Shown here: in pieces, positions 1 through 64,000 of the stretch | Layout of the letters: every line of letters begins with the position of its first letter | How positions within the stretch are numbered: the first letter of the stretch is position 1 | NCBI RefSeq assembly: GCF_009906955.1 | Contig: NZ_CP047656.1 | Coordinates: forward strand, 3,719,001 to 3,783,000 | Length of the DNA stretch: 64,000 nucleotides | DNA from: Paraglaciecola mesophila | GTDB lineage: Bacteria > Pseudomonadota > Gammaproteobacteria > Enterobacterales > Alteromonadaceae | Direction: 5' to 3' | Program-made: the position numbers and the translations under genes | Notes under the pieces: model-generated | The model's database searches: none | Seen by the model: the letters and a program-made list of their open reading frames with translations, nothing else | Told to the model about the DNA's origin: nothing

Positions 1-519
1 GAGGTTATTCCATTGCCAGGCCCATGTGCCGCCATAACCGCCTTAAGCGGGGCGGGGCTGGCAACTGATAGATTTCGCTTTGAAGGCTTTTTGCCCGCAA
101 AACAACAAGCCAAGGCTCAAGTACTTGAGTCTATCGAACGTGAAACAGCAACTAGCGTATTTTATGAGTCTCCACGAAGAGTCGCCGATACCTTGCAAGC
201 TATCGTTGATGTACTAGGCTGTGAACGCCGGGTTGTGTTAGCCAAGGAGTTGAGTAAGGCGTTTGAGACTTTTTACTCAGGCAGCGCAGGTGAGGCACTT
301 CAATGGCTCCATGCAGATTCGAATCATCAGCGCGGAGAGTTCGTGTTAATGGTTGCTGGACATAAAATGGATGTTAATGATATTCCAGAAGAGGCATTGA
401 AGTTGCTTAAACTCTTGATGGCCGAACTGCCTCCTAAGAAAGCCGCTGCAGTTGTTGCTCAGCAATATGGCCTGAAAAAGAATACGCTATATCAAATGGG
501 TCTAGCGTTTGATCAGTAA
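1..519 (+). CDS. rsmI: 16S rRNA (cytidine-1402-2'-O)-methyltransferase RsmI, C-terminal part (5' truncated)
   Basis: The frame is open from the first base of the window and ends at TAA 517-519, so this is the last 172 codons of a gene that starts upstream; E. coli RsmI is about 286 residues. The fragment opens with the conserved tetrapyrrole-methylase motif PGPCAAITAL, followed by GF.PAK, FYESPRR and the VLAKELSK block, all typical of RsmI. The enzyme uses SAM to 2'-O-methylate C1402 of 16S rRNA in the ribosomal decoding centre. The TTG at 13 is an internal codon, not a start. Its upstream neighbour is not visible. The family call is secure; only the N-terminal half is missing. Confidence 0.93.
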   Translation, partial: EVIPLPGPCAAITALSGAGLATDRFRFEGFLPAKQQAKAQVLESIERETATSVFYESPRRVADTLQAIVDVLGCERRVVLAKELSKAFETFYSGSAGEALQWLHADSNHQRGEFVLMVAGHKMDVNDIPEEALKLLKLLMAELPPKKAAAVVAQQYGLKKNTLYQMGLAFDQ

Positions 520-591
520 CCCCCTGTTCATAGAAACGAATTTAAACAGATAGTGTGACGAAGATCGTTGCCGCAATTGGAGTTTATTTTA

Positions 592-1089
592 GTGCGTAGT
601 AGCGTGAATTCGCCTATTATCCTCGACATTGAGGCCAGTGGGTTTGGAGCTAACAGCTATCCCATCGAGGTGGGTGTCGCGATGGACAATGATACGCGTT
701 TTTGTCGTCTTATTCGCCCGCAGACTGATTGGCAACATTGGAGCGAAGAAGCACAAGGTCTGCATGGGATCAGTCGCAGTATGTTGCTTGAAAAAGGTGC
801 ACCGGTGCAACAAGTGTGTATTGAACTCAATCAACTTTTATATGGGAGAACAGCATATTCCGACGGCTGGGTGGTCGACAGCCCATGGTTATCACGCCTA
901 TATGAAAGTGCAGGCATGCGCATGGCTTTTGAGTTGAGCCAGTTAGACCTAATTTTGAATGAACGACAGATGGATAACTGGCACGAAACAAAATCGCGTA
1001 TTTTGTCTCAAACCAAAGCGAAACGTCATCGCGCAAGTCATGATGCAGCGATTATTTTACAAACTTATCTAGCGACACGAAACTTATAA
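592..1089 (+). CDS. DnaQ-fold 3'-5' exonuclease (DEDDh family)
   Basis: A small protein of about 165 residues built almost entirely of one RNase T/DnaQ-like exonuclease fold. The ILDIEASG motif (D12, E14) gives the first metal ligands, D96 in VVDSPWL is the probable ExoII aspartate, and HRASHDA (H146, D151) fits the ExoIII DEDDh motif. It would remove 3' nucleotides from DNA or RNA in a two-metal reaction in the cytoplasm; the natural substrate cannot be read from sequence. I chose the GTG at 592 because a GGAG stands about ten bases before it. An in-frame TTG at 568 and a GTG at 604 are alternatives. It follows rsmI by about 70 bases and may be cotranscribed with it. Confidence 0.8.
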   Translation: MRSSVNSPIILDIEASGFGANSYPIEVGVAMDNDTRFCRLIRPQTDWQHWSEEAQGLHGISRSMLLEKGAPVQQVCIELNQLLYGRTAYSDGWVVDSPWLSRLYESAGMRMAFELSQLDLILNERQMDNWHETKSRILSQTKAKRHRASHDAAIILQTYLATRNL

Positions 1090-1095
1090 ACTTAC

Positions 1096-1112
1096 ATGCC
1101 AATGATTGGCAT
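1096..1112. terminator. short hairpin after the exonuclease gene
   Basis: A perfect inverted repeat, ATGCCAAT-g-ATTGGCAT, starts 7 bases after the exonuclease stop. It is followed only by CTCTCTTA rather than a U run, so it may be a weak terminator or an mRNA-end-protecting hairpin. Confidence 0.35.
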
Positions 1113-1169
1113 CTCTCTTAGTACTTAACCCCATGGCCGCTGAGCCACTTCATTAGGATTTTATACTCG

Positions 1170-1823
1170 ATGCAAACACACGATGCAGGCTGCTTAGACG
1201 AGCAGGTGATCGCGCATATCTGTGAACAACTCACGATCACTGGTTATTGTGTCGTTCAAGATTTTTTACCTCAATTAGTGATAAATGCCCTATACCTTGA
1301 GGCATGCAGTGACCAGCGTCTCAATTTCAAACAAGCGGCTATTGGGAGAGAGCAACTTCAACAAGTGAATACCAATGTACGTAGTGACAGCATTGCATGG
1401 ATAACCGGTCAAAGTGAATCTCAAGGCTTGTTTTTGAAACTTATGGAAAATTTGCGCATAGAAATTAATCGTCGATTATTTCTCGGCCTATTCGATTACG
1501 AAAGTCATTATGCGCATTATGGCCCCGGGGATTTTTACAAACGTCACGTGGATGCCTTTAAAGGAAGCAGCAATCGCTTACTCAGTAGTGTTGTTTATTT
1601 AAATGCGGATTGGACCGAAGCTGATCAAGGTGAGTTACTCATGTTTCATGATGAAGAAGTATCACCATTTTTGATAGTAGAGCCTATTTTCAACCAATGT
1701 GTCATTTTTTTGAGTGAACAATTTCCCCATGAAGTCCGCGCGGCTAAACGGGATCGCTACAGTATCGCTGGTTGGTTTCGAACGAATAACAGTATTGGTG
1801 GGCAAATCGATCCCCCGCGTTAG
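1170..1823 (+). CDS. 2-oxoglutarate/Fe(II)-dependent oxygenase, SM-20/prolyl-hydroxylase-like
   Basis: 217 residues with a complete non-haem iron facial triad: H126 and D128 in KRHVDAF and H187 in FPHEV, then R196 (RDRYSIAGWFR) to bind 2-oxoglutarate. The distal part matches SM-20-related prolyl-hydroxylase-type proteins, including the YLN.DW.EADQGEL core. These enzymes hydroxylate a protein or small molecule while converting 2-oxoglutarate to succinate. Bacterial members of this short type have been linked to hydroxylation of translation factors, but the target here is unknown. There is no signal peptide, so it should be cytoplasmic. It stands alone between two genes on the same strand. The ATG at 1170 leaves a normal-length N-terminus. 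Confidence 0.82.
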   Translation: MQTHDAGCLDEQVIAHICEQLTITGYCVVQDFLPQLVINALYLEACSDQRLNFKQAAIGREQLQQVNTNVRSDSIAWITGQSESQGLFLKLMENLRIEINRRLFLGLFDYESHYAHYGPGDFYKRHVDAFKGSSNRLLSSVVYLNADWTEADQGELLMFHDEEVSPFLIVEPIFNQCVIFLSEQFPHEVRAAKRDRYSIAGWFRTNNSIGGQIDPPR

Positions 1824-1920
1824 TACCCGCTGTCGACTTATTGATGATTGCGTTAAATCATACAAATAATATAACTTCGGGTGATGTGAACAAAATGTGT
1901 TAATTAGGACAAGAGACTCC

Positions 1921-3228
1921 ATGAAAATGAACATCAACAGTAAAACACTCGTTGCATTCATCAGCGTCGCAATGAGTATTACTGCAAGTGCTACCGCCGC
2001 GCCAACCCCAGAACAGTTATACACCAAACAACTACCCATAACCCCAGAGTTAGCATTGCCAGGGCAGTACACAGTTGGTGTGAAAACCCTTGACGTTGTG
2101 CATGAAAAACAACTTAATACTCAGGATTTCACCTCACAGGTTGATCGTCCCTTAACATTAGAAGTGTGGTATCCGGCACAATCTCAAGCGGCTACAACAC
2201 AACAGGCTAGCTATGAAAATGTCACTCGGCTACACAAGCCTTTTAGCCTTGAGGGAACGGCGCATAGAGATGCCCAACCGAAAAGTGACGGGGCGTATCC
2301 GCTTGTGGTGTTATCTCATGGTTATACGGGCTATCGTACGATTATGTACTATCTTGGTGAACACTTAGCCAGCCATGGTTATGTGGTTGTTGGCATTGAT
2401 CATACTGACTCAACAACCCAAGATGTTGACTTTGTGAACGCTGGCTTTTCTGGGTTTCCGAGTACGCTAATTAACCGTGCACGGGATCAGCAATTCGTGC
2501 TCGACTATTTTAGCCAAGATAATTCCGATATTGCTCACATTACCAATACTAATGATGCCGCCGTGATTGGATATTCTATGGGCGGCTATGGGGCAATAAA
2601 CACCATTGGTGCCTGTTACGACTTTCACCAACAGGGCTTGCAGCGTTTAGGTTTTCCGGAGGATGCAGCCAGACAATTGATGCCTGTGTTTAATAGCTGT
2701 GCCGCTGGCAGAGAGTCTGTTGATCCACGTTGGAAAGCCATGATTGCCTATGCTCCTTGGGGCGGCGAAACATCAGTGCACAGTGCGAAATCGATGAATG
2801 AAATAACGGTTCCTAGCTTGTATGTAGCAGGGGACCAAGATGATGTGTCTGGTTATGAAAAAGGCGTTAAAAAGCTATTTGAACAAACCGGCAGCGAAAA
2901 TAAATATTTAATGGTCTATGAAAATGCACGTCATAATATCGCGCCTCACCCAGCGCCAAAAGTCGCTTACGAAACTGACGCGGATTTAGGTCACTACATT
3001 GAACCAAGTTGGAATAACGAGCAGCTTAATCGGATAAATGAGCACATGAGTTTGGCGTTTTTAGATTGCTTCGTGAAAAAAGATGACGGCAAATGCGCTT
3101 ACCTCCCTCAGCGTGACAATGCTACTCAGGTAAAAGATGCCGACGGCAAGCTGACGAAGGCATGGCCAGGGTTTGCAGACAGATGGGCTACAGGTATTCG
3201 TTTTTATCGAGGGGAAAACGCCAAGTAG
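1921..3228 (+). CDS. exported alpha/beta-hydrolase, PAF-acetylhydrolase/dienelactone-hydrolase-like
   Basis: A 435-residue secreted esterase. Residues 1-27 form a signal peptide with a hydrophobic core and an A-T-A-A cleavage region. The fold is marked by the oxyanion-loop LSHGYTGYR (about 131-139), the nucleophile elbow GYSMGG (Ser219), an acid loop AGDQDD and the terminal histidine in ARHNIAP. The long spacing and the YP-x-VVLSHG lead-in resemble the platelet-activating-factor acetylhydrolase branch. It would hydrolyse short acyl or acetyl esters in the periplasm; the substrate is unknown. I used ATG 1921 because the signal peptide starts there; a GTG at 1897 would add eight polar residues in front of it. 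The gene is monocistronic, with a shared terminator after it. Confidence 0.78.
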   Translation: MKMNINSKTLVAFISVAMSITASATAAPTPEQLYTKQLPITPELALPGQYTVGVKTLDVVHEKQLNTQDFTSQVDRPLTLEVWYPAQSQAATTQQASYENVTRLHKPFSLEGTAHRDAQPKSDGAYPLVVLSHGYTGYRTIMYYLGEHLASHGYVVVGIDHTDSTTQDVDFVNAGFSGFPSTLINRARDQQFVLDYFSQDNSDIAHITNTNDAAVIGYSMGGYGAINTIGACYDFHQQGLQRLGFPEDAARQLMPVFNSCAAGRESVDPRWKAMIAYAPWGGETSVHSAKSMNEITVPSLYVAGDQDDVSGYEKGVKKLFEQTGSENKYLMVYENARHNIAPHPAPKVAYETDADLGHYIEPSWNNEQLNRINEHMSLAFLDCFVKKDDGKCAYLPQRDNATQVKDADGKLTKAWPGFADRWATGIRFYRGENAK

Positions 3229-3233
3229 TTATT

Positions 3234-3294
3234 ATACTAATTCCAGTAAATAATTATCCGCTTGGCAACAATTTAAAGATACTTATCAAGAGCC
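3234..3294. repeat. degenerate left-end copy of the 265-bp terminal-inverted-repeat element
   Basis: Starting six bases after the esterase stop, about 60 bases align by eye with the first 60 bases of the full element at 43554-43818, at roughly three matches in four. The ATAC(T/C)AATTCCA start, TAAATAATTA, AATTTAAA and TCAAG are all in order. The rest of the element is missing; the transcription terminator follows directly. Confidence 0.6.
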
Positions 3295-3296
3295 AC

Positions 3297-3332
3297 AAAA
3301 AAGCCCGTTCGTAGCACTAAACGGGCTTTTTT
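3297..3332. terminator. bidirectional Rho-independent terminator
   Basis: Arms AAAAAAGCCCGTT and AACGGGCTTTTTT surround a 10-base loop, with A and T runs on both sides. It lies between the convergent esterase and dipeptidase genes and can end both transcripts. Confidence 0.88.
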
Positions 3333-3348
3333 AGTGATTGATTAAACG

Positions 3349-4548
3349 TTAATGCTTCGCGGCGTAGTCTTCAACGGCTTGCCAAACACGTAAAAAGTTA
3401 CCACTTAATATTTTTTTAATGTCAGCTTCTGAATAATCACGATCCATCAAACCTTGTACTAAATTCGGATAGGTGGATACGTCCTTTAGGCCTTCTGGTA
3501 GTGAGTCACCCACACCGTCATAATCAGAACCAATGCCCACATGGTCAATTCCAATTAGTTTTACTACGTGGTCAATGTGATCAAGGACAGTATCTACATT
3601 TGCAAAGGGAAAGGGATTTTTTGCAATGTATTCTTCATCAAACGCGGCGACAAGGGGGCTGTCCTCGCCTTCTTTATCCACCAATGCCTTGCGCTTGGCT
3701 GTCATTTGGTTGCGCCAATTCTGCGAAAGTTTGCTCACAAACGTTGAGCCGAAATTGATTTGTATCACCCCGCCATTTTCACCTAGAGCTTTGATCATGT
3801 CGTCGTCCATGTTGCGCTCAAAACCCGGTGTGAATTTGCGCAATGATGAGTGAGAAGCAATAACAGGCACCTTGCTAATGTCGATAGCTTGATAAAATGC
3901 CTGATCTGATACATGAGAAATATCTACCATAATGCCGATATTGTTCATTTCGGTGACAAGGGTTTTACCGAACGGACTTAATCCTTTCCATTTACGGCGT
4001 ATATCGTAGGACGAATCGGCAATATGGTTACTTTGTGAGTGGGCAAGGGTGATATAACGAATCCCCCGCTCATAGAATGTCTTCAGATTGTCTAAATCAC
4101 CTTGAATAGGAGATCCATTTTCCATGCCCATAGGTAGTGAAATCAAGCCTTGTTCAAACTGGCTTTTAACATCCGCTACGCTTTTGGCTATGGCAAACTT
4201 ATCTGGCGCTCGGCCAACAATCGCTTCAACATAATCAATTAATTTGTGGGCCAAGGCCGTGGACTCATCTGAATCATCTAAGCTTGCCGGCACATAAATA
4301 GACATAAAAGGGGCATTTAAGCCACCTGCCTTTGCCCGCGGGTAGTCAAAATCACCGTCTTCGGTGGCTTTAGTGACGTCTACCCATTGCTCGTTGACGC
4401 GATAGGGAACATCAATGTGTGAATCGATGAGTATCGTGTCTTGAGTTAGCTGAGTTGCTTCTTCAGAGGCTTGATAAGCTCCGTGCACCGAACTGGAAAA
4501 AGCCAGCGTACAGGCAATGAATAATGCAGTTTTGTGTAAGGTTTTCAT
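3349..4548 (-). CDS. exported membrane-type dipeptidase (peptidase M19)
   Basis: A 399-residue zinc dipeptidase of the renal dipeptidase family. The N-terminus (MKTLHKTALFIACTLAFSSSVHG) is a signal peptide, so the enzyme should be periplasmic or outer-membrane attached. Binuclear zinc ligands are visible in order: HID in DSHIDVPY, the bridging Glu in MGMENGSP, His in AHSQSN, His in DISHVSD, and the late GIGSDYDG block. M19 enzymes cleave dipeptides, including D-residue-containing ones, and some act on lactams. The start is ATG at 4548 with AAGGA seven bases upstream. An in-frame upstream start would add 45 residues without function. Its neighbours do not specify a pathway. Confidence 0.88.
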   Translation of the reverse strand: MKTLHKTALFIACTLAFSSSVHGAYQASEEATQLTQDTILIDSHIDVPYRVNEQWVDVTKATEDGDFDYPRAKAGGLNAPFMSIYVPASLDDSDESTALAHKLIDYVEAIVGRAPDKFAIAKSVADVKSQFEQGLISLPMGMENGSPIQGDLDNLKTFYERGIRYITLAHSQSNHIADSSYDIRRKWKGLSPFGKTLVTEMNNIGIMVDISHVSDQAFYQAIDISKVPVIASHSSLRKFTPGFERNMDDDMIKALGENGGVIQINFGSTFVSKLSQNWRNQMTAKRKALVDKEGEDSPLVAAFDEEYIAKNPFPFANVDTVLDHIDHVVKLIGIDHVGIGSDYDGVGDSLPEGLKDVSTYPNLVQGLMDRDYSEADIKKILSGNFLRVWQAVEDYAAKH

Positions 4549-4681
4549 GTCGTTCCTTTGATTATACTTTTTATAATATGACTGTTTGAGGGCAAATCGT
4601 TTTGTACACACGGAGGAAAGTGGTGTGTATATGGATGGTATAGAAGAAGGATACGTAAAGTAAAGAGTAGGCAAAGAACGC

Positions 4682-4716
4682 AAGAGAAAAGCCGCACTTG
4701 CTAAGCAAGCGCGGCT
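4682..4716 (-). terminator. Rho-independent terminator of the alpha-galactosidase gene
   Basis: On the minus strand, AGCCGC.CTTGCT pairs with AGCAAG.GCGGCT and is followed by TTTTCTCTT. It starts 13 bases beyond the stop of the GH36 gene. Confidence 0.75.
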
Positions 4717-4729
4717 AAGTGTTTGCAGG

Positions 4730-6886
4730 CTAGACCTTCGTTAGGTGAAATAGCAAGCTGCTTTGCGGAGTCAATAGCGGCATTTGCATGCCTAATTGCA
4801 TAAGTAATTCGCCGCTAAAAATTTCACCATCTACAGCGCCCAGATGGTTAGCAAACCCAAATAAACCGGATTTAGGCCATTTATCGGTATTTTTGATTGG
4901 CCAAATAATATCGAGTTTGTATTGGCTATTTTTCTCTAAACCGGCAAATCTATATTGGTCAGGTAAGGTGGCTGAACTGCATGCGACTAAGCTATACGAA
5001 AAAAGTGCTTGAGACTTGTCTTTGGCAACGATACCTAAACCATTCATATATGCGGGAAGCTCCAAGCGGAATAAGTCACCACTGTGCACTAAGGCGCGAT
5101 GTTGCTTGTACAAGTCGGTCATGGCTTTAAGTTCGACTTTTTCCCCGTCGGTTAGCTCGCGTAAGTCCATTTCCATGCCCATGTGACCGAATAAGGTGAC
5201 AGAGGCACGCATTTCCATAGATACAGTGCGGTGGGTAATGTGACATTCTCTTGGGCCAACATGTGAGCCCATCAATTCAGCAGGCAAGAAATAAGAGAAG
5301 CCATTTTGTATTTTCAAACGCTCCAGTGCATCGTTTGAATCTGACGTCCACACGCGATCCGTACGTGCAAGCACGCCATAATCAGCACGACCACCGCCTG
5401 AAGCACAGCTTTCTACTTCAACATTCGGATGGGTTTCACGCACTTTGTCAAGCAAACGGTAAACAGCATGTATTTGATTGTGCCCACCAGGCTTGCCGCT
5501 ATGGTTGCCTTGATGATTTAAATCGCGGTTCATATCCCATTTTACATAGCTAATATCATATTCTGATAACAACGAATCTAGCCGTTCAAATAAATAGTCA
5601 AAGACCTCTGGTCGAGATAAATCGAGTACCAATTGATTTCGACAGTTAATTTGTTTGCTAACTTCGTTACCCAACACCCATTCAGGATGCTGACGATAAA
5701 GCTCACTATCTGGGTTGACCATTTCAGGTTCAAACCACAAACCAAACTCTAGGCCTTGCGCTTTTACGTGATCAATGACAGGGGTGAGGCCTTGAGGATA
5801 AAACGCTTTGTCCACATACCAATCCCCTAAACCAGCAGTGTCATCGTTGCGTCCATTGAACCAGCCGTCATCTAAAACGAAACGCTCAGCACCCATTTGG
5901 GCTGCACGTTCTGCGAGATCTTTAAGCGTCGCTACGTCGTGGTCGAAGTAAATGCCTTCCCAAGTATTGTAATGTACAGGGCGGGGCTTATCGTGGACAC
6001 TTTGGCGGATAATATGACTACGTACATATTGATGAAACTGCTGAGATAGCACTGATAAGCCTTGGTCTGTATAGCTAGCAAACAATGTAGGGGTTTGATA
6101 GCTCTGATCTTTTTCTAGCACAATTTCACCAGGGAAAAGCAACTCGCCCATTTGTACATAAGAGCGCCCGTCAGCCATTTTCTCAGCGACGATCTTGTGA
6201 TTACCGCTCCAGCCTAAATGAAATCCGTAGGCTTCACCCTGAGCTTGATTGGTGGTTTTTGGGTGGAGTAATAGCGCTGGGTAGCTGTCGTGGGAGGTTT
6301 TACCTCGGCGGTTTTCGCGCACGTATGAACCAAAAAATTGATCCAAGGTATGTTGTTGGAACTCTCCTGCCCAATGACCTTCAAAGCCAATAATTTGATC
6401 AAAATCCGCTGGTGTAGGGATCGTCGCCGCAGCGCACCAGTCTAGAGTGATTGATTGATCGGTTATATTATTTAACGCGGTATCAAAGGTAAGAACATCA
6501 GTTTCAGCGTCTAGCTTAATTGTAACTACAACTTGTACACCGCGGGCAGCATCAATACTGGTTAATGTTGCACTGTGTTCGTTATCTTGCACAATTGATT
6601 TTAATTTAGGATTCGCCGCCCACTGATCCGCGTCACCGTGCAAACTTAACCCTGGTAAGCCGGTAAAACCCTGGCCTGAAGTAGGCGTAAGACACAAATC
6701 AAGCTCAACAATAGGTGACACCGGTGCTTCTTGACGTAACCGCAACGCGCGCATCATGTCGCCGGTTGATTGTTCTGATAGCTTGGCACGCCAATAGATG
6801 ATCTGTGGAGTATCGTACCCAACATCTAAAATCAGACTGCTTTTTTGCCCATGAAGTGCAATGAATTGTGCGGCATGTTGCGTCAT
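4730..6886 (-). CDS. alpha-galactosidase, glycoside hydrolase family 36
   Basis: A 718-residue GH36 enzyme: N-terminal beta-supersandwich (about 1-290), TIM barrel (about 300-640) and C-terminal sheet domain. The catalytic nucleophile is D451 in YVKWDMNRD and the acid/base is D516 in RVWTSDSND. FVLDDGWF, GLWFEPEMV and SCASGGGRADYG are the other hallmark barrel motifs. It hydrolyses terminal alpha-galactosyl residues with retention. There is no signal peptide, so the substrate must be imported first. It is transcribed away from the TBDR/halogenase/SapC/symporter/GlpD cluster and probably belongs to it. The region before the ATG reads GGGCCTCCTT, so no good Shine-Dalgarno is present on this strand, which is odd for such a long, confidently coding gene. 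Confidence 0.93.
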   Translation of the reverse strand: MTQHAAQFIALHGQKSSLILDVGYDTPQIIYWRAKLSEQSTGDMMRALRLRQEAPVSPIVELDLCLTPTSGQGFTGLPGLSLHGDADQWAANPKLKSIVQDNEHSATLTSIDAARGVQVVVTIKLDAETDVLTFDTALNNITDQSITLDWCAAATIPTPADFDQIIGFEGHWAGEFQQHTLDQFFGSYVRENRRGKTSHDSYPALLLHPKTTNQAQGEAYGFHLGWSGNHKIVAEKMADGRSYVQMGELLFPGEIVLEKDQSYQTPTLFASYTDQGLSVLSQQFHQYVRSHIIRQSVHDKPRPVHYNTWEGIYFDHDVATLKDLAERAAQMGAERFVLDDGWFNGRNDDTAGLGDWYVDKAFYPQGLTPVIDHVKAQGLEFGLWFEPEMVNPDSELYRQHPEWVLGNEVSKQINCRNQLVLDLSRPEVFDYLFERLDSLLSEYDISYVKWDMNRDLNHQGNHSGKPGGHNQIHAVYRLLDKVRETHPNVEVESCASGGGRADYGVLARTDRVWTSDSNDALERLKIQNGFSYFLPAELMGSHVGPRECHITHRTVSMEMRASVTLFGHMGMEMDLRELTDGEKVELKAMTDLYKQHRALVHSGDLFRLELPAYMNGLGIVAKDKSQALFSYSLVACSSATLPDQYRFAGLEKNSQYKLDIIWPIKNTDKWPKSGLFGFANHLGAVDGEIFSGELLMQLGMQMPLLTPQSSLLFHLTKV

Positions 6887-7426
6887 AAGGAGGCCCTAAA
6901 TTAAGTAAATATGTTCAGAATTAAATGAATAGGGTATTTTACGCGTTTTTTAAAGCATATAAATAGTATTATTTAACTTCTGGTAACATATTGTGAAATT
7001 TGTGGCCTATATTTGAAACCTAGAGAGCGCGCTACAAGCCACTGAAATCAAGGATGCGGTAAATTTTACCTTTAATTAACCAAAGACAAAAGCACTCTAC
7101 TCATTAGCGACTATGCTGTTAAAGGTTGTTTCTTATTTACTTCATTAATCTCGTCGTTTTTAATTGGCAAGCCAATGAAAAGTAACAACTTTCCTGGTTT
7201 TATTGGACCGTTTTGAATGGTTGAGTTGAATCCAGTTTTAGACCTTAGTCATGTTGCGCATATGTTGACAAATTGTATTAATACTATTTAACATACATAT
7301 CACTAGGTGAGCTGAGTGGCATGATCCTATAGTTATGCGAGTAGTTTGAGTGGAACGGTAAACTTGCAAAGCGCCAGAAAAACAAAGAACACATCATATT
7401 AACAGGACACAAACGGGGCACATCCC
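6887..7426. other. 540-bp divergent regulatory region, alpha-galactosidase / TonB receptor
   Basis: This AT-rich stretch must hold the divergent promoters of the GH36 gene (minus) and the TBDR (plus). I see a GGTAAA-t-TTTACC dyad at 7058-7070, an AGCGCGCT palindrome at 7026-7033, and a TTGACA at 7264-7269 without a convincing -10 at normal spacing. No open frame with gene-like features and no riboswitch could be recognised. Confidence 0.5.
7058..7070. promoter_or_regulatory. candidate operator palindrome between GH36 and TBDR genes
   Basis: GGTAAA and TTTACC form a perfect 6-bp inverted repeat around one base, about midway between the two divergent genes. The form suits a dimeric repressor such as a LacI or GntR protein, but no regulator gene for this cluster lies in the window. 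Confidence 0.35.
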
Positions 7427-10186
7427 ATGAAAAAATCATATCTTTGGTCGGCAGTTAAAACCGCCCTATTAGTACCTACTGTTGCTGGTTTATCTATGCA
7501 AGCAACAGCACAAGAAGCAAGCGACGACAGCAATCTTGAAGTGATTCAGGTTCGCGGGATTGTTAGCAGCTTAAAACGCGCAATGTCTGATAAAAAAGAA
7601 GCGCTTATTGTTTCTGACGGCATCGCAGCAGAAGATTTAGGTAAATTCCCTGACTTGAACGTTGCTGAATCTTTGCAACGTATAACGGGTGTTTCAATCG
7701 ACCGTAGTGGTGGTGAAGGACAAGCTGTTACCGTGCGTGGTTTTGGTCCTCAATTTAACACTGTATTGGTTAACGGTCGCCAATTGGCCACTGACAGTGG
7801 TGGTCGTGAGTTTAACTTTGACGTACTAGCGGCAGATCAAATTACTGGCGCTGACGTATACAAAAGTACACGTGCTAACCTGCAAGAAGGCGGCATAGGT
7901 GCAACAATTAATGTTTCGACCGCACGCCCGTTCGACTATGAAGGCTTCCAGCTTATCGGTTCAGTGAAAGGTATGTACGAAACCCTTTCTGAAGAAACTT
8001 CTCCGTCTGCTTCTTTCCTTGTTAGTAACACCTTTAACGACGACAAAATGGGTGTGCTTTTAGCCGTTTCTCGTCAAGAGCGTGATATTCAAATTAACCA
8101 GGTGGGTACTGCCGGCTGGCGCCCTGGTCAAACAATCTCTAACCGTGACGACGGTGTATTGTTCACCAACGCTTATATACCACGTAACTGGGATCAGGTT
8201 ATTGATCAGCAAGAGCGTACTCGTACTAACGCAAGCTTGGTTTTCCAATTCGCACCGTCGGATGAAGTGAATATCACCCTTGATGGTTTCGTGTCTAAAT
8301 TCGAAGTAGACTCACAAGTGACGGATTTAGCGGCATGGTTTGAACCTGACCGCGTAGCGAATGCTACGATTGACGACGCAACCGGCACGTTGCTCACATT
8401 CGATCAGCAAATTGGTATCCACGGTGGTAGCGGTGACCCCGCATCTGATTTCGTATCTCATACGCGTAATTCACGTGACTCTCAAAGCGATGGTTTCGGA
8501 TTAAACGTTGAGTGGGATATCACCCCTCAACTAAAAGGTACTTTCGATTTATCAACGTCATCTGCTGAGAATGATCGTGCCGGTAAGGACCGTTTTAACG
8601 TAGTGGGTATTATTAATAACTACGCGTTTGACGGGACAAGCGGTGTACCTGTTGTATCTCACGAAGGGTTTGGTGGCGACACGTTACCTGATGCGAACCG
8701 TGCACGTTTACACTACAACGAAAAAGGCTTGACCTTTACTGACGAAGACGAAATTAATGAGTTTAAAGCTGATTTTGTGTATTTAGCAGATTCAGATGTT
8801 TTCCAAAAAGCACAATTCGGTGTTTATCGCCAAGAGCGTGAAAAATCAGCATTTCAAATTTATGGTAGCCAATGTGCATTCTGTGGTTATGGTACTGAAG
8901 CGCCAATTGACACAATCGGGTTTGAACCTTTCACAGCGAAGAACTTTTTCTCTGGCTACCCTGAAACCTTCTATAGTTATGACGGTGATGCCTATGTAGA
9001 TTTCCTTGCTGCATCGGGTAACCCAATTGTACCTACGCTACAAAACAACCGTTATACTATCAACGAAGACATTACGAGCTTATACCTAGACTTCACCTTC
9101 TTGTATGACATTGGTGATATGCCGCTAGCCGTAAATGTTGGTGCGCGTTATGCTGAAACTGATATCAGTGTTGCTGCAGTTCAAAGCTTTATTAAAGATG
9201 TTGTTCCTACAACGGATTTAACCTTGTTCTCGAACGAGTTTGGCCCAGCGACTGACATTGAACAGGGTGACAGCTACGCAAACTTATTGCCAAGTGTGAA
9301 CGTGAAGTTAGATCTTACTGATGAAATGGTTTTACGTTTCTCTGTATATGATTCAATGACACGCCCAACTATGTCTCAGTTATCACCAGCGACAACCTTC
9401 AATGAGCCTCGTCGTCAAAACTTAACGGCAAGTGGTGGTAACCCGTCGCTTAAGCCGTTTACCTCTGAAAACTGGGATTTATCGTTCGAGTGGTATTACG
9501 CCGATGCAAGTTACTTCACTTTTGCGGTATTTAGCAAAGAAGTTGAAGACTTTATCGTGACCTTGACCGGTGAAGAGACGTTTACTTTCTCTGATCGTAC
9601 CGCAGCTGATGGATTCAGATGTAACAACGACACTGGCGATAACTTGTGTGCAGTTGGTCTGTCTCTAGATGATACTCGCCCTGATTTCGATGTAGTGGCA
9701 AACACTGAAGAATTGAATGGAGCAAGCGAGGTTTATACGGTTAGTCGTCCGCAAAATACCGAGACAACCAAAGTAACAGGTTACGAAGTGGCGTTGACTC
9801 ACGTATTCGAAAATGGTTTTGGTGTTATGGCGAATGCCACTGTCGTTAACGCTGATACAGACTTCTTGGAAGGCTTAGGCGATTCGCAAAACTTGGTTGT
9901 TTTCTACGAGCAAGACAATTGGCAAGCACGTATTGCATTTAACAACCGTGAAGCATTCTTACGTAACGTTGATAACGGGTTTAATGGCGAGCCTATTAAC
10001 ACGCAAACCTTTGGTCAATGGGACGTCAGTGCAAGTTATGACATCAACGAAAATTTCACCGTGTTCGTAGAAGGTATTAACGTAACGGAAGAAGAGTTAG
10101 TGCAAACTGGCCGTTTCGACAATCAGGTTTACTCGATTGAAGACAACGGAGCTCGCTATGCAGTGGGCGTTCGCGCCAAGTTCTAA
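7427..10186 (+). CDS. TonB-dependent outer-membrane receptor (carbohydrate-type)
   Basis: 919 residues with a signal peptide (about 1-28, ending ATAQ). A TonB-box-like segment EVIQVRGI is followed by a plug domain (IAAEDLGKFPDLNVAESLQRITGVS..., VRGFGPQFNTVLVNGR) and a long 22-strand-type barrel. It ends in phenylalanine, as expected for outer-membrane barrel insertion. It belongs to the proteobacterial family often found in sugar-utilisation loci and would import a ligand into the periplasm using TonB/ExbBD energy. It is the first gene of the plus-strand cluster, with a terminator-like hairpin behind it, so downstream genes may be expressed at a lower level or from their own promoter. The ligand is probably the alpha-galactoside cleaved by the divergent GH36 enzyme; this is inferred from context. 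Confidence 0.92.
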   Translation: MKKSYLWSAVKTALLVPTVAGLSMQATAQEASDDSNLEVIQVRGIVSSLKRAMSDKKEALIVSDGIAAEDLGKFPDLNVAESLQRITGVSIDRSGGEGQAVTVRGFGPQFNTVLVNGRQLATDSGGREFNFDVLAADQITGADVYKSTRANLQEGGIGATINVSTARPFDYEGFQLIGSVKGMYETLSEETSPSASFLVSNTFNDDKMGVLLAVSRQERDIQINQVGTAGWRPGQTISNRDDGVLFTNAYIPRNWDQVIDQQERTRTNASLVFQFAPSDEVNITLDGFVSKFEVDSQVTDLAAWFEPDRVANATIDDATGTLLTFDQQIGIHGGSGDPASDFVSHTRNSRDSQSDGFGLNVEWDITPQLKGTFDLSTSSAENDRAGKDRFNVVGIINNYAFDGTSGVPVVSHEGFGGDTLPDANRARLHYNEKGLTFTDEDEINEFKADFVYLADSDVFQKAQFGVYRQEREKSAFQIYGSQCAFCGYGTEAPIDTIGFEPFTAKNFFSGYPETFYSYDGDAYVDFLAASGNPIVPTLQNNRYTINEDITSLYLDFTFLYDIGDMPLAVNVGARYAETDISVAAVQSFIKDVVPTTDLTLFSNEFGPATDIEQGDSYANLLPSVNVKLDLTDEMVLRFSVYDSMTRPTMSQLSPATTFNEPRRQNLTASGGNPSLKPFTSENWDLSFEWYYADASYFTFAVFSKEVEDFIVTLTGEETFTFSDRTAADGFRCNNDTGDNLCAVGLSLDDTRPDFDVVANTEELNGASEVYTVSRPQNTETTKVTGYEVALTHVFENGFGVMANATVVNADTDFLEGLGDSQNLVVFYEQDNWQARIAFNNREAFLRNVDNGFNGEPINTQTFGQWDVSASYDINENFTVFVEGINVTEEELVQTGRFDNQVYSIEDNGARYAVGVRAKF

Positions 10187-10245
10187 GCTTGTTACAAATA
10201 AGTGCAGTGTGTGATTTCATGCTGCGCATATCTGATTACAACATC

Positions 10246-10276
10246 ATGGCTCGCTAGTATTAAGCGGGCCATTTTT
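10246..10276 (+). terminator. Rho-independent terminator after the TBDR gene
   Basis: ATGGCtCGCT pairs with AGCGgGCCAT around a 7-base loop and is followed directly by a short T run. It would separate the receptor transcript from the halogenase operon, at least in part. Confidence 0.65.
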
Positions 10277-10303
10277 CCTATAAAATAATAGGTTGAATAA
10301 GGT

Positions 10304-10334
10304 ACCCCATAAAGGATGTCAGGCTTTATTGGGT
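10304..10334 (+). other. leader hairpin upstream of the halogenase gene
   Basis: ACCCCATAAAG and CTTTATTGGGT can pair over 11 bases with one mismatch and a 9-base loop. There is no U run behind it. It could stabilise the operon mRNA or be an operator. Confidence 0.3.
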
Positions 10335-10441
10335 AGGTTATTTAACGGTAATTTAAGTGTTTACCTCCTCACTTAAGTTAGAAAGATAATAGTGTGCAAA
10401 CTATCGTTCTCACACTTGTTACTACGCGGACTAATCCACTC

Positions 10442-11968
10442 ATGTCAAAAGCAGTAAATAAAATAGTCATAGTCGGTGGCGGCACTGCAGGTTGGTTAAC
10501 GGCCGCTATTATTGCTGCTCAGCATAAAACAGACGATAACAATGGATTGCAGATCGTGCTGGTTGAATCTTCTGATATTCCCACGGTCGGGGTCGGGGAA
10601 GGTACTTGGCCTACCATGAAGAATACGCTGCAACAAATTGGTTTAAAAGAAAGCGAGGTGTTTGCGCGTTGCCACGCGGGGTTTAAGCAAGGTGGTAAGT
10701 TTGTCGACTGGGTGCATGGTAATGGCGACTTTTACTATCATCCTTTTACTGTTCCTCTTGGTTACGGTCGAATAGATCTAGCGCCGTACGTAGAAAATAT
10801 CGAGCATTACGCTGTAGAGTCTAACTTTCAACACCATGTCTGTGAGGCCGGATTGGCGCCGCGCTCAATGGCTGAGGCCGAATACAAAGGCCAGTGTAAT
10901 TACGCCTACCACCTTGATGCGGGCGAGTTTGCTGAAGTACTTAAAGAGCACTGTAAAAATAACCTCAACGTGACTCAAGTAATTGGCACGGTTGATAACG
11001 TTAATTTAAACAATGATGGTGCTATTGGTTCAATTACACTGACTAGCCAAGAGCAAATCGACGGTGATTTGTTCGTTGATTGTACCGGTTTTTCTTCTTT
11101 ACTTTTAGGTCATGCATTAGATGTTCCTTTCATTTGTGCTGATAAGGTTTTGTTTAATGACTCAGCCTTGGCATTGCATATGCCCTATGAGGACCCGGCC
11201 AGTCCTATTGCTAGCCATACCATAGCAACAGGACAGAATGCCGGTTGGATATGGGACATCGGTTTAACCCATAGACGTGGCGTTGGTCATGTTTATTCCA
11301 GTCAATATTTGTCAGATGATGAGGCAGAAGCAAATTTGCGGCGTTATTTAGGCCCCAAGTCAGATGATATCCCAGTACGTAAGATTAGCTTTAAATCAGG
11401 GCATCGAGAACAAGTTTGGAAGCAAAACTGCGTGGCAGTGGGTATGTCCGCTGGTTTTGTCGAACCTTTAGAAGCCACCGCTATTATGTTGGTTGAAATC
11501 TCAGCCCGCTTTATTGCGGATAACATTCCGCCGGATGCGAGTTTAACGCCGATTATCGCCAAGCGCTTTAATCAGCAAATGGCTTATCGCTGGTCCCGTA
11601 TTCTCGATTTTCTTAAATTACATTACATGTTGACCAAACGTCCTGAGCCATATTGGCAGGCGCATACCGATCCGGATTCCATTCCTGATTCATTGAAAGA
11701 AGATTTAGCGTTATGGAAATTTCGTGGGCCGATCAGTGCGGATTTTGATGCTGCAATCGAGCTATTCCCTGCGGCAAGTTATCAATATGTGTTGTATGGC
11801 ATGGGGTTTAAGCCTGACTTTAGTCGCCAGCCTCATCTTTATAATCAGCAACACAATGCTCAGAAGATAATGTTGCGTAATCAACAGCTTACGCAGCAGT
11901 TGCTGGAAACCCTTCCTCCTCACAGAGAATATATAGAGCGGTGGTTAAGCACCCAGAGTATGAGATAA
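10442..11968 (+). CDS. flavin-dependent (tryptophan-type) halogenase homologue
   Basis: 508 residues of the PrnA/RebH-like superfamily: the FAD-binding GGGTAGW (residues 12-18), the VGEGTWP block, the FKQGGKF segment whose Lys86 aligns with the catalytic lysine, DGDLFVDCTGF, and the GWIWDIGL segment. In proven halogenases the last is WxWxIP; here the proline is glycine, so halogenation is not assured. Members found beside TBDRs and SapC proteins in marine bacteria have no established product and are probably not antibiotic enzymes. The start is ATG 10442, placing the Rossmann motif eight residues in; an upstream in-frame GTG at 10394 is possible. Translation is tightly coupled to SapC, which starts two bases after the stop. 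Confidence 0.85.
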   Translation: MSKAVNKIVIVGGGTAGWLTAAIIAAQHKTDDNNGLQIVLVESSDIPTVGVGEGTWPTMKNTLQQIGLKESEVFARCHAGFKQGGKFVDWVHGNGDFYYHPFTVPLGYGRIDLAPYVENIEHYAVESNFQHHVCEAGLAPRSMAEAEYKGQCNYAYHLDAGEFAEVLKEHCKNNLNVTQVIGTVDNVNLNNDGAIGSITLTSQEQIDGDLFVDCTGFSSLLLGHALDVPFICADKVLFNDSALALHMPYEDPASPIASHTIATGQNAGWIWDIGLTHRRGVGHVYSSQYLSDDEAEANLRRYLGPKSDDIPVRKISFKSGHREQVWKQNCVAVGMSAGFVEPLEATAIMLVEISARFIADNIPPDASLTPIIAKRFNQQMAYRWSRILDFLKLHYMLTKRPEPYWQAHTDPDSIPDSLKEDLALWKFRGPISADFDAAIELFPAASYQYVLYGMGFKPDFSRQPHLYNQQHNAQKIMLRNQQLTQQLLETLPPHREYIERWLSTQSMR

Positions 11969-11970
11969 CC

Positions 11971-12735
11971 ATGAGCACACTTGTTGAATTAAGCAATACC
12001 CTACATAAAGAATTAAAACTTCGCGAAAGCTGCCTCGCTGACTTTGCAGCTAGCCAACAGCTTATGCGCCTTCGCGTGCCAGAGGTAGGAAAAGCAGCCA
12101 CCAATTTTCCTTTATTTTTCTCACGTAACCAGCAAGACGGTAGTTGGGTGTTATCAGCACTTGGTAGTTTTGAGCCGATGCAAAATGTGTTTGTAGAGCA
12201 AGGACGCTGGAATGCTATTTATCAACCCATCAGTTTACAAACCTATCCGTTTTATTTGATGCAGTCTCCTAAGGCGGAAAATAGCTACACCATTGGCATT
12301 TTAGAAACCAGCGACGCTTTTTCGAAAGATAGCGGTGAAGCTATTTTTGATAGTGCCGGTAGAGCATCTATGCATTTGAGCAAAGCGAAAAACTTGCTTG
12401 AAGCAAGTATCAAGCAAGACATAGACACTTATCGTTTTATGAAAGAAGCAGAGTCACTAGGTCTAATTAAACCTATCGACTTGCAATTAATATTCGAAGA
12501 TGGAAACACCCAAAATATTGCTGGCCTGTGCACCATCGATGAAGATAAATTGCAAAGTTTAACGACTGAAACGATATCAGCATTAAATGAGAGTGGATAT
12601 TTGATCGCGATACACGCCATGTTGCTCTCTATTTACCAGCTCAACTTATTACTTAGAAAGCACAATGAACGCAATGCCCATAATAAGATCACTCAACTTA
12701 AAATCGAAGTAGCGAAAGATAGAGTGGCGTCTTAA
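11971..12735 (+). CDS. SapC family protein (first copy)
   Basis: 254 residues of the SapC-like family (named after a Campylobacter S-layer-locus protein), with the family pattern FP..FSRN, GRWNAIYQP..LQTYPF and a C-terminal AMLLSIYQLN-LLLRK helix. There is no signal peptide or membrane segment, and the biochemical role is unknown. The ATG lies two bases beyond the halogenase TAA, so the two are translationally coupled. The second SapC in this cluster (16296-17075) shares the same architecture but differs in sequence. Co-occurrence with TBDRs and flavin halogenases in marine proteobacteria suggests a role in the same uptake or modification pathway, but that is inference. Confidence 0.82.
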   Translation: MSTLVELSNTLHKELKLRESCLADFAASQQLMRLRVPEVGKAATNFPLFFSRNQQDGSWVLSALGSFEPMQNVFVEQGRWNAIYQPISLQTYPFYLMQSPKAENSYTIGILETSDAFSKDSGEAIFDSAGRASMHLSKAKNLLEASIKQDIDTYRFMKEAESLGLIKPIDLQLIFEDGNTQNIAGLCTIDEDKLQSLTTETISALNESGYLIAIHAMLLSIYQLNLLLRKHNERNAHNKITQLKIEVAKDRVAS

Positions 12736-12754
12736 CCCTTTACACTTGTTTTGT

Positions 12755-12780
12755 TTTTGCCACATATCAGGGTGGCAAAA
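12755..12780 (+). other. intercistronic hairpin between SapC and symporter genes
   Basis: TTTTGCCAC and GTGGCAAAA form a perfect 9-bp stem with an 8-base loop. No U run follows on the plus strand, so it is more likely a processing or mRNA-stability element than a full terminator. Confidence 0.4.
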
Positions 12781-12847
12781 GTCTAGATTATTAAGCACAT
12801 AAATAGCAATCATCGTGCAAAACACATGATTGTCGAGGAAATATCAG

Positions 12848-14308
12848 ATGTCAGAAAATATGGTTCAAGCGGCGGTATTCGCCTTGGTTACAGGCATTAT
12901 TGGCTTGCTGACTTATTTGAAATGCCGCGGTCATGGACACAACCAACAAAGCCAAAATAAGGAGTATTTCTTAGCTGGCGGTGGCTTAACTTGGATGTTC
13001 GTTGCAGGCTCTATTACCTTAACTAACTTGAGTACAGATCAATTGGTAGGTATGAACGGTAACCAAATGGCATTACTTGCTTGGTGGGAATTCGCAGCGG
13101 TTATCGGTCTGATTATTCTGGCAAAAGTCTTTATTCCTATTTACTACAAATACAATTGTACGACGACCACGGAATTATTAGAAAAACGCTATAAAAATAA
13201 GCATATTCGAGCGGTTATCGGTATGTTGTTTTTCTTGGGGAATGCGCTGATATACATGCCTGCAGTAATCTACTCAGGGTCACTATTTATGCAAACTATG
13301 TTCAACGTAGACATTCCACTCATGTACATCGCCATCGCCTTTGCTGCGTTGGGTGCAGTGTATGCAATTTTCGGCGGTTTGCGCGCGGTAGCGGTATCTG
13401 ATACGTATTCAGGGGTATTGTTACTGACCATGGCGGTTTTAGTGGTATTCTTATCCCTTGCTGCTATCGATTTTGACTTCACAGGTATTCCTGCTGAGCG
13501 CTTGACGCTTGTAGGCGGTCCTGACTCGCCTTTACCTTGGCCAACACTGCTTACTGGCATGATATTCATTCAAATGTATTACTGGGGGACTAACCAAACG
13601 ATTACCCAGCGTGCTATGGCTGCACCAAATGTAAAAGAAGCGCAAAAAGGTGTATTTGCCGCAGCAGGTATTCGCATTCTAATCGTACCCGCAATTATCG
13701 TTCTACCAGGTATTGTGTCGTTTAAATTGTACGGCGATATCGGTGATGCTGCTTATGGCAGAATTGTAGGAGACGTGATGCCACTATGGCTAACTGGCGT
13801 GTTTGCAGCGGCGATGGCAGCGGCCGTACTTTCCACGTACAACAGTTTATTGAACTCAGCGACGGCTTTATACGTATGTGATATTCACGAGGCATACGTT
13901 AACGATAACCCTAACGTAGTGCGCTTAAGTGGCTGGGTAACGGCTATGTTGACGATATTGTCATTGGTATTGGTCCCTATTTATCAGCAAGCCGACAGTA
14001 TTATTAACTTGTTGCAACAGTTAAATGGTTTATTAAGTATGCCAATATTGTCAATATTCGTGGTGGGGCTGGTGTTCAAAGATGTTGATGCAAGAGCGGG
14101 CATTGCAGCTGTGATTTTCGGCGTATTGCTATACGGCTCACTGACTTTTGATTTCTCGCCTGTGTATACAACGTTGCATTACATCCATCTTATGCCAATC
14201 ACTCTAGTGTCATGCATTAGCTTTGCCTTGTTCATTAATCGTTTTGTATTAGGACAACGAGCAAAATTAGCTTGGGGCAGTAATGACGGCCTTGAAGCAG
14301 CAAAATAA
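12848..14308 (+). CDS. sodium:solute symporter (SSS family)
   Basis: 486 residues with about 13-14 hydrophobic segments and SSS hallmarks: the N-terminal FLAGGGLTWMFVAGSITLTNLSTDQ stretch and the R.....SLLNSATALYVCDIH stretch near residue 335. It resembles the SGLT/sugar branch of the family and would bring a sugar or sugar-like solute across the inner membrane with Na+. ATG 12848 has GAGGAAA eight bases upstream; an in-frame TTG six codons earlier has no such site. It sits between SapC and the GlpD-like gene in one direction, so it is the probable inner-membrane step for the solute delivered by the TBDR. Confidence 0.88.
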   Translation: MSENMVQAAVFALVTGIIGLLTYLKCRGHGHNQQSQNKEYFLAGGGLTWMFVAGSITLTNLSTDQLVGMNGNQMALLAWWEFAAVIGLIILAKVFIPIYYKYNCTTTTELLEKRYKNKHIRAVIGMLFFLGNALIYMPAVIYSGSLFMQTMFNVDIPLMYIAIAFAALGAVYAIFGGLRAVAVSDTYSGVLLLTMAVLVVFLSLAAIDFDFTGIPAERLTLVGGPDSPLPWPTLLTGMIFIQMYYWGTNQTITQRAMAAPNVKEAQKGVFAAAGIRILIVPAIIVLPGIVSFKLYGDIGDAAYGRIVGDVMPLWLTGVFAAAMAAAVLSTYNSLLNSATALYVCDIHEAYVNDNPNVVRLSGWVTAMLTILSLVLVPIYQQADSIINLLQQLNGLLSMPILSIFVVGLVFKDVDARAGIAAVIFGVLLYGSLTFDFSPVYTTLHYIHLMPITLVSCISFALFINRFVLGQRAKLAWGSNDGLEAAK

Positions 14309-14340
14309 CGTTTAAATTAAATTTAATTATCGGAAGAGAC

Positions 14341-15981
14341 ATGAACAACCTGAGAAAGAGTAACATCCGTAAATTGCCGAAAGGGACGTTTGACACATTG
14401 ATCATTGGCGGCGGCATTAATGGCGCCGTGGCCGCGGCGGCGTTAGCTGCTAAAGGTGTGAAGGTCGCGTTGATTGACAAAGGTGATTTCGCGGGCTTTA
14501 CCAGTTCTAACTCTTCAAATTTAGCCTGGGGTGGGATTAAATATCTTGAAAGTTACGAATATGGTTTGGTAAACAAGCTGTGTAAAAGCAGAAATCACTT
14601 GATGCGTAGCTATCCATCAACGGTGAAAGAGATCCGCTTCTTGACCAGTATTCAAAAAGGCTTTCGCTTTCCACCTGCATTCATTTATATGGGAACGTTG
14701 CTGTACTGGTTTATGGGACGTCTATTCACCAGAATGCCGAACTACCTCACCGGCGGTAAAATCAAATCGTTAGAAAAGGTGATTAATACTCAAAACGTCA
14801 GTGGTGGCTTTGAATATTCAGATGCCTATTTACAAGATAATGATGCGCGCTTTGTGTTTAACTTCATCCGCTCAAGCATGAGCTACGGGTGCATTGCCGC
14901 TAACTATGTTGAGTCGCTTGGCTCTACCCGCAAAGATGATGTGTGGGTCACAAAAGCCAAAGACAGCTTAACTGGCGAAGAATTTGAGATATCTTCTAAA
15001 GTGTTGATAAACGCTGCTGGTCCTTTTGTTGACCCACTGAATGAATTGAATGATGAAAAAACGGAGCATCATCATGTGTTTTCAAAAGGTATTCATTTAA
15101 TCGTTGATCGCGTGACAGACAGCAACAAAGTACTGACGTTCTTCGCTGACGATGGGCGCTTATTCTTCGTTATCCCTATGGGGCCAAAAACCTGCATCGG
15201 GACAACGGATACCCAAGTGGATAACCCCTACGCACATGTGACTGAGGCAGATCGCCAATTTGTACTCGACAATGTTAATAAGCTTCTTGCGCTTGATAAA
15301 CCACTGACCAAGGAAGATGTCATTGCTGAACGCTGCGGGGTTCGTCCATTAGCGATAAAAGGTAATGGCGGTAAGGCCGATTGGGTACAACTTTCGCGCA
15401 AGCACGCTATTGATCAAAATGCTCAGCACAAATACATGTCTATTTTCGGCGGCAAGCTGACAGATTGTATTAATGTTGGCGATGAAGTGGCGGGTATCGT
15501 AAAAGAGTTTGGCATTGATTTACCGTACGCCGATTTTAAATGGTACGGAGAACCAGACGATAGCGTACGGGATGAGTTTTTCCACAGAGCCAAGTTGATG
15601 AACTTTGATGCCTTAACACCGGCGACGTCTTCTGAGCCGTTGACATCGCGTTTTTGGCGTCGCTATGGACGAAACGCCATTAATATGCTTGAAGCCATTC
15701 GTGAAAACCCGGAAAAGGCAGAGTTGCTAATTGAAAACTCTGAATATTTACGAGTAGAAATTGAGCACGCAGCACAACGAGAAATGGTCACTAAATTAGA
15801 AGACTTCTTGCGTCGACGTTCGAAAATATCGCTAGTGGTACGCCAAGAAGATATTCTTGCCGCACCAGGGTTACGCGAGGCATGTGAAATATTGTTCGGA
15901 GACGAAGCTGAGGCTAAGTTACAGGAATATATCACCAGCGTAGGTAAAGATGTTAGTCCCCGTGAAGATGTGGTAGCTTAA
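14341..15981 (+). CDS. GlpD-family FAD-dependent dehydrogenase (glycerol-3-phosphate dehydrogenase-like)
   Basis: 546 residues, slightly longer than E. coli GlpD (501). The FAD-binding IIGGGINGA motif is at residues 22-30. It is followed by FTSSNSSNLAWGGIKYLE, FEYSDAYLQDNDAR, FVIPMGPKTCIGTTDT, ERCGVRPL and IFGGKLTDC, which correspond closely to GlpD blocks that bind FAD and glycerol-3-phosphate, including the Arg of GVRPL and the Lys of FGGKL. It should oxidise sn-glycerol-3-phosphate or a close analogue and pass electrons to quinone at the membrane. It follows the symporter by 32 bases with a GGAAGAG ribosome site. Being inside an alpha-galactoside locus rather than with glpK/glpF is unusual. 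Confidence 0.8.
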   Translation: MNNLRKSNIRKLPKGTFDTLIIGGGINGAVAAAALAAKGVKVALIDKGDFAGFTSSNSSNLAWGGIKYLESYEYGLVNKLCKSRNHLMRSYPSTVKEIRFLTSIQKGFRFPPAFIYMGTLLYWFMGRLFTRMPNYLTGGKIKSLEKVINTQNVSGGFEYSDAYLQDNDARFVFNFIRSSMSYGCIAANYVESLGSTRKDDVWVTKAKDSLTGEEFEISSKVLINAAGPFVDPLNELNDEKTEHHHVFSKGIHLIVDRVTDSNKVLTFFADDGRLFFVIPMGPKTCIGTTDTQVDNPYAHVTEADRQFVLDNVNKLLALDKPLTKEDVIAERCGVRPLAIKGNGGKADWVQLSRKHAIDQNAQHKYMSIFGGKLTDCINVGDEVAGIVKEFGIDLPYADFKWYGEPDDSVRDEFFHRAKLMNFDALTPATSSEPLTSRFWRRYGRNAINMLEAIRENPEKAELLIENSEYLRVEIEHAAQREMVTKLEDFLRRRSKISLVVRQEDILAAPGLREACEILFGDEAEAKLQEYITSVGKDVSPREDVVA

Positions 15982-16295
15982 CCTTGTTCGAGGCGGTGCA
16001 ACGTTAGTACGTTAGTACCGCCTCGGATACAGCGAGAATAAAGAGTGATGTGTCAGATTATGAACGAGATTTTTCTCTTGAATGAACAAGAGGCAACTAT
16101 TTCATTAACATTCGTGACAATACTCAATAAATAAAAGATACTTGCTGTTGTGGAATTAGCATTTAGGGACCGCATATTTAATGGCCTTGAGGCCATTTTT
16201 TTATATCTGTTCATCAGACGGTAACACATATGACGGTTTGCTAATTAGCGTTAACAAATAACCAGATTTGAACATTAAAGTAAGAGATATCCTCT
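15982..16295 (+). other. 314-bp gap with two hairpins before the second sapC
   Basis: The gap holds a 9-bp inverted repeat (CGAGGCGGT / ACCGCCTCG, 15989-16025) without a U run, then the terminator described separately. The remaining 90 bases before the second SapC start are AT-rich and may hold its own promoter. No small gene was recognised. Confidence 0.45.
16180..16203 (+). terminator. Rho-independent terminator of the halogenase-glpD-like operon
   Basis: AATGGCC-ttga-GGCCATT followed by seven Ts. It closes the operon running from the halogenase to the GlpD-like gene and leaves the second sapC as a separate unit. Confidence 0.82.
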
Positions 16296-17075
16296 ATGAC
16301 AATCAGCTATATCCCTCTTGATAAAGAGAAACATAAAGATTTAAAAATCAACTTACAGCATGACTTTGGCTACGCAAAAGAAGCCCACATAGCTGCTGCT
16401 TCTATCCGCGAGTACGCGCAGTTAGCCAGTGTTATGCCAGTTGTTTTTGTTAAAGACCCGAATTCTGAAAACTTCCATTCAGTGACCATGTTAGGCACGG
16501 AAAAAGGCAGCAACTTATTTATTCATGAAGGTAAATGGCAAGTGCATTGTTTACCTATGAATATTCAGCGCTATCCGTTTGATGTTCGCCCTGATGGCGA
16601 GAAGCTTGGTGTATTCTTTGATGAAAACAGCGCATTAATCACTGATGATGGTGAACCTGTTTTTACTCCTGAAGGCGAGCCTAGCCCGTTTTTAGAGAAT
16701 CGTCAGCAACTACTGTCTGAACTTGCTAACAGCGAAATGGCAACCCAGCGCTTCATTAAGAAATTAGTTGAGCTAGACTTGCTTGACCCAATTGAATTGC
16801 TAGTGAACTACGCTAATGGAGAAAAGCGCAACATCACAGGCATGTTCAGTGTGAGCGAAAAGCGTCTTCAAGACTTAAGCGAAGAGCAAGTGGTTGAGCT
16901 ACACAAAAGTGGTTTCTTAGGCGCTGCTTATGCTGTGTTAATGTCGTTAGGTCAGCTGAATCGTTTGGTTCACTTGTCGAACAACACGGATAAGCCGATT
17001 CAGAACTTACAGTTGCGTGTTGGTGATGCTATCAGCAAAGAGCAACCTGCAGCAGAGCAGCCAGCTAACAGCTAA
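16296..17075 (+). CDS. SapC family protein (second copy)
   Basis: 259 residues, clearly SapC-like: VMPVVFVKDPNSENFHSV, GKWQVHCLPMNIQRYPF, and the C-terminal helix AVLMSLGQLNRLV. It parallels the first copy (GRWNAIYQP..LQTYPF, MLLSIYQLN-LLL) over its whole length but is well diverged, so it is an old paralogue rather than a recent duplicate. There is no signal peptide or membrane helix, and its molecular function is unknown. A terminator stands on either side, so it is expressed alone. Its position next to the cluster suggests it was once, or still is, part of the same function. Confidence 0.82.
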   Translation: MTISYIPLDKEKHKDLKINLQHDFGYAKEAHIAAASIREYAQLASVMPVVFVKDPNSENFHSVTMLGTEKGSNLFIHEGKWQVHCLPMNIQRYPFDVRPDGEKLGVFFDENSALITDDGEPVFTPEGEPSPFLENRQQLLSELANSEMATQRFIKKLVELDLLDPIELLVNYANGEKRNITGMFSVSEKRLQDLSEEQVVELHKSGFLGAAYAVLMSLGQLNRLVHLSNNTDKPIQNLQLRVGDAISKEQPAAEQPANS

Positions 17076-17091
17076 TGTAACAGAACGATGT

Positions 17092-17119
17092 TAAAGCCCG
17101 CTTAAGCGGGCTTTTTTTT
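17092..17119 (+). terminator. Rho-independent terminator after the second sapC
   Basis: AAAGCCCGCTT-AAGCGGGCTTT is a perfect palindromic stem followed by eight Ts. Confidence 0.9.
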
Positions 17120-17262
17120 GTCCGCTCTTCCATTGGGGATATATGTCGTTACATATTTGTGTCCCTTTTGGTACAAAAATCAATTACGCTATCCCTTGCT
17201 TTTAAATGGTCAGCCCCAACCTAACATTAACACTTATCAAAATAGCCGAGGAAATGTGAACT

Positions 17263-18111
17263 ATGTCCGACCCGACCTATACCCCACCAAAAATCTGGTC
17301 TTTTGATGCTGCAAATGGAGGCAAGTTTGCCAATATTAACCGCCCAACTGCGGGCGCTCGATTTGAAAAGGCGCTCCCTCGTGGTGAGCATGCTTTGCAG
17401 TTACACTCAATGGCGACGCCCAATGGTGTAAAGGTGACTGTGATGCTTGAAGAGTTACTTGAAGCGGGTTACAGCGGGGCACAGTACGATGCATATCCGA
17501 TTAACATTGGCGACGGGGATCAGTTTGGCAGCGGCTTTGTAGAAATCAATCCAAACTCAAAAATTCCTGCTTTGATAGACACTTCCAATTCGCCAGAAAC
17601 CAGAATATTCGAGTCTGGCTCTATTTTGCTTTATTTAGCCGAAAAATTTGATGCTTTTATTCCAAAAGATCTTGCTGGTCGCACTGAGTGTATGAACTGG
17701 CTATTTTGGCAAATGGGTAGCGCTCCATTCTTAGGAGGAGGCTTTGGGCACTTTTATGCTTATGCCCCAGAAAAGTATCAATACCCCATTGATCGCTATG
17801 CAATGGAAGTAAAGCGCCAGCTAGATGTGCTTGATAAGCAACTGGCAAAAAATAAATTCATCGCGGGTGACCAGTACACTATTGCCGACATGGCAATATG
17901 GCCTTGGTATGGTTCACTCGTACGTAACGTGGTGTACGAAGCGGCTGAGTTTTTACAGACACATGAATACACCCACCTTGTTCGTTGGGCGAATGACATC
18001 GCTGAACGTCCCGCTGTTAAGCGTGGTGTGATGGTAAATCGCACATGGGGTGAACCTGAGCAGCAAGTACTTGAACGCCACTCTGCAGCAGATTTTAGCG
18101 GTAAAGGTTAA
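17263..18111 (+). CDS. yghU: glutathione S-transferase family, YghU-like disulfide-bond oxidoreductase
   Basis: 282 residues (E. coli YghU 288) with a thioredoxin-like N-terminal domain (about 45-130) and an all-helical GST C-domain. YghU-type signatures are visible: the N-terminal INRPTAGARFEK, TPNGVKVTVMLEELLE, FVEINPNSKIPAL, IFESGSILLYLAEKF and ADMAIWPWYG. YghU and YfcG bind two glutathione molecules and reduce disulfides and organic hydroperoxides in the cytoplasm. ATG 17263 has GAGGAAATG upstream. It is monocistronic and closed by a terminator. It looks like a stable housekeeping gene unrelated to the sugar cluster. Confidence 0.9.
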   Translation: MSDPTYTPPKIWSFDAANGGKFANINRPTAGARFEKALPRGEHALQLHSMATPNGVKVTVMLEELLEAGYSGAQYDAYPINIGDGDQFGSGFVEINPNSKIPALIDTSNSPETRIFESGSILLYLAEKFDAFIPKDLAGRTECMNWLFWQMGSAPFLGGGFGHFYAYAPEKYQYPIDRYAMEVKRQLDVLDKQLAKNKFIAGDQYTIADMAIWPWYGSLVRNVVYEAAEFLQTHEYTHLVRWANDIAERPAVKRGVMVNRTWGEPEQQVLERHSAADFSGKG

Positions 18112-18138
18112 CTGTTAATTCATTGATTTATAACTGAT

Positions 18139-18162
18139 AAAGCCACTTTTTAGTGGCTTTTT
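18139..18162 (+). terminator. Rho-independent terminator of the yghU gene
   Basis: AAAGCCACT-tttt-AGTGGCTTT plus trailing Ts, 28 bases beyond the stop. Confidence 0.88.
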
Positions 18163-18350
18163 CTATCTCAGAATTGAACACCATTGCCCAAATCAATTAA
18201 TAATTGTCTTTATTCACTTCTTAATTAAATGACGTGCACTACACTTTTTGTAGTCATCATTTAGCGAACTGATCTCGTTCGCTATTTTTACGTAATTTTC
18301 ATAACGGCAGGACCACGCTATTAATATTCACTATCACACAGGTAATCATC

Positions 18351-18848
18351 ATGATTGAATTTTCATTGAACGGGAAAAAAATCACATCTGACGCACAAGG
18401 CGACACCCCATTATTGTGGGTTATTCGTGACGAGTTCGGCTTAAAAGGGACTAAATTCGGCTGTGGTATTGCCATGTGCGGTGCTTGCACTGTGCACTTC
18501 AATGGCTCCCCCGTGCGTTCCTGTTCACTGCCGATCAGCGCTATTGCTAACGCCGAGATCCGCACAATAGAAGGATTAGAAAACCAGCACCCGCTGCAAA
18601 AAGCGTGGGTAGAACATCAAGTGCCTCAGTGTGGTTATTGTCAGTCTGGGCAAATTATGCAAGCTGCAGGGCTGCTGGCAACCAATGCAGATCCCAGCGA
18701 AGAGGAAATTGAAGCCTACATGAGCGGTAACTTATGTCGTTGTATGACATACGCTCGAATCAAAGAAGCCATTCAAGATGTTGCAGGGCAATCCGAATCT
18801 GTTGTGCAGATATATAATCCCAAGCGCGACGCACAGGGAGTAAGCTAA
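18351..18848 (+). CDS. (2Fe-2S)-binding small subunit of an IorA-like molybdenum hydroxylase
   Basis: 165 residues with both iron-sulfur domains of xanthine-oxidase-family small subunits. The plant-ferredoxin-type cluster uses C38, C43, C46 and C58 (FGCGIAMCGAC...RSC), and the helical second domain uses C94, C97, C129 and C131 (CGYCQSGQ, LCRCM). It passes electrons from the molybdenum site of the partner subunit to an outside acceptor. The partner gene begins one base after this stop codon. Length and arrangement match isoquinoline 1-oxidoreductase IorA and related aldehyde dehydrogenases. The actual substrate is unknown. Confidence 0.9.
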   Translation: MIEFSLNGKKITSDAQGDTPLLWVIRDEFGLKGTKFGCGIAMCGACTVHFNGSPVRSCSLPISAIANAEIRTIEGLENQHPLQKAWVEHQVPQCGYCQSGQIMQAAGLLATNADPSEEEIEAYMSGNLCRCMTYARIKEAIQDVAGQSESVVQIYNPKRDAQGVS

Positions 18849-18849
18849 T

Positions 18850-21138
18850 ATGACTCGTTTACGTAAAGATAAGATAGAGCATAGCCGTCGTCGTTTTTTG
18901 ATTGGCTCAGTCGGTAGTGGTTTGCTAATGGCTTTTGCGCCAAGTATCAATGCCCTTGAGGTAGTCACTGGCGGCGCGTCTGAGCAACTAGCGGCTAAAT
19001 CGTTTAGCCCTACAGTGTGGTTCGAGATAGATACCCAAGGAAAAATTTTGGTAAATATCGCCCGAGCAGAAATGGGCCAGCATGTAGGAACGGCAATTGC
19101 CCGTATCGTCGCTGACGAGTTAGGGGCTGATTGGAACAATGTCGAAATCAAGCACGTAGATACGGACCCTAAATGGGGCTATATGGTAACGGGCGGGTCT
19201 TGGTCTGTATTTCAAACGTATGTGCCTATGTCACAAGCAGGAGCTGCAGGACGTAGCGTGCTCATTGAAGCGGGCGCGAAATTATTGGGGGTAAATCCTA
19301 AAGATTGCTCAACACAGAACAGTCAAGTGGTAGCAGGTAATAAGTCGATAAGCTTTGCCGACGTAGTGAAAAACGGCAAAATCGAACGTACGTTTAGCCC
19401 AGAGGAATTGGAAAAATTCGAGCCTAAAAGCCCTGCTAGTCGCCAGTTAATCGCAAAGCCAAGTCAGGCGCTAGATATTCCAGCAAAGACCAATGGTACA
19501 GCGCAATACGGTATTGATATTGAACTTGAAGGCATGGTGTACGCCCGCCCCGTTATTCCACCAACACGTCACGGTAGTAAAGTGACGAGCGTCGACGATA
19601 GCAAAGCTAAAGCCATAAAAGGGTATCAAGGTTATGAAATACTCACAGACCCTAGTGACACTATTCAGGGCTGGGTGACGGTACTAGCGGATACATATTA
19701 TGCCGCGGTCAAAGCGGGAAATGCGATCAAGGTACAATATGATCTTGGCGAGACTGCAAACGTCAGCGAGCAAGACATCATAAGCCAAGGTGAAACCTTA
19801 GCCAAAGACAAGACATCTGGCACCTTGGTGGTCGACGAAGGAGACATCGCTAAAGCAGCGCAAAATGCGAAAACCTCTCTTGAGTCAGTCTATAGAACGT
19901 CCTCTGTGCTGCACTTCACTATGGAGCCCGTGAATGCGGCTGTTGAGTTCAAAGACGGGGTTTGTCATGTGCACTGTGGAAATCAATGGCAATCGTTGTT
20001 TTTACCCGTTGTGGCTAAAGCGGTAGGACTGGGTGACGACAAGGTTATAATTCATCAATACTACCTAGGTGGCGGATTTGGCCGCCGCCTAGCAGGTGAC
20101 TATATGGTGCCTGCAGCGCTAACGGCAAAAGCCATAGGTAAGCCGGTTAAACTTGTTTTTACCCGTGAAGATGATACACGCTTTGACTGTGTGCGCTCTC
20201 CTTCGGTTCAGCAAATGAATGCCTATTGGGATGGGGACGATAAGCTATTGGGTATAGAGCATGGTGCTGCTGCAGGATGGCCGACTTTGGCCATGGCCCC
20301 AGGGTTTATGCCTGAAGGTGTAGACAAAAAGGGTAAATTCGACCCGTTTTCAATTGCCGGCGCTGATCATTGGTATACCCTGAAAAATCATCGCGTACGG
20401 GCAATCAATAATCCACTTGCGCAAAAAACCTTTGTGCCCGGTTGGTTACGTGCCGTTGGACCTGGCTGGACAGGTTGGGCAGTTGAATCGTTTATGGACG
20501 AGATAGCTCACGAGCAAAATATGGATCCTATCGATTTTCGTTTGTCTATGCTCGATGCCAGCGGCAAGAATGCGGGGGAAGCGCCTGTTTCAGTCGGGGG
20601 GGCTAAACGTCTAGCCAAAGTACTAACGGATATTCGCAGCAAAACAAACTGGGGGCAGACTTTGCCTAAAAACCAAGGAATGGGGATCGCAATTTCCTCT
20701 GGGCAAGAGCGAGACATGCCTACTTGGGGGGCATGTGTGGCGCATGTCGAGGTCGATGTCGAATCAGGTAAAGTGAAAGTACACAAGCTAACTGGAATAT
20801 TAGATTGTGGAACAGTGGTTCATCCGGATGGTGCTCTGGCCCAAACCCAAGGTTCAATGTTGTGGGGATTAAGTTTGGCGCTTTTTGAAGGGACTAAATT
20901 TACTAAGGGTCAGGTTAAGGATACTAATCTAGATACTTATGGTCCGTTGCGAATGAATAACCTGCCTGATTTGGATATCAGTTTTGTACAAAATACAGAG
21001 TTTCCTACAGGTTTAGGGGAGCCCGGCTTAATTGCGGTTGCCCCGGCGATTGCAAATGCTATTTTTAATGCGGTTGGTGCGCGCGTAAGGGATTTACCGA
21101 TACGCCCTGAAGCGGTATTAGCAGCCATGCCGAGCTAA
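18850..21138 (+). CDS. IorB-like molybdopterin-binding large subunit, Tat-exported
   Basis: 762 residues of the xanthine dehydrogenase large-subunit superfamily, IorB branch. The twin-arginine motif SRRRFLIG (residues 12-19) followed by a hydrophobic stretch predicts Tat export of the folded enzyme, with the small subunit carried along. Molybdopterin-contact motifs include GQHVGTAIARIVADELGADW, GGGFGRR, the RAVGPGW segment and the late GEPGL motif, whose Glu is the usual catalytic base. It would oxidise an aldehyde or N-heterocycle with water as oxygen source. A GGAG lies in the end of the upstream gene. No cofactor-insertion (XdhC-like) gene or dedicated electron acceptor is adjacent. Confidence 0.88.
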   Translation: MTRLRKDKIEHSRRRFLIGSVGSGLLMAFAPSINALEVVTGGASEQLAAKSFSPTVWFEIDTQGKILVNIARAEMGQHVGTAIARIVADELGADWNNVEIKHVDTDPKWGYMVTGGSWSVFQTYVPMSQAGAAGRSVLIEAGAKLLGVNPKDCSTQNSQVVAGNKSISFADVVKNGKIERTFSPEELEKFEPKSPASRQLIAKPSQALDIPAKTNGTAQYGIDIELEGMVYARPVIPPTRHGSKVTSVDDSKAKAIKGYQGYEILTDPSDTIQGWVTVLADTYYAAVKAGNAIKVQYDLGETANVSEQDIISQGETLAKDKTSGTLVVDEGDIAKAAQNAKTSLESVYRTSSVLHFTMEPVNAAVEFKDGVCHVHCGNQWQSLFLPVVAKAVGLGDDKVIIHQYYLGGGFGRRLAGDYMVPAALTAKAIGKPVKLVFTREDDTRFDCVRSPSVQQMNAYWDGDDKLLGIEHGAAAGWPTLAMAPGFMPEGVDKKGKFDPFSIAGADHWYTLKNHRVRAINNPLAQKTFVPGWLRAVGPGWTGWAVESFMDEIAHEQNMDPIDFRLSMLDASGKNAGEAPVSVGGAKRLAKVLTDIRSKTNWGQTLPKNQGMGIAISSGQERDMPTWGACVAHVEVDVESGKVKVHKLTGILDCGTVVHPDGALAQTQGSMLWGLSLALFEGTKFTKGQVKDTNLDTYGPLRMNNLPDLDISFVQNTEFPTGLGEPGLIAVAPAIANAIFNAVGARVRDLPIRPEAVLAAMPS

Positions 21139-21155
21139 CTGTAAGAAAAACAACA

Positions 21156-21190
21156 GGAAGCGGGGAGCTTAACGGGCCCCGCTTCCTCTC
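21156..21190 (+). terminator. terminator-like hairpin after the iorB-like gene
   Basis: GGAAGCGGGG and CCCCGCTTCC pair perfectly around an 11-base loop, with CTCTCTCC behind. The stem is strong but the U run is poor. Confidence 0.6.
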
Positions 21191-21354
21191 TCCATTCATG
21201 TTAAAAAAAATACCGCTATTTGACTCGTTAAAAAGTTCCGGTAAATTAATTACTTAACCTATAAACTAGCGCTGTTTACATTCTTGCAATATCTCGCTAG
21301 CTTTAGTAGTTTGCTGTCCTCGCAGTAACAATAATAATAATTAGAGAAAGCAAT

Positions 21355-22302
21355 ATGTCAGTTGAAACCATTTATAAAGTTATCCTTTATCCCTTTATTA
21401 ATGAGTCACTTGCTAGTTTAAAGGCCATGACCAATTTAACGGGGTCAGCGGGAGAGGCGTTTATGGATAATGTTGATGATTTTCGGTTTAAAGGTTACGC
21501 AGTGTGCTCTGAAGTCACGGGTAATCTTGATGGGGTGATAATGATGCATCATTATCCCGAAACCGCTGTGTCAATTGGTAACTCTGTATGCCAAAGCATG
21601 TTTGGCGAAGCGTACGAACATACCGAGATGACTGACGATTTGCGCAATGCACTGGCCGAATGGGGTAATACTATTGTTGGCCGTTCAACTGATTTACATC
21701 GCCGCTATAGCTTAGATTATGGGTTTTCTAGCCCGTATTTTGTCGAAGATTTATCACAAATGGACCAGTATCTTGACGGCGTACAAGAAGTGGTGACAGT
21801 GCCTATTACTATTGACGGAGTAGGTCGCTACTATTTCAATTTATTGGTACGCAGTGTTGATTACCAAGAGGGCGGTATAAAACGCGAAGAAAGCGTCGCG
21901 ATCGAAAATTCACATACTAAAGCGCTTGCTAAAGACAGTCGCATTTTATTGGTTGATGACAGCGCTATGATCCGCAAAGCCCTCACGCGGTTTTTGCATG
22001 TGCTGGGTTATAGCAATGTTGTGGAAGCCGATGATGGCACCGGCGCCGTTGAGTTGGTGAAAAGTAATCCACCTGATTTTATCTTTATGGATGTCGTCAT
22101 GGATAAACTAAACGGTGATAAAGCATTAGCACAAATTCGCGCTTTAGGCTCAAATGTGCCAATTGTTATGCTGTCCTCAGTGACGGATCAATTATTGGTA
22201 AATTCTTGCAAAGCTCAGGGGATATCGGGCTTTATTTTTAAACCTATTCAAGCCAGTAATGGTACTGAAATCATTCAGCGCTATCTTAAAGTCGCCGACT
22301 GA
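21355..22302 (+). CDS. CheX-type phosphatase fused to a response-regulator receiver domain
   Basis: 315 residues in two parts. Residues 1-175 are a CheX-like chemotaxis phosphatase domain with the catalytic ExxN pattern at E102-N105 (AEWGNTIVG). Residues 195-315 are a CheY-like receiver with acidic pair D201/D202 (LLVDDS), phospho-acceptor D246 (FMDVVMD), S274/S275 and K296 (FIFKP). CheX removes phosphate from CheY-P, so the fusion may dephosphorylate its own or another receiver and act as a phosphate sink or timed switch. No chemotaxis kinase or other che gene is nearby. The ribosome site is AGAGAAAG. The gene stands alone. Confidence 0.82.
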   Translation: MSVETIYKVILYPFINESLASLKAMTNLTGSAGEAFMDNVDDFRFKGYAVCSEVTGNLDGVIMMHHYPETAVSIGNSVCQSMFGEAYEHTEMTDDLRNALAEWGNTIVGRSTDLHRRYSLDYGFSSPYFVEDLSQMDQYLDGVQEVVTVPITIDGVGRYYFNLLVRSVDYQEGGIKREESVAIENSHTKALAKDSRILLVDDSAMIRKALTRFLHVLGYSNVVEADDGTGAVELVKSNPPDFIFMDVVMDKLNGDKALAQIRALGSNVPIVMLSSVTDQLLVNSCKAQGISGFIFKPIQASNGTEIIQRYLKVAD

Positions 22303-22441
22303 GTTTCTGTCAATCGAGTATTTCTTGAGAATGGATCAATGCGTGCTGCTATTGGTCCATTATTACGGTTTTTAATTTTGCTGGAGGGGATGTCCTTGAA
22401 CGTCGTCATAGCGGCCACTTCCTCACTTTTTGGATAGCATC

Positions 22442-23119
22442 ATGCCCTCGAGACGCCCTTTTTTTCTCACCCCCTCAATTGTATTCAAAAGCTTGCTGTT
22501 TTTATTAGCTTGTACTGCGATAGGTGGTTTACTTAGTATCCTGCCGATATTTGATGGGCTAAATCAGCAGTGGGTCGATACTCAAATCCGCCAAAATGGT
22601 GCGCTAGGTGTAGGCTATTTTTTACTGTTGAGCGCCGGAGCAATGTCGATCGGCTGTCCACGCCAAGTTATGGCATTTTTAGGGGGCTATGCTTTTGGCT
22701 TTTTACACGGCGCGGTGTTGTCTATTTTAGGTGCAATATTAGGTTGCATATGGAGTTTTTTCGTTTCTAGACTTTTGCTCAAACCCGTTCTCACGCGCCG
22801 CTATTCACGGCGAATCAATCAAGTCGGTAACTTTCTTCAAGATAGGCCCGTCATCAAAACGCTCATTATTCGCTTGCTGCCATTGGGAAATAATTTACTA
22901 ACCAACTTATTGGTTGGGGTAACAAAGATAAAAGCGCGGCATTTTATTTTAGGGTCAGGTCTGGGGTATGTCCCACAGATGTCTCTGTTTGCCTTGATGG
23001 GAGAAGGCATCGTTGTATTGTCGGTATGGAAAGTCGGCGTAAGCATAATCACTTTGTTTATTGGTGCAGTGTTAAGCGCGTATTTATACAAGCAATACAA
23101 GTATTCTCTTGAGAGCTAA
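22442..23119 (+). CDS. TVP38/TMEM64 (VTT/DedA-like) inner-membrane protein
   Basis: 225 residues, mostly hydrophobic, with about six membrane segments. The conserved core GCPRQVMAFLGGYAFGFLHG, followed by a gly-rich helix and the LLPLGNNLLTNLLVGV re-entrant region, identifies the VTT (SNARE-associated) family. Members are linked to lipid or undecaprenyl-phosphate flipping and membrane homeostasis, but this one has no assigned function. ATG 22442 gives a basic N-terminus before the first helix; a TTG four codons upstream is also in frame. It is convergent with the AraC regulator gene, and no terminator was recognised between them. Confidence 0.8.
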   Translation: MPSRRPFFLTPSIVFKSLLFLLACTAIGGLLSILPIFDGLNQQWVDTQIRQNGALGVGYFLLLSAGAMSIGCPRQVMAFLGGYAFGFLHGAVLSILGAILGCIWSFFVSRLLLKPVLTRRYSRRINQVGNFLQDRPVIKTLIIRLLPLGNNLLTNLLVGVTKIKARHFILGSGLGYVPQMSLFALMGEGIVVLSVWKVGVSIITLFIGAVLSAYLYKQYKYSLES

Positions 23120-23182
23120 TCACCATAATGGGCTTCTTAAACCGACTGAACAGCGTTTAAGCGTTTGGCCTCAGAAGATACT

Positions 23183-24073
23183 TCAATGTTGTGCTGACAT
23201 TTCGCTGGGAGACTGCTTGAAGTGGCGCTTGAATTCACGACTAAACTGTGACGCACTGGTATAGCCTACTTTAAACGCAGCCTCATTGGCACGACTTCCA
23301 CGAGAGGTAATTAAGTCTCTTGCTTTGACGAGGCGTACTTTTTTTAGGTATTGCAAAGGTGATTCAAAGGTGACTTGCCTAAAGGCTCTGTGAAAAGCGG
23401 ATACGCTCATATTTACATCTTCGGCTAATGCTTCAACCGTGATGGGGTTAGCATAATTTGCATGCATAGTGTTTAAGGCTCTTGCCACTCTTGCATAATG
23501 TCCATCATGTTGTGCTAAGCCAAATAAGATGTGGCCTTGAGGTCCGCATAATACACGGTAAATAAGCTCCTTGATGATGTCTTGGCCGAAAATTTCAGCT
23601 TCGATTGGATCTGCAAGAGCTGATGTTAGCCGTTGTAACGTTTGCTCAAGGGCTGCCCCCAATTTGGCTGCTTGTATACAGCTTTTATCCTGACATACGT
23701 CGCTTTGGGTATACTTGTGGTGCAACTGCATTTGGCTTACTAATTTGTGTAACAACGCTGGGTTCACATCAATCGATAAGCCCATTATGGGCAGATCGTT
23801 ATCTGAAAACGCCTCGCATTCTAAGGGCATCGGCATTCCTAGTACGAGATAATCCCCGGCGCCGTATTGAATTTGCCGTTCTGGAAAATGAATAATTTTG
23901 TGGCCTTGGGCAACGATAATAATACCAGATTGATAAACGAGGGGGTGGCGCGGACTGCCCTTACTTGCACGAAAAAAACGTACCCCAGGGACCGATGTCT
24001 TAGTGTTCCCTTCAAGTTCAAGCAAGTGGGTATTTTCTGCAAATTTTTGTAGCGCAGTCGCTAAGCTGATCAT
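23183..24073 (-). CDS. AraC-family regulator, YqhC-like
   Basis: 296 residues: an N-terminal AraC_N sensor domain (about 20-175) and a C-terminal AraC DNA-binding domain with two helix-turn-helices (ITVEALAEDVNMSVSAFHRAF and SRANEAAFKVGYTSASQFSREFKRHF). It is divergent from a YqhD-type aldehyde reductase, the same arrangement as E. coli yqhC/yqhD, where YqhC activates yqhD in response to reactive aldehydes such as glyoxal. It therefore probably controls the neighbouring reductase from the 188-bp gap between them. The start is ATG 24073 with AAGGA upstream. Assignment as the YqhC orthologue is by context and domain type, not by alignment. Confidence 0.85.
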   Translation of the reverse strand: MISLATALQKFAENTHLLELEGNTKTSVPGVRFFRASKGSPRHPLVYQSGIIIVAQGHKIIHFPERQIQYGAGDYLVLGMPMPLECEAFSDNDLPIMGLSIDVNPALLHKLVSQMQLHHKYTQSDVCQDKSCIQAAKLGAALEQTLQRLTSALADPIEAEIFGQDIIKELIYRVLCGPQGHILFGLAQHDGHYARVARALNTMHANYANPITVEALAEDVNMSVSAFHRAFRQVTFESPLQYLKKVRLVKARDLITSRGSRANEAAFKVGYTSASQFSREFKRHFKQSPSEMSAQH

Positions 24074-24261
24074 AGTGTGTCCTTAATTTCAATCTAGTGT
24101 AATTTACCTTTAATGATAGTTTTAGGCAAGCTTTTGGCGTATTTGATGCTTTTAATGTGGAATACTGGGCACTATTATACATCTCAATGATGTGATGAAT
24201 TGTTCCTATCACTGACTAATCGATTAATTCAGTGTTTGAGAACCGACTAGGAGAAACCAAT

Positions 24262-25407
24262 ATGAAATTTAGCTATGTAAACCCAACAAAAATTCAATTC
24301 GGACAGGGGCAAATTGCCTCTCTTAGTACGCTTATCCCTGCGGACCAAACAGTGCTGGTGGTATATGGTGGTGGGTCAATTAAGAAAAATGGTGTGTATG
24401 ACCAAGTAGTGACAGCGCTGGCTGACCACAATTGGATTGAGTTTTCAGGAGTGGGAGCAAACCCTACTATCGAAGTGCTCGATAAAGCAGTAGCAGTGGC
24501 AAAAGAACAGTCAGTAGATTTTATTCTAGGAGTGGGCGGAGGTTCAGTGATCGATGGCGTTAAATATATCGCTGCCGCTGCCACATATGAGGGTGAAGGG
24601 TGGGATATTCTCCAGGGTAAGCATAAAGTGCAAACGGCTTTACCGCTGGGCGCGGTGTTGACATTGCCTGCTACCGGCTCTGAATCAAACGCTGGTTCGG
24701 TTGTAAGTAAAGCAGCAACCCAAGAAAAGCTGGCCTTTATGGCACCAGCAGTACAACCTAAGTTTGCAGTCATGGACCCAGATGTGATGAAAACCTTGCC
24801 GCAGCGTCAGTTAGTGAACGGCCTAGTGGACGCATGGGTACATACCTGCGAACAATATTTGACCTTTGATGCTGGAGCATTGGTACAAGATGGTTATGCA
24901 GAAGCATTGCTTAAGGCATTGAAAACCTTGGGTGATAACTTTGCCAACCAAGATGATGCGTGGCGCGCCAATCTAATGTGGTCTGCAAACCAAGCGCTAA
25001 ACGGATTGATTGGTGCAGGTGTAGCGCAAGATTGGGCGACGCATATGATTGGTCACGAATTAACGGCCTTATATGGCGTAGATCATGCGCGTTCATTAGC
25101 CATCATACAGCCTTCTTTGTTGCGCAATCAACTTGACGTTAAAAAAGCAAAACTGGAGAAAATGGGTAAGAATGTATTTGGTTTACCCGAGTCTGATGAT
25201 TTGGCACAACGCACTATTGCGGCAATTGAAGCCTTTTATCATAGCTTGGATGTGGCAACTCAGTTAACCGAACATGATGGTGATAAAGCCAAAGCTGTGG
25301 ACACAGTTGTGGCTCAACTTGAAGCGCATGGCATGAAAGCGTTGGGTGAGAATCAAGCTATTACGTTAATAAAAAGCCGTGAAATTCTAGAGCAAGCCGT
25401 CGCTTAG
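24262..25407 (+). CDS. yqhD: iron-containing alcohol dehydrogenase, YqhD-like NADPH aldehyde reductase
   Basis: 381 residues (E. coli YqhD 387). NADP-binding GGGSVIDGVKY is near residue 97, and ATGSESN is followed by metal-ligand segments VDAWVHTCEQ (Asp and His) and HMIGHELTALYGVDHARSLAI (two His), as in group III iron/zinc alcohol dehydrogenases. YqhD reduces short and toxic aldehydes with NADPH in the cytoplasm. ATG 24262 has a near-perfect AGGAGA ribosome site; the in-frame TTG at 24232 was rejected. The divergent AraC-type gene is the likely activator. Downstream is a terminator shared with mscS. Confidence 0.92.
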   Translation: MKFSYVNPTKIQFGQGQIASLSTLIPADQTVLVVYGGGSIKKNGVYDQVVTALADHNWIEFSGVGANPTIEVLDKAVAVAKEQSVDFILGVGGGSVIDGVKYIAAAATYEGEGWDILQGKHKVQTALPLGAVLTLPATGSESNAGSVVSKAATQEKLAFMAPAVQPKFAVMDPDVMKTLPQRQLVNGLVDAWVHTCEQYLTFDAGALVQDGYAEALLKALKTLGDNFANQDDAWRANLMWSANQALNGLIGAGVAQDWATHMIGHELTALYGVDHARSLAIIQPSLLRNQLDVKKAKLEKMGKNVFGLPESDDLAQRTIAAIEAFYHSLDVATQLTEHDGDKAKAVDTVVAQLEAHGMKALGENQAITLIKSREILEQAVA

Positions 25408-25421
25408 TGTGATGAATGTGT

Positions 25422-25449
25422 GGCCGCTGTCTTGATTGACAGCGGCTTG
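25422..25449. terminator. hairpin between convergent yqhD and mscS genes
   Basis: GGCCGCTGTC pairs with GACAGCGGCT around a 5-base loop. It lies between the two stops and could serve both, though the T runs are short. Confidence 0.65.
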
Positions 25450-25456
25450 TTCAACG

Positions 25457-26293
25457 CTAGCTTAGAGTATCGGGTATAATATGCACATCGCGTTGTGGAA
25501 ATGGAATTGTCAAACCAGCTTCCTCTACCGCAGATTTAAGCATCGGGCGAATATCAAAAAACAATGACCAATAATCATCTGTTTTTACAAAAGCACGGAC
25601 TAAGAAATCTACTGAACTGGCTCCTAACTCTACCACAGCAACCACATTGCCTTCCTCGGGAAGCACGCGCGAGTCGCTCAGAATGGCTTGCTCCATTGCC
25701 GCTTTACCTTTTGCAATATCATCTGAGTAAGCGATACCGATAGAGACTTCTACTGCGCGAATATTACTCGCGGTATAATTGGTTATATTGCCATTCGCTA
25801 ATGGGCCATTTGGTACAATGATGATGCGTTTATCAAAGGTTTCAAAGGTAGTGACAAAAATACCTATGTCTAAAATAACCCCTTCTACATCTTGAGCGCC
25901 CACATAATCAGCGACTTTAAAGGGGCGAAATATCAGTATCATTACCCCGCCAGCAAAATTAGATAAACTGCCTTGTAATGCAAAGCCGACAGCTAGCCCA
26001 GCGGCACCCAAAATGGCCACAAAAGAGGTTGTTTCGATGCCCACCATAGAAGCAACGCTTATGACTAATAGCACTTTGAGCACGACTTCGAAAATATTGG
26101 TTAAAAACTGAGCCAGTGTTTCATCAGGTAACCCTTTCACCGCGTGATGGCGCACTACGTCGCTGACTTTTCCTATAAGCCACAAGCCAACCACTAAAAC
26201 AACGATGGCCAATATGAGTTGTCCACCGTATTCGGTGCCAAGGGTGATCGCTTTATCGTAGAAGGTTTGTAATTGTTTTTCGAATGAGTCCAT
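25457..26293 (-). CDS. mscS: small-conductance mechanosensitive channel MscS
   Basis: 278 residues (E. coli MscS 286). There are three N-terminal membrane segments. The third is the Gly/Ala-rich pore helix AILGAAGLAVGFALQGSLSNFAGGVMIL (written here as a block around residues 95-122). The cytoplasmic beta domain follows with FRPFKVADYV, IIVPNGPLANGNITNYT and the C-terminal IPFPQRDVH. It opens under membrane tension to release solutes on hypo-osmotic shock. The start is ATG 26293 with AAAGGA upstream; an in-frame start 21 codons earlier lacks a site. It is a single gene. Confidence 0.93.
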   Translation of the reverse strand: MDSFEKQLQTFYDKAITLGTEYGGQLILAIVVLVVGLWLIGKVSDVVRHHAVKGLPDETLAQFLTNIFEVVLKVLLVISVASMVGIETTSFVAILGAAGLAVGFALQGSLSNFAGGVMILIFRPFKVADYVGAQDVEGVILDIGIFVTTFETFDKRIIIVPNGPLANGNITNYTASNIRAVEVSIGIAYSDDIAKGKAAMEQAILSDSRVLPEEGNVVAVVELGASSVDFLVRAFVKTDDYWSLFFDIRPMLKSAVEEAGLTIPFPQRDVHIIPDTLS

Positions 26294-26601
26294 TGAAGAT
26301 CCTTTTAAGTTAACTCTGTGCAAATGACAGTAAATATTTGCTGATAGATAATGCAAAACTGCGCAAAATCCGTTGCCAAGTGACTGATCGTGCGAATTAA
26401 ATCACTTAGATCAAAGCTTACGAAAGCGGTTATAAATTCACTATTAGACAATAGTGTATGCAATGAAAAGGTAAAATGCGGTGATGGGACATCACCGCAC
26501 CAGATATAACGCTATGAAGAGGGTATACCAGAGGCGCTGCTTAGGGGATTATCATACTATATAAGTATAGGCAGGGCTTGGGTCAGTACCAGGTCGTTAA
26601 T
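26294..26601. other. 308-bp gap with three inverted repeats between TetR and mscS genes
   Basis: The stretch contains CACTATT-agac-AATAGTG (26439-26456), TGCGGTGAT-gggac-ATCACCGCA (26477-26499) and ATACT-atata-AGTAT (about 26552-26566). None has a proper U run. They may be regulatory sites for mscS, the transcript end of the TetR gene, or part of a small structured RNA. No protein gene was recognised. Confidence 0.4.
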
Positions 26602-27198
26602 TTAATGTGAGTGCTGCTCAGTGAACTGGGAGAACAACGTTTCTATTTGACGTTCTACTGCGTTGCTATCTCCTGTGGCTTTTAAATAAGAACGCCAGCC
26701 GATAATGTTAACTTGTAATACTTTTGCGGCTTCAAGCACATCTAATTGTGCTGGCACTGTGTGTTGTAATTTTGCTTGATTAAAAACTTCAGTAAACATG
26801 TGCTCAACGTCTTCAAGTAATGAGCGTGCTAACGTTAATATGTCACTGTGGCTTTCGTCTAACTCAGACAAGGTTTTGGCCAACATACAAATTTCACTTG
26901 GTCGCCTCTGGTTAGGGCTTAATACCAGATCATGTATTTGCGCTTTAAAGGCGCCGAGAACATCTGCATTGTTAAAAACATGAGCTTGAAGTTGTTTAGC
27001 CAACGCATCAGCATAATGCTTTAATACCGTAATGAATAAGTCTGATTTACTGCCAAAGGCAGCGTAAATACTGCCTGGGCGCATATCAATGACGCTTTGT
27101 AATTCCCGAGTTGATGTGCCTAAATAGCCTTTTTCCCAAAACAAGTTTTTAGCTTTCTCGAGCACATCTTCCCGATCGAATTTAGAAATATTCGCCAT
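26602..27198 (-). CDS. TetR/AcrR-family transcriptional regulator
   Basis: 198 residues. The N-terminal HTH is clear: DVLEKAKNLFWEKGYLGTSTRELQ (about residues 10-33), then MRPGSIYAAFGSKSDLF, a canonical TetR recognition helix. The C-terminal ligand domain (about 75-195) resembles the TetR_C family with the IIGWRSYLKA segment. It probably represses by binding the palindrome upstream of its own gene. The start is ATG 27198 with GAGGCG upstream; a longer frame exists, but it would run through the operator. No obvious target gene is divergent within 450 bp, so apart from autoregulation its regulon is not visible. Confidence 0.85.
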   Translation of the reverse strand: MANISKFDREDVLEKAKNLFWEKGYLGTSTRELQSVIDMRPGSIYAAFGSKSDLFITVLKHYADALAKQLQAHVFNNADVLGAFKAQIHDLVLSPNQRRPSEICMLAKTLSELDESHSDILTLARSLLEDVEHMFTEVFNQAKLQHTVPAQLDVLEAAKVLQVNIIGWRSYLKATGDSNAVERQIETLFSQFTEQHSH

Positions 27199-27279
27199 GG
27201 TCGCCTCTATATTAATCTTAACGAACTTCTTATTTAGCGATAATACGATATCGCTAGGCCAACAGAAGTGCACGTTCAT

Positions 27280-27293
27280 TGAACGAACGTTCA
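27280..27293. promoter_or_regulatory. candidate TetR autoregulatory operator
   Basis: TGAACG-aa-CGTTCA is a perfect dyad about 80 bases upstream of the TetR start, preceded by another CGTTCAT half-site at 27273. The size and symmetry match TetR-family operators. Confidence 0.55.
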
Positions 27294-27665
27294 TAAATTA
27301 TTTTACAGTCCGCCAAAAATGAAGTCAATTCGGTTTAGGTCCCGCCAACAAAAGATTAAGTAGGCGAAGTTGAGGGGCGAATTAAGAAGTAGTCGCTGGT
27401 GTGAAGGCTCACGCAGGTCTGGATTTCGACCTATTTATATCTGCTAACTTTTTATACACACATAGCGCAAAATCTCGTTTATTTTCATTCTGTTGAAACA
27501 TATCACTGTAATATCACCATGTTACACGTAGTGGATTTCATTACTTAATGTCAATCAAACTTTAGTATATAGTGTGCGGTTTATTGTCTCAAAGCATGAT
27601 GCTCGTTCTGCAACTATAATGAGTATGCGTTAAGCCAAAACAAGATAATTAAGGGGAACCCCGTT

Positions 27666-28598
27666 ATATCCCAGGCCATACCCGATTTGGGTCAAGCACT
27701 TACCAGCGTCAACAAAGGAAAAATATTAATTGTTGATGATGAAGCGATAAATATTCATATCTTGTCGAATACGTTAACTGAAATATACGATATTTTTGCA
27801 GTTACATCGGGTAAAGAAGCGATTGAATTTTGCTTACGTACACCGCCAGATCTTGTGTTGATGGACATGGATATGCCTGGCGTAGATGGTTTAGCAGCGT
27901 GCCGTGCTTTGAAAGAGTTCGGTGAAACACGAGATATTCCCGTTATGTTTATCACGGTTCACGTAGATTCAAGTGCCGAAGATAGATGCTGGGATGCTGG
28001 GGGGGTAGATTTTTTAGTTAAGCCCGTCAACACAAATACCTTAAAGCATCGAATAAAGTCTCATTTAGCCTTAAAACAAGTGACAGATGAATTGCGCAAG
28101 ATGGCTTATCAAGATGGTTTAACTCAGGTAAGTAATAGGCGCTATTTCAATGAATATTTAGCACGCCAGAGCAAGCTAAAGCAGCGCTCCGGTTTGCCTC
28201 TTGGGTTGATGATGTTCGATATCGACTTTTTCAAGTCATTTAATGACTTATACGGACACTTAGCAGGTGATGATTGCTTAAGACTTGTGGCCAAGGCTCT
28301 ATCAGCCTCGGTCGTTCGCCCTGGTGATTTTGTCGCTCGCTTTGGCGGTGAGGAATTCGCCATTGTATTACCTGATACAGATATAGAAGGTGTGATTTTA
28401 GTCGCGCAAAGAGTGCAAGCCCAGATTAAAGCATTAGCGTTAAATCACGAGGGCTCACCGTTTGGAAGGATCTCAGGCAGTATTGGCATTGCCGTCAGTG
28501 ATGCGAAAAATCCTGAACAAGCAAAGTTAATAGAAAGAGCTGATAAGCATTTATATCAAGCCAAGGCGACGGGTCGAAACAAGTTTGTATTTGAATAG
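27666..28598 (+). CDS. response regulator with GGDEF output (diguanylate cyclase), unusual start
   Basis: About 303-310 residues: a receiver domain (LIVDDE, phospho-acceptor Asp in VLMDMDMPG, Lys in FLVKPVN) and a GGDEF domain with active GGEEF. A product-inhibition I-site (RPGD) stands exactly five residues before the GGEEF. It should make cyclic di-GMP when phosphorylated, resembling WspR/PleD-type proteins. The only canonical in-frame start before the receiver is TTG 27687, with no ribosome site. A strong AAGGGGA lies at 27651-27657, nine bases before an in-frame ATA at 27666, so the start is uncertain and I extend the feature to the ATA. No partner kinase is adjacent. Confidence 0.82.
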   Translation: MSQAIPDLGQALTSVNKGKILIVDDEAINIHILSNTLTEIYDIFAVTSGKEAIEFCLRTPPDLVLMDMDMPGVDGLAACRALKEFGETRDIPVMFITVHVDSSAEDRCWDAGGVDFLVKPVNTNTLKHRIKSHLALKQVTDELRKMAYQDGLTQVSNRRYFNEYLARQSKLKQRSGLPLGLMMFDIDFFKSFNDLYGHLAGDDCLRLVAKALSASVVRPGDFVARFGGEEFAIVLPDTDIEGVILVAQRVQAQIKALALNHEGSPFGRISGSIGIAVSDAKNPEQAKLIERADKHLYQAKATGRNKFVFE

Positions 28599-28621
28599 CT
28601 TTTAAATCGCCATTTGCTGCC

Positions 28622-29164
28622 TTAAAACGTTTTAGCATAGGCGATATTTAAGAAGTTCATGCCAGGGTTATTACTACCTAAGCCACCGTTCGAATAGTGC
28701 ATATAACGTAAAGCTAAAGATGAATCATTATTCTCTCCAAATTCAACTTTTACTCCCAATCTATCTTCGAATTGATAATGGGAGCCAATGTTTTTCCCCG
28801 CAAACTCTCTGTCTTTTACTAAACTAATACCGATACCGGCCTCCCATTTCACAGGATATTTATCCCACAAGGTCGTAAACTGCTTGGAGATGACCGGTGA
28901 TATAGAAATGGCGTAATTGGTCTGGTGATTGTTCTGTGCTCCATACTCCCAGAAATTAATACTTAGTTCCCAGTACAAATCGACCTTACCTAGCACCGGT
29001 ATTTCCGCTACTTGATTCACATATGGCCTATAGGCGAGGCGAACACCTTGTGTGCTGCTTTCTCCGTTTAAAAAATCAATTGCATACCCCTGTTGCCGGG
29101 CAGTGACCGCACCAGAAAAAAGTGACAATGTAATGAATAGGCAAAAATATAAACGACAACCCAT
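28622..29164 (-). CDS. pagL: acyloxyacyl hydrolase / lipid A 3-O-deacylase, PagL-like
   Basis: 180 residues with a signal peptide (about 1-22) and an eight-strand outer-membrane barrel pattern, ending in phenylalanine. The C-terminal motif MHYSNGGLGSNNPGMNFLNI contains the His-Ser pair and NPG of PagL catalytic sites; PagL removes the 3-O-linked acyl chain of lipid A in the outer membrane. Loss of that chain modulates endotoxicity and membrane permeability. A good AGGGGG ribosome site precedes ATG 29164. The gene is convergent with the REC-GGDEF gene, with only 23 bases between stops. Confidence 0.85.
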   Translation of the reverse strand: MGCRLYFCLFITLSLFSGAVTARQQGYAIDFLNGESSTQGVRLAYRPYVNQVAEIPVLGKVDLYWELSINFWEYGAQNNHQTNYAISISPVISKQFTTLWDKYPVKWEAGIGISLVKDREFAGKNIGSHYQFEDRLGVKVEFGENNDSSLALRYMHYSNGGLGSNNPGMNFLNIAYAKTF

Positions 29165-29418
29165 AAGGCCCCCTACTACTGTGAATTTGAAAGGTTAAAT
29201 CCGAGCAGAAAGAATGCCAAAAGCAAACTAATAACAAAGTTAAAGCATATAAAGTGGAGCTAAATCAGTTGGTTAGTTGGCGTTTCATGGGATGCCAGAA
29301 GGTGGGCGAGGGCCTATTTTTTTAATGAAAACAGTAGTTGGGATGAAAATTTTATGTACCTAATAGCGATATTTTCACAATAAATAGCGCCATTAGGTAA
29401 TGAGTCATCATGGAGCGA

Positions 29419-29868
29419 TTAATTTACCAATCCTGCGCTCAATTCATACTCTAGGGCGGGGTCCACCAAAAACTTACCAGCTAAAGCTTCGCGCCCAAGC
29501 AACATCAAATAGGTCATTTCAGAACGGTCTGTCAAGGTCAGTTGGATATCCCAATTTAACTCCGCCATTTGAATTTCGGTTTTGATAGTGTAGCGCTTTT
29601 CCATTGTCGCGGTAGAGCTTTTGACTCGCTTAATGGCTTCTACTTTTGCTTCACGGCGTACGATCTCAGCTACGTTATGAATGTTAGGGTGAATATCAAA
29701 ACTGACCCAGAGTTTACCTGCGCGTTCAAATTCCTCAATATTATCTACGTGAAGTGAGGAGGTAGTCGCGCCGGTGTCCACTCTGACATTTAATGATTTT
29801 ATGCTGAGCTGGGGGAGATCGCACAGTTCAAGCGTGCCGACTATGGGTTTGTCTAAGTATCGATTCAT
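29419..29868 (-). CDS. retropepsin-like aspartic protease of the RimK-associated family (PF05618 type)
   Basis: 149 residues with the retropepsin signature VDTGATTSSLHV near residue 30, containing the catalytic D-T-G-A, and the later LLGREAL motif that resembles the flap-side hydrophobic-hydrophobic-Gly element. The family is often called ATP-dependent zinc protease and includes RimB, which works with RimK. The rimK gene lies 67 bases upstream on the same strand, supporting cotranscription and a joint role in modifying ribosomal protein S6 or another target. The start is ATG 29868 (AAGAGA upstream). It is cytoplasmic. The exact protein cleaved is not known from sequence. Confidence 0.82.
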   Translation of the reverse strand: MNRYLDKPIVGTLELCDLPQLSIKSLNVRVDTGATTSSLHVDNIEEFERAGKLWVSFDIHPNIHNVAEIVRREAKVEAIKRVKSSTATMEKRYTIKTEIQMAELNWDIQLTLTDRSEMTYLMLLGREALAGKFLVDPALEYELSAGLVN

Positions 29869-29935
29869 CGTTATTTCTCTTTTAAAGTCGATATACCAAC
29901 TAATTAGCGTAAGCATACCGCTATTGTGCAGGGAT

Positions 29936-30841
29936 TTAACCTTTGCCTCGGGTCTTTGTGTTGTTGGGCTTAGCGTTTTTTACAATAAATTCGACTATCA
30001 TACTAGCCACATCTTTACCGGTCGCGGTTTCAATGCCTTCTAATCCTGGGGACGAATTGACTTCCATTACGACCGGACCACGGTTTGAGCGCAGAATATC
30101 AACACCGCACATATTTAAGCCCATAGTTCTGGCAGCATCAATGGCCGTCTTTCGCTCCGCTGGAGATAAGCGCACCAAGCTGGCTTGCCCACCTCGATGC
30201 AAATTAGAGCGAAACTCGCCTACAGCAGCTTGGCGCTTCATCGCAGCCACGACTTTACCTCCTACGACTAAGCAACGAATATCAGCCCCACCTGCTTCTT
30301 TGATGTACTCCTGAACCAGAATGTTGGCGTTTAATCCCATAAATGCTTCGATAATGGATTCGGCGGCTTTTTGCGTATCAGCTAACACAACACCTATGCC
30401 TTGGGTACCTTCTAGCAGTTTGATGACGACAGGAGCCCCACCGACGTTCTTTATTAGATCGTCGATGCGATCCGGTTGACGAGCAAACCCCGTACGCGGC
30501 ATACCAATACCTTTGCGTGACAACAACTGCATAGAGCGCAATTTGTCGCGAGAGCGGCTAATAGCAACCGATTCATTGACACTAAAGGTCCCCATCATTT
30601 CAAATTGACGCACTACGGCGGTACCGTAGAAAGTCACCGAGGCACCGATGCGCGGAATAATAGCGTCGTAGTAGGGTAAGGCCTTACCTTTAAAGCGAAC
30701 GGCCGGTCGACTGCTACTTATATCCATATAACAGTGCAATATGTCTATGATGTCTACCTCATGACCTAAAGTTTCGCCTGCTTCCTTGAGGCGTCTGGTG
30801 GAATACAGGTTTTCGTTCCGGGATAAAATAGCTATTTTCAT
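29936..30841 (-). CDS. rimK: ATP-grasp alpha-L-glutamate ligase RimK
   Basis: 301 residues (E. coli RimK 300). The ATP-grasp fold is clear from [11 protein letters not shown] (phosphate-binding loop), [35 protein letters not shown] and the metal-binding [14 protein letters not shown]. RimK adds glutamate residues to the C-terminus of ribosomal protein S6. Upstream, the 250-bp gap is shared with the divergent zntB. The retropepsin-like gene behind it completes the rimK-rimB pair known from other gammaproteobacteria. The start ATG at 30841 has AGAGA upstream. Complete and apparently functional. Confidence 0.95.
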
Positions 30842-31091
30842 TTGAATCTCTGAAAAATCAATGAGTGAAAACTGGGCCTTAGCCTAGGATAGGACGAGTA
30901 GAATAAACGAATTATTTACTAAATGTATTTGTATGTAGCCAACTTATTCGCGATACGGTACCCAGCTACAAATTACCCATAGTGTACCCTTTTTGTGAGT
31001 ATTTAAACCCTAGCCATATGAAAAACGAGTATTCATCGGTAAAAAGGTGCTTTATATTCGCCACACTAATTGTTCTGTGGGAGTAATAGCA

Positions 31092-32081
31092 ATGCAGCAG
31101 CATCAAGAACTGTCCTTTAATCAACGTGATAGCTTTTTGTGGGCATACCATTTTTCAAACGGTATTGGAAAGCCGATTGAGCCAAAAGGATTAAAGAGCC
31201 TCGATGGACCGCCTGGATTTTTCTGGATCCATCTACAATCTGATTCAGTTGACGCTGAGCAAACCATGGAAGAGTTGGGCTTATCAAAATCAGTCGCTGA
31301 TTCGCTGCTCGCGCTAGAAACGCGTCCGAAAACGTTGCCACTCGAGGGTGGGCTAGTGGTCTATTTACGTGGTATCAATACCAACCCAGAGGCTGATCCT
31401 GAAGATATGGTGTCGTTACGGTTATGGCTTACAGATTCAGGGGTTGTGTCCACTCGGCGCAGAGATAGAAAACTATACTCAGTGCAAGATGTAAAAAATG
31501 ACATTGACCAGGGCATTATGGTCGCAAGTATCGGTGACTTACTATTAGAAATTATCGAGCGGGTGGTCGATCGGATCAGTGAAATGGTTGATATTTTGGA
31601 CGAGGAACTGGTAGATTTTGAAACCTCTGAATCCATGGATGTTAAAGCGCGTCAACGTTTGTCTATTGTACGTCGTCAAGCAGCATCAATTCGTCGCTAT
31701 CTTGCCCCCCAGCGCGATGCATTGGACGCGCTTTATCGTAGCAATAAGTATTTATCTCAGGAGCAGGCATTTACCCTTAGAGAGCAAATAGATAGAACGA
31801 TACGTTATGTAGAAGACTTAGATCTGGCAAGAGAGCGCGCCATTGTATTGCAAGACGAAGTTCGCAACCGAATTGCTGACCGTCAAGGCATGGTGATGTA
31901 CGTACTTTCACTGGTGACAGCTATTTTTTTGCCACTTTCATTTCTTACTGGTGTGTTTGGTATGAATGTAGGTGGGCTACCCGGTATAGACAACCCCGAA
32001 GCGTTTAATCAATTAACTCTCGCTATGTTAGGGGTTGCCGTATTATTAGGTGGTTTTATGCTTTGGAAACGCTGGTTTTGA
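31092..32081 (+). CDS. zntB: zinc transporter ZntB (CorA superfamily)
   Basis: 329 residues (E. coli ZntB 327). There is a large N-terminal cytoplasmic domain with long coiled helices (about 140-270). Two C-terminal membrane segments flank the signature GMNVGGLPG, the GMN motif of CorA-type channels, and the protein ends MLWKRWF. It moves Zn2+ across the inner membrane, probably as a pentamer. ATG 31092 has GGGAG upstream; an in-frame GTG at 31047 was not preferred. It is divergent from rimK and shares its promoter region. Confidence 0.93.
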   Translation: MQQHQELSFNQRDSFLWAYHFSNGIGKPIEPKGLKSLDGPPGFFWIHLQSDSVDAEQTMEELGLSKSVADSLLALETRPKTLPLEGGLVVYLRGINTNPEADPEDMVSLRLWLTDSGVVSTRRRDRKLYSVQDVKNDIDQGIMVASIGDLLLEIIERVVDRISEMVDILDEELVDFETSESMDVKARQRLSIVRRQAASIRRYLAPQRDALDALYRSNKYLSQEQAFTLREQIDRTIRYVEDLDLARERAIVLQDEVRNRIADRQGMVMYVLSLVTAIFLPLSFLTGVFGMNVGGLPGIDNPEAFNQLTLAMLGVAVLLGGFMLWKRWF

Positions 32082-32149
32082 GGGAATCGATGGACAATTA
32101 GCGCTTAACAGATAACTAAACTGAACGTATTGAAAAGTAAGTGGGGCCG

Positions 32150-33337
32150 ATGTCGAGAAAGATAATTATTGCTGGTGCGGGAATTGGAGGGCTCAGCGCT
32201 GCGCTGGCACTAAATTTAGCAGGTTTTGACGTGCATGTACTTGAGCAAAGCGATGCACTGGCGGAAGTCGGAGCCGGTATTCAATTAAGTCCTAATGCGA
32301 TGCATGTTATGCAAAAGCTTGGTTTAAGTGAGAATGTTTTATCACGAGGCTTTTTACCCACAAGCGCTACGATGCGCCATTTTCGAACAGCAAAAGAATA
32401 TCTGCGTATGCCATTAGGCAATGTCATCGAGAAAAAATTTGGTGCCCCTTATGTACACATTCATCGTGCTGATTTACATCGAGTTTTACACCAAGCAGCC
32501 TTATCTAGGGGGGTTCAGATTAGCGTCAATACCCGCGTTAAGCGTTACCAAAACCTACAGATAGAAGGCGTGAATCAGGTTCAAGTTCATCTAGAAGACG
32601 GCCGCGAAATGATCGCGGCTGCTTTGATTGGGGCTGATGGAATTCGCTCTGCTGTAAAGAAGCAAATGTTGCCGCTCGCTAGTGTGGAGTTTACAGGGCA
32701 AGTAGCATGGCGTGGCACGATCGATGCGCAAAAGGTGCCTCGTAACTTGGTCAAGCCCGAGGCTAATTTATGGGTGGGCCCAGGTGCTCACTTAGTCAGT
32801 TACTATGTTCGAGGAGGCAAAGAAATTAATGTGATTGCTGTTCAAGAACAATCACGATGGACCGATACACGCTGGAGCGTTCCAGGGGATGTCAAAGTAC
32901 TGCGTGCCGCGTTTGGTAACTGGCACTCAGATGTGACGCAACTACTGAGCAAAGTAGAAGAGTGTTTTTTATGGGGATTATTTGCAAGCCGGCCATTGGA
33001 TACTTGGGTTGACGGTCACGTTGCTTTGCTCGGTGATGCTTGTCACCCAATGCTACCCTTTGTTGCTCAAGGTGCAGCAATGGCTATTGAGGATAGCGCG
33101 TGTCTAGGACAAGCGTTGTCCAGTAATGAGAGCATTAATAGTGGATTATCAGTTTACCAATCTAGACGTTATGCAAGAGTGACCAAAGTACAAAGAATGG
33201 CCGCTAAAAATGCCAGTATTTATCATATGCAGGGGGTGAGCTCTCGGGCCAAGCTGCTGGCATTGAAGGCTGTGAATAGCTTATCTTCAGACATTTCAGC
33301 GTTACCCATGTCATATGTGTACCGTTACAAAGTGTAA
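32150..33337 (+). CDS. FAD-dependent monooxygenase, salicylate-hydroxylase-like
   Basis: 395 residues of the group A flavoprotein monooxygenase family. Residues 4-16 hold the GxGxxG fingerprint IIAGAGIGGLSAAL. GADGIRS is the DG motif, and GDACHPMLPFVAQGAAMAIEDS is the GD motif that binds the FAD pyrophosphate and ribityl chain. The family hydroxylates aromatic acids (salicylate and 3- or 6-hydroxy-benzoates) with NAD(P)H and O2. No ring-cleavage dioxygenase or transporter for aromatics is near, so the substrate is open. An in-frame GTG three codons upstream is an alternative start. Confidence 0.8.
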   Translation: MSRKIIIAGAGIGGLSAALALNLAGFDVHVLEQSDALAEVGAGIQLSPNAMHVMQKLGLSENVLSRGFLPTSATMRHFRTAKEYLRMPLGNVIEKKFGAPYVHIHRADLHRVLHQAALSRGVQISVNTRVKRYQNLQIEGVNQVQVHLEDGREMIAAALIGADGIRSAVKKQMLPLASVEFTGQVAWRGTIDAQKVPRNLVKPEANLWVGPGAHLVSYYVRGGKEINVIAVQEQSRWTDTRWSVPGDVKVLRAAFGNWHSDVTQLLSKVEECFLWGLFASRPLDTWVDGHVALLGDACHPMLPFVAQGAAMAIEDSACLGQALSSNESINSGLSVYQSRRYARVTKVQRMAAKNASIYHMQGVSSRAKLLALKAVNSLSSDISALPMSYVYRYKV

Positions 33338-33528
33338 TAGCCATTGTGTGAAAAGGTCAGGTGAATTGGTTAACTATCTTGTCTAATTAAGTTTGGAAGC
33401 TTCTAATATTTTTATCTTTACCAGCCAGCCTCAATCGTAAACAATATCACTGGGAATAAAAGCACCTTGACGCTGACGATAAATGTCATTGTGTTAATGA
33501 TTTTTAACAAAATACCGTAAAATATCAA

Positions 33529-33541
33529 TTGGTAAAGCCAA
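33529..33541. promoter_or_regulatory. candidate uronate-regulator operator, SDR gene
   Basis: TTGGTAAAGCCAA fits a TTGGTnnnACCAA dyad with one mismatch. It differs by one base from TTGGTAATGCCAA at 60363-60375 in the TBDR/uxuB intergenic region. Confidence 0.55.
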
Positions 33542-33555
33542 ATGTAAATAATTGG

Positions 33556-33584
33556 TTGACAATAGGTGTGTTGATTAGTTAATT
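33556..33584 (+). promoter_or_regulatory. candidate sigma-70 promoter of the SDR gene
   Basis: TTGACA, 17-base spacer, TTAATT. The -35 is perfect, the -10 weak. A TTGGT element overlaps its left edge, which would suit repression. The leader would be about 110 nt. Confidence 0.4.
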
Positions 33585-33697
33585 TAAGCAGGTAGACTTG
33601 GATTGGTATTATACTTCGACGGGCTGTGCGGTGCTCCTTGGGGAAACTGATTGAAAGTTTATTTATATGCTAATTTGAATATCCAGTGGAGAAGATT

Positions 33698-34444
33698 ATG
33701 ACAATGAAAGGCAAAGTAGCCATAGTGGCAGGCGGTGGACGTGATATTGGTCGCGCTTGTGCATTAGAATTGGCCGGCCGTGGCGCAGATGTAGTGATTA
33801 CTTATCTTGCCAGTGAAGCTACCGCACAAAGTGCAGTTGAAGAAATCCAAAAGCTTGGTGTGCGTGCAGTTGCAGTGAAAGCTGACTTAACACAACAACA
33901 AGATGTAGATGCATGTGTGCAAAGTACGGTAGAGCAGTTTGGTAAAGTCGACTGTTTGGTACATGTATCTGGTGGTTTAGTTGAGCGTGTGAAAGTAGCA
34001 GATATGAGTTTAAGCCATTTCCACAAAGTAATGGATTTGAACCTAACATCGTTATTCATGATGACTCATGCATGTATACCACACATGCCAAAAGGCAGCA
34101 GCATTGTAACGCTTGCGTCTCAAGCTGGTCGTGATGGCGGCGGCGGTGGAGCGGCGATTTATGCCACTTCAAAAGGTGCAGTCATGACCTTTGCTCGCGG
34201 ACTAGCTAAAGAGCTTGGTCCTGATATTCGCGTTAACGGTGTATGCCCAGGCATGATCAGCACGGGTTTCCACGATACATTTACCCCAGATGCAGTACGT
34301 GAAAAAGTAGCAGGTTCTACTGCGCTTCAACGTGAAGGTAGTTCAGAAGAAGTGGCTAAATTAGTGGCGTTCTTGGCGTCTGATGAAGCTTCATATATGA
34401 CAGGTACTAACGTTGATATTAACGGTGGTATGTTGTTCTCATAA
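33698..34444 (+). CDS. SDR oxidoreductase, probable DEH (alginate monomer) reductase
   Basis: 248 residues, classical short-chain dehydrogenase: cofactor loop [10 protein letters not shown] (11-20), catalytic Ser141 (TLASQAG), Tyr155 and Lys159 (YATSK), and a C-terminal [10 protein letters not shown]. Adjacent genes encode a PL6 alginate lyase, a hexuronate-type MFS transporter and KDG kinase. The missing step between them is reduction of 4-deoxy-L-erythro-5-hexoseulose uronate (DEH) to KDG, which SDR enzymes catalyse in other alginate degraders. That is why I propose this role; the fold alone does not prove it. The ribosome site GGAGAAG precedes ATG 33698. The gene is convergent with the GntR gene. 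Confidence 0.8.
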
Positions 34445-34464
34445 GCCTTTTCTTGCTTATGTAT

Positions 34465-34492
34465 AAAAAAGCCAACTGATGTTGGCTTTTTT
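34465..34492. terminator. bidirectional Rho-independent terminator
   Basis: AAAAAAGCCAAC-tgat-GTTGGCTTTTTT between the convergent SDR and GntR genes, with A and T runs on both sides. Confidence 0.9.
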
Positions 34493-34546
34493 ATTGGCTA
34501 TGATTTATGAAAATGAGAGCGTAAATGTGGTTACCTTGGGGTTGCC

Positions 34547-35284
34547 CTATGCCTCACGAATGACATGAGATAACGAATATAAACCTCGGGTTTCTATCGT
34601 TTGACGGCGAACCTCCTCCAAGGCTTGTGCTTCTTTTGCTTCAAATAGCGCGTTAATCAAGCGGTTAAAGTGTTGATGCATCGCGGCGCGAGCAGCCTGA
34701 GTATCACGTTTCTTCAACGCTTGGTATATAACAGTATGCTCATGTAAACGCTTAGAGCTACTTTGACTACAGACGCCTTTATAAGCGGCTTTAACCTCAA
34801 CGTTGGTGTCTCGAACCTGCCATAGGTTTTCTACAGCTAGTAATATGGCGTTATTACGTGTTGCGCGAGAAATAATCATATGGAAGTCACGATCAGCGTG
34901 TTCGGGGTTCTCTTCTTGCTCCATCGCATCAAGGGTACTTTTTAAATCACGTAACTCCTCGTCAGTGATAGTCGTTGCCGCAAGTGCAGCAGCTTCGCCT
35001 TCTACTAGCGCGCGGGCTTGAGTGAGCTCAAATGCACTGATGCTGTGTAATTGCTTAGGTGCATTTTTGTTTTCTAATACGTATACGCCTGAGCCTGTCT
35101 TTACTTCTACTCTTTCCCTTACTTCGAGGGCAATAATTGCTTCGCGAATAGTGGGGCGGCTCACGTCGAACGTTTCAGCTAATTCGCGTTCTGGAGGTAA
35201 GCGACTACCGGGTTGATACAACCCAGATTCAATAAGTTGCTCTATTTTTTCGACTATATTCCAGAATAATCGACGACTCTTCAT
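34547..35284 (-). CDS. GntR-family regulator, FadR/FCD subfamily (UxuR/ExuR-like)
   Basis: 245 residues. The N-terminal winged helix (GSRLPPERELAETFDVSRPTIREAIIALEVRERVEVKTGSGVYV, residues about 28-70) is a textbook GntR domain. The C-terminal all-helical FCD domain has the metal/ligand residues in DRDFHMII, RLHEHTVIYQALKKRD and AAMHQHF. E. coli UxuR and ExuR, which sense hexuronates, are of this type. It lies inside the alginate locus, divergent from the PL6 gene, and repeated TTGGT/ACCAA elements occur in that intergenic region. It therefore probably represses alginate or uronate genes until KDG or a related acid is present. ATG 35284 has GGGAAG upstream. Confidence 0.88.
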   Translation of the reverse strand: MKSRRLFWNIVEKIEQLIESGLYQPGSRLPPERELAETFDVSRPTIREAIIALEVRERVEVKTGSGVYVLENKNAPKQLHSISAFELTQARALVEGEAAALAATTITDEELRDLKSTLDAMEQEENPEHADRDFHMIISRATRNNAILLAVENLWQVRDTNVEVKAAYKGVCSQSSSKRLHEHTVIYQALKKRDTQAARAAMHQHFNRLINALFEAKEAQALEEVRRQTIETRGLYSLSHVIREA

Positions 35285-35416
35285 TTTAACTTCCCACTTT
35301 ATATTACATAACGTTCTACTACTTGCAGGCATTCTACCACAAATGCAGATTATGCAAGTGCTTTAGAAATAGGTATAGCATATTTTAACAAGTATGTAGC
35401 ATATATTTAACTGTGA

Positions 35417-35447
35417 TTATTACCAATGATTATTTTATTGGTAATAA
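35417..35447. promoter_or_regulatory. candidate GntR-type operator dyad
   Basis: TTATTACCAAT and ATTGGTAATAA form a perfect 11-bp inverted repeat with a 9-bp spacer. A further TTGGT stands 23 bp beyond the one in the right arm, the same 23-bp spacing as the pair upstream of the SDR gene (33529 and 33552). Confidence 0.6.
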
Positions 35448-35475
35448 CATATTTGTTAAATTGGTTAATATTAGT

Positions 35476-35504
35476 TTGACATTTAATTCGACTATTGGTT
35501 ACAT
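35476..35504 (+). promoter_or_regulatory. candidate sigma-70 promoter of the PL6 gene
   Basis: Perfect -35 TTGACA, 17-base spacer that ends in ATTGG, then TTACAT as a poor -10. The arrangement parallels those upstream of the SDR and PL17 genes. Confidence 0.4.
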
Positions 35505-35588
35505 TGAATGGACGGTTCACGGAAAACCAAGCCAAACAAACATAAAGTATGTTTGGGTAAATAATAAAAAGTCGTGAACAGTTTAAGA

Positions 35589-35665
35589 ACAGGTTACATC
35601 GCCAATTTACGCAAACCCTTTGTACCCTACACCTAAGTGTATTTTGGCGATTCTTTTTAACCTGT
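35589..35665 (+). other. long two-part inverted repeat in the PL6 mRNA leader
   Basis: ACAGGTTA-c-ATCGCCAA (35589-35605) pairs with TTGGCGAT-tcttttt-TAACCTGT (35644-35665): two 8-bp stems separated by a bulge around a 38-base loop. The inner stem followed by TTCTTTTT looks like an intrinsic terminator. The outer stem would span that T run, which suggests attenuation or a riboregulator, but this is unproven. Confidence 0.4.
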
Positions 35666-35805
35666 TGTCATTTTCAAAGGGTGCTTTATACCCGCACGTG
35701 TAAAGCGCACTTATTATTTAACTGCATTGCAGTAAACGGCTGACAATCAAGTTCTTTATTGAATGATTGTTTGTCGTTTCAAAAAACGAGATTAGGCACT
35801 TACTT

Positions 35806-38070
35806 ATGCGCGCAAATTTTCAATTATCTTCTTTGGCTCGTCCGGTATATTTATTACTTGCGTTTCTAGCTTGCGGGAATGCTTACGCAGTGGATTTACT
35901 TGTCAAAACACCAGAAGCCTACGAGCAGGCATTAAAAAATGCAAAACCGGGGGATGACATCATATTAGCGGACGGTACGTGGCATAATTTTGAAATACTG
36001 TTTGAGGCGAAAGGAAACGAAAACAAGCCTATAACCCTACGCGGTCAAACTCCAGGTAAGGTATTTCTTACGGGACAATCTAACTTACGCTTGGCAGGAG
36101 AGCATCTTATCGTTAGTGGCCTAGTCTTCAAAGATGGTTACACCCCCACTGGGGAAGTGATCGCGTTTCGTCGTAATAAAGACGTGTTAGCCAATCACAG
36201 CCGAGTGACGCAAGTGGTGATTGATAACTTCAGCAACCCAGAAAAATTTGAGCAAGACAGCTGGGTGATGATATATGGCAGACATAACCGTTTTGATCAT
36301 AATCACTTAGTGGGTAAACGTAACAAAGGCGTGACAATGGCGGTACGCTTAACGACAGAATCGAGCCAGCAGAATCACCATCGAATCGATCATAACTATT
36401 TTGGCCCGAGACCCATTTTAGGCTCCAATGGTGGCGAAACGTTGCGCATAGGCACCAGTCATCATTCTCTCACTGACTCGTTTACCTTAGTCGAAAATAA
36501 TTACTTTGATCGTTGTAACGGCGAAGTCGAAATCATTTCAAATAAATCCGGTAAAAATAGTATTCGCAACAATGTGTTTTTTGAATCACGCGGCACGCTC
36601 ACACTAAGACACGGTAACGGCAATATTGTTGAGAATAATGTGTTTTTTGGTAATGGCGTTGACCATACAGGCGGGATCCGAGTGATTAATCGAGATCAAA
36701 TTATTCGCAATAACTACCTAGAAGGATTAACCGGTTATCGTTTTGGCAGTGGTTTAACGGTAATGAACGGCGTACCTAATTCAAAAATTAACCGCTATCA
36801 CCAAGTAGATAATGCTCTGATTGAAAACAATACCTTGGTGAATGTGGCGCATATACAATTTGCAGCTGGCAGTGATAAAGAGCGCTCCGCTGTGCCGATT
36901 AACTCTCACATGAATCACAACTTGATTGTGAATGAGCAGGGCACGGATGGCATCACTGCTTTTGATGATATCAGTGGAATCAAATTTGCGGATAATCTAG
37001 TTAATCAAGAAGCTACATTGAGTATCGATAAGGGGTTCAAGCAAGCCAATATCACAATGCAGCGCAATGACAATGGTTTGTTATATCCCAAAGCTAAGGC
37101 GCAACAAAAGTATGGTGTCGGTGCACAGCTCAAGCCTATTACTAAGGATGAGGTAGGCGTGAGTTGGTATCAAAAAGTTGAGCCTGATGTCGCCTTTGGC
37201 TCAGGTAAGCACATTTCTGTCTCGCCCGGCGACAACACCTTGTTTGATGCTATTGCTTTAGCTGAGACAGGTGATGTGCTGGTATTACAAGGGGGGGAAT
37301 ATTGGGTTTCAAAAATACTGAGCTTAGATAAAACCTTAACTATTCGCGCACAAGAAAAAGGTACGGCTGTGATTTTCCCCCAGCGCTCTACCTTGATTGA
37401 AATTAACAACAACGGCAATTTGACCTTAGACGGGGTCTTGGTTGATGGCACAAATGCACCTGATGCTGCAGGCAATACGCTCATTCGTACTACGCGGTTA
37501 CCGATGCAGCGCAATTATCGCTTATCGATTAAAAACAGCACGTTTGAGAACTTAGACATTAATCATTCTTACCACTTTTTCGATGCAGGCAATCGCAGTT
37601 TTGCCGACTACATTCAAGTGACTAATAGCCATTTTGCTCATATTACCGGTGACTTATTCCGCCTAGACAAGGAGACGGATGATCTGGGTATCTACAATGT
37701 TGAATATCTCACCATTGAGGATTCCACAGTAATGGATCTTGAAGGGGCGATAGCGAAGGTTTATCGAGGTGGAACAGATGAAAGCACCTTTGGCCCTCAT
37801 GTTGTGCTAAACAACAACACATTAAGTGAAATTGGCAAAGGTAAGCGTAATAAAAGCGCTGCGAGCTTGATTTTACATGGCACTCAAGTGAATAAAATGA
37901 CGATGAATGAATTTAAAAGTTCAGCGCCTATCATTTTTGAACTCACCGTTGGTGAGCCAAAGACTTGGGTAACCGGTAATGTGTTTGAGGGAACGCCTGA
38001 GCCTGTCGTCAGAGATCTATTTCCACTTAGTGGGGCAACGACAACAATAAGCGACAATACAATCCTTTAA
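35806..38070 (+). CDS. alginate lyase, polysaccharide lyase family 6 (AlyGC-like, two beta-helix domains)
   Basis: 754 residues. Residues 1-28 are a signal peptide (LLLAFLACGNAYA), then an N-terminal parallel beta-helix (about 30-430) and a second beta-helix (about 450-754). Catalytic and Ca-binding residues stand in the conserved block: N208, E240, E242, Lys247 (EIISNKSG) and Arg268 (LTLRHG). Each is 27 positions higher than the AlyGC residues I recall from Glaciecola chathamensis (N181, E213, E215, K220, R241). PL6 enzymes cleave alginate by beta-elimination; the two-domain type is mostly exolytic and acts in the periplasm or outside. ATG 35806 was preferred to the in-frame TTG 35767 because it begins the signal peptide, though its ribosome site is weak. 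Confidence 0.93.
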   Translation: MRANFQLSSLARPVYLLLAFLACGNAYAVDLLVKTPEAYEQALKNAKPGDDIILADGTWHNFEILFEAKGNENKPITLRGQTPGKVFLTGQSNLRLAGEHLIVSGLVFKDGYTPTGEVIAFRRNKDVLANHSRVTQVVIDNFSNPEKFEQDSWVMIYGRHNRFDHNHLVGKRNKGVTMAVRLTTESSQQNHHRIDHNYFGPRPILGSNGGETLRIGTSHHSLTDSFTLVENNYFDRCNGEVEIISNKSGKNSIRNNVFFESRGTLTLRHGNGNIVENNVFFGNGVDHTGGIRVINRDQIIRNNYLEGLTGYRFGSGLTVMNGVPNSKINRYHQVDNALIENNTLVNVAHIQFAAGSDKERSAVPINSHMNHNLIVNEQGTDGITAFDDISGIKFADNLVNQEATLSIDKGFKQANITMQRNDNGLLYPKAKAQQKYGVGAQLKPITKDEVGVSWYQKVEPDVAFGSGKHISVSPGDNTLFDAIALAETGDVLVLQGGEYWVSKILSLDKTLTIRAQEKGTAVIFPQRSTLIEINNNGNLTLDGVLVDGTNAPDAAGNTLIRTTRLPMQRNYRLSIKNSTFENLDINHSYHFFDAGNRSFADYIQVTNSHFAHITGDLFRLDKETDDLGIYNVEYLTIEDSTVMDLEGAIAKVYRGGTDESTFGPHVVLNNNTLSEIGKGKRNKSAASLILHGTQVNKMTMNEFKSSAPIIFELTVGEPKTWVTGNVFEGTPEPVVRDLFPLSGATTTISDNTIL

Positions 38071-38127
38071 TCACTAAATGCGTTTTTTGGTCTAATAATT
38101 ACGTTAGACAAACAAGAGTATAAAAAT

Positions 38128-39423
38128 ATGAAAATGAAAAATTTACGTTGGTGGGTTATTGCTTTAATCGCATTGGCAACAGTGATTAATTACATTGACC
38201 GTCAAGCACTTAGTGTTCTATGGCCTTATATGGGTAGTGAAATTTATCCAGAGAAAAACGCCGATGAACTTAAACAGGTTTTAGGGACAGTGAGCGTAGT
38301 ATTTTTATTCTCTTATGCAATAGGTCAGGCCGTTTTCGGTAAAATATTTGACTGGATTGGTACCCGATTAGGTTTTGTTTTGTCTATTGGGGTCTGGTCT
38401 TTGGCCACTGCATTACATGCTTTTGCTCAAGGAGTTTTAACGTTTAGTTTTTTCCGTTCAATTCTTGGTATAGCGGAAGCTGGAAATTGGCCTGGAGCTG
38501 CAAAAGCTAATGCCGAATGGTTTCCAAGTAAAGAGCGTGCGCTAGCACAAGGTATTTTCAATTCGGGGGCAGCAATCGGCGGTATTATTTCTGTTCCATT
38601 AATTGCTTACTTAGCATTATTCTTCAGTTGGAAGGTTATTTTTGTACTCATAGGTTTAATCGGACTTTTATGGTTAATACCGTGGTTAGTACTAGTTAAA
38701 GCACCACCTATAAAGCACCCTTGGATAACTGACGAGGAGCGGGACTATATCTTGTCAGGCCAAAAATCTGTTAGTAACGAGATCGGCGAAGTAGATGAAT
38801 ATGTACCAAGCTATGGTGAAATGTTAGGTCGTAAAGAAAGCTGGGGCGTAATTATTGCGACTGCCGCAATTGACCCAATTTGGTGGTTGTTTATTGTTTG
38901 GATACCGACCTACTTAGTAGAAGTTTATAATATGGATGTTAAAGGGTTAGCAATCATAGGGTGGGTTCCTTATGTAGGCGCTATGTTCGGGGCTTGGTTT
39001 GGCGGTTTACTATCTCAAAACAGAATTAAAGCAGGTTGGAGTGTGAATAAAACACGTAAAACCGTAATAGTGCTTGGGTGTCTTATAATGCTGCCAGCAT
39101 TATTAATGCTAGCTAACCCAGGTAGTGCCAACTCTGCCGTTCTTATTATGGGCGCTATATTATTTGGTTTCCAAACTTCGATTGGTAGCATTCAAACGTT
39201 ACCGAGCGATATGTTAGGTAAAGGTAGCGTTGGCTCGTTAGCTGGTTTCTCGGGCATGGCCGCTAAGTTTTCAGCAGCAGGTTTAACAGCAATAGTTCCA
39301 ATTCTGACTGCTGGTGCAAACTACCATAACGTATTCATCCTTGGCGCTGCTCTGGCCACTATTGTAATGCTAAGTATCTTATTCCTTTGCCCTAAAATAG
39401 AGCCGCTAAAAAGTAAAAAATAG
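38128..39423 (+). CDS. MFS transporter, hexuronate-type (ACS family, ExuT-like)
   Basis: 431 residues with about 12 membrane segments. The N-terminus WWVIALIALATVINYIDRQALS and the segment GIAEAGNWPGAAKANAEWFPSKERA are hallmarks of the anion:cation symporter family that includes E. coli ExuT and GudP. It would import a uronate, here probably DEH or small unsaturated alginate products, with protons. It sits between the PL6 and kdgK genes, 57 bases after the lyase, so one operon is likely. A second in-frame ATG at 38134 is possible. No frameshift or missing segment is seen. Confidence 0.9.
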   Translation: MKMKNLRWWVIALIALATVINYIDRQALSVLWPYMGSEIYPEKNADELKQVLGTVSVVFLFSYAIGQAVFGKIFDWIGTRLGFVLSIGVWSLATALHAFAQGVLTFSFFRSILGIAEAGNWPGAAKANAEWFPSKERALAQGIFNSGAAIGGIISVPLIAYLALFFSWKVIFVLIGLIGLLWLIPWLVLVKAPPIKHPWITDEERDYILSGQKSVSNEIGEVDEYVPSYGEMLGRKESWGVIIATAAIDPIWWLFIVWIPTYLVEVYNMDVKGLAIIGWVPYVGAMFGAWFGGLLSQNRIKAGWSVNKTRKTVIVLGCLIMLPALLMLANPGSANSAVLIMGAILFGFQTSIGSIQTLPSDMLGKGSVGSLAGFSGMAAKFSAAGLTAIVPILTAGANYHNVFILGAALATIVMLSILFLCPKIEPLKSKK

Positions 39424-39487
39424 GTTATTTAATTTATATTAGTTAAAGCATGAGTGTTTTATTAATCTCTTATATCCAGGGTGTTTT

Positions 39488-40414
39488 ATGCAAAAAGTAG
39501 TGTTGATTGGTGAGTGCATGTTGGAATTGCGCGAAGGAAAAAATGGGGTAATGCATCAATCATTTGCTGGTGATGCCTACAATACTGCTGTTTATCAAAA
39601 GCGCGCTTTCCCTGAGCAAGATGTAAGCTTTATGAGCGCTCTTGGTCGTGACGTAGTGAGTGATAAACTGTTCAAGCATTGCGAGCAGGCTTCATTAAAT
39701 AATCAGTACCTAACGCGTAAAAGTGAGCAAAACCCTGGGGTTTATTTAGTTCAAACCGACGAGCATGGAGAACGCTCCTTCCTTTATTGGCGTGAAAACT
39801 CTGCCGCTAGGCAAATCATGCGTTATATCGACAACGACATGATAGAAACCATGCTCGACAGTGAACTCGTGTTCTTTTCAGGCATTTCGTTAGCTGTTAT
39901 TCACTCAGATGATCGCCCCGCATTTTGGGCTATGCTCAAGCGCTTGAAAGAAAGTGGGGTTAAACTGGCGTTTGATCCTAACTATCGTCCCCGCTTATGG
40001 GCGTCACCAGAAGAAGCTCAACAGCAGTTTCACTATGCGTATGAGCTTACTGACATTTTACTTCCTGGTATTGATGACTTCGCGCAACTTTATGATTTAA
40101 CGCAGCTCAGCGAGATCCTAGAATTTTGCCAACCTTATGATATTCATGAATTAGTCATAAAAAATGGTGCTAACAGCGTCTATTGCCAGCTAGGCAGTAA
40201 CCTTATTCATTTGCCCATCGCACCGGTGAAAAATGTTGTAGATACCACCTCAGCAGGGGACTCATTCAACGGTGTTTACTTAGGAGCACGATTAGCTGGA
40301 AAGGAGATAGAGCACGCAGTGAGCCTGGCTTCAAAAGCAGCTGCTATCGTGATTCAGTATCCAGGGGCGATCACCCCTGAGTCAGATTTTATTGAGCGTC
40401 TTAATCAACCATAG
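39488..40414 (+). CDS. kdgK: 2-dehydro-3-deoxygluconate (KDG) kinase, PfkB family
   Basis: 308 residues with PfkB/ribokinase signatures: the N-terminal substrate motif (FAGDAYNTAVYQKRAF) and the C-terminal DTTSAGDSFNGVYLGARL, whose GAGD-like ASAGD/SAGD contains the catalytic Asp. FDPNYRPRLW is a typical KdgK block. It phosphorylates KDG to KDPG, the entry to the Entner-Doudoroff lower half. It is the last gene of the PL6-MFS-kdgK run. The KDPG aldolase (eda/kdgA) needed next is not in this window. CAGGGTG precedes ATG 39488. Because both the alginate and the UxuAB/KduD routes make KDG, this kinase may serve both blocks. Confidence 0.92.
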   Translation: MQKVVLIGECMLELREGKNGVMHQSFAGDAYNTAVYQKRAFPEQDVSFMSALGRDVVSDKLFKHCEQASLNNQYLTRKSEQNPGVYLVQTDEHGERSFLYWRENSAARQIMRYIDNDMIETMLDSELVFFSGISLAVIHSDDRPAFWAMLKRLKESGVKLAFDPNYRPRLWASPEEAQQQFHYAYELTDILLPGIDDFAQLYDLTQLSEILEFCQPYDIHELVIKNGANSVYCQLGSNLIHLPIAPVKNVVDTTSAGDSFNGVYLGARLAGKEIEHAVSLASKAAAIVIQYPGAITPESDFIERLNQP

Positions 40415-40500
40415 TTGACATTCATCACTGCAATTAATGTAAGTCTACGTTTTTATAAAGATTTTTACATATTCTATATAACTAAACTGAATTATTAACT

Positions 40501-40530
40501 TGCACTCTAGCAGTGCATAGTTTGTGCACT
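40501..40530. promoter_or_regulatory. TGCACT/AGTGCA inverted repeats upstream of pntA
   Basis: TGCACT-ctagc-AGTGCA-tagtttg-TGCACT: three half-sites that can form two alternative hairpins or a multimeric operator, ending 38 bases before the start of the transhydrogenase operon. Confidence 0.4.
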
Positions 40531-40568
40531 GTTGTGAGTCAAATTGTAACAAAACTTTGGAGGGGCCT

Positions 40569-41738
40569 ATGCCTACTATTGCATTTCCGGCTGAAATGAA
40601 AGCGGGCGAGAAGCGTTGTTCGCTTTTACCCGTTAACGTAAAGGCATACAAATTACTGGGTGCAGATGTACTGATTGAATCTGGCTTGGGTCAGCACATT
40701 CATGTAACGGACGAAGAATACATCGAGGCGGGAGCCCGCGTATCATCAACGCGTGACGAGCTACTTGCTTCAGGCGATATTGTGCTAAGTCTGCATAAAT
40801 TGAGTGAAGGCGATGTTACTCATGTCAAACAAGATGCTTTGGTGGTTAGCTACCTTGATCCATTTAATGAACCTAGCTTTGTCGACACGCTTTGTAATAA
40901 AGGCTTGACCAGCATCAGCATGGAGATGATCCCCAGAATCAGCCGTTGCCAGAAAATGGATGCCCTTAGTTCTCAGGCAAGTTTGGCCGGTTATGTCATG
41001 GTAATGCAGGCTGTGAACACGCTGGCTAATGTGCTTCCTATGATGATGACGCCAGCGGGTACGTTGAAGCCTGCAAAAGTATTTATCATTGGTGCAGGAG
41101 TGGCAGGTTTGCAAGCCATCGCGACTGCTAAACGACTAGGTGCTAGTGTTACCGCGTTCGATACACGTACCGTGGTTGCTGAGCAAGTGCGTTCATTAGG
41201 TGCGAAGTTTTTAGACATCGATTTGGGCGAAACAGGTGAGACAGGGCAAGGTTATGCACAAGCACTGACACCAGAACAAATGCAAATACAGCAGCGTGAA
41301 CAGGCAAAATGTATTGCCGATTCAGATATTGTGATCACAACCGCTCAGCTATTTGGTCGTAAACCGCCCGTGCTTATCAAGCAAGATACAATAGCCTCAA
41401 TGCGTCCTGGCAGCGTAATTGTCGATATGGCAGCAGAAACAGGCGGTAACGTTGAAGGCAGCGTATCGGGAGAAACGGTTAGCATTCACAACGTGAATGT
41501 TATAGGCACAGGTGCATGGGCAAATGGTGTGGCAAAACACGCAACCCAAATGTATGCCAGCAACTTATACAATTTGATCAGCGAATTTTGGTCAAAAGAC
41601 GATAACCGCTTCGCGTTGGATATCGAAGATGAGGTGCAATCAGGTTGTATTATTACCTATCAAGGAAAGGTCGTTAACAAGATGATTAGCGATTTTTATG
41701 CCGCACAAAAACAAACTACAAACGACGGGGTAGCGTGA
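40569..41738 (+). CDS. pntAA: proton-translocating NAD(P) transhydrogenase, alpha subunit part 1
   Basis: 389 residues forming domain I of the alpha subunit. Residues 1-160 are the AlaDh/PNT N-terminal domain. The NAD-binding Rossmann motif is VFIIGAGVAGLQAIATAKRLGA, and ALTPEQM and VDMAAETGGNVEGS are conserved. The alpha chain is split, as in many bacteria: membrane segments are on the next gene. The complex moves hydride between NADH and NADP+, driven by proton import, and supplies NADPH. GGAGGGG precedes ATG 40569. The next gene overlaps by one base. It separates the two uronate clusters and is probably housekeeping. Confidence 0.93.
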   Translation: MPTIAFPAEMKAGEKRCSLLPVNVKAYKLLGADVLIESGLGQHIHVTDEEYIEAGARVSSTRDELLASGDIVLSLHKLSEGDVTHVKQDALVVSYLDPFNEPSFVDTLCNKGLTSISMEMIPRISRCQKMDALSSQASLAGYVMVMQAVNTLANVLPMMMTPAGTLKPAKVFIIGAGVAGLQAIATAKRLGASVTAFDTRTVVAEQVRSLGAKFLDIDLGETGETGQGYAQALTPEQMQIQQREQAKCIADSDIVITTAQLFGRKPPVLIKQDTIASMRPGSVIVDMAAETGGNVEGSVSGETVSIHNVNVIGTGAWANGVAKHATQMYASNLYNLISEFWSKDDNRFALDIEDEVQSGCIITYQGKVVNKMISDFYAAQKQTTNDGVA

Positions 41739-42019
41739 TGGAAGCCATATATTTGCTGTTTATTTTATTGTTGTCGATTTTTGTCGGCTTCGAATTAATC
41801 CAAAAAGTTCCTGCCACTTTGCATACACCGTTAATGTCTGGGGCGAACGCGATTTCTGGGATAACAGTGGTCGGTGCTTTGGCCTTAGCAGGGGATGAGA
41901 CGCTGGGTGAATATGCAATGTATTTAGGTGCATTTGCCGTATTTTTAGCGACGATTAACGTTGTGGGTGGCTATTTAGTGACCGACAGAATGTTAGCCAT
42001 GTTCAAGAAAAAGCAGTAG
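41738..42019 (+). CDS. pntAB: NAD(P) transhydrogenase, alpha subunit part 2 (membrane domain)
   Basis: 93 residues with three membrane helices (about 2-20, 35-52, 58-82) and the conserved IQKVPATLHTPLMSGANAISG segment. It supplies part of the proton channel. Its ATG overlaps the TGA of the preceding gene by one base (TGATG), so translation is coupled. The beta subunit follows after 12 bases. Confidence 0.93.
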   Translation: MEAIYLLFILLLSIFVGFELIQKVPATLHTPLMSGANAISGITVVGALALAGDETLGEYAMYLGAFAVFLATINVVGGYLVTDRMLAMFKKKQ

Positions 42020-42031
42020 GCGGGACGAGAT

Positions 42032-43417
42032 ATGACATCAAATATAGATTTAGTGATTAATTTCACCTACGTAATTTCCGCGGCTTTATTTATTTTTGGC
42101 TTAAAGTTATTGGGTCATCCCTCTAGCGCACGCAAAGGCAATTTAGTCTCAGCTGTAGCGATGTTACTAGCGATTGTGGTCACTCTGCTAGATAACAACA
42201 TTGTAAACTTCCAGTGGATTGCTATTGCTATGTTGGCGGGGGCCGTAGTTGGCTTTTTTGCGGCGCGTTTGGTTGCCATGACAGACATGCCTGAAATGGT
42301 TTCTCTGCTTAACGGGGTAGGCGGCCTAGCAAGTGTGTTTGTCGCTTGGGCAACCATTCAAAGCGGTTCTGGGTTAACTGCATTTATCTTGGTGGTGACC
42401 TTTCTTGCACTATTAATTGGTGGTGTGACATTCTCTGGCAGTATCGTAGCATGGGCCAAACTAAGTGAGCGCATCACTGGGCGTGCTGTGACCTTTAGCG
42501 GGCAAGCCATCGTCAATGTGATTATAGTGTTAGCTATTATCGTCACAGGGTACGCCTTTGTTGCCCAGCCGGAGATTGCGCTTTCTTCTGCACAAGTGTT
42601 GTATGTTGCTTTAGCGTTATCCTTACTGTTTGGCATTATGTTAGTTCTGCCTATCGGTGGTGCTGATATGCCCGTGGTTATTTCGTTGCTTAACAGTTAC
42701 TCAGGTTTAGCGGCTTGTGCTGCTGGTTTCGCATTGCAGAATAACATTCTTATTGTGGCCGGTTCGCTGGTGGGTGCAAGCGGCATCATCCTAACCAACA
42801 TTATGTGTAAAGCCATGAATCGTTCGTTAAGCAACGTCCTGTTTTCAGGGTTTATGCCAGTGCATAGCTCTGACATGGTCATTGAGGGGGAAGTGAAACC
42901 TCTGTCTGCAGATGATGCCTTCTATGTATTAGAAGCGGCGCAGTCTGTTGTGGTTATTCCTGGTTACGGTATGGCGGTTGCGCAAGCACAACACGTAATG
43001 AAGGAATTACAACTGCAACTTGAAGACAACGGCTGTGAAGTAGCTTACGCTATTCACCCCGTAGCGGGGCGTATGCCAGGTCACATGAATGTTTTGTTAG
43101 CTGAAGCAGATGTTTCATACGAGCATTTATTTGAAATGGATGATATCAATAAGCGTATCGAAAACTTTGATGTGGCTATGGTTATAGGCGCTAACGACGT
43201 GGTTAACCCTGCGGCTCGTGAAATGAAAGGCAGCCCAATTTATGGCATGCCAGTGATTAATGCTGATTTAGCGAAAAACGTGTTTGTACTTAAGCGTGGT
43301 ATGGCGTCAGGTTTCGCCGGAATAGACAATCCACTGTTCTTTAAACCGAACACGCGAATGATTTTTGGTGATGCAAAAGAAACCCTAGGTAATATCGTTA
43401 AGCAGTTTAACGACTAA
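42032..43417 (+). CDS. pntB: NAD(P) transhydrogenase, beta subunit
   Basis: 461 residues: eight or nine membrane segments (about 1-260) and a soluble NADP-binding domain (about 285-461) with VVIPGYGMAVAQAQH, AIHPVAGRMPGHMNVLLAEA, GANDVVNPAA, LKRGMASGFAGIDNPLF and MIFGDAK. These are the nucleotide-binding and hinge motifs of PntB. Together with the two alpha parts, the operon is complete. It ends at a strong terminator. AGGCGGGACGAG upstream gives a good ribosome site. Confidence 0.95.
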   Translation: MTSNIDLVINFTYVISAALFIFGLKLLGHPSSARKGNLVSAVAMLLAIVVTLLDNNIVNFQWIAIAMLAGAVVGFFAARLVAMTDMPEMVSLLNGVGGLASVFVAWATIQSGSGLTAFILVVTFLALLIGGVTFSGSIVAWAKLSERITGRAVTFSGQAIVNVIIVLAIIVTGYAFVAQPEIALSSAQVLYVALALSLLFGIMLVLPIGGADMPVVISLLNSYSGLAACAAGFALQNNILIVAGSLVGASGIILTNIMCKAMNRSLSNVLFSGFMPVHSSDMVIEGEVKPLSADDAFYVLEAAQSVVVIPGYGMAVAQAQHVMKELQLQLEDNGCEVAYAIHPVAGRMPGHMNVLLAEADVSYEHLFEMDDINKRIENFDVAMVIGANDVVNPAAREMKGSPIYGMPVINADLAKNVFVLKRGMASGFAGIDNPLFFKPNTRMIFGDAKETLGNIVKQFND

Positions 43418-43443
43418 GCGTTGTGCAAGTTTATTCTTTGATG

Positions 43444-43471
43444 AAAGCCCCTGTTTACAGGGGCTTTTTTT
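43444..43471 (+). terminator. Rho-independent terminator of the pnt operon
   Basis: AAAGCCCCTG-ttta-CAGGGGCTTT followed by more Ts, 27 bases after pntB. Confidence 0.92.
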
Positions 43472-43553
43472 ATTCAACACAGGGAGCAGTCGGGTTATAT
43501 CAATCCGCATTTATCATTGCTCCCTCTGAATGCCTCCAACGGTTTTTTGATTA

Positions 43554-43818
43554 ATACCAATTCCATTAAATAATTAACCACTCAGCGAAAATTTAAAAGG
43601 ACTTAGTCAAGGCGCTTGAATGAAGTAATAGTGGTGCTCTTTCGAGTTCGAGCAACACAGAGTAAGTCCTTTTAAAATTCGCCCGAAGGGAATTCCCCAG
43701 CGGGTTTTGCACTACGTTCTCGGTATTTGAAAGGGAACAACCATTACTACACACCGACGCCTTGTTCAAAACCCGCTGGATGAATTCTGAGAGGCCAATT
43801 ATTTAATGTAATTGGTAT
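43554..43818. repeat. 265-bp non-coding element with terminal and nested inverted repeats (MITE-like)
   Basis: The first 22 bases and the reverse complement of the last 22 match at 21 positions (ATACCAATT.CATTAAATAATT). Inside, AATTTAAAAGGACTTA (about 43589-43604) pairs with TAAGTCCTTTTAAAATT (about 43664-43680), and CCAGCGGGTTTTG (43697-43709) pairs perfectly with CAAAACCCGCTGG (43767-43779). No long open frame. Diverged end fragments occur at 3234-3294 and 56739-56817, so this is a dispersed repeat. No clear target-site duplication was seen. Confidence 0.8.
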
Positions 43819-43845
43819 AAGGCATCGCTATGTCGTAATGGTTGC

Positions 43846-44847
43846 CTACCTTTTAAACACTGCCTGATTCTTACCTTTTCGCTTGGCACAATACAGCCGT
43901 TCATCAGCCTGCTTTAAGTGCTGGGAGAGGGGGGTGCCGTCTTGCACTTCTGATACCCCGATACTAATTGTGATATTGATAGTCAGGGTGTCGTTACCAA
44001 ATGGTGTGTGCTGTATGGTGTGACGCAAGGTTTCGATGATGTGTACTAGACTCTCCATGGTGCAGCCTTTGAATAAAACCACAAACTCTTCTCCACCTAT
44101 ACGGTACACCTGATCATCACCAATAGTTTTCCGGACTAATTTGCTTAGTTGCAGTAAAACACAATCGCCGACATCGTGGCCAAATTTGTCGTTAATTTGC
44201 TTAAAGTCGTCGATATCAAGCAGCGCTACGCTTATAACGTCTTTATCTAGGTATTGGCTAAAATGTTCCTGTAAGGCAAGGCGATTATAAGTTTGGGTGA
44301 GGGCGTCTCTCAGGGCTAAATTGACAAGCTTCTTTTCATTACTTTTGCGGCTCATTTCGTAGCTATGTGAAATAACCCAGATAACGATGTAAGCCAAGAC
44401 GAAATTAATTAGTATCGATATAACAGCATCTGTGTTTTCAATTTGTGTATTGAAGTACAGAATATTGACTTCGATAAGCAGTAAGGCCGCGCTGCAAACT
44501 ACTCCCACGCGTTTACCAAATAGTAGGTACAGCAGAATAGGAAACGTGAGTAACCAAAACGGTAACCCGGACAATAACCCCCCATACGAGCTGACGACAC
44601 TATTGGCGAGAATATACAAAAACATGACAGCGTAACTGTGCCATTGCTGATAATGGCCCTTATGATGGTGCCAAGCAATAACAGTGCAAAAGAGACATAA
44701 AAATAAGTCTAGTGTTGCTAGCAGCCAGTAACTTTTAAGCGCATTTGCCAGCGTGACTAGGGCAGCTGCAACGGCGATGATCAGCGTTAGGCCTCGCAAG
44801 ATACGTCTGCGCAATATTTCAGTCGTATCCTTTCCTGTCATACCCAT
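43846..44847 (-). CDS. membrane-bound diguanylate cyclase (GGDEF)
   Basis: 333 residues. About six membrane helices occupy residues 15-165, a sensor-like membrane domain without a family I can name. A GGDEF domain follows, with LALRDALTQTYNR, a DIDDFKQINDKFGH block and the active-site GGEEF. The I-site position five residues before GGEEF reads IGDD rather than RxxD, so product inhibition by c-di-GMP is probably absent, unlike the REC-GGDEF protein elsewhere in this window. It makes c-di-GMP at the membrane. There are two possible starts, ATG 44847 and ATG 44841, and neither has a strong ribosome site. Confidence 0.85.
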   Translation of the reverse strand: MGMTGKDTTEILRRRILRGLTLIIAVAAALVTLANALKSYWLLATLDLFLCLFCTVIAWHHHKGHYQQWHSYAVMFLYILANSVVSSYGGLLSGLPFWLLTFPILLYLLFGKRVGVVCSAALLLIEVNILYFNTQIENTDAVISILINFVLAYIVIWVISHSYEMSRKSNEKKLVNLALRDALTQTYNRLALQEHFSQYLDKDVISVALLDIDDFKQINDKFGHDVGDCVLLQLSKLVRKTIGDDQVYRIGGEEFVVLFKGCTMESLVHIIETLRHTIQHTPFGNDTLTINITISIGVSEVQDGTPLSQHLKQADERLYCAKRKGKNQAVFKR

Positions 44848-45115
44848 ACTTCAAGTATCCAGCTACAAATCACTTCGTTTTTAACCCACTAGAATTTACA
44901 TTGACCATGTAAGATTAGTTCACCAGATACAATTTGCGAGGAGAGTCAGCTACGGGCAGAGATTTTAACCTATTAAATTCAGGTGCTAAATTTAGGCACT
45001 TAAGTCACGGATGCTTTGCCTAGAGTGTGACAAGTACATCCGTATGATATTTTTTACGTTACCGGGGCGCTCACTGCGCCATTATTGGTGAATGGGGCAG
45101 GGCGTGTTGTGGATA

Positions 45116-45526
45116 TTACTGTTTTATATTGGCAGCCAATTTTTCTCGATAAGGCGTGCAGCCTTTGTATGCTTCTTTATAACGCCAGCGTTTAATTGTT
45201 TTGTGGGTATCTGTGATCACCGTCAACTCGCACTCAATATTAACCTGAGTAGGTTGCATCATGGTTTTAGCGATAAGCGGATCTTGGCCTTCAAGCCCGG
45301 TGGCTCGTTCCGTTTCTGTCACCAAATCAGTATGATTTCTAATAATTTGATAGCGATATGTGATTTCGTTATCAATTAATTCAATATCTTCGGGAAAACC
45401 AATCACGCTAAAGAGATGATTAATAGGTTGACCTTTAAACGGGGTTAAACCGTCGTCTAACGGCGGTAAACTGGCGCAACCGAATAATAAAGTCGGGGCA
45501 AGTAAAAGCAAATAGGTTATTTTCAT
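45116..45526 (-). CDS. small lipoprotein of unknown function
   Basis: 136 residues beginning with a lipoprotein signal: MKITYLLLLAPTLLFGC, with the lipobox LFGC and Ala-Ser after the Cys (position 17). That favours outer-membrane sorting rather than inner-membrane retention. The mature part has no family I recognise; it contains a GFP...NEITYRYQI segment and two later cysteines (near residues 97 and 126) that could form a disulfide. The start is ATG 45526. It lies 270 bases upstream of the diguanylate cyclase on the same strand and divergent from the CDF gene, so no function can be inferred from neighbours. Confidence 0.72.
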   Translation of the reverse strand: MKITYLLLLAPTLLFGCASLPPLDDGLTPFKGQPINHLFSVIGFPEDIELIDNEITYRYQIIRNHTDLVTETERATGLEGQDPLIAKTMMQPTQVNIECELTVITDTHKTIKRWRYKEAYKGCTPYREKLAANIKQ

Positions 45527-45732
45527 TACGTCACTTTACGGGAATTAAAAGTTAAAGCAGAGACAGTTCCTGCAGGTTCAAGTTCAATTGTGGTTTGTCT
45601 TATTGGTTAAACAACAGACTAGCATCTTTTTCTTTAATTATTTGAATGACAGTGCTGCAGCAATCAAAGGGATTTTACTATATGTTAGACATACATAATT
45701 AAACATGCAGTAATGAGATAACAGACAGCATC

Positions 45733-46713
45733 ATGAGCCTAAAAAGTGAAAGCACACAAAGTGATAGCCAAGCCAATGTTACCCCTTCTTCGGTGAAAAA
45801 GCAGCGCGAACCTAATCATGGCCACTCGCACTCTCATCATGGACACCATCACCATATCGACCCCTCATCATCGAGAATTGGCTGGGCATTTTTACTTAAT
45901 GTAACCTTCACCATCATAGAATTTATTGGCGGCTGGTTAACAAACAGCACGGCCATTATGGCTGATGCCGTCCATGATTTAGGTGATAGCTTATCTATCG
46001 GCACTGCTTGGTTGCTCAATCGCGCCGGCAACAAAAAAGCCACAGAAAGATTTACTTACGGCTTTAAACGCTTATCGCTGTTAGCAGCCATGCTCAATGG
46101 CATTGTGCTTGTCTGTGGTTCTGTATGGGTACTTATAATGAGTGTACCGCGTTTGTTTGCACCTGAAATGCCGCATACTGAGGGCATGTTTTTGCTGGCG
46201 TTACTTGGAGTAGGCGTTAATGGGGTGGCAGCCTATAAGCTCAGTGCAGGGAAAAGCCTTAATGAACGTGTTTTGAATTGGCATTTAATTGAGGATGTAC
46301 TGGGCTGGGTAGCGGTATTGATTGTGTCAGTGGTGCTAATGTTCGTGAACCTACCCATTTTAGATCCTTTGCTGTCAATTGGGTTTACCTTATTTATTTT
46401 GTACAACGTAGTGCGCAACATACAAACAACATTAACGTTATTTCTGCAGGGTGTACCTGATGAAACCTTGCATGACGACATTAAAAAGAAGTTGATGAAT
46501 ATCGAATACGTCGCGGATATTCACCATCTTCATTTTTGGTCGTTGGATGGTGAGCAACATGTTTTAACGGCGCATCTCGTCCTAAATAAAGCATTGGAGC
46601 CCGAATGCTTGGTAAAAATAAAATGTGAGGTCGCTGAGTGCCTGAGTGAATATGCCTTGGCGCATACAACCATAGAGTTTGAGTTTCCTGATGAAGCATG
46701 TCGCGATGATTAG
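45733..46713 (+). CDS. cation diffusion facilitator (zinc efflux, CzcD/ZitB-like)
   Basis: 326 residues. A His-rich N-terminal tail (HGHSHSHHGHHHH, about residues 30-42) precedes six membrane segments. Zinc-site motifs are HDLGDS in helix II (ADAVHDLGDSLSIGTAW) and HLIEDVLGW in helix V, followed by a cytoplasmic ferredoxin-like domain with DIHHLHFW. The family exports Zn2+ or related ions in exchange for protons. There is no clear strong ribosome site; the sequence before ATG 45733 is only GAGATAACAGACAGCATC. It is closed by a strong shared terminator. Confidence 0.9.
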   Translation: MSLKSESTQSDSQANVTPSSVKKQREPNHGHSHSHHGHHHHIDPSSSRIGWAFLLNVTFTIIEFIGGWLTNSTAIMADAVHDLGDSLSIGTAWLLNRAGNKKATERFTYGFKRLSLLAAMLNGIVLVCGSVWVLIMSVPRLFAPEMPHTEGMFLLALLGVGVNGVAAYKLSAGKSLNERVLNWHLIEDVLGWVAVLIVSVVLMFVNLPILDPLLSIGFTLFILYNVVRNIQTTLTLFLQGVPDETLHDDIKKKLMNIEYVADIHHLHFWSLDGEQHVLTAHLVLNKALEPECLVKIKCEVAECLSEYALAHTTIEFEFPDEACRDD

Positions 46714-46780
46714 TCCTGCTGTTGTTACGCAGGGCAAAGTAAGCTCGTAAATAAGCTATGCAAACCCGAACAAAATGGGC

Positions 46781-46819
46781 AAAAAAGGCTGATTGACGTA
46801 TGCCGTCAATCAGCCTTTT
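46781..46819. terminator. bidirectional Rho-independent terminator
   Basis: AAAAGGCTGATTGACG and CGTCAATCAGCCTTTT form a perfect 16-bp stem around a 5-base loop, between the convergent CDF and PL17 genes. Confidence 0.93.
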
Positions 46820-46850
46820 ATCTTCGCATTAGCTGTTGGCTTTCGTTCGC

Positions 46851-49100
46851 TTATAAGGCACTTGTATACAGGTAGGGGCCGGTCCAGCGATACACCTTAC
46901 CGTTCAGTTTTAGCTTATGCTGGGTACTTTTCGCGGCATCTGAATTCGATAAAATAAATATACTTTCTTGGCCTTTAACGTGAGCAATTGAAACTGCTGT
47001 ATATTTGTCGTCATCGCGCACCAGGGTCAATTGGGCGATGCTGCTATCAGAGTTAACCGATAACTCCGACACAGGGCTATAACTTCCATGGGGCTCTATG
47101 ACAGAGGCAAACGTGGTACTTGCCGTATCTTTTCTGCGGATCATTAGAGCGGCGTCTCTACGCAAGTTGAAATCCGGATCATTGGCGCCTAAGCGGGTCA
47201 GCAGCAACTCGTCAGACTCATCTGTGGCTGAGGTCAAGGTATAGTATTTGCCATTGCCTAGCCAAGAAAACTGCGTATTGCTCCCTGAAGGTTTACCTTT
47301 ACCTTCTAAATAAAGATGTTGATAACCATTGTCGTCCCCTAGTGGTTTTAGGACGGTAGGAGATTGATACTCGAAGTTATCACTGAGCACTTGGCCCATA
47401 TAATAAAATGGTAAATCATACTGATTTTTTCGTTCTGACTTTACTTTCATAATATCCAGAAGAAACGGCTTCTCAAAACCGTCACTTTTTATCACGGCCA
47501 TGGTGCGGTGCATCTGAGTATCAGGATAAGCGTTGCTCTCAATTGCGCTAACCACCTGCACATTTTTATTAGTGTCATCATAAAAGTACAAATCTGAGTG
47601 ATGCTCACTGGCAATCTCATATTTTCCAGAGAAGTGCATCTGTTCATTTATCGATAGCGTATTATGAGCAATGGTAGTTTTAGCCCAGGTCTTATTTTCT
47701 TTTAGATAGTTACCACCGCCTTTCTGGCCGATATTCACAAAGCGCGCAAGGCCATAATCTTGTAAGACTTCATCGCCCTTTTCATACAAAGAATACGAAA
47801 GCTTATCGTAGTGCCCGTGGCTTAGACCTTGTGCCGCATATTTGAATACCAAGGTTAAGTCTTCATTGCCATAACGTAGTACGCCGACGCCACCTTGATC
47901 ACCTGCTTGGCCATCTCTTAAGTTAATAGAATTTTTCACAAAGGGTTGAGCTTTTCCATCTCGAATCCCCATTGCCACGGCCAAGCCTGATTGGTCCAGC
48001 AGTACTTGGTTTTGCTTTTCAGCTATACTTAACAGTTGTGGGTTTTGGTTACCATATTGATAGGTAATATCAACGGCCGTCACTAACGCTGGGGTATAAT
48101 ATGACATGCCTTTTTGGCCGTCATTTAATGGAAAAAACTCTCCATCAGCATCGGTTAAGTTAAGCAGGGCGTCTACCCCTTTAAGCAGCACATTGTCTTT
48201 ATGCGAAAACACCTGCATTTCTGGTTTTACATGCTTCATCGCTAAACCGAAAATTAAAAACGGATACATGGCGTAGCGCTGATAATAGGGCCCTTCGGTA
48301 TAATAACCATCAGGTGAAAAAGGGTCTTCTAAGTTAGCTAAAAATCCCGCTTTCTGACCCGCTACTTTAATAAAACCACCGTCATTATCACGGCCACCGA
48401 GTTCAAGGCCATCATCCTCGATGCCATACAAGGCCCTGTCTAGCAGTTCTTTATCGTCCATGACGAGCGCGATCATACCAACAGCGGCGTTACCCCAGGT
48501 ACTGTGGTTATGAACTCGGTTGTAAAACTGTGGATTCTCAATAGAGATAAAATCCGCAAAAGGACGAAATAGGTTGTTCTCTAACTTGTCGCGCTCTTGT
48601 GCCGTTAGCGTATCGTATACGGCGTCATAGGCCTGAGCCATATACACCAACCAGTTACTGTCATTTAGACACTGCCAAAATAGCTTACCTCGGGCGTAAG
48701 AGCGTTCCTGTGGATGCACAGGTAAGTCTTGATACATAGCTTCATATTGAAACAGCATGTCTCGAATATACTTAGCGTATTTGTCGTCTTGGAGTATTTG
48801 ATAAAGCGCGCCGGCTTTTTGCGCCGTGAGAAAATTCAGCTTGTGTCTTTGGTGGGTGTAACCGCCGGAAAAGTCTTTTGGGATCGGGGTGTCTATGCCT
48901 AACGCGATTTCTGCATCCACTTCATCTTTAATATTTTGTACAGACGCGTCAAATAAAGGAACTTGTCCTAGATTATTTCTAATTTTATCTACACCGGCTT
49001 TGGTCATGATCAGGTTCGGATGCTCCTGAGACTGCACAGCTAAGGGCGCATTGAGTGCAGCAGCCACTAGCAGCAGGGCAGTGATTTTCATTTTTTTCAT
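46851..49100 (-). CDS. oligoalginate lyase, polysaccharide lyase family 17
   Basis: 749 residues with a signal peptide (about 1-24, MKKMKITALLLVAAALNAPLAVQSQ). There is an alpha/alpha-barrel domain (about 30-390), then a heparinase II/III-like beta-sheet domain (about 400-749). Catalytic-type residues: N198-H199 in RVHNHSTWGNA and the Tyr of GYYTEGPYYQRYA, in the positions of the Asn-His-Tyr set of Alg17c. The beta domain keeps LSHGHYDKLSYSLY. PL17 enzymes release DEH monomers exolytically from alginate oligomers, complementing the PL6 enzyme. GGAG lies ten bases before ATG 49100. The LacI gene lies 390 bases upstream on the same strand, but the lyase has its own candidate promoter. Confidence 0.92.
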   Translation of the reverse strand: MKKMKITALLLVAAALNAPLAVQSQEHPNLIMTKAGVDKIRNNLGQVPLFDASVQNIKDEVDAEIALGIDTPIPKDFSGGYTHQRHKLNFLTAQKAGALYQILQDDKYAKYIRDMLFQYEAMYQDLPVHPQERSYARGKLFWQCLNDSNWLVYMAQAYDAVYDTLTAQERDKLENNLFRPFADFISIENPQFYNRVHNHSTWGNAAVGMIALVMDDKELLDRALYGIEDDGLELGGRDNDGGFIKVAGQKAGFLANLEDPFSPDGYYTEGPYYQRYAMYPFLIFGLAMKHVKPEMQVFSHKDNVLLKGVDALLNLTDADGEFFPLNDGQKGMSYYTPALVTAVDITYQYGNQNPQLLSIAEKQNQVLLDQSGLAVAMGIRDGKAQPFVKNSINLRDGQAGDQGGVGVLRYGNEDLTLVFKYAAQGLSHGHYDKLSYSLYEKGDEVLQDYGLARFVNIGQKGGGNYLKENKTWAKTTIAHNTLSINEQMHFSGKYEIASEHHSDLYFYDDTNKNVQVVSAIESNAYPDTQMHRTMAVIKSDGFEKPFLLDIMKVKSERKNQYDLPFYYMGQVLSDNFEYQSPTVLKPLGDDNGYQHLYLEGKGKPSGSNTQFSWLGNGKYYTLTSATDESDELLLTRLGANDPDFNLRRDAALMIRRKDTASTTFASVIEPHGSYSPVSELSVNSDSSIAQLTLVRDDDKYTAVSIAHVKGQESIFILSNSDAAKSTQHKLKLNGKVYRWTGPYLYTSAL

Positions 49101-49490
49101 CGCGATTGTCTCCGGTTCTATACCTGTTCTTTTACTCAAATGTAAACCATGCGCCCATACTGATGACTGTCGGGCAGTCTTTTATCTCAAATTCGTCTTT
49201 GTTTACATATGCTTTTGAAATCTTGGGCTTACATCACTTTGAATTGTTAACGTAATGATATTATCCGTTGCAAACTTAACTGATTGGTAGGTTAGATGTC
49301 AATTATTTGTTATACCAAATGTTTAACCAATTTGCTGCTTCTTTATTTCCAATCTTAAATCAGTGAAGTTAGGGTAGATAAAGGCTCCTGAGGATGGCGT
49401 TTACGATTAAATGAAGCTTAGGTACGGGCTCAATACACCCAGAGTATGTTGCTTTCTGTGCGTTATATAGGACTGCCAATAAAAAATTGG
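49101..49490 (-). other. 390-bp control region between LacI and PL17 genes
   Basis: Read on the minus strand, two TTGGT elements (plus-strand ACCAA 49326-49330 and 49314-49318) are 12 bases apart. A candidate promoter (49274-49302) follows, with another ACCAA in its spacer. The PL17 leader would be about 170 nt. No gene was recognised. Confidence 0.45.
49274..49302 (-). promoter_or_regulatory. candidate sigma-70 promoter of the PL17 gene
   Basis: On the minus strand: TTGACA, 17 bases containing ACCAATC, then TTAAGT. It has the same perfect -35, 17-base spacing and weak -10 as the SDR and PL6 promoter candidates. Confidence 0.4.
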
Positions 49491-50510
49491 TCACAAATTT
49501 GGTAAAATTCGTTTACAGGACAGACGCTCCATTAAAGAACATGGGAGCATGATTCGTTGGGGACTAAGACCCGGGTTCTTAATATTATTCAGCAGCAGTT
49601 TTGTAGCTTCGCGGCCTATTTGATATGGGTTTTGCGTGATAACCGTAATAGGAACGTTGAAAAATTCAGCCATAGGAATGTCATCAAAGCCGAGTAAAGA
49701 AACGTCATCAGGTATTGTCACCTTTGCCTTGTTTAAGGCTGATAGTAGTTCGGTCGTGATAGGCATATGTTGTGTGAAAAACGCTGTTGGCGGGTTGCTT
49801 TCATTCAAAACCGTTAAAGGGGAACGAGCAAAGCCAGCGTCACGCTGCCAATATTGTATAAGTTGTTGGTCTACTGGCAGTTGATAATGCATTAATGCGT
49901 CGATATAGCCTAGATAGCGATCTTTTCTCGATTTCACTTTAGTAAAATCTTGAGTCACAAAGCAAATGCGTCTGTGGCCTTGTTTTATCAAGTACTCAGT
50001 GGCTTCAAATGCGGCTTTTCGATAATCAGAAATAATTATACTTTTCTCATTACCCTCGTGTTCGAGCTGAAAGTTGACTATGGGTAGACCATTAGCAATA
50101 TATTTATTGATTAAAGCGGTGTTTTCACCGGTGGCGGCGATAAGGATCCCATCGACTCTTGATTGATATAGCGCTTCTAGTGAACGCGCTTCAATTTCAG
50201 GATCAACATCAGTGTTGTATATCAACACATTATAATTGCTTGTTTTACAGTAGTCGTCTATGCCTCTAATGGTTCTGCTGGTATCAAAGCCCGTTATATC
50301 TCTAACAATCACGCCAATCGTTTTGGTTTCATCAAGTTTAAGGCTTCTCGCGATAGGGTTAGGAACATAACTAAGCTTATCTACTGCTAACCTAATACGC
50401 TCCTTTGTTTTTTCAGACATGTATTCAAAGCGCCCGTTTAAATACTGAGATACGGTGCTTTTCGAGACTCCCGCTAGGTTTGCGACATCGATTAATTTTA
50501 TTTTTGCCAT
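49491..50510 (-). CDS. LacI-family transcriptional regulator
   Basis: 339 residues: helix-turn-helix IKLIDVANLAGVSKSTVSQYLNG (about 3-26), hinge helix region NPIARSLK, then the periplasmic-binding-protein-like sugar domain (IGVIVRDITGFD..., DGILIAA, LLGFDDIPMAEFF). LacI proteins repress sugar genes until an inducer binds. Two identical 12-bp palindromes lie just upstream, between this gene and the divergent SSS symporter gene, and a near-identical one lies before uxuB. It therefore probably controls itself, the symporter operon and the UxuB/UxuA operon. The start is ATG 50510, at the HTH; the frame is open further upstream, but that would put codons before the conserved domain. Confidence 0.88.
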   Translation of the reverse strand: MAKIKLIDVANLAGVSKSTVSQYLNGRFEYMSEKTKERIRLAVDKLSYVPNPIARSLKLDETKTIGVIVRDITGFDTSRTIRGIDDYCKTSNYNVLIYNTDVDPEIEARSLEALYQSRVDGILIAATGENTALINKYIANGLPIVNFQLEHEGNEKSIIISDYRKAAFEATEYLIKQGHRRICFVTQDFTKVKSRKDRYLGYIDALMHYQLPVDQQLIQYWQRDAGFARSPLTVLNESNPPTAFFTQHMPITTELLSALNKAKVTIPDDVSLLGFDDIPMAEFFNVPITVITQNPYQIGREATKLLLNNIKNPGLSPQRIMLPCSLMERLSCKRILPNL

Positions 50511-50580
50511 GAAGGTTTCAAAGAGATCTCTAATTTCGGAGCAGATTGACATTCTGCAAGAGTGTGGTAATTTTATCAAC

Positions 50581-50605
50581 TAAATCGATTTACTAAATCG
50601 ATTTA
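50581..50605. promoter_or_regulatory. tandem LacI-type operators
   Basis: Two copies of the perfect palindrome TAAATCGATTTA (50581-50592, 50594-50605), 13 bp apart, between the LacI gene and the divergent symporter gene. The central CG and 6+6 symmetry are typical of LacI operators. Confidence 0.7.
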
Positions 50606-50664
50606 TATTTATCTGGAATGATAAATATAAGATAAGCAAACGTCGCTTCATATGGGGTAAGAAA

Positions 50665-52455
50665 GTGGAAGTTTCGAATATTGAATACCTAGTGATCGTA
50701 GGATATTTACTGCTCATTATTGTCGTCGGTTTTGTTTTCAAACGATTCTCTTCGAACACGGATGATTATTTTAAGGGCGGCAGTAAAGGCACTTGGTGGC
50801 TGGTCGGCAGTAGCGCGTTTATGAGTGCTTTTAGCGCCTGGACATTTACCGGAGCAGCCGGGATAGCCTATGAATCGGGCTTTTCTGCCATGTTCATTTT
50901 TTTCGGAAATGTGCTTGGTTTCTTCGTCAATTTCTTATTTATGGGCCCTTGGTTGCGTCAAATGAGAGTCACAACCTTTCCAGAAGCAATTGCTGGGCGA
51001 TTTGGTGAAACCACGCGCGATTTCTACGCCTACTATGAAGTGCCCGTGCGAATTCTGTACTCAGCGATGGCGCTTTACGGCTTGGGCATTTTTTGTTCTG
51101 CGGTCTTTGGCTACGATATCAACTACGTGATCCTAGTATGTGGCGTCGTGGTTCTACTCTATTCCGCGACAGGAGGTCGTTGGGCGGTTATGGCGACGGA
51201 TTTTCTGCAAGGGTTGATACTTGTACCTTTGACTCTGATAGTGGCTTGGCTGTGCTTAGATGCACTCGGTGGAATTGAATCTTTATTTCAAGAAATTGAG
51301 GCGCAAGGTCTTACAGAGCAATACAGCATGGTAAATTCAGCCACTCTTTTTGGCGGCGCTTATACGTGGGGCTGGGCAAGCGCTATGATGGCAAAACAGT
51401 TTATTGTTTTTAATTCAATGAATGCCGCGCCACGCTACTTTTCAGTAAAGGATGGACGTGAAGCCAGAAAAGCTGCGCTGTTGTGCACTGTGCTTATGTT
51501 GCTCGGTAGTGTCATCTGGTTCTTACCACCTATTACAGCACGGTTGCTTTACCCAGATATTGTTAGTGCGTTCGACATTAGCAAGCCTGCTGAAGCGAGT
51601 TATGCCGTCGCCAGTATCAGTTTACTGCCAATTGGGTTAGTAGGGCTGATTGTGGTCGCGATCCTTTCCGCCACTATGAGTTCTATGGATACGGGATTGA
51701 ATACCAACGTCGCTATTTTGATAAAGGATATTTATCCCAAAATGTCTCGCTTGTTGCGCTGGGAAGCAAAAGCTGAAATGGAATTACTCCACTACGGTCG
51801 AGTGTTAACTTGGTGCATGGGCGTTCTCATTATTTTGCTTGCCCTGTACTTTGCACAACAAGACGGCTCTGGCATTTTCGATATCATGCTTAAAGTCGGT
51901 ACGCTGCTATCCATGCCTATTACTATTCCTTTGATGCTTGGCATGTTTATTCGGCAAACTCCTTGGTGGGCAGCTTTGTTTTCGATTGCTTGCGCATTAA
52001 CGTTTTCTAGCTTCGCCTATTTCGAAGTGCCTTTAAGCTACATTGGATTTTCATCTCAATACAGTAACAACTTCGAGTGGAGCTTCCAGCAACAATTTTT
52101 TGGGGTATTAGGCACAGGAACATTTGGTTTTCTTATCTCGACACTTTTTGCTCCTCCTGCACAATCCGGTCATCGTCAAATGGTCGACAACTTTCTCACA
52201 AAAATGAAAACACCTATCGATTTTGAGCAAGAAGTTGGCCAAGGCAACGACCTTAGTCAATTAACCTTGATTGGGCGATTTGGCTTAGCAGTAACGGCTT
52301 TTATTGGATTAATGCTGCTGATACCAAACCCTCTTGAAGGCAGGATCGTCATATTAGTACTGGCGCTGACCATAGGGTTTATTAGTACGCTTATGCTTAG
52401 GGCTGGGAAAGGCTTTGACAAAAGCGGCAATGGGCAAGCGCGTCTTAGTCAATGA
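50665..52455 (+). CDS. sodium:solute symporter (SSS family), uronate block
   Basis: 596 residues with about 14-15 membrane segments and a DDYFKGGSKGTWWLVGSSAFMSAFSAWTFTG block near residue 33. SATMSSMDTGLNTNVAILIKDIYPK is the other SSS signature. It would import a sugar acid or oligosaccharide with Na+ across the inner membrane. The cytoplasmic heparinase-fold lyase comes 50 bases downstream, so an imported unsaturated or intact oligouronide is the likely cargo. The start is GTG 50665 with GGGGTAAG upstream. The two LacI-type operators 60-85 bases before it point to LacI control. Confidence 0.88.
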   Translation: MEVSNIEYLVIVGYLLLIIVVGFVFKRFSSNTDDYFKGGSKGTWWLVGSSAFMSAFSAWTFTGAAGIAYESGFSAMFIFFGNVLGFFVNFLFMGPWLRQMRVTTFPEAIAGRFGETTRDFYAYYEVPVRILYSAMALYGLGIFCSAVFGYDINYVILVCGVVVLLYSATGGRWAVMATDFLQGLILVPLTLIVAWLCLDALGGIESLFQEIEAQGLTEQYSMVNSATLFGGAYTWGWASAMMAKQFIVFNSMNAAPRYFSVKDGREARKAALLCTVLMLLGSVIWFLPPITARLLYPDIVSAFDISKPAEASYAVASISLLPIGLVGLIVVAILSATMSSMDTGLNTNVAILIKDIYPKMSRLLRWEAKAEMELLHYGRVLTWCMGVLIILLALYFAQQDGSGIFDIMLKVGTLLSMPITIPLMLGMFIRQTPWWAALFSIACALTFSSFAYFEVPLSYIGFSSQYSNNFEWSFQQQFFGVLGTGTFGFLISTLFAPPAQSGHRQMVDNFLTKMKTPIDFEQEVGQGNDLSQLTLIGRFGLAVTAFIGLMLLIPNPLEGRIVILVLALTIGFISTLMLRAGKGFDKSGNGQARLSQ

Positions 52456-52505
52456 ATAACGGCTAACAAAGATTAATTTTCTACACTTTAACACAAGGAA
52501 TTTCC

Positions 52506-54569
52506 ATGCCTTATTTACTTATTGATGACCAGCTTGACGAGCTCAAAGTACAGCTTAAAACAACACGAAAAGCGCATCTTGTTCGTCTATTAGAACAATG
52601 TCGTTTATATGAAGATGAAGTGTTGTCAAAAGCACATCCACCTACCAGCATTACCTATATGGGCATGGCGGCTGCAAATTTAAGCTTGGCCTATTTGTTG
52701 ACTGAACAAGAGCACTACCTAGAGGAAGCAAAGCGTTGGATTTTTACTGCGGTGGAGTATGACGTTTGGGGCTATGGGTTTTTAGTGGATGTGGATCTTA
52801 GCGCCTCTTGGATGCTTTATGGATTAGGTTTGTCTTATGATTGGCTTAAAGACCATTTAGCCGAAGATGAGCGTAAAGCGTTTCTTGATAAGTTAATTCT
52901 GCAAGGCAATAAAATATTTGATTATGGGCAACAAAATCTAGGCCATTGTTGGTCGACTAACTATTGGCAGAATCATAATTGGATTAACTACTCTGGTTTG
53001 TTAACTACAGCCTATGCGATCCGCAGGGATTACGTTGGAGCGGAAAAATGGATTTCAGAAATCAAAGACAATTTTGCAAAGGTATTTGAATACCTACCTG
53101 AAGATGGCTCGAATTATGAAGGAACGGGCTACTGGCGCTACGCCATTAATTTCTTTCTTTCTGCGGCTGATTATATTCGCCAAGACGGCGGACCAAACTA
53201 TTTTGAGGCAGGATTTTTAAAAAATTCATTCGACTATCGCATTTACCAGTGTGCGCCGAATTGGGAAGAAAACATTAACTTCGCTGATGTACACGATCGA
53301 AGAAGCTCTCACTCCATCTGTGCGTATTACAAAATTGCTTCTGAATATGGCAATGAGCAAGCACAGTGGTTAGGGGAAAAGGTGCGTAAAGAGTTCCTAT
53401 TTCGTGAGGCATCGCACAGTAAAATATTTCCGGGTATTTTACCTGAAGCCTTCTTGGAGTTGATTTGGTATAACCCAGAGATAAACGCTCAGTCTCCTGA
53501 AAACCTGCCACTGACTAAATATTTTCCTGATCTTGGCTTAGTGGTAATGCGCTCAAGTTGGGAAACCGATGCCACGCACCTTTCATTCAAATCAAGCCCT
53601 GCGGGTGGACATAAGCAATGGGAGCTCAGTTGGGCGTTGGATAAAAAGAACGATTGGAAAACACGTAGTTTGACCCACTATCACGTGGACTTTAACCACT
53701 TTATTTTGCTGCACAATGGAGCCGCACTAGCCATAGATGAGGGGTATAACCGAACGTCAAAAGCCGAAGTTCATAACATGATCACTGTGGATGGCACTGG
53801 CTGCGTAGGAGAAAAAATTTGGCAAGAAGGCGATTTAAGTGATCCTGAGCGTTTCGATTTAAATTGCAAAGGTATCCATAACGTATGGCGTGATGTGCCC
53901 GAAGAGGCCATTGCAAAAGTAGAAGCGTTTTCGAATGACAAGGGGTACACCTATGTGGTTGGTGAATCGAGCCGTATGTACTACCCAGAAATGGCCCTCA
54001 CTCGTAATGCAAGGCATATCATTAATAGTCAATGCGGCTACTTTATATTTCTGGATGAATTACAAAGTAAGCTCGAGCATACCTATACCTGGCGCATGCA
54101 CTCAGAACGTTTGGCCAAAGAAGTCGGCGACGGTCAATTTGAAATTGTAAATGGCACAGGGGCACTGAATGTATTTACGGTTTTTCCTAAAGCGCGCAGT
54201 ACCAAAGTGGATGAGACAGTGGTTGAGGAAATCATGACCCCTCAGCGTCCTGATGATATTCGGCGCATTAGGTTAAAAACCTTATTGGTTGAGAACCCAG
54301 AAAAATGCCAAAACGCGTATTTTTTGAATGTACTGCAACCCAAGGACGCATTATCAGGCTCGAAGGAGCAGGATATTTCTATTCGCGCGCTTGAGGGTGA
54401 GGATTACATTGGTATGGAAATCACCTCGCAACAGCATGTTGAGTTATTTCTGTTCTCTGATACGAATAACATTGTCTATGAAGAAATAAGTGCTAACGCT
54501 ACATGGCTCTCCATCGTCAAGGACATGGATGGAAATGTAGTTAAAACAACGCGTTACGATGGCCAGTAA
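52506..54569 (+). CDS. cytoplasmic heparinase II/III-fold polysaccharide/oligosaccharide lyase
   Basis: 687 residues without a signal peptide. An alpha/alpha-toroid (about 1-325) contains N156-H157 (WQNHNW) and Tyr209 (EGTGYWRYA). A beta-sheet domain (about 335-687) contains LTHYHVDFNHFIL (His390, His392, Asp394, Asn396), the usual Asn/His-Tyr-His catalytic arrangement and metal-site pattern of this fold. It would cleave a uronic-acid-containing oligosaccharide by beta-elimination inside the cell. Several families share the fold (PL12, PL15, PL21, PL39 and others) and I cannot assign one. KduD directly after it suggests the product is a 4,5-unsaturated uronate. AAGGAA precedes ATG 52506. Confidence 0.78.
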   Translation: MPYLLIDDQLDELKVQLKTTRKAHLVRLLEQCRLYEDEVLSKAHPPTSITYMGMAAANLSLAYLLTEQEHYLEEAKRWIFTAVEYDVWGYGFLVDVDLSASWMLYGLGLSYDWLKDHLAEDERKAFLDKLILQGNKIFDYGQQNLGHCWSTNYWQNHNWINYSGLLTTAYAIRRDYVGAEKWISEIKDNFAKVFEYLPEDGSNYEGTGYWRYAINFFLSAADYIRQDGGPNYFEAGFLKNSFDYRIYQCAPNWEENINFADVHDRRSSHSICAYYKIASEYGNEQAQWLGEKVRKEFLFREASHSKIFPGILPEAFLELIWYNPEINAQSPENLPLTKYFPDLGLVVMRSSWETDATHLSFKSSPAGGHKQWELSWALDKKNDWKTRSLTHYHVDFNHFILLHNGAALAIDEGYNRTSKAEVHNMITVDGTGCVGEKIWQEGDLSDPERFDLNCKGIHNVWRDVPEEAIAKVEAFSNDKGYTYVVGESSRMYYPEMALTRNARHIINSQCGYFIFLDELQSKLEHTYTWRMHSERLAKEVGDGQFEIVNGTGALNVFTVFPKARSTKVDETVVEEIMTPQRPDDIRRIRLKTLLVENPEKCQNAYFLNVLQPKDALSGSKEQDISIRALEGEDYIGMEITSQQHVELFLFSDTNNIVYEEISANATWLSIVKDMDGNVVKTTRYDGQ

Positions 54570-54598
54570 CGTCGAACATAGATAAGGAATACAGTGCA

Positions 54599-55363
54599 AT
54601 GTTAGAGAAATTTAGTTTGAAAGGTAAAGTCGCGTTAGTGACAGGATGCAAACGGGGGATAGGCAAAGGCATTGCTTTAGGGCTGGCTGAGGCTGGCGCT
54701 GATATCATAGGCGTTTCGGCTAGTTTAGAGTCAAGCGGCTCTGAAATAGAGCAGGAGGTGAATGCCCTCGGACGAAAATTCACAGCTTATCAATGTGATT
54801 TTTCTGATCGTAAAGCCTTGTACACATTTATTGCTACTGTCAAAACGGATTGTCCTAACATTGATATTTTGGTCAATAACGCCGGTACTATATTGCGCGC
54901 GCCTGCAGTCGATCACGCAGACGAATTATGGGACAAAGTGATCGATGTTAACCTGCATGCCCAGTTTATTCTAAGTCGCGAAATTGGCAAAGACATGGTG
55001 GCACGCCGCGCAGGAAAAATTATTTTCACGGCTTCATTGTTAACGTTTCAAGGCGGGATCACCGTGCCCAGCTATGCGGCGAGTAAAGGAGCCATAGGGC
55101 AATTAGTCATGGCACTGTCAAACGAGTGGTCCGGGCAAGGGGTCAATGTGAACGCCATCGCGCCAGGCTACATTGACACAGATAACACCCAAGGGTTACG
55201 TGACGACCCAGAGCGGGCCGCTGCTATTTTGTCACGCATCCCACAAGGTCGCTGGGGAACCCCAGACGATTTCAAAGGGCCAGCGGTGTTTCTTGCCTCT
55301 GAAGCATCAAATTACGTAAATGGCGCCGTTTTGTTAGTAGACGGCGGGTGGATGGGCAGATAG
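54599..55363 (+). CDS. kduD: 2-dehydro-3-deoxy-D-gluconate 5-dehydrogenase (KduD)
   Basis: 254 residues, an SDR closely similar to E. coli KduD (253) from end to end: FSLKGKVALVTG, NALGRKF, IDILVNNAGTI.R, TASLLTFQGGITVPSYAASKGA, ANEW-equivalent SNEW, NVNAIAPGYI.T.NTQ.LR, IPQGRWGTP and VDGGWMGR. The catalytic Tyr and Lys are in SYAASKG. It reduces 5-keto-4-deoxyuronate-derived diketo acid to KDG with NADH. Its isomerase partner KduI is not seen here. It follows the lyase gene by 29 bases, with AAGGAA before ATG 54599, in the same operon. Confidence 0.92.
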   Translation: MLEKFSLKGKVALVTGCKRGIGKGIALGLAEAGADIIGVSASLESSGSEIEQEVNALGRKFTAYQCDFSDRKALYTFIATVKTDCPNIDILVNNAGTILRAPAVDHADELWDKVIDVNLHAQFILSREIGKDMVARRAGKIIFTASLLTFQGGITVPSYAASKGAIGQLVMALSNEWSGQGVNVNAIAPGYIDTDNTQGLRDDPERAAAILSRIPQGRWGTPDDFKGPAVFLASEASNYVNGAVLLVDGGWMGR

Positions 55364-55427
55364 GCGTCCGTTCTCCAATCTGTGTAATATTCTTCTAGGG
55401 TTAGCATAAAGTGTTAAGGGTTGTTTA

Positions 55428-56753
55428 TTGGTAAAATCCATTTCTAATATGCGACGAAATTGGGCAATAGCATGGCCATTAGCGTTTAATGCCTTGCTTG
55501 TTCAATCCATGTTGCTTATTGACACTTATTTGGTTGCTCCCTTAGGAGAGCTACCTGTAGCTGCAATGGGGATTGCAGCTACCATAGTGGCTTTTGTGCT
55601 CGGAATTGAAATCGCAATTGGTAATGGTATACAACTTCTTGTCGGCCGGGCTGTTGGTGCCAATAGCCGAGACGATTTAGCGGTTGCATATTGGTGTGGG
55701 TTATTCATCAATGTGTTGACCGCATTGATTTTCCTCGCTGTTTTGCATTTTTTCGGCAACGAAATAGTGTCTGTTATTACCCAAGATGCCAAACTAGCAC
55801 GTTTGACAGCGACCTATCTTTCGATAACCCAGTATATTGTATTGCTTACCGCCTACACCCAAGTGTGCACCGCCTATTGCAACGGTACTGGTAAAACTCA
55901 GGTTCCTCTCAAAGGGTTTATGGTTGAGTTACCTGTCAACGTGTTACTCAGCTACCTGCTGATACATGGGGTAGGGGATTTTCATGGGCTAGGTTTAATG
56001 GGAGCCGCTTGGGGCAGTCTATTGGCTGTTTTATTGCGAGCGTTATTTTTATATTTAGCGCTGAAAAAAGATCCCAGTGTGGATTTAACCTACCCGCGGT
56101 ATCGAGATTTTTGGGCGCAATTACGCCCTCAGTATGCTCAAATATACCCTATTGCCGCCAATTTTTTCATTCTCTCTATTGGCGCTACCGTTTATCAGTT
56201 GCTTTTTGCGCAGCTGGATTTATTCTCATTTGTCGCGATTACGTTGATATTCCCCTGGCTTCGTGCTGCAACGCAATTCCCAAATGCTTGGGCGCAAGCC
56301 TCAGCCATCAGTATCAGTCAAGCATTAGGACAAAAAAAGGCTCTAGAGTTAACGCAATTTGCCGATCATTGCACTAGGGTGGGTATGTTAATTTCTTTGC
56401 TAATCGCTGGTCTGTTAGCACTGCTAAGTCAGTACGTATTGTTTATATACCCTGATATTGAGCCTGAAACACAAAGAGCGTTAATGATTATAGCGCCACT
56501 GTACATTGCACTGCCGATTATTCGTGCATACAACACAATCGGAGGTAATATCCTGCGAGCGCTTGGCTATAGCAATTTAGTGCTAAAAATACACTTTGTT
56601 ACCCAATGGCTCATCGCATTGCCGATTTGCGCTCTGCTAATTTTATATTTCGATGCATCCATTTTCTGGGCTTTCGCCATGATCCCCTTTGAAGAGTTAC
56701 TTAAAACCCTGCCGTTTTACCGCTTTAAACAGCGTTATACCGTTACTACATAG
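55428..56753 (+). CDS. MATE-family multidrug/metabolite exporter
   Basis: 441 residues with twelve membrane segments in two MATE repeats: MLLIDTYLVAPLGELPVAAMGIA, GAAWGSLLAVLLRALFLY and the second-half WLRAATQFPNAWAQASAISISQALGQ. MATE proteins export drugs, toxins or metabolites with H+ or Na+. A place inside a uronate operon is unusual. TTG 55428 is preferred as start because AAGGG lies seven bases before it; an ATG at 55449 is the alternative. The last five codons and the stop fall in the fragment of the dispersed repeat at 56739-56817, so the present C-terminus was probably set by that insertion. Confidence 0.85.
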   Translation: MVKSISNMRRNWAIAWPLAFNALLVQSMLLIDTYLVAPLGELPVAAMGIAATIVAFVLGIEIAIGNGIQLLVGRAVGANSRDDLAVAYWCGLFINVLTALIFLAVLHFFGNEIVSVITQDAKLARLTATYLSITQYIVLLTAYTQVCTAYCNGTGKTQVPLKGFMVELPVNVLLSYLLIHGVGDFHGLGLMGAAWGSLLAVLLRALFLYLALKKDPSVDLTYPRYRDFWAQLRPQYAQIYPIAANFFILSIGATVYQLLFAQLDLFSFVAITLIFPWLRAATQFPNAWAQASAISISQALGQKKALELTQFADHCTRVGMLISLLIAGLLALLSQYVLFIYPDIEPETQRALMIIAPLYIALPIIRAYNTIGGNILRALGYSNLVLKIHFVTQWLIALPICALLILYFDASIFWAFAMIPFEELLKTLPFYRFKQRYTVTT

Positions 56754-56817
56754 TGACGCCTTGATCAAAAACCGCTGGACCCATTTTGATGGGGCAATTA
56801 TTAAGGCGAATTGGTAT
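56739..56817. repeat. right-end fragment of the 265-bp repeat, overlapping the MATE gene stop
   Basis: About 79 bases match the last 78 or so bases of the full element at 43554-43818: AC(C)GTTACTACA..., GACGCCTTG.TCAAAA.CCGCTGGA and the ending AATTGGTAT are in order. Its left side is the end of the MATE reading frame. The left half of the element is missing. Confidence 0.65.
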
Positions 56818-57162
56818 TATCTAAATACGCTGCAAGCCTAATAAAAATAAGGCCGTGAGACATTCGCCATTTTCTGATTGATATCATAAAGAATACAAAA
56901 CGCTGACCATTTCAGTATGTTGTTACGCATTGCTGTAGATAAATCTTCATGTTTTGAGTGGCAAAAAGTAATGGTGCAGATAGGGCTTAGTTAATAGCCA
57001 ACTGGGTGGGTTTATACATGCTGCGCTGTAAGTGGAAATCACTTCGTGAACACTTTGATGTCAACTGATTTTTACTCGATACAAATAAATAACCCCAGCA
57101 CTTGGCTGGGGTTATGAAGGTTCCTTAACTTACTTAGTGTGCTTGAGCCTAAGCCCAAACTC
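56754..57162. other. 409-bp gap between MATE and TBDR genes
   Basis: It holds the end of the repeat fragment and, near its other end, the terminator for the TBDR gene. The middle (about 56820-57080) shows no open frame or strong motif I can name. Confidence 0.4.
57081..57115 (-). terminator. Rho-independent terminator of the large TBDR gene
   Basis: On the minus strand, ATAACCCCAGC-caagt-GCTGGGGTTAT is followed by TTATTTG. The stem is a perfect 11 bp. Confidence 0.8.
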
Positions 57163-60100
57163 TTAGAAGCGGTAGGTTGCGCCTGCAGTGATACGACGGT
57201 CAGTTAGACCTTGGTAACACAACAACGCACCTTCGTTAATACAAGATTGCTCTACTTCAGACTCAGTAATATTCACAGCTTCAATACCAATGTTCAGCTG
57301 CTCATTTACATCGTAATTAATGCTGGCGTTAAGCTGCCCTCTGTCTTCTTGTACCACTGGGAATCCCCAAGGAAGACTTGACGTACTTCCGAAGTCAGTT
57401 GAACGATACGCTTCACGCCATGTGTAACGCATACGAGCTGAAAGACCGTATTTTTCATAGTAAAGTGTGAAGTTGTACGCGTTTTCAGATAAATCAAGCA
57501 ATCCTTGTACTGCCGTTACATCAATATCTTCCACTCCAGTTGAAAGAGCGAACACAGTATTCGCGCGGCTTGTTGCACCGTTAACGGCTTCACCACCTGA
57601 GAACTCTTGAATGGTATAGTTAGCAATGACACCGAAACCAGATGCCCAGCCTAGCTCATCTTCAAAGCCTGCAAGGTCATATTGCACAGCAAATTCAATC
57701 CCTTTCTGAGTGGTTTCGCCTGAGTCATTAATTTGCGTTGTAGTAGGTACACATACACCCACGCCCACTTCAGGACCGAATACGTTCACGTCAGCGATGG
57801 GGTTGAATATACCGCCACCCTCACAAGGGTCAGTCAGATCACGATATCCAGTAACGGGATCTTCAAACGGGTTCGATTGTTGTTGAACGAACAGGTCGGT
57901 ACGTTTCTTATGGAAAATACCTACACTTAATACACTGGCTTCAGCAAAATACCATTCAGCAGACAAGTCGAACGAGGTAACTTCTTCAGGGTTCAAACCA
58001 GGGTTACCAATTGATACCGCTGGATTCGGGCTTGTTGAGAAAGTCACTGACGTTGAAAGGTCATCAAAATCTGGACGACGTATGTCTTTACCCCAACCAG
58101 CACGAACAACTACATCATCGTGTACGTCCGCCACTAAGTTAATACGTGGCAGGACAAAGTTATAGTCCCCTTCGGTAGTCACTTGTGTAACGAGTTGATT
58201 GCCGTCACCATCTTCAGTGATTGAATTACCAGTCGACGTAACATCAGTTTGAAGGTAACGAACACCGAAGTTACCTCGAAACATGCCGTGCTCAAAATTT
58301 GCTTGAGCATACAAGGCATGTGTTTTCTCTTCGATATCAAAGAAACCAGCAGAACTTGAAGTAGGTGCATCAATCGATATTGAACCACCGTGCTGATCGA
58401 TAGCATTTTGCAATATTGCTAATGCGCCGTCAGGGTCAGAAGCTACGCGCTCTGCATCAATTAGCAAGAAATCACGTACATAAAGTTCTCGGCCATCTGC
58501 ATCATTAAAGTTATTTGGGCCAGCGACAAGAAGTTCAGAGAAAAGATCGCCTGATGGGCTGTCGCCTATATCACGTAAACCTACGTTTGAACTGACTTCA
58601 TCTAGCATGCTTGTGGTTTTACTGTAACGGTAACCGAAGTCTACCGAGGTAATCATGCTATCTATGTAATAGGTAAAATCAGTACGAAATGCATCTTCAC
58701 CATTCTCTGAGCGGTTACGACCGATGTTTACGTCACGCAGTACCACATTGGCTGGATCGAGTAACTGCTCAGCGGTAGGTGCTGTTGGATCGCCAGTTGG
58801 TATACCGAAGGTTAACGAACCGCCGGTCAAATCATAAATAAAGGGTGTTCCATTTTCGTTTGAATCGTATAGGTCGTCGTTACCGTTGGCTTCGTTTGCC
58901 GCATTATTTGCCAACAATGCCGCTGCGTCTAAGGGCGAATTCGGGTTAATAAAGTTAAGCGTGGTATTAAAACTAGGCGTCGTTGTATCAGAACTAGTTG
59001 AAGCTACCTCAACGCTAACTTTTAGATTTTCACCGGTCCATTCACCACCTAAGCGGTAAATTTCACTTTTTGTAAGACGAGAATTGGTGTCCCCAGAAAA
59101 ACGTAAATTACCATCTGATCCGTCAGCATCAAGCGGAATCACACCTTGTGTTGCCGCTTGAATGCTTCCAAGGTTCACGCCGTCAAGTGAACCAAAATTA
59201 ACGGTTTCAAATGCGCTGGGGATAGCCGTGTCTTTTAAGCCACTGATACCAGATGCTTGAATTCTTGAGCTTTCTTGTCTGCGTTCTTGGTCATTAATTA
59301 CGACATCAAAAAAGAACTTAGTATTATCGTTTGGAGCGAATTCTAATGTACCGGCAAAGTTCTTAGTTTCATATTCGTAGTTGTCATAATCTTGTACGAA
59401 GAACTGAATAGGTAAGAAATCGAATGACTGAGCACTATCAACGCCGCTAGCTGCTGCCACTGAGTTATCGCGGTCAGTACGTGGGCGGAACGCGGTCACG
59501 TCTTGTTCTGCATAACTGACACTAAATACTGCACCGAATCTACCTGCGTCTAACTCCCAGTTGTCACCAAACGTACCAGAGAGTCTAGGGGTAAATGTGC
59601 TGTCCGTCGTAAGACTACTGTTCTCACCTTGTACCCTTACGGATGCAAGCGTTTCGTCTAATTGAAGAGGGCGAATTGTGCGAAGGTTAACGGTACCACC
59701 AACTGAGCCTTCAATGGTTTTTGCTGAAGGGGCTTTGGTTACTTCAACTGCGGCGATAATCGCAGCAGATACATCTTCAAAGTTAATACCGCTTCGCCCA
59801 GAGCCAGAACCAACCGTGGACACACCATTAATTTCTGTACGGTTTGCGTTCGTACCACGAATTTGTACGCCAGTACCCACACCTGCCGTTCTTGTGATCT
59901 GGACGCCAGTGACGTTTTCCAATACCTCTGCTAGGTTTTGATCAGGTAGCTTACCAATATCTTCAGATTGAATGATTTCAACCAAGTTACTTGCATCGCG
60001 CTTTTCTGCTAGCGCGTTGGTTAATGAGCTACGTATACCAGAAACTTGAATCACTTCAGTGTCATCAGCTTCAGTTTGCGCCTCTTGTCCTAATGCTGGC

Positions 60101-60165
60101 AAAGCAAAACTCAGCGACGTTGCTGATAACACCGCTAAGGTGATTTTAGATAGATTGTGTCCCAT
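57163..60165 (-). CDS. TonB-dependent outer-membrane receptor (uronate block)
   Basis: 1000 residues. Signal peptide about 1-27 (ending ALPALGQ), TonB-box-like EVIQVSGI, plug domain (IIQSEDIGKLPDQNLAEVLENVTGVQITR, VQIRGTNANRTEINGV, SVGGTVNLRT) and a long barrel ending in phenylalanine. It belongs to the same broad family as the TBDR at 7427 but is a different, longer protein. Two cysteine-containing loops occur near the C-terminus. It would carry an alginate or other uronate oligomer across the outer membrane. It is divergent from uxuB across a region with TTGGT elements and a LacI-type half-palindrome. AGGAGA precedes the ATG. Confidence 0.93.
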   Translation of the reverse strand: MGHNLSKITLAVLSATSLSFALPALGQEAQTEADDTEVIQVSGIRSSLTNALAEKRDASNLVEIIQSEDIGKLPDQNLAEVLENVTGVQITRTAGVGTGVQIRGTNANRTEINGVSTVGSGSGRSGINFEDVSAAIIAAVEVTKAPSAKTIEGSVGGTVNLRTIRPLQLDETLASVRVQGENSSLTTDSTFTPRLSGTFGDNWELDAGRFGAVFSVSYAEQDVTAFRPRTDRDNSVAAASGVDSAQSFDFLPIQFFVQDYDNYEYETKNFAGTLEFAPNDNTKFFFDVVINDQERRQESSRIQASGISGLKDTAIPSAFETVNFGSLDGVNLGSIQAATQGVIPLDADGSDGNLRFSGDTNSRLTKSEIYRLGGEWTGENLKVSVEVASTSSDTTTPSFNTTLNFINPNSPLDAAALLANNAANEANGNDDLYDSNENGTPFIYDLTGGSLTFGIPTGDPTAPTAEQLLDPANVVLRDVNIGRNRSENGEDAFRTDFTYYIDSMITSVDFGYRYSKTTSMLDEVSSNVGLRDIGDSPSGDLFSELLVAGPNNFNDADGRELYVRDFLLIDAERVASDPDGALAILQNAIDQHGGSISIDAPTSSSAGFFDIEEKTHALYAQANFEHGMFRGNFGVRYLQTDVTSTGNSITEDGDGNQLVTQVTTEGDYNFVLPRINLVADVHDDVVVRAGWGKDIRRPDFDDLSTSVTFSTSPNPAVSIGNPGLNPEEVTSFDLSAEWYFAEASVLSVGIFHKKRTDLFVQQQSNPFEDPVTGYRDLTDPCEGGGIFNPIADVNVFGPEVGVGVCVPTTTQINDSGETTQKGIEFAVQYDLAGFEDELGWASGFGVIANYTIQEFSGGEAVNGATSRANTVFALSTGVEDIDVTAVQGLLDLSENAYNFTLYYEKYGLSARMRYTWREAYRSTDFGSTSSLPWGFPVVQEDRGQLNASINYDVNEQLNIGIEAVNITESEVEQSCINEGALLCYQGLTDRRITAGATYRF

Positions 60166-60362
60166 TTGTGTCTCCTAGTGCAGTATTTATAAGGACTGAG
60201 TGGATCCCTTTCACACCACATTGTTAATTTTTAGTTATTGCACCTTGCAACATTGAAATTACATAAGGTCTGCAAAACGCTAACAAGGTTGTTACAAAAG
60301 TATTCCAAAAAAACAAATTGGTCAACCTTTAATCTGGTTGTAAAGCTCTGAGTTGGTTTGTT

Positions 60363-60375
60363 TTGGTAATGCCAA
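60363..60375. promoter_or_regulatory. candidate uronate-regulator operator, TBDR/uxuB
   Basis: TTGGTAATGCCAA, one base different from TTGGTAAAGCCAA upstream of the SDR gene at 33529-33541. It fits a TTGGTnnnACCAA dyad with one mismatch. Confidence 0.55.
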
Positions 60376-60633
60376 TATTCTTAACTGTATATTACCAGCG
60401 GAGTGTGCTAGTAATTGTAGTGCATTAAATTCCTTTGATAACAATTACTTGCCTATAATTTGTTTGGTGGTTAACACATCTGATATTTCTCTGTTCTTGT
60501 GGAAAATAGTGCGGTTTATTTTTTAGTTATAAGCTATTAGTTGTTTAACAAAGTTGAAATGGTCATAATTATTTTATTAACATGCTTAGGGGTAAACATG
60601 GTATTGGTAATACATGAATATGACTTTAGTCTA

Positions 60634-60645
60634 TAAATCGATTAA
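60634..60645. promoter_or_regulatory. candidate LacI operator upstream of uxuB
   Basis: TAAATCGATTAA matches 11 of 12 positions of the TAAATCGATTTA palindromes at 50581-50605. A TATAAA at 60632-60637 overlaps it and could be a -10 box. Confidence 0.55.
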
Positions 60646-60742
60646 TTTCCTGAGCCGCTTTATCGCTAAGTTGGTTAGTTAACAATTTTAAAAATGTAAT
60701 CTGTAAAGCGGAAGCACCGCGCAAGCTCAAAGGTGAAAAGGA

Positions 60743-62197
60743 ATGAAATTAGAACGCTTAAAAATCACCTCGCTAAATAAGATTAACTCAGCTGTTTGCA
60801 CGCCTGAGTATGGCTCTTGTGATTTGACATCGAGCATAGTGCATTTTGGTGCGGGCAACTTTCATCGTGCTCATCAGGCGGTATATTGCGACACATTATT
60901 GAATCAAGGGGAAACCCAGTGGGGGATAACCGGTGTATCGCTTCGCTCGTCATCCATGCGCGATAAACTTGCCCCGCAGGACTGTTTATACACATTAGCC
61001 ATCTTGGGGGAGCAAGAAACGGATTATCGCGTTATTGGTTCGATGTTAAATCTATTGGTTGGCCCAGAAGATCCTGAAGCGGTGATAGAGCTGTTAGCAG
61101 ATCAACAAACGCAACTCGTTACAACAACGATCACTGAGAAAGGTTACTACCTCAAAGACGGAGTAATTGACGTCGAGTGTGATGATATTTCTTATGATCT
61201 TAGGTCAATTTCGTTACCTAAAACCACCTATGGTTATCTTGCCGCCGGGCTAATAAAAAGAAGCTCTCTGGGTGACTTACCCATCACAGTTTTGTGCTGT
61301 GACAACATGAATGGCGGGGGAGAGTGTTTAAAAGAAGGGGTTCGACTGCTTTTGGCTGAGCATAGCCCTGAAACGTTACCGTGGGTCAACGCGAATGTGG
61401 CGTTTAGCGCATCTATGGTTGACAGGGTCACACCGGCAACCAGTGACACGTTGAAAGATAAAGTCACTCAAGCATTAGGTGTTGTAGATACCGCGCCTGT
61501 TGCCACTGAGCCATTCAGCCAGTGGATTATCGAAGATAGGTTTGCAGGTGCTCGTCCGGCGTTTGATAAGGCTGGAGCACTATTTGTTGAAGACATTGCT
61601 CCTTTTGAGCGAGTGAAATTACGCTTTCTAAATGCTGGACATTCTATGCTCGCAGCCCTCGGCTATTTAGCAGGAGATCGCTTTATTCATGACGCTCTTC
61701 GACGTTCTTCATTGGCGCGTTTTACCGAGCAGGCGCTCAAAAATGATGTCATGCCAGTCACGCTAGTCCCTGCGGTTATCGACGCCGAAACTTACATCGC
61801 GCAAGTGTTTGCGCGTTTTCGAAACGCAAACTTGCCCTATGCAGCGCTGCAAGTGGGTACCGATAGCTCACAAAAGATTCAGCAACGTTGGTTCCCAAGT
61901 ATTGACGCCGCACTTGAACAAGATAGAGATGCGAATTACTTAGCCTTCGCGGTGGCGGCATGGGTGCACTTTATCCACAAGGCGTTAGTGAATGACGATC
62001 TTAACGACCCGTTAAAAGCGGATTTTGTTCGCTGTTCCTCATCGGGCCAATCGTCAGATGCGAAGGTCTTTTTGGCCTTGGCTGGTGCAAACAAATTCCG
62101 CTTTTTTGAGCATGCTGATTTCATGGCTTCAATACATCAATACCATTGTGTCATCAATGACATAGGGGTGGAACAAGCAATTGAGCAGCATTTTTAA
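60743..62197 (+). CDS. uxuB: D-mannonate oxidoreductase / fructuronate reductase (mannitol dehydrogenase family)
   Basis: 484 residues (E. coli UxuB 486). The Rossmann part begins with IVHFGAGNFHRAHQAVY and the C-terminal domain carries the catalytic KLRFLNAGHSMLAALGY (Lys, Asn and His of the polyol dehydrogenase family). UxuB reduces D-fructuronate to D-mannonate with NADH. UxuA follows 33 bases downstream, so the two-step fructuronate to KDG path is complete. Uronate isomerase UxaC, which makes fructuronate from glucuronate, is not visible. AAAAGGA precedes ATG 60743. The family also contains mannitol and tagaturonate enzymes, but the pairing with UxuA favours UxuB. Confidence 0.9.
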   Translation: MKLERLKITSLNKINSAVCTPEYGSCDLTSSIVHFGAGNFHRAHQAVYCDTLLNQGETQWGITGVSLRSSSMRDKLAPQDCLYTLAILGEQETDYRVIGSMLNLLVGPEDPEAVIELLADQQTQLVTTTITEKGYYLKDGVIDVECDDISYDLRSISLPKTTYGYLAAGLIKRSSLGDLPITVLCCDNMNGGGECLKEGVRLLLAEHSPETLPWVNANVAFSASMVDRVTPATSDTLKDKVTQALGVVDTAPVATEPFSQWIIEDRFAGARPAFDKAGALFVEDIAPFERVKLRFLNAGHSMLAALGYLAGDRFIHDALRRSSLARFTEQALKNDVMPVTLVPAVIDAETYIAQVFARFRNANLPYAALQVGTDSSQKIQQRWFPSIDAALEQDRDANYLAFAVAAWVHFIHKALVNDDLNDPLKADFVRCSSSGQSSDAKVFLALAGANKFRFFEHADFMASIHQYHCVINDIGVEQAIEQHF

Positions 62198-62230
62198 TGA
62201 TCAATTTTAATTACAAAACTGAGAAAAACC

Positions 62231-63430
62231 ATGCGTGAATCCTGGAGATGGTTTGGGCCTAATGATCCCGTAACCATAGATGAAATAAGACAAACGGGTG
62301 CTACTGACGTGGTCAGTGCACTGCATACCATTCCGACTGGTGAGGTGTGGGACATTGACGCCATTCGCCGACATAAGGCGTTGATTGAAGAATGTGAGCC
62401 AGGGTTAACACCCTTAACCTGGAGTGTGGTCGAAAGTATTCCTGTGCATGAGGACATCAAATTAGCGCGCCCAGGACATGAAAAATATGTGCAGAATTGG
62501 ATAACGTCAATGGAAAACCTTGCTAAGTGCGGGATAAAAACCATTTGCTATAACTTCATGCCTGTTATTGATTGGACGCGCACTGACTTAAACTTCAAGT
62601 TACCTAGTGGTGCCTATGCGCTGCGGTTTGATCAGAAGAAGTTTGCCGCTTTCGATTTGTTTATTTTACAACGTGACAACGCTGAAGCTGAATATTCGGC
62701 TGATGAAATAGACGAAGCGAAAGCTATTTTTACGGATATGTCAGAAGAAGAAAAAACCAAACTGACTAACAACATCATTGCCGGTTTACCGGGCAAAATG
62801 ACAGACAGTTATGGGTTAGATGATTTCCGCAATATGTTAGCGAACTATAAAGATGTGAGCAGTGATGTCTTGCGCAAGAATCTGTTCGCGTTCTTATCTA
62901 GCGTTTTACCCCAAGCCGAAGCGCTGGGCGTAAAACTCGCGATCCATCCTGATGATCCCCCTAGAGACATGTTGGGGCTGCCAAGAATTATCTGTACTGC
63001 TGATGATTTAAACATTCTATTTGATGCGCTGCCAAGTCCATCGAACGGTATTACTTTGTGTGTGGGGACTTATAGTAGCCGCCCCGACAATGACTTGCCT
63101 GCTATGGCTAAGCAATTTGGACCGCGTATTCATTTTTCGCATTTGCGTGGGGTTAGCCGAGATCCGAGCGAGCAACGTTCGTTTTTTGAGGCCAGTCATT
63201 TAGATAGTGATATTGACATGATCCAAGTGGTGAAAGCATTACTCGATGAAGAAACACGCCGCAGCGCGTCAAACCCCGACGAGCAAGGGATTTTTATTCG
63301 CCCTGACCACGGTCATCAAATGATGGGCGACATCGGTAAGGCGGTGAACCCGGGCTATTCGGGAATTGGTCGTATGAAGGGCTTAGCAGAAGTGCGTGGT
63401 GTTATTCGCGCTTTATCGGCACTTAAATAG
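62231..63430 (+). CDS. uxuA: mannonate dehydratase UxuA
   Basis: 399 residues (E. coli 394), a TIM-barrel metalloenzyme. Conserved motifs in order: MRESWRWFGPNDPV, TLDEI-type IDEIRQTGATDVV, VVESIPVHEDIKL, CYNFMPVIDWTRTDL, AIHPDDPPRDMLGLPRI, LCVGTYSSRPDNDLP, IHFSHLRGVSRD and IRPDHGHQMMGD, which hold the Mn2+/Fe2+ ligands. It dehydrates D-mannonate to KDG, the substrate of KdgK. It follows uxuB in one operon, and an Nramp-like transporter gene follows it. GAGAAA precedes ATG 62231. Confidence 0.95.
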   Translation: MRESWRWFGPNDPVTIDEIRQTGATDVVSALHTIPTGEVWDIDAIRRHKALIEECEPGLTPLTWSVVESIPVHEDIKLARPGHEKYVQNWITSMENLAKCGIKTICYNFMPVIDWTRTDLNFKLPSGAYALRFDQKKFAAFDLFILQRDNAEAEYSADEIDEAKAIFTDMSEEEKTKLTNNIIAGLPGKMTDSYGLDDFRNMLANYKDVSSDVLRKNLFAFLSSVLPQAEALGVKLAIHPDDPPRDMLGLPRIICTADDLNILFDALPSPSNGITLCVGTYSSRPDNDLPAMAKQFGPRIHFSHLRGVSRDPSEQRSFFEASHLDSDIDMIQVVKALLDEETRRSASNPDEQGIFIRPDHGHQMMGDIGKAVNPGYSGIGRMKGLAEVRGVIRALSALK

Positions 63431-63445
63431 CGACATTCATTAACT

Positions 63446-63490
63446 CACAGGTGTTTCGGGTGTTGCACTTGCGCCTCACACCTGTGTTTT
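63446..63490 (+). terminator. weak terminator-like hairpin after uxuA
   Basis: CACAGGTGT and ACACCTGTG pair around a 23-base loop and TTTT follows. The loop is large, so read-through into the transporter gene is likely. Confidence 0.35.
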
Positions 63491-63583
63491 AGTCCTATGT
63501 ATGCGTACGAATGGTATCGGTTAGGGGAAGATTCAATTCGTCATTTACCGTCATTGTTCTAATAAAAATAAGATGTGGTACTC

Positions 63584-64000
63584 ATGAATAATCTAAAGAC
63601 GTTTTTTGCATCATTACTACCCGGTATCTTCCTGTTTGGGTTTACGGTTGGCACAGGTAGTGTCACCGCCATGGCTAAAGCCGGGGCTGACTATGGCATG
63701 TCATTGCTGTGGACCATTTTTATCTCCTGCGCGATCACGTATTTTCTGATTCAATTATTTGGTAAGTTTACCTTAGTCACCGGCCTTACGGCCCTGCAGT
63801 CTTTTCGACAGCACATACATCCAAGTGTGAGTATTTTCTTCATTGTAGCGCTAACAACGCAAATCTGCGGCAGTGTCATTGGCGTGATGGGGATATTGGC
63901 TGATGTGTGTTACGAATGGTCAAAAACGTTTATAGAGGGTGGCATTTCTCAGCTTTATTTTGCGCTGTTTTTTATCGTATTTGTGTACGTTATCTTCTTG
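63584..64000 (+). CDS. Nramp-like transporter, N-terminal part (truncated by window end)
   Basis: An open frame of 139 codons from ATG 63584 to the last base, with no stop, so it is the start of a longer gene. The first helix reads LLPGIFLFGFTVGTGSVTAMAKAGADYGMSLLW, resembling Nramp helix 1, whose canonical motif is DPGN; here the metal-ligand Asp and Asn are replaced (VGTGS). Helices 2-4 follow (FISCAITYFLIQLFGKFTLVTG, IFFIVALTTQICGSVIGVMG, LYFALFFIVFVYVIFL). Lying 153 bases after uxuA, it may import a sugar acid or serve the Mn2+ need of UxuA. The missing motif favours a non-standard substrate. Confidence 0.65.
   Translation, partial: MNNLKTFFASLLPGIFLFGFTVGTGSVTAMAKAGADYGMSLLWTIFISCAITYFLIQLFGKFTLVTGLTALQSFRQHIHPSVSIFFIVALTTQICGSVIGVMGILADVCYEWSKTFIEGGISQLYFALFFIVFVYVIFL

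Follow-up and report, generated by a model that had tools for sequence, protein, structure and literature searches.

The alpha-galactosidase locus of Paraglaciecola mesophila described here is probably a catabolic cassette for galactosyl-glycerols, the most likely source of which is the headgroup of the chloroplast and cyanobacterial galactolipid DGDG (alpha-Gal-1,6-beta-Gal-glycerol). It lies in a window (the whole stretch of DNA that was analysed) of 64,000 nucleotides. The alpha-galactoside and glycerol steps are well supported by gene linkage, the alpha-galactosidase being linked to glycerol kinase or glycerol-3-phosphate dehydrogenase in independent arrangements in 11 of 12 genomes; the acyl-ester and beta-galactose steps are suggested by phylogenetic profiles. 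An earlier note on this DNA had proposed a floridoside-type locus. Its assignment to galactosyl-glycerol use agrees with our results, as the cassette recurs with glpK, with glpD or the gene for a GlpD-like dehydrogenase (GlpDL), and with galactose genes. Its choice of floridoside over galactolipid headgroups is not favoured, because a cutinase/lipase-like hydrolase co-occurs in 13 of 13 genomes and LacZ or a cassette-encoded GH42 in 12 of 12, and floridoside needs neither.

Gene content of the locus

The gene set is as the earlier note had read it, with a GH36 gene divergent from those for a TonB receptor, a symporter and a GlpD-type dehydrogenase; the open reading frames are in place and Pfam and NCBIfam agree (table 1). 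Frames called by script are the longest open frames, gene labels are mostly BLAST matches to named examples, and neighbour counts run low for loci close to contig ends. The note was silent on the halogenase and the two SapC genes within the same interval.

Table 1. Features of the locus and the evidence for their assignment.
Feature	Position	Strand	Evidence
alpha/beta-hydrolase (PETase/cutinase/PAF-acetylhydrolase-like)	1897..3228	+	Pfam PF12740 9.5e-19, PF03403 7.5e-13; GYSMG motif
GH36 alpha-galactosidase, 718 aa	4730..6886	-	Melibiase PF02065 3.3e-130, PF16875, PF16874
divergent promoter region, GH36 to TonB receptor	6887..7426	.	8-locus alignment and scans
TonB-dependent receptor, TonB-Xanth-Caul subfamily	7427..10186	+	TIGR01782 5.5e-185
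flavin-dependent (tryptophan-type) halogenase family protein	10394..11968	+	PF04820 Trp_halogenase 2.3e-121
SapC family protein (first)	11941..12735	+	PF07277 2.6e-52
sodium/solute symporter (SSS)	12830..14308	+	TIGR00813 5.2e-65, PRK10484-like; vSGLT 2xq2 6.4e-46
GlpD-like FAD dehydrogenase (GlpDL)	14341..15981	+	DAO 5.3e-30, DAO_C 4.3e-12
SapC family protein (second)	16296..17075	+	PF07277 9.4e-67

Pfam finds in the GH36 protein a Melibiase barrel flanked by the N-terminal and C-terminal domains of GH36, and the protein is the only Melibiase-family match in the genome. Its D451 (in KWD) and D516 (in TSD), which align with D478 and D548 of AgaA, are presumably the catalytic nucleophile and the acid/base aspartate. 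No signal peptide is apparent by eye, and this is the basis of the label 'cytoplasmic'. The clade to which it belongs is present in 13 of 295 genomes.

We propose that the TonB receptor is the outer-membrane importer and the symporter, whose best PDB match is vSGLT, the inner-membrane importer of galactosyl-glycerol. In the order sample, each of the 12 intact cassettes has a halogenase homologue together with the receptor. GlpDL starts 32 bp past the symporter, and the second SapC gene adjoins GlpDL in cassette-less relatives too (L009, L022 and L025); its membership of the system is uncertain.

Linkage to glycerol and galactose genes

The earlier note had suggested searching the rest of the genome for glpK and galactose genes beside homologues of the cluster; in related genomes both are found in that position. 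Among the 295 genomes searched, 12 members of the order have a symporter homologue of at least 66% identity; in 11 of these, glpK and/or glpD/GlpDL lie within about 20 kb of the cassette in at least five arrangements, four of the 11 belonging to one genus with a single arrangement. All nine glpK genes in this set match GlpK, and canonical GlpD is found in eight of the 12 genomes (two clipped by the end of the stretch, one of these under the cut-off). In G282, glycerol genes are absent from the 21 kb to the left and the 28 kb to the right of the symporter. Three genomes outside the 12, with symporters of 52-57% identity (G182, G014 and G039), have no glycerol genes across the 19.5 kb examined. 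G224, with a decayed cassette that lacks the symporter, is counted among the 13 genomes with the GH36 clade and not among the 12 with intact cassettes. The symporter match in G292 has one in-frame TAA, yet an open frame of 483 aa is read there.

Among 53 GlpDL loci, GH36 is present in 16 (in L021 as a piece at the locus edge only), the symporter in 17 within the DNA stretch examined, and glpK in 19 (20 by clustering, where the kinase of L029 is xylulokinase-like); 29 of the 30 kinases scanned match GlpK at 1e-100. The order in L028 is GH36-TBDR-SSS-glpK-GlpDL, and in Aliiglaciecola-type loci the cassette continues into galM-glpK-GntR-lactonase-(KDPGal aldolase)-DGOK-SDR. The genome of the window has the same galM-glpK run minus the aldolase, about 220 kb from the cassette and beside mraZ, so that its glpK belongs to a galactose-oxidation operon which related genomes carry directly joined to the cassette. 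Neither galactonate dehydratase nor KDPGal aldolase was seen in this operon. The earlier statement that the window contains no glycerol kinase holds, as both FGGY-kinase matches of the genome, GlpK (C1:3.956 Mb) and a xylulokinase, lie outside it.

The GlpD-like dehydrogenase

We propose that GlpDL is a glycerol-3-phosphate dehydrogenase. It is the sole GlpD match of the genome, with a protein query and with the GlpD model alike. Its AlphaFold model (pLDDT 86.1) matches E. coli GlpD-DHAP (2r4e) with Z 35.7 over 481 aligned residues (rmsd 3.0) and 2rgh with Z 35.0, which is the GlpD/GlpO fold along the full length. Compared with GlpD/GlpO (2qcu, 2rgh and 3da1), the fold and four aligned substrate-site residues are kept, whereas identity is about 25-28% and four family-specific changes lie at or beside substrate-site residues. 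We take the substrate site of E. coli GlpD to comprise R54, Y55, H233, R317 and K354. Y68, H252, R335 and K372 of GlpDL are the canonical GlpD residues in 57 of 57 sequences, and K67 replaces R54 in 51 of 51 GlpDL. Positions W63, K67, D375 and C376 are fixed in these 51, as against H, R, T and Y in six of six cassette-linked canonical GlpD.

These fixed differences, together with scores under the NCBIfam GlpD cut-offs (249.4 bits against 360 for PRK12266 and 213.4 against 352 for PRK13369), would suit an oxidase of some other polyol or polyol phosphate. Such a function is nevertheless improbable, considering that the four retained residues are common to all 57 sequences, that GlpD/GlpO are the top structural matches (Z 32-36, others at most 26.4), that glpK is close by in 19 of the 53 loci, and that the genome, which has glpK, yielded no GlpD homologue other than GlpDL.

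Chance linkage of GlpDL to the cassette is partly true: GlpDL is present in four of 12 cassette-positive and two of 12 cassette-negative family members, and M19-GlpDL occupies the same site in relatives without the cassette (L009, L015, L022 and L025). Since GlpDL is neither cassette-specific nor absent from this site where the cassette is missing, the case for the glycerol step rests on the recurrence of glpK and glpD elsewhere.

The hydrolase and the beta-galactosidases

The alpha/beta-hydrolase, for which the ATG at 1927 is the likelier start, has a signal-like N-terminus as judged by eye and is our candidate for the acyl esterase of the system. The best 60 of its 191 PDB matches are esterases, cutinases, lipases, PET hydrolases and PAF-AH; because these are generic and none of the 60 is named galactolipase, it could also be an acetyl- or polyester hydrolase. 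Its single-sequence fold (pLDDT 30.8) was useless. All 15 homologues in the alignment, of which 13 are orthologues and two are paralogues, have the GYSMG motif.

At a cut-off of at least 398 bits, picked after the scores were known, an orthologue is found in exactly the 13 of 295 genomes that carry the GH36 clade of the window. G029, with a 38% match, is outside the 13, the tally at E 1e-40 is 14 of 295, and weaker second copies in G000, G292, G214, G031 and G052 were left uncounted. Within the family of the window, the hydrolase is present in 12 of 12 GH36-positive and none of 12 GH36-negative genomes, the latter being family genomes without a GH36 match. It is not adjacent to the cassette in G272, G160 and G234. 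Fatty-acid genes, though expected, are absent among the ten neighbours scanned, which comprise galK, galT and galE-type genes along with those for a GFO/IDH/MocA oxidoreductase and a TPR protein.

A beta-galactosidase is found in all 12 intact-cassette genomes, LacZ in nine and a cassette GH42 in exactly the other three, against LacZ in three and cassette-type GH42 in none of 12 cassette-less family members (Fisher 0.0003, post hoc and ignoring phylogeny). LacZ alone is weakly enriched (9/13 against 3/12, p 0.047), which may reflect general breadth of sugar use, and the pattern is incomplete, as it covers LacZ and GH42 among the beta-galactosidase families (which also include GH1, GH35 and other GH2). 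In the genome of the window, LacZ (C1:2.769 Mb) and a GH42 (0.517 Mb) are both unlinked to the cassette, and this GH42 is just 38-39% identical to the cassette GH42.

Substrate

Digalactosyl-glycerol, the headgroup of DGDG, fits the combination of an ester hydrolase, alpha- and beta-galactosidase and glycerol catabolism. The hydrolase would strip the acyl chains outside the cytoplasm, and (di)galactosyl-glycerol would be imported through the TonB receptor and then the symporter. The alpha-galactose would be cleaved by GH36, whose family and catalytic residues are seen and whose substrate is predicted, and beta-galactosyl-glycerol would be split by a beta-galactosidase, here LacZ or the GH42 encoded elsewhere and in some genomes an enzyme of the cassette. 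Glycerol would pass through GlpK to GlpDL. Galactose would be handled by GalM and the De Ley-Doudoroff-type operon, of which glpK is also a part, by galT/galK (C1:2.26 Mb), or by both. More broadly, the chances seem about even that this is a system which marine Alteromonadales inherit patchily and which serves specifically to recycle photosynthetic galactolipids, with a secreted deacylase, TonB/sodium import of digalactosyl-glycerol, alpha- and beta-galactosidase, and pathways for glycerol and galactose that are inherited along with it. GH42 and LacZ would be interchangeable in such a system, and GlpDL could replace GlpD.

Floridoside and isofloridoside are alpha-galactosyl-glycerol osmolytes of red algae, and as the main substrate they would be imported by the receptor and the symporter and split by GH36, with glycerol and galactose catabolised and the esterase and beta-galactosidase as bystanders. 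GH36, GlpK and GlpD would suffice for this, the glycerol-gene linkage is strong, and the cassette GH42 is limited to three of 13 genomes; according to the excerpted text of PMC8509150, isofloridoside can be made by a GH36 enzyme in reverse hydrolysis. We consider this explanation possible but rather unlikely, as it leaves unexplained both the 13 of 13 co-occurrence with the hydrolase and the fact that, of the intact-cassette genomes, just those without LacZ have GH42 in the cassette. Floridoside may all the same be a substrate of this GH36. Generic use of alpha-galactosides (melibiose, raffinose or stachyose), with the glycerol genes next door by accident, has in its favour that the nearest solved structures of GH36 are named alpha-galactosidases such as AgaA and that the Paraglaciecola cassette site (M19 - GlpDL) exists without the cassette in the four relatives named above. 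AgaA-type enzymes act on raffinose-type substrates. This is the least probable of the substrates considered, since 11 of 12 genomes have glpK or glpD/GlpDL close to the cassette, in varied orders and with two dehydrogenase families, and since the 50 genomes whose GH36 matches are of other kinds (35-47% identity) all lack the hydrolase at E 1e-40.

Relation to known systems

In algae, plants and cyanobacteria, few membrane lipids are as abundant as the galactolipids. The combination of TonB receptor, flavin halogenase and SapC is that of Xanthomonas/Caulobacter-type carbohydrate utilisation loci; the module of TIGR01782 receptor, halogenase and SapC is common to both, but here it occurs in association with glycerol catabolism and with a hydrolase of the cutinase/lipase-like kind. 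In Alteromonas macleodii ATCC 27126, galactolipids are the predicted substrate of the TonB transporter MASE_00935, which rose by 1.35 log2 when carbon was limiting (Manck et al. 2020, PMC7190382, excerpted text). Both neighbourhoods have a TonB transporter beside a (there predicted) alpha-galactosidase; the excerpted text gives no reason for the choice of galactolipids. Our guess, from four genomes of one genus (g3) that we infer to be Alteromonas, is that the two are orthologous.

Egel (1979, 1988), as cited in the excerpted part of PMC8333865, proposed that lac beta-galactosidase naturally acts on galactosyl-glycerols from galactolipids. That role of beta-galactosidase is proposed for the E. 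coli lac operon and for the present system alike, but here the enzyme is joined by a TonB receptor, an alpha-galactosidase, a sodium symporter, a hydrolase that may be secreted, and glycerol genes linked to the cassette. Our proposal is a marine counterpart to Egel's idea on the natural substrate of LacZ, and it supplies marker genes by which the turnover of lipid headgroups in the sea could be followed. In the literature searched, no tested bacterial locus for galactolipid sugar headgroups was found, the nearest being one prediction, and no paper paired floridoside with 'TonB-dependent'. A red alga grown together with a Bacillus showed an increase in galactosylglycerol (PMC5928181), a result that, as far as the excerpted text goes, has no bearing on the locus.

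The promoter region

In the alignment of eight loci, a conserved AATACTATTTA element stands close to each end of the divergent promoter region, and some relatives have a conserved TTGACA-containing block ahead of the receptor. Scans for palindromes, GntR-like sites and dyads picked out conserved blocks inside the cassette promoter and no operator common to the cassette promoters and the distant glpK/galactose operon. The best cassette element has 0 matches, against 1.36 expected, in the distant operon of the window's genome (L058). In L036 and L008, the DNA upstream of the SDR gene has weak partial matches with two to three mismatches.

Gene content and recurrence of the locus

In the 5.04 Mb genome that carries the window (C1:3,719,001-3,783,000), the gene calls of the earlier note are borne out by open reading frame, domain and structure-match evidence, and halogenase and SapC genes that it did not mention lie in the same interval. 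The cassette comprises GH36, TonB receptor, halogenase, SapC and symporter. The GH36 protein has the expected catalytic aspartates and, judged by eye, no apparent signal peptide. Homologues of the halogenase and of SapC are both found in 12/12 intact cassettes of the order sample.

Features of the locus and of related regions (window coordinates unless stated)
Feature	Position	Strand	Remark
Hydrolase	1897-3228		resembles cutinases, PET hydrolases, PAF-acetylhydrolases
M19 membrane dipeptidase	3349-4683
GH36 alpha-galactosidase		minus	divergent from remaining genes of interval
TonB receptor		plus	first of the plus-strand genes, listed in order
Flavin-dependent halogenase family protein, SapC	10394-12735	plus	beside TonB receptor
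vSGLT/YidK-type sodium symporter		plus
GlpD-like FAD dehydrogenase (GlpDL)	14341-15981	plus
Second SapC		plus
Polysaccharide-lyase region	35767-60165		separate; chondroitinase-B family protein (PF14592), alginate-lyase/heparinase-type protein, DUF4962 protein, TonB receptor
glpK run, window genome	C1:3.956 Mb		galM-glpK-GntR/FCD-SMP30 lactonase-2-keto-3-deoxygalactonokinase-SDR, beside mraZ
GH97 glycosidase, galT, galK-like ORF (galK by eye)	L028 17315-21617		with the Pseudomaricurvus cassette

Of 295 genomes of the order, 15 gave a symporter match with an E value of 1e-100 or lower, and in 12 the identity is at least 66%. In 11 of these 12, G282 being the one exception, glpK and/or glpD or GlpDL lies within about 20 kb. 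The arrangements differ: four genomes, all of the same genus, have glpK in divergent orientation to a DeoR-type gene and glpD; both glpK and glpD occur in G160, G234 and G052 (as glpD-glpK in the last); G159 has glpD, the window genome has GlpDL, and G272 has GlpDL together with glpK; G292 has glpK among galactose genes and its GlpDL on a separate contig lacking the cassette. Accidental linkage does not account for this recurrence in varied arrangements. All nine kinases near the cassette match GlpK at 1e-100, and eight of the linked dehydrogenases are canonical GlpD, six full-length (748-774 bits) and two truncated at the end of the stretch (459 and 293 bits). The order in Pseudomaricurvus (L028) is GH36-TBDR-SSS-glpK-GlpDL. 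Two of the GlpDL-cassette loci, L013 and L051, belong to a single strain of P. arctica. A decayed cassette was also seen (L098, G224:C42), with GH36 shortened to 589 aa and the receptor to 272 aa; symporter, halogenase and SapC are absent, and hydrolase, glpK, DeoR-type gene and glpD are kept.

The window itself holds no glycerol kinase, as the earlier note stated; the glpK of this genome lies in a galactose operon elsewhere on C1. Loci of the Aliiglaciecola type (L008, L016, L017, L018, L036) have the same galM-glpK...SDR run immediately after the GH36...GlpDL block, and mraZ again comes next. On the simplest reading, these gene orders go back to one ancestral locus whose two parts now lie about 220 kb apart in the clade of the window. 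A galactose-oxidation operon that includes glpK is in itself a signature of a substrate combining galactose and glycerol. Within the operon of the window genome neither galactonate dehydratase nor KDPGal aldolase was seen, and promoter motif scans found no operator common to it and the cassette.

The GlpD-like dehydrogenase

GlpDL is the sole match in the window genome, whether queried with GlpDL itself or with the GlpD model, and no canonical GlpD was found by these searches; its score falls under the NCBIfam GlpD cut-offs. A 99% identical copy occurs in Paraglaciecola chathamensis S18K6, which is the closest relative with a name among the genomes searched; in that collection the family comprises 53 loci ranging from alteromonads to Solimonas, SAR324 and one Leptospiraceae MAG. 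The AlphaFold model (pLDDT 86.1) superposes on E. coli GlpD with bound DHAP over 481 residues (Z 35.7, rmsd 3.0). Among the best 50 matches listed, Z is 32-36 for the GlpD entries of E. coli and Bacillus and for Streptococcus GlpO, and at most 26.4 for all others, a distant Mycoplasma GlpO first among them. Of the five residues of the E. coli substrate site, R54 among them, four are retained in 51/51 GlpDL sequences and R54 is replaced by lysine; three positions beside them also differ between GlpDL and the six cassette-linked canonical GlpDs. W63, K67, D375 and C376 are fixed in GlpDL, a divergent GlpD family. The stretch examined around each locus includes glpK in 19/53 loci. In Thalassotalea, GlpDL lies downstream of a set of ABC-transporter genes; the ATPase of this set has UgpC as its best match but scores under the UgpC cut-off. 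GlpDL is taken as the predicted resident glycerol-3-phosphate dehydrogenase of the genomes that carry it.

Substrate of the locus

The window's GH36 clade (matches of at least 51% identity, all other GH36 matches being at most 47%) is present in 13/295 genomes, and the hydrolase orthologue in the same 13. In ten of them the orthologue lies no more than about 15 kb from the cassette, and in G272, G160 and G234 it is found at another place. Within the window's family the hydrolase occurs in 12/12 genomes with the clade versus 0/12 without, and it is absent from all 50 genomes whose GH36 matches lie entirely outside the clade. GlpDL shows no comparable association in the same genomes (4/12 with the cassette, 2/12 without). 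A GH42 beta-galactosidase lies within the cassette in three genomes of three genera (G052, G106, G159), which are precisely the intact-cassette genomes without LacZ; the remaining nine have LacZ. For these two families, LacZ or a cassette GH42 is found in 12/12 intact-cassette genomes versus 3/12 cassette-less relatives (LacZ only), although Fisher tests on such co-occurrence counts ignore phylogeny and were picked after part of the data had been seen. In the window genome LacZ and GH42 are both unlinked to the cassette, and a Cellvibrionaceae MAG (L026) has GH42-GlpDL-GlpK with no GH36 in the stretch examined.

Taken together, an ester hydrolase, alpha- and beta-galactosidase and glycerol catabolism match digalactosyl-diacylglycerol. 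The earlier note had proposed floridoside, and its galactosyl-glycerol part is well supported by the linkage to glpK, glpD or GlpDL and to galactose genes; floridoside itself would require only an alpha-galactosidase and glycerol genes, leaving the co-occurring hydrolase and beta-galactosidase unneeded, and is less likely than galactolipid headgroups. The hydrolase, whose N-terminus is signal-like by eye, could instead be a general esterase; no fatty-acid genes were found among ten hydrolase neighbours scanned. The phylogenetic profiles show genes travelling together and say nothing of their substrates. The interpretation in the earlier note is partly supported: the prediction from gene content is utilisation of galactosyl-glycerols, with galactolipid headgroups likelier than floridoside. 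In A. macleodii, PMC7190382 gives galactolipids as the predicted substrate, by prediction only, of MASE_00935, a TonB transporter adjoining an alpha-galactosidase, and reports it up 1.35 log2 under carbon limitation. Egel's proposal, cited by PMC8333865, was that galactosyl-glycerols derived from galactolipids are natural substrates of lac. Among the papers listed from the open literature, with subscription journals mostly missing, none described experiments on a bacterial locus for galactolipid headgroups or for floridoside.

Two further observations concern the surroundings. The M19 dipeptidase adjoins GlpDL in four cassette-less relatives, and this flank marks the site at which the cassette was inserted or lost. 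The separate polysaccharide-lyase region is probably for alginate.
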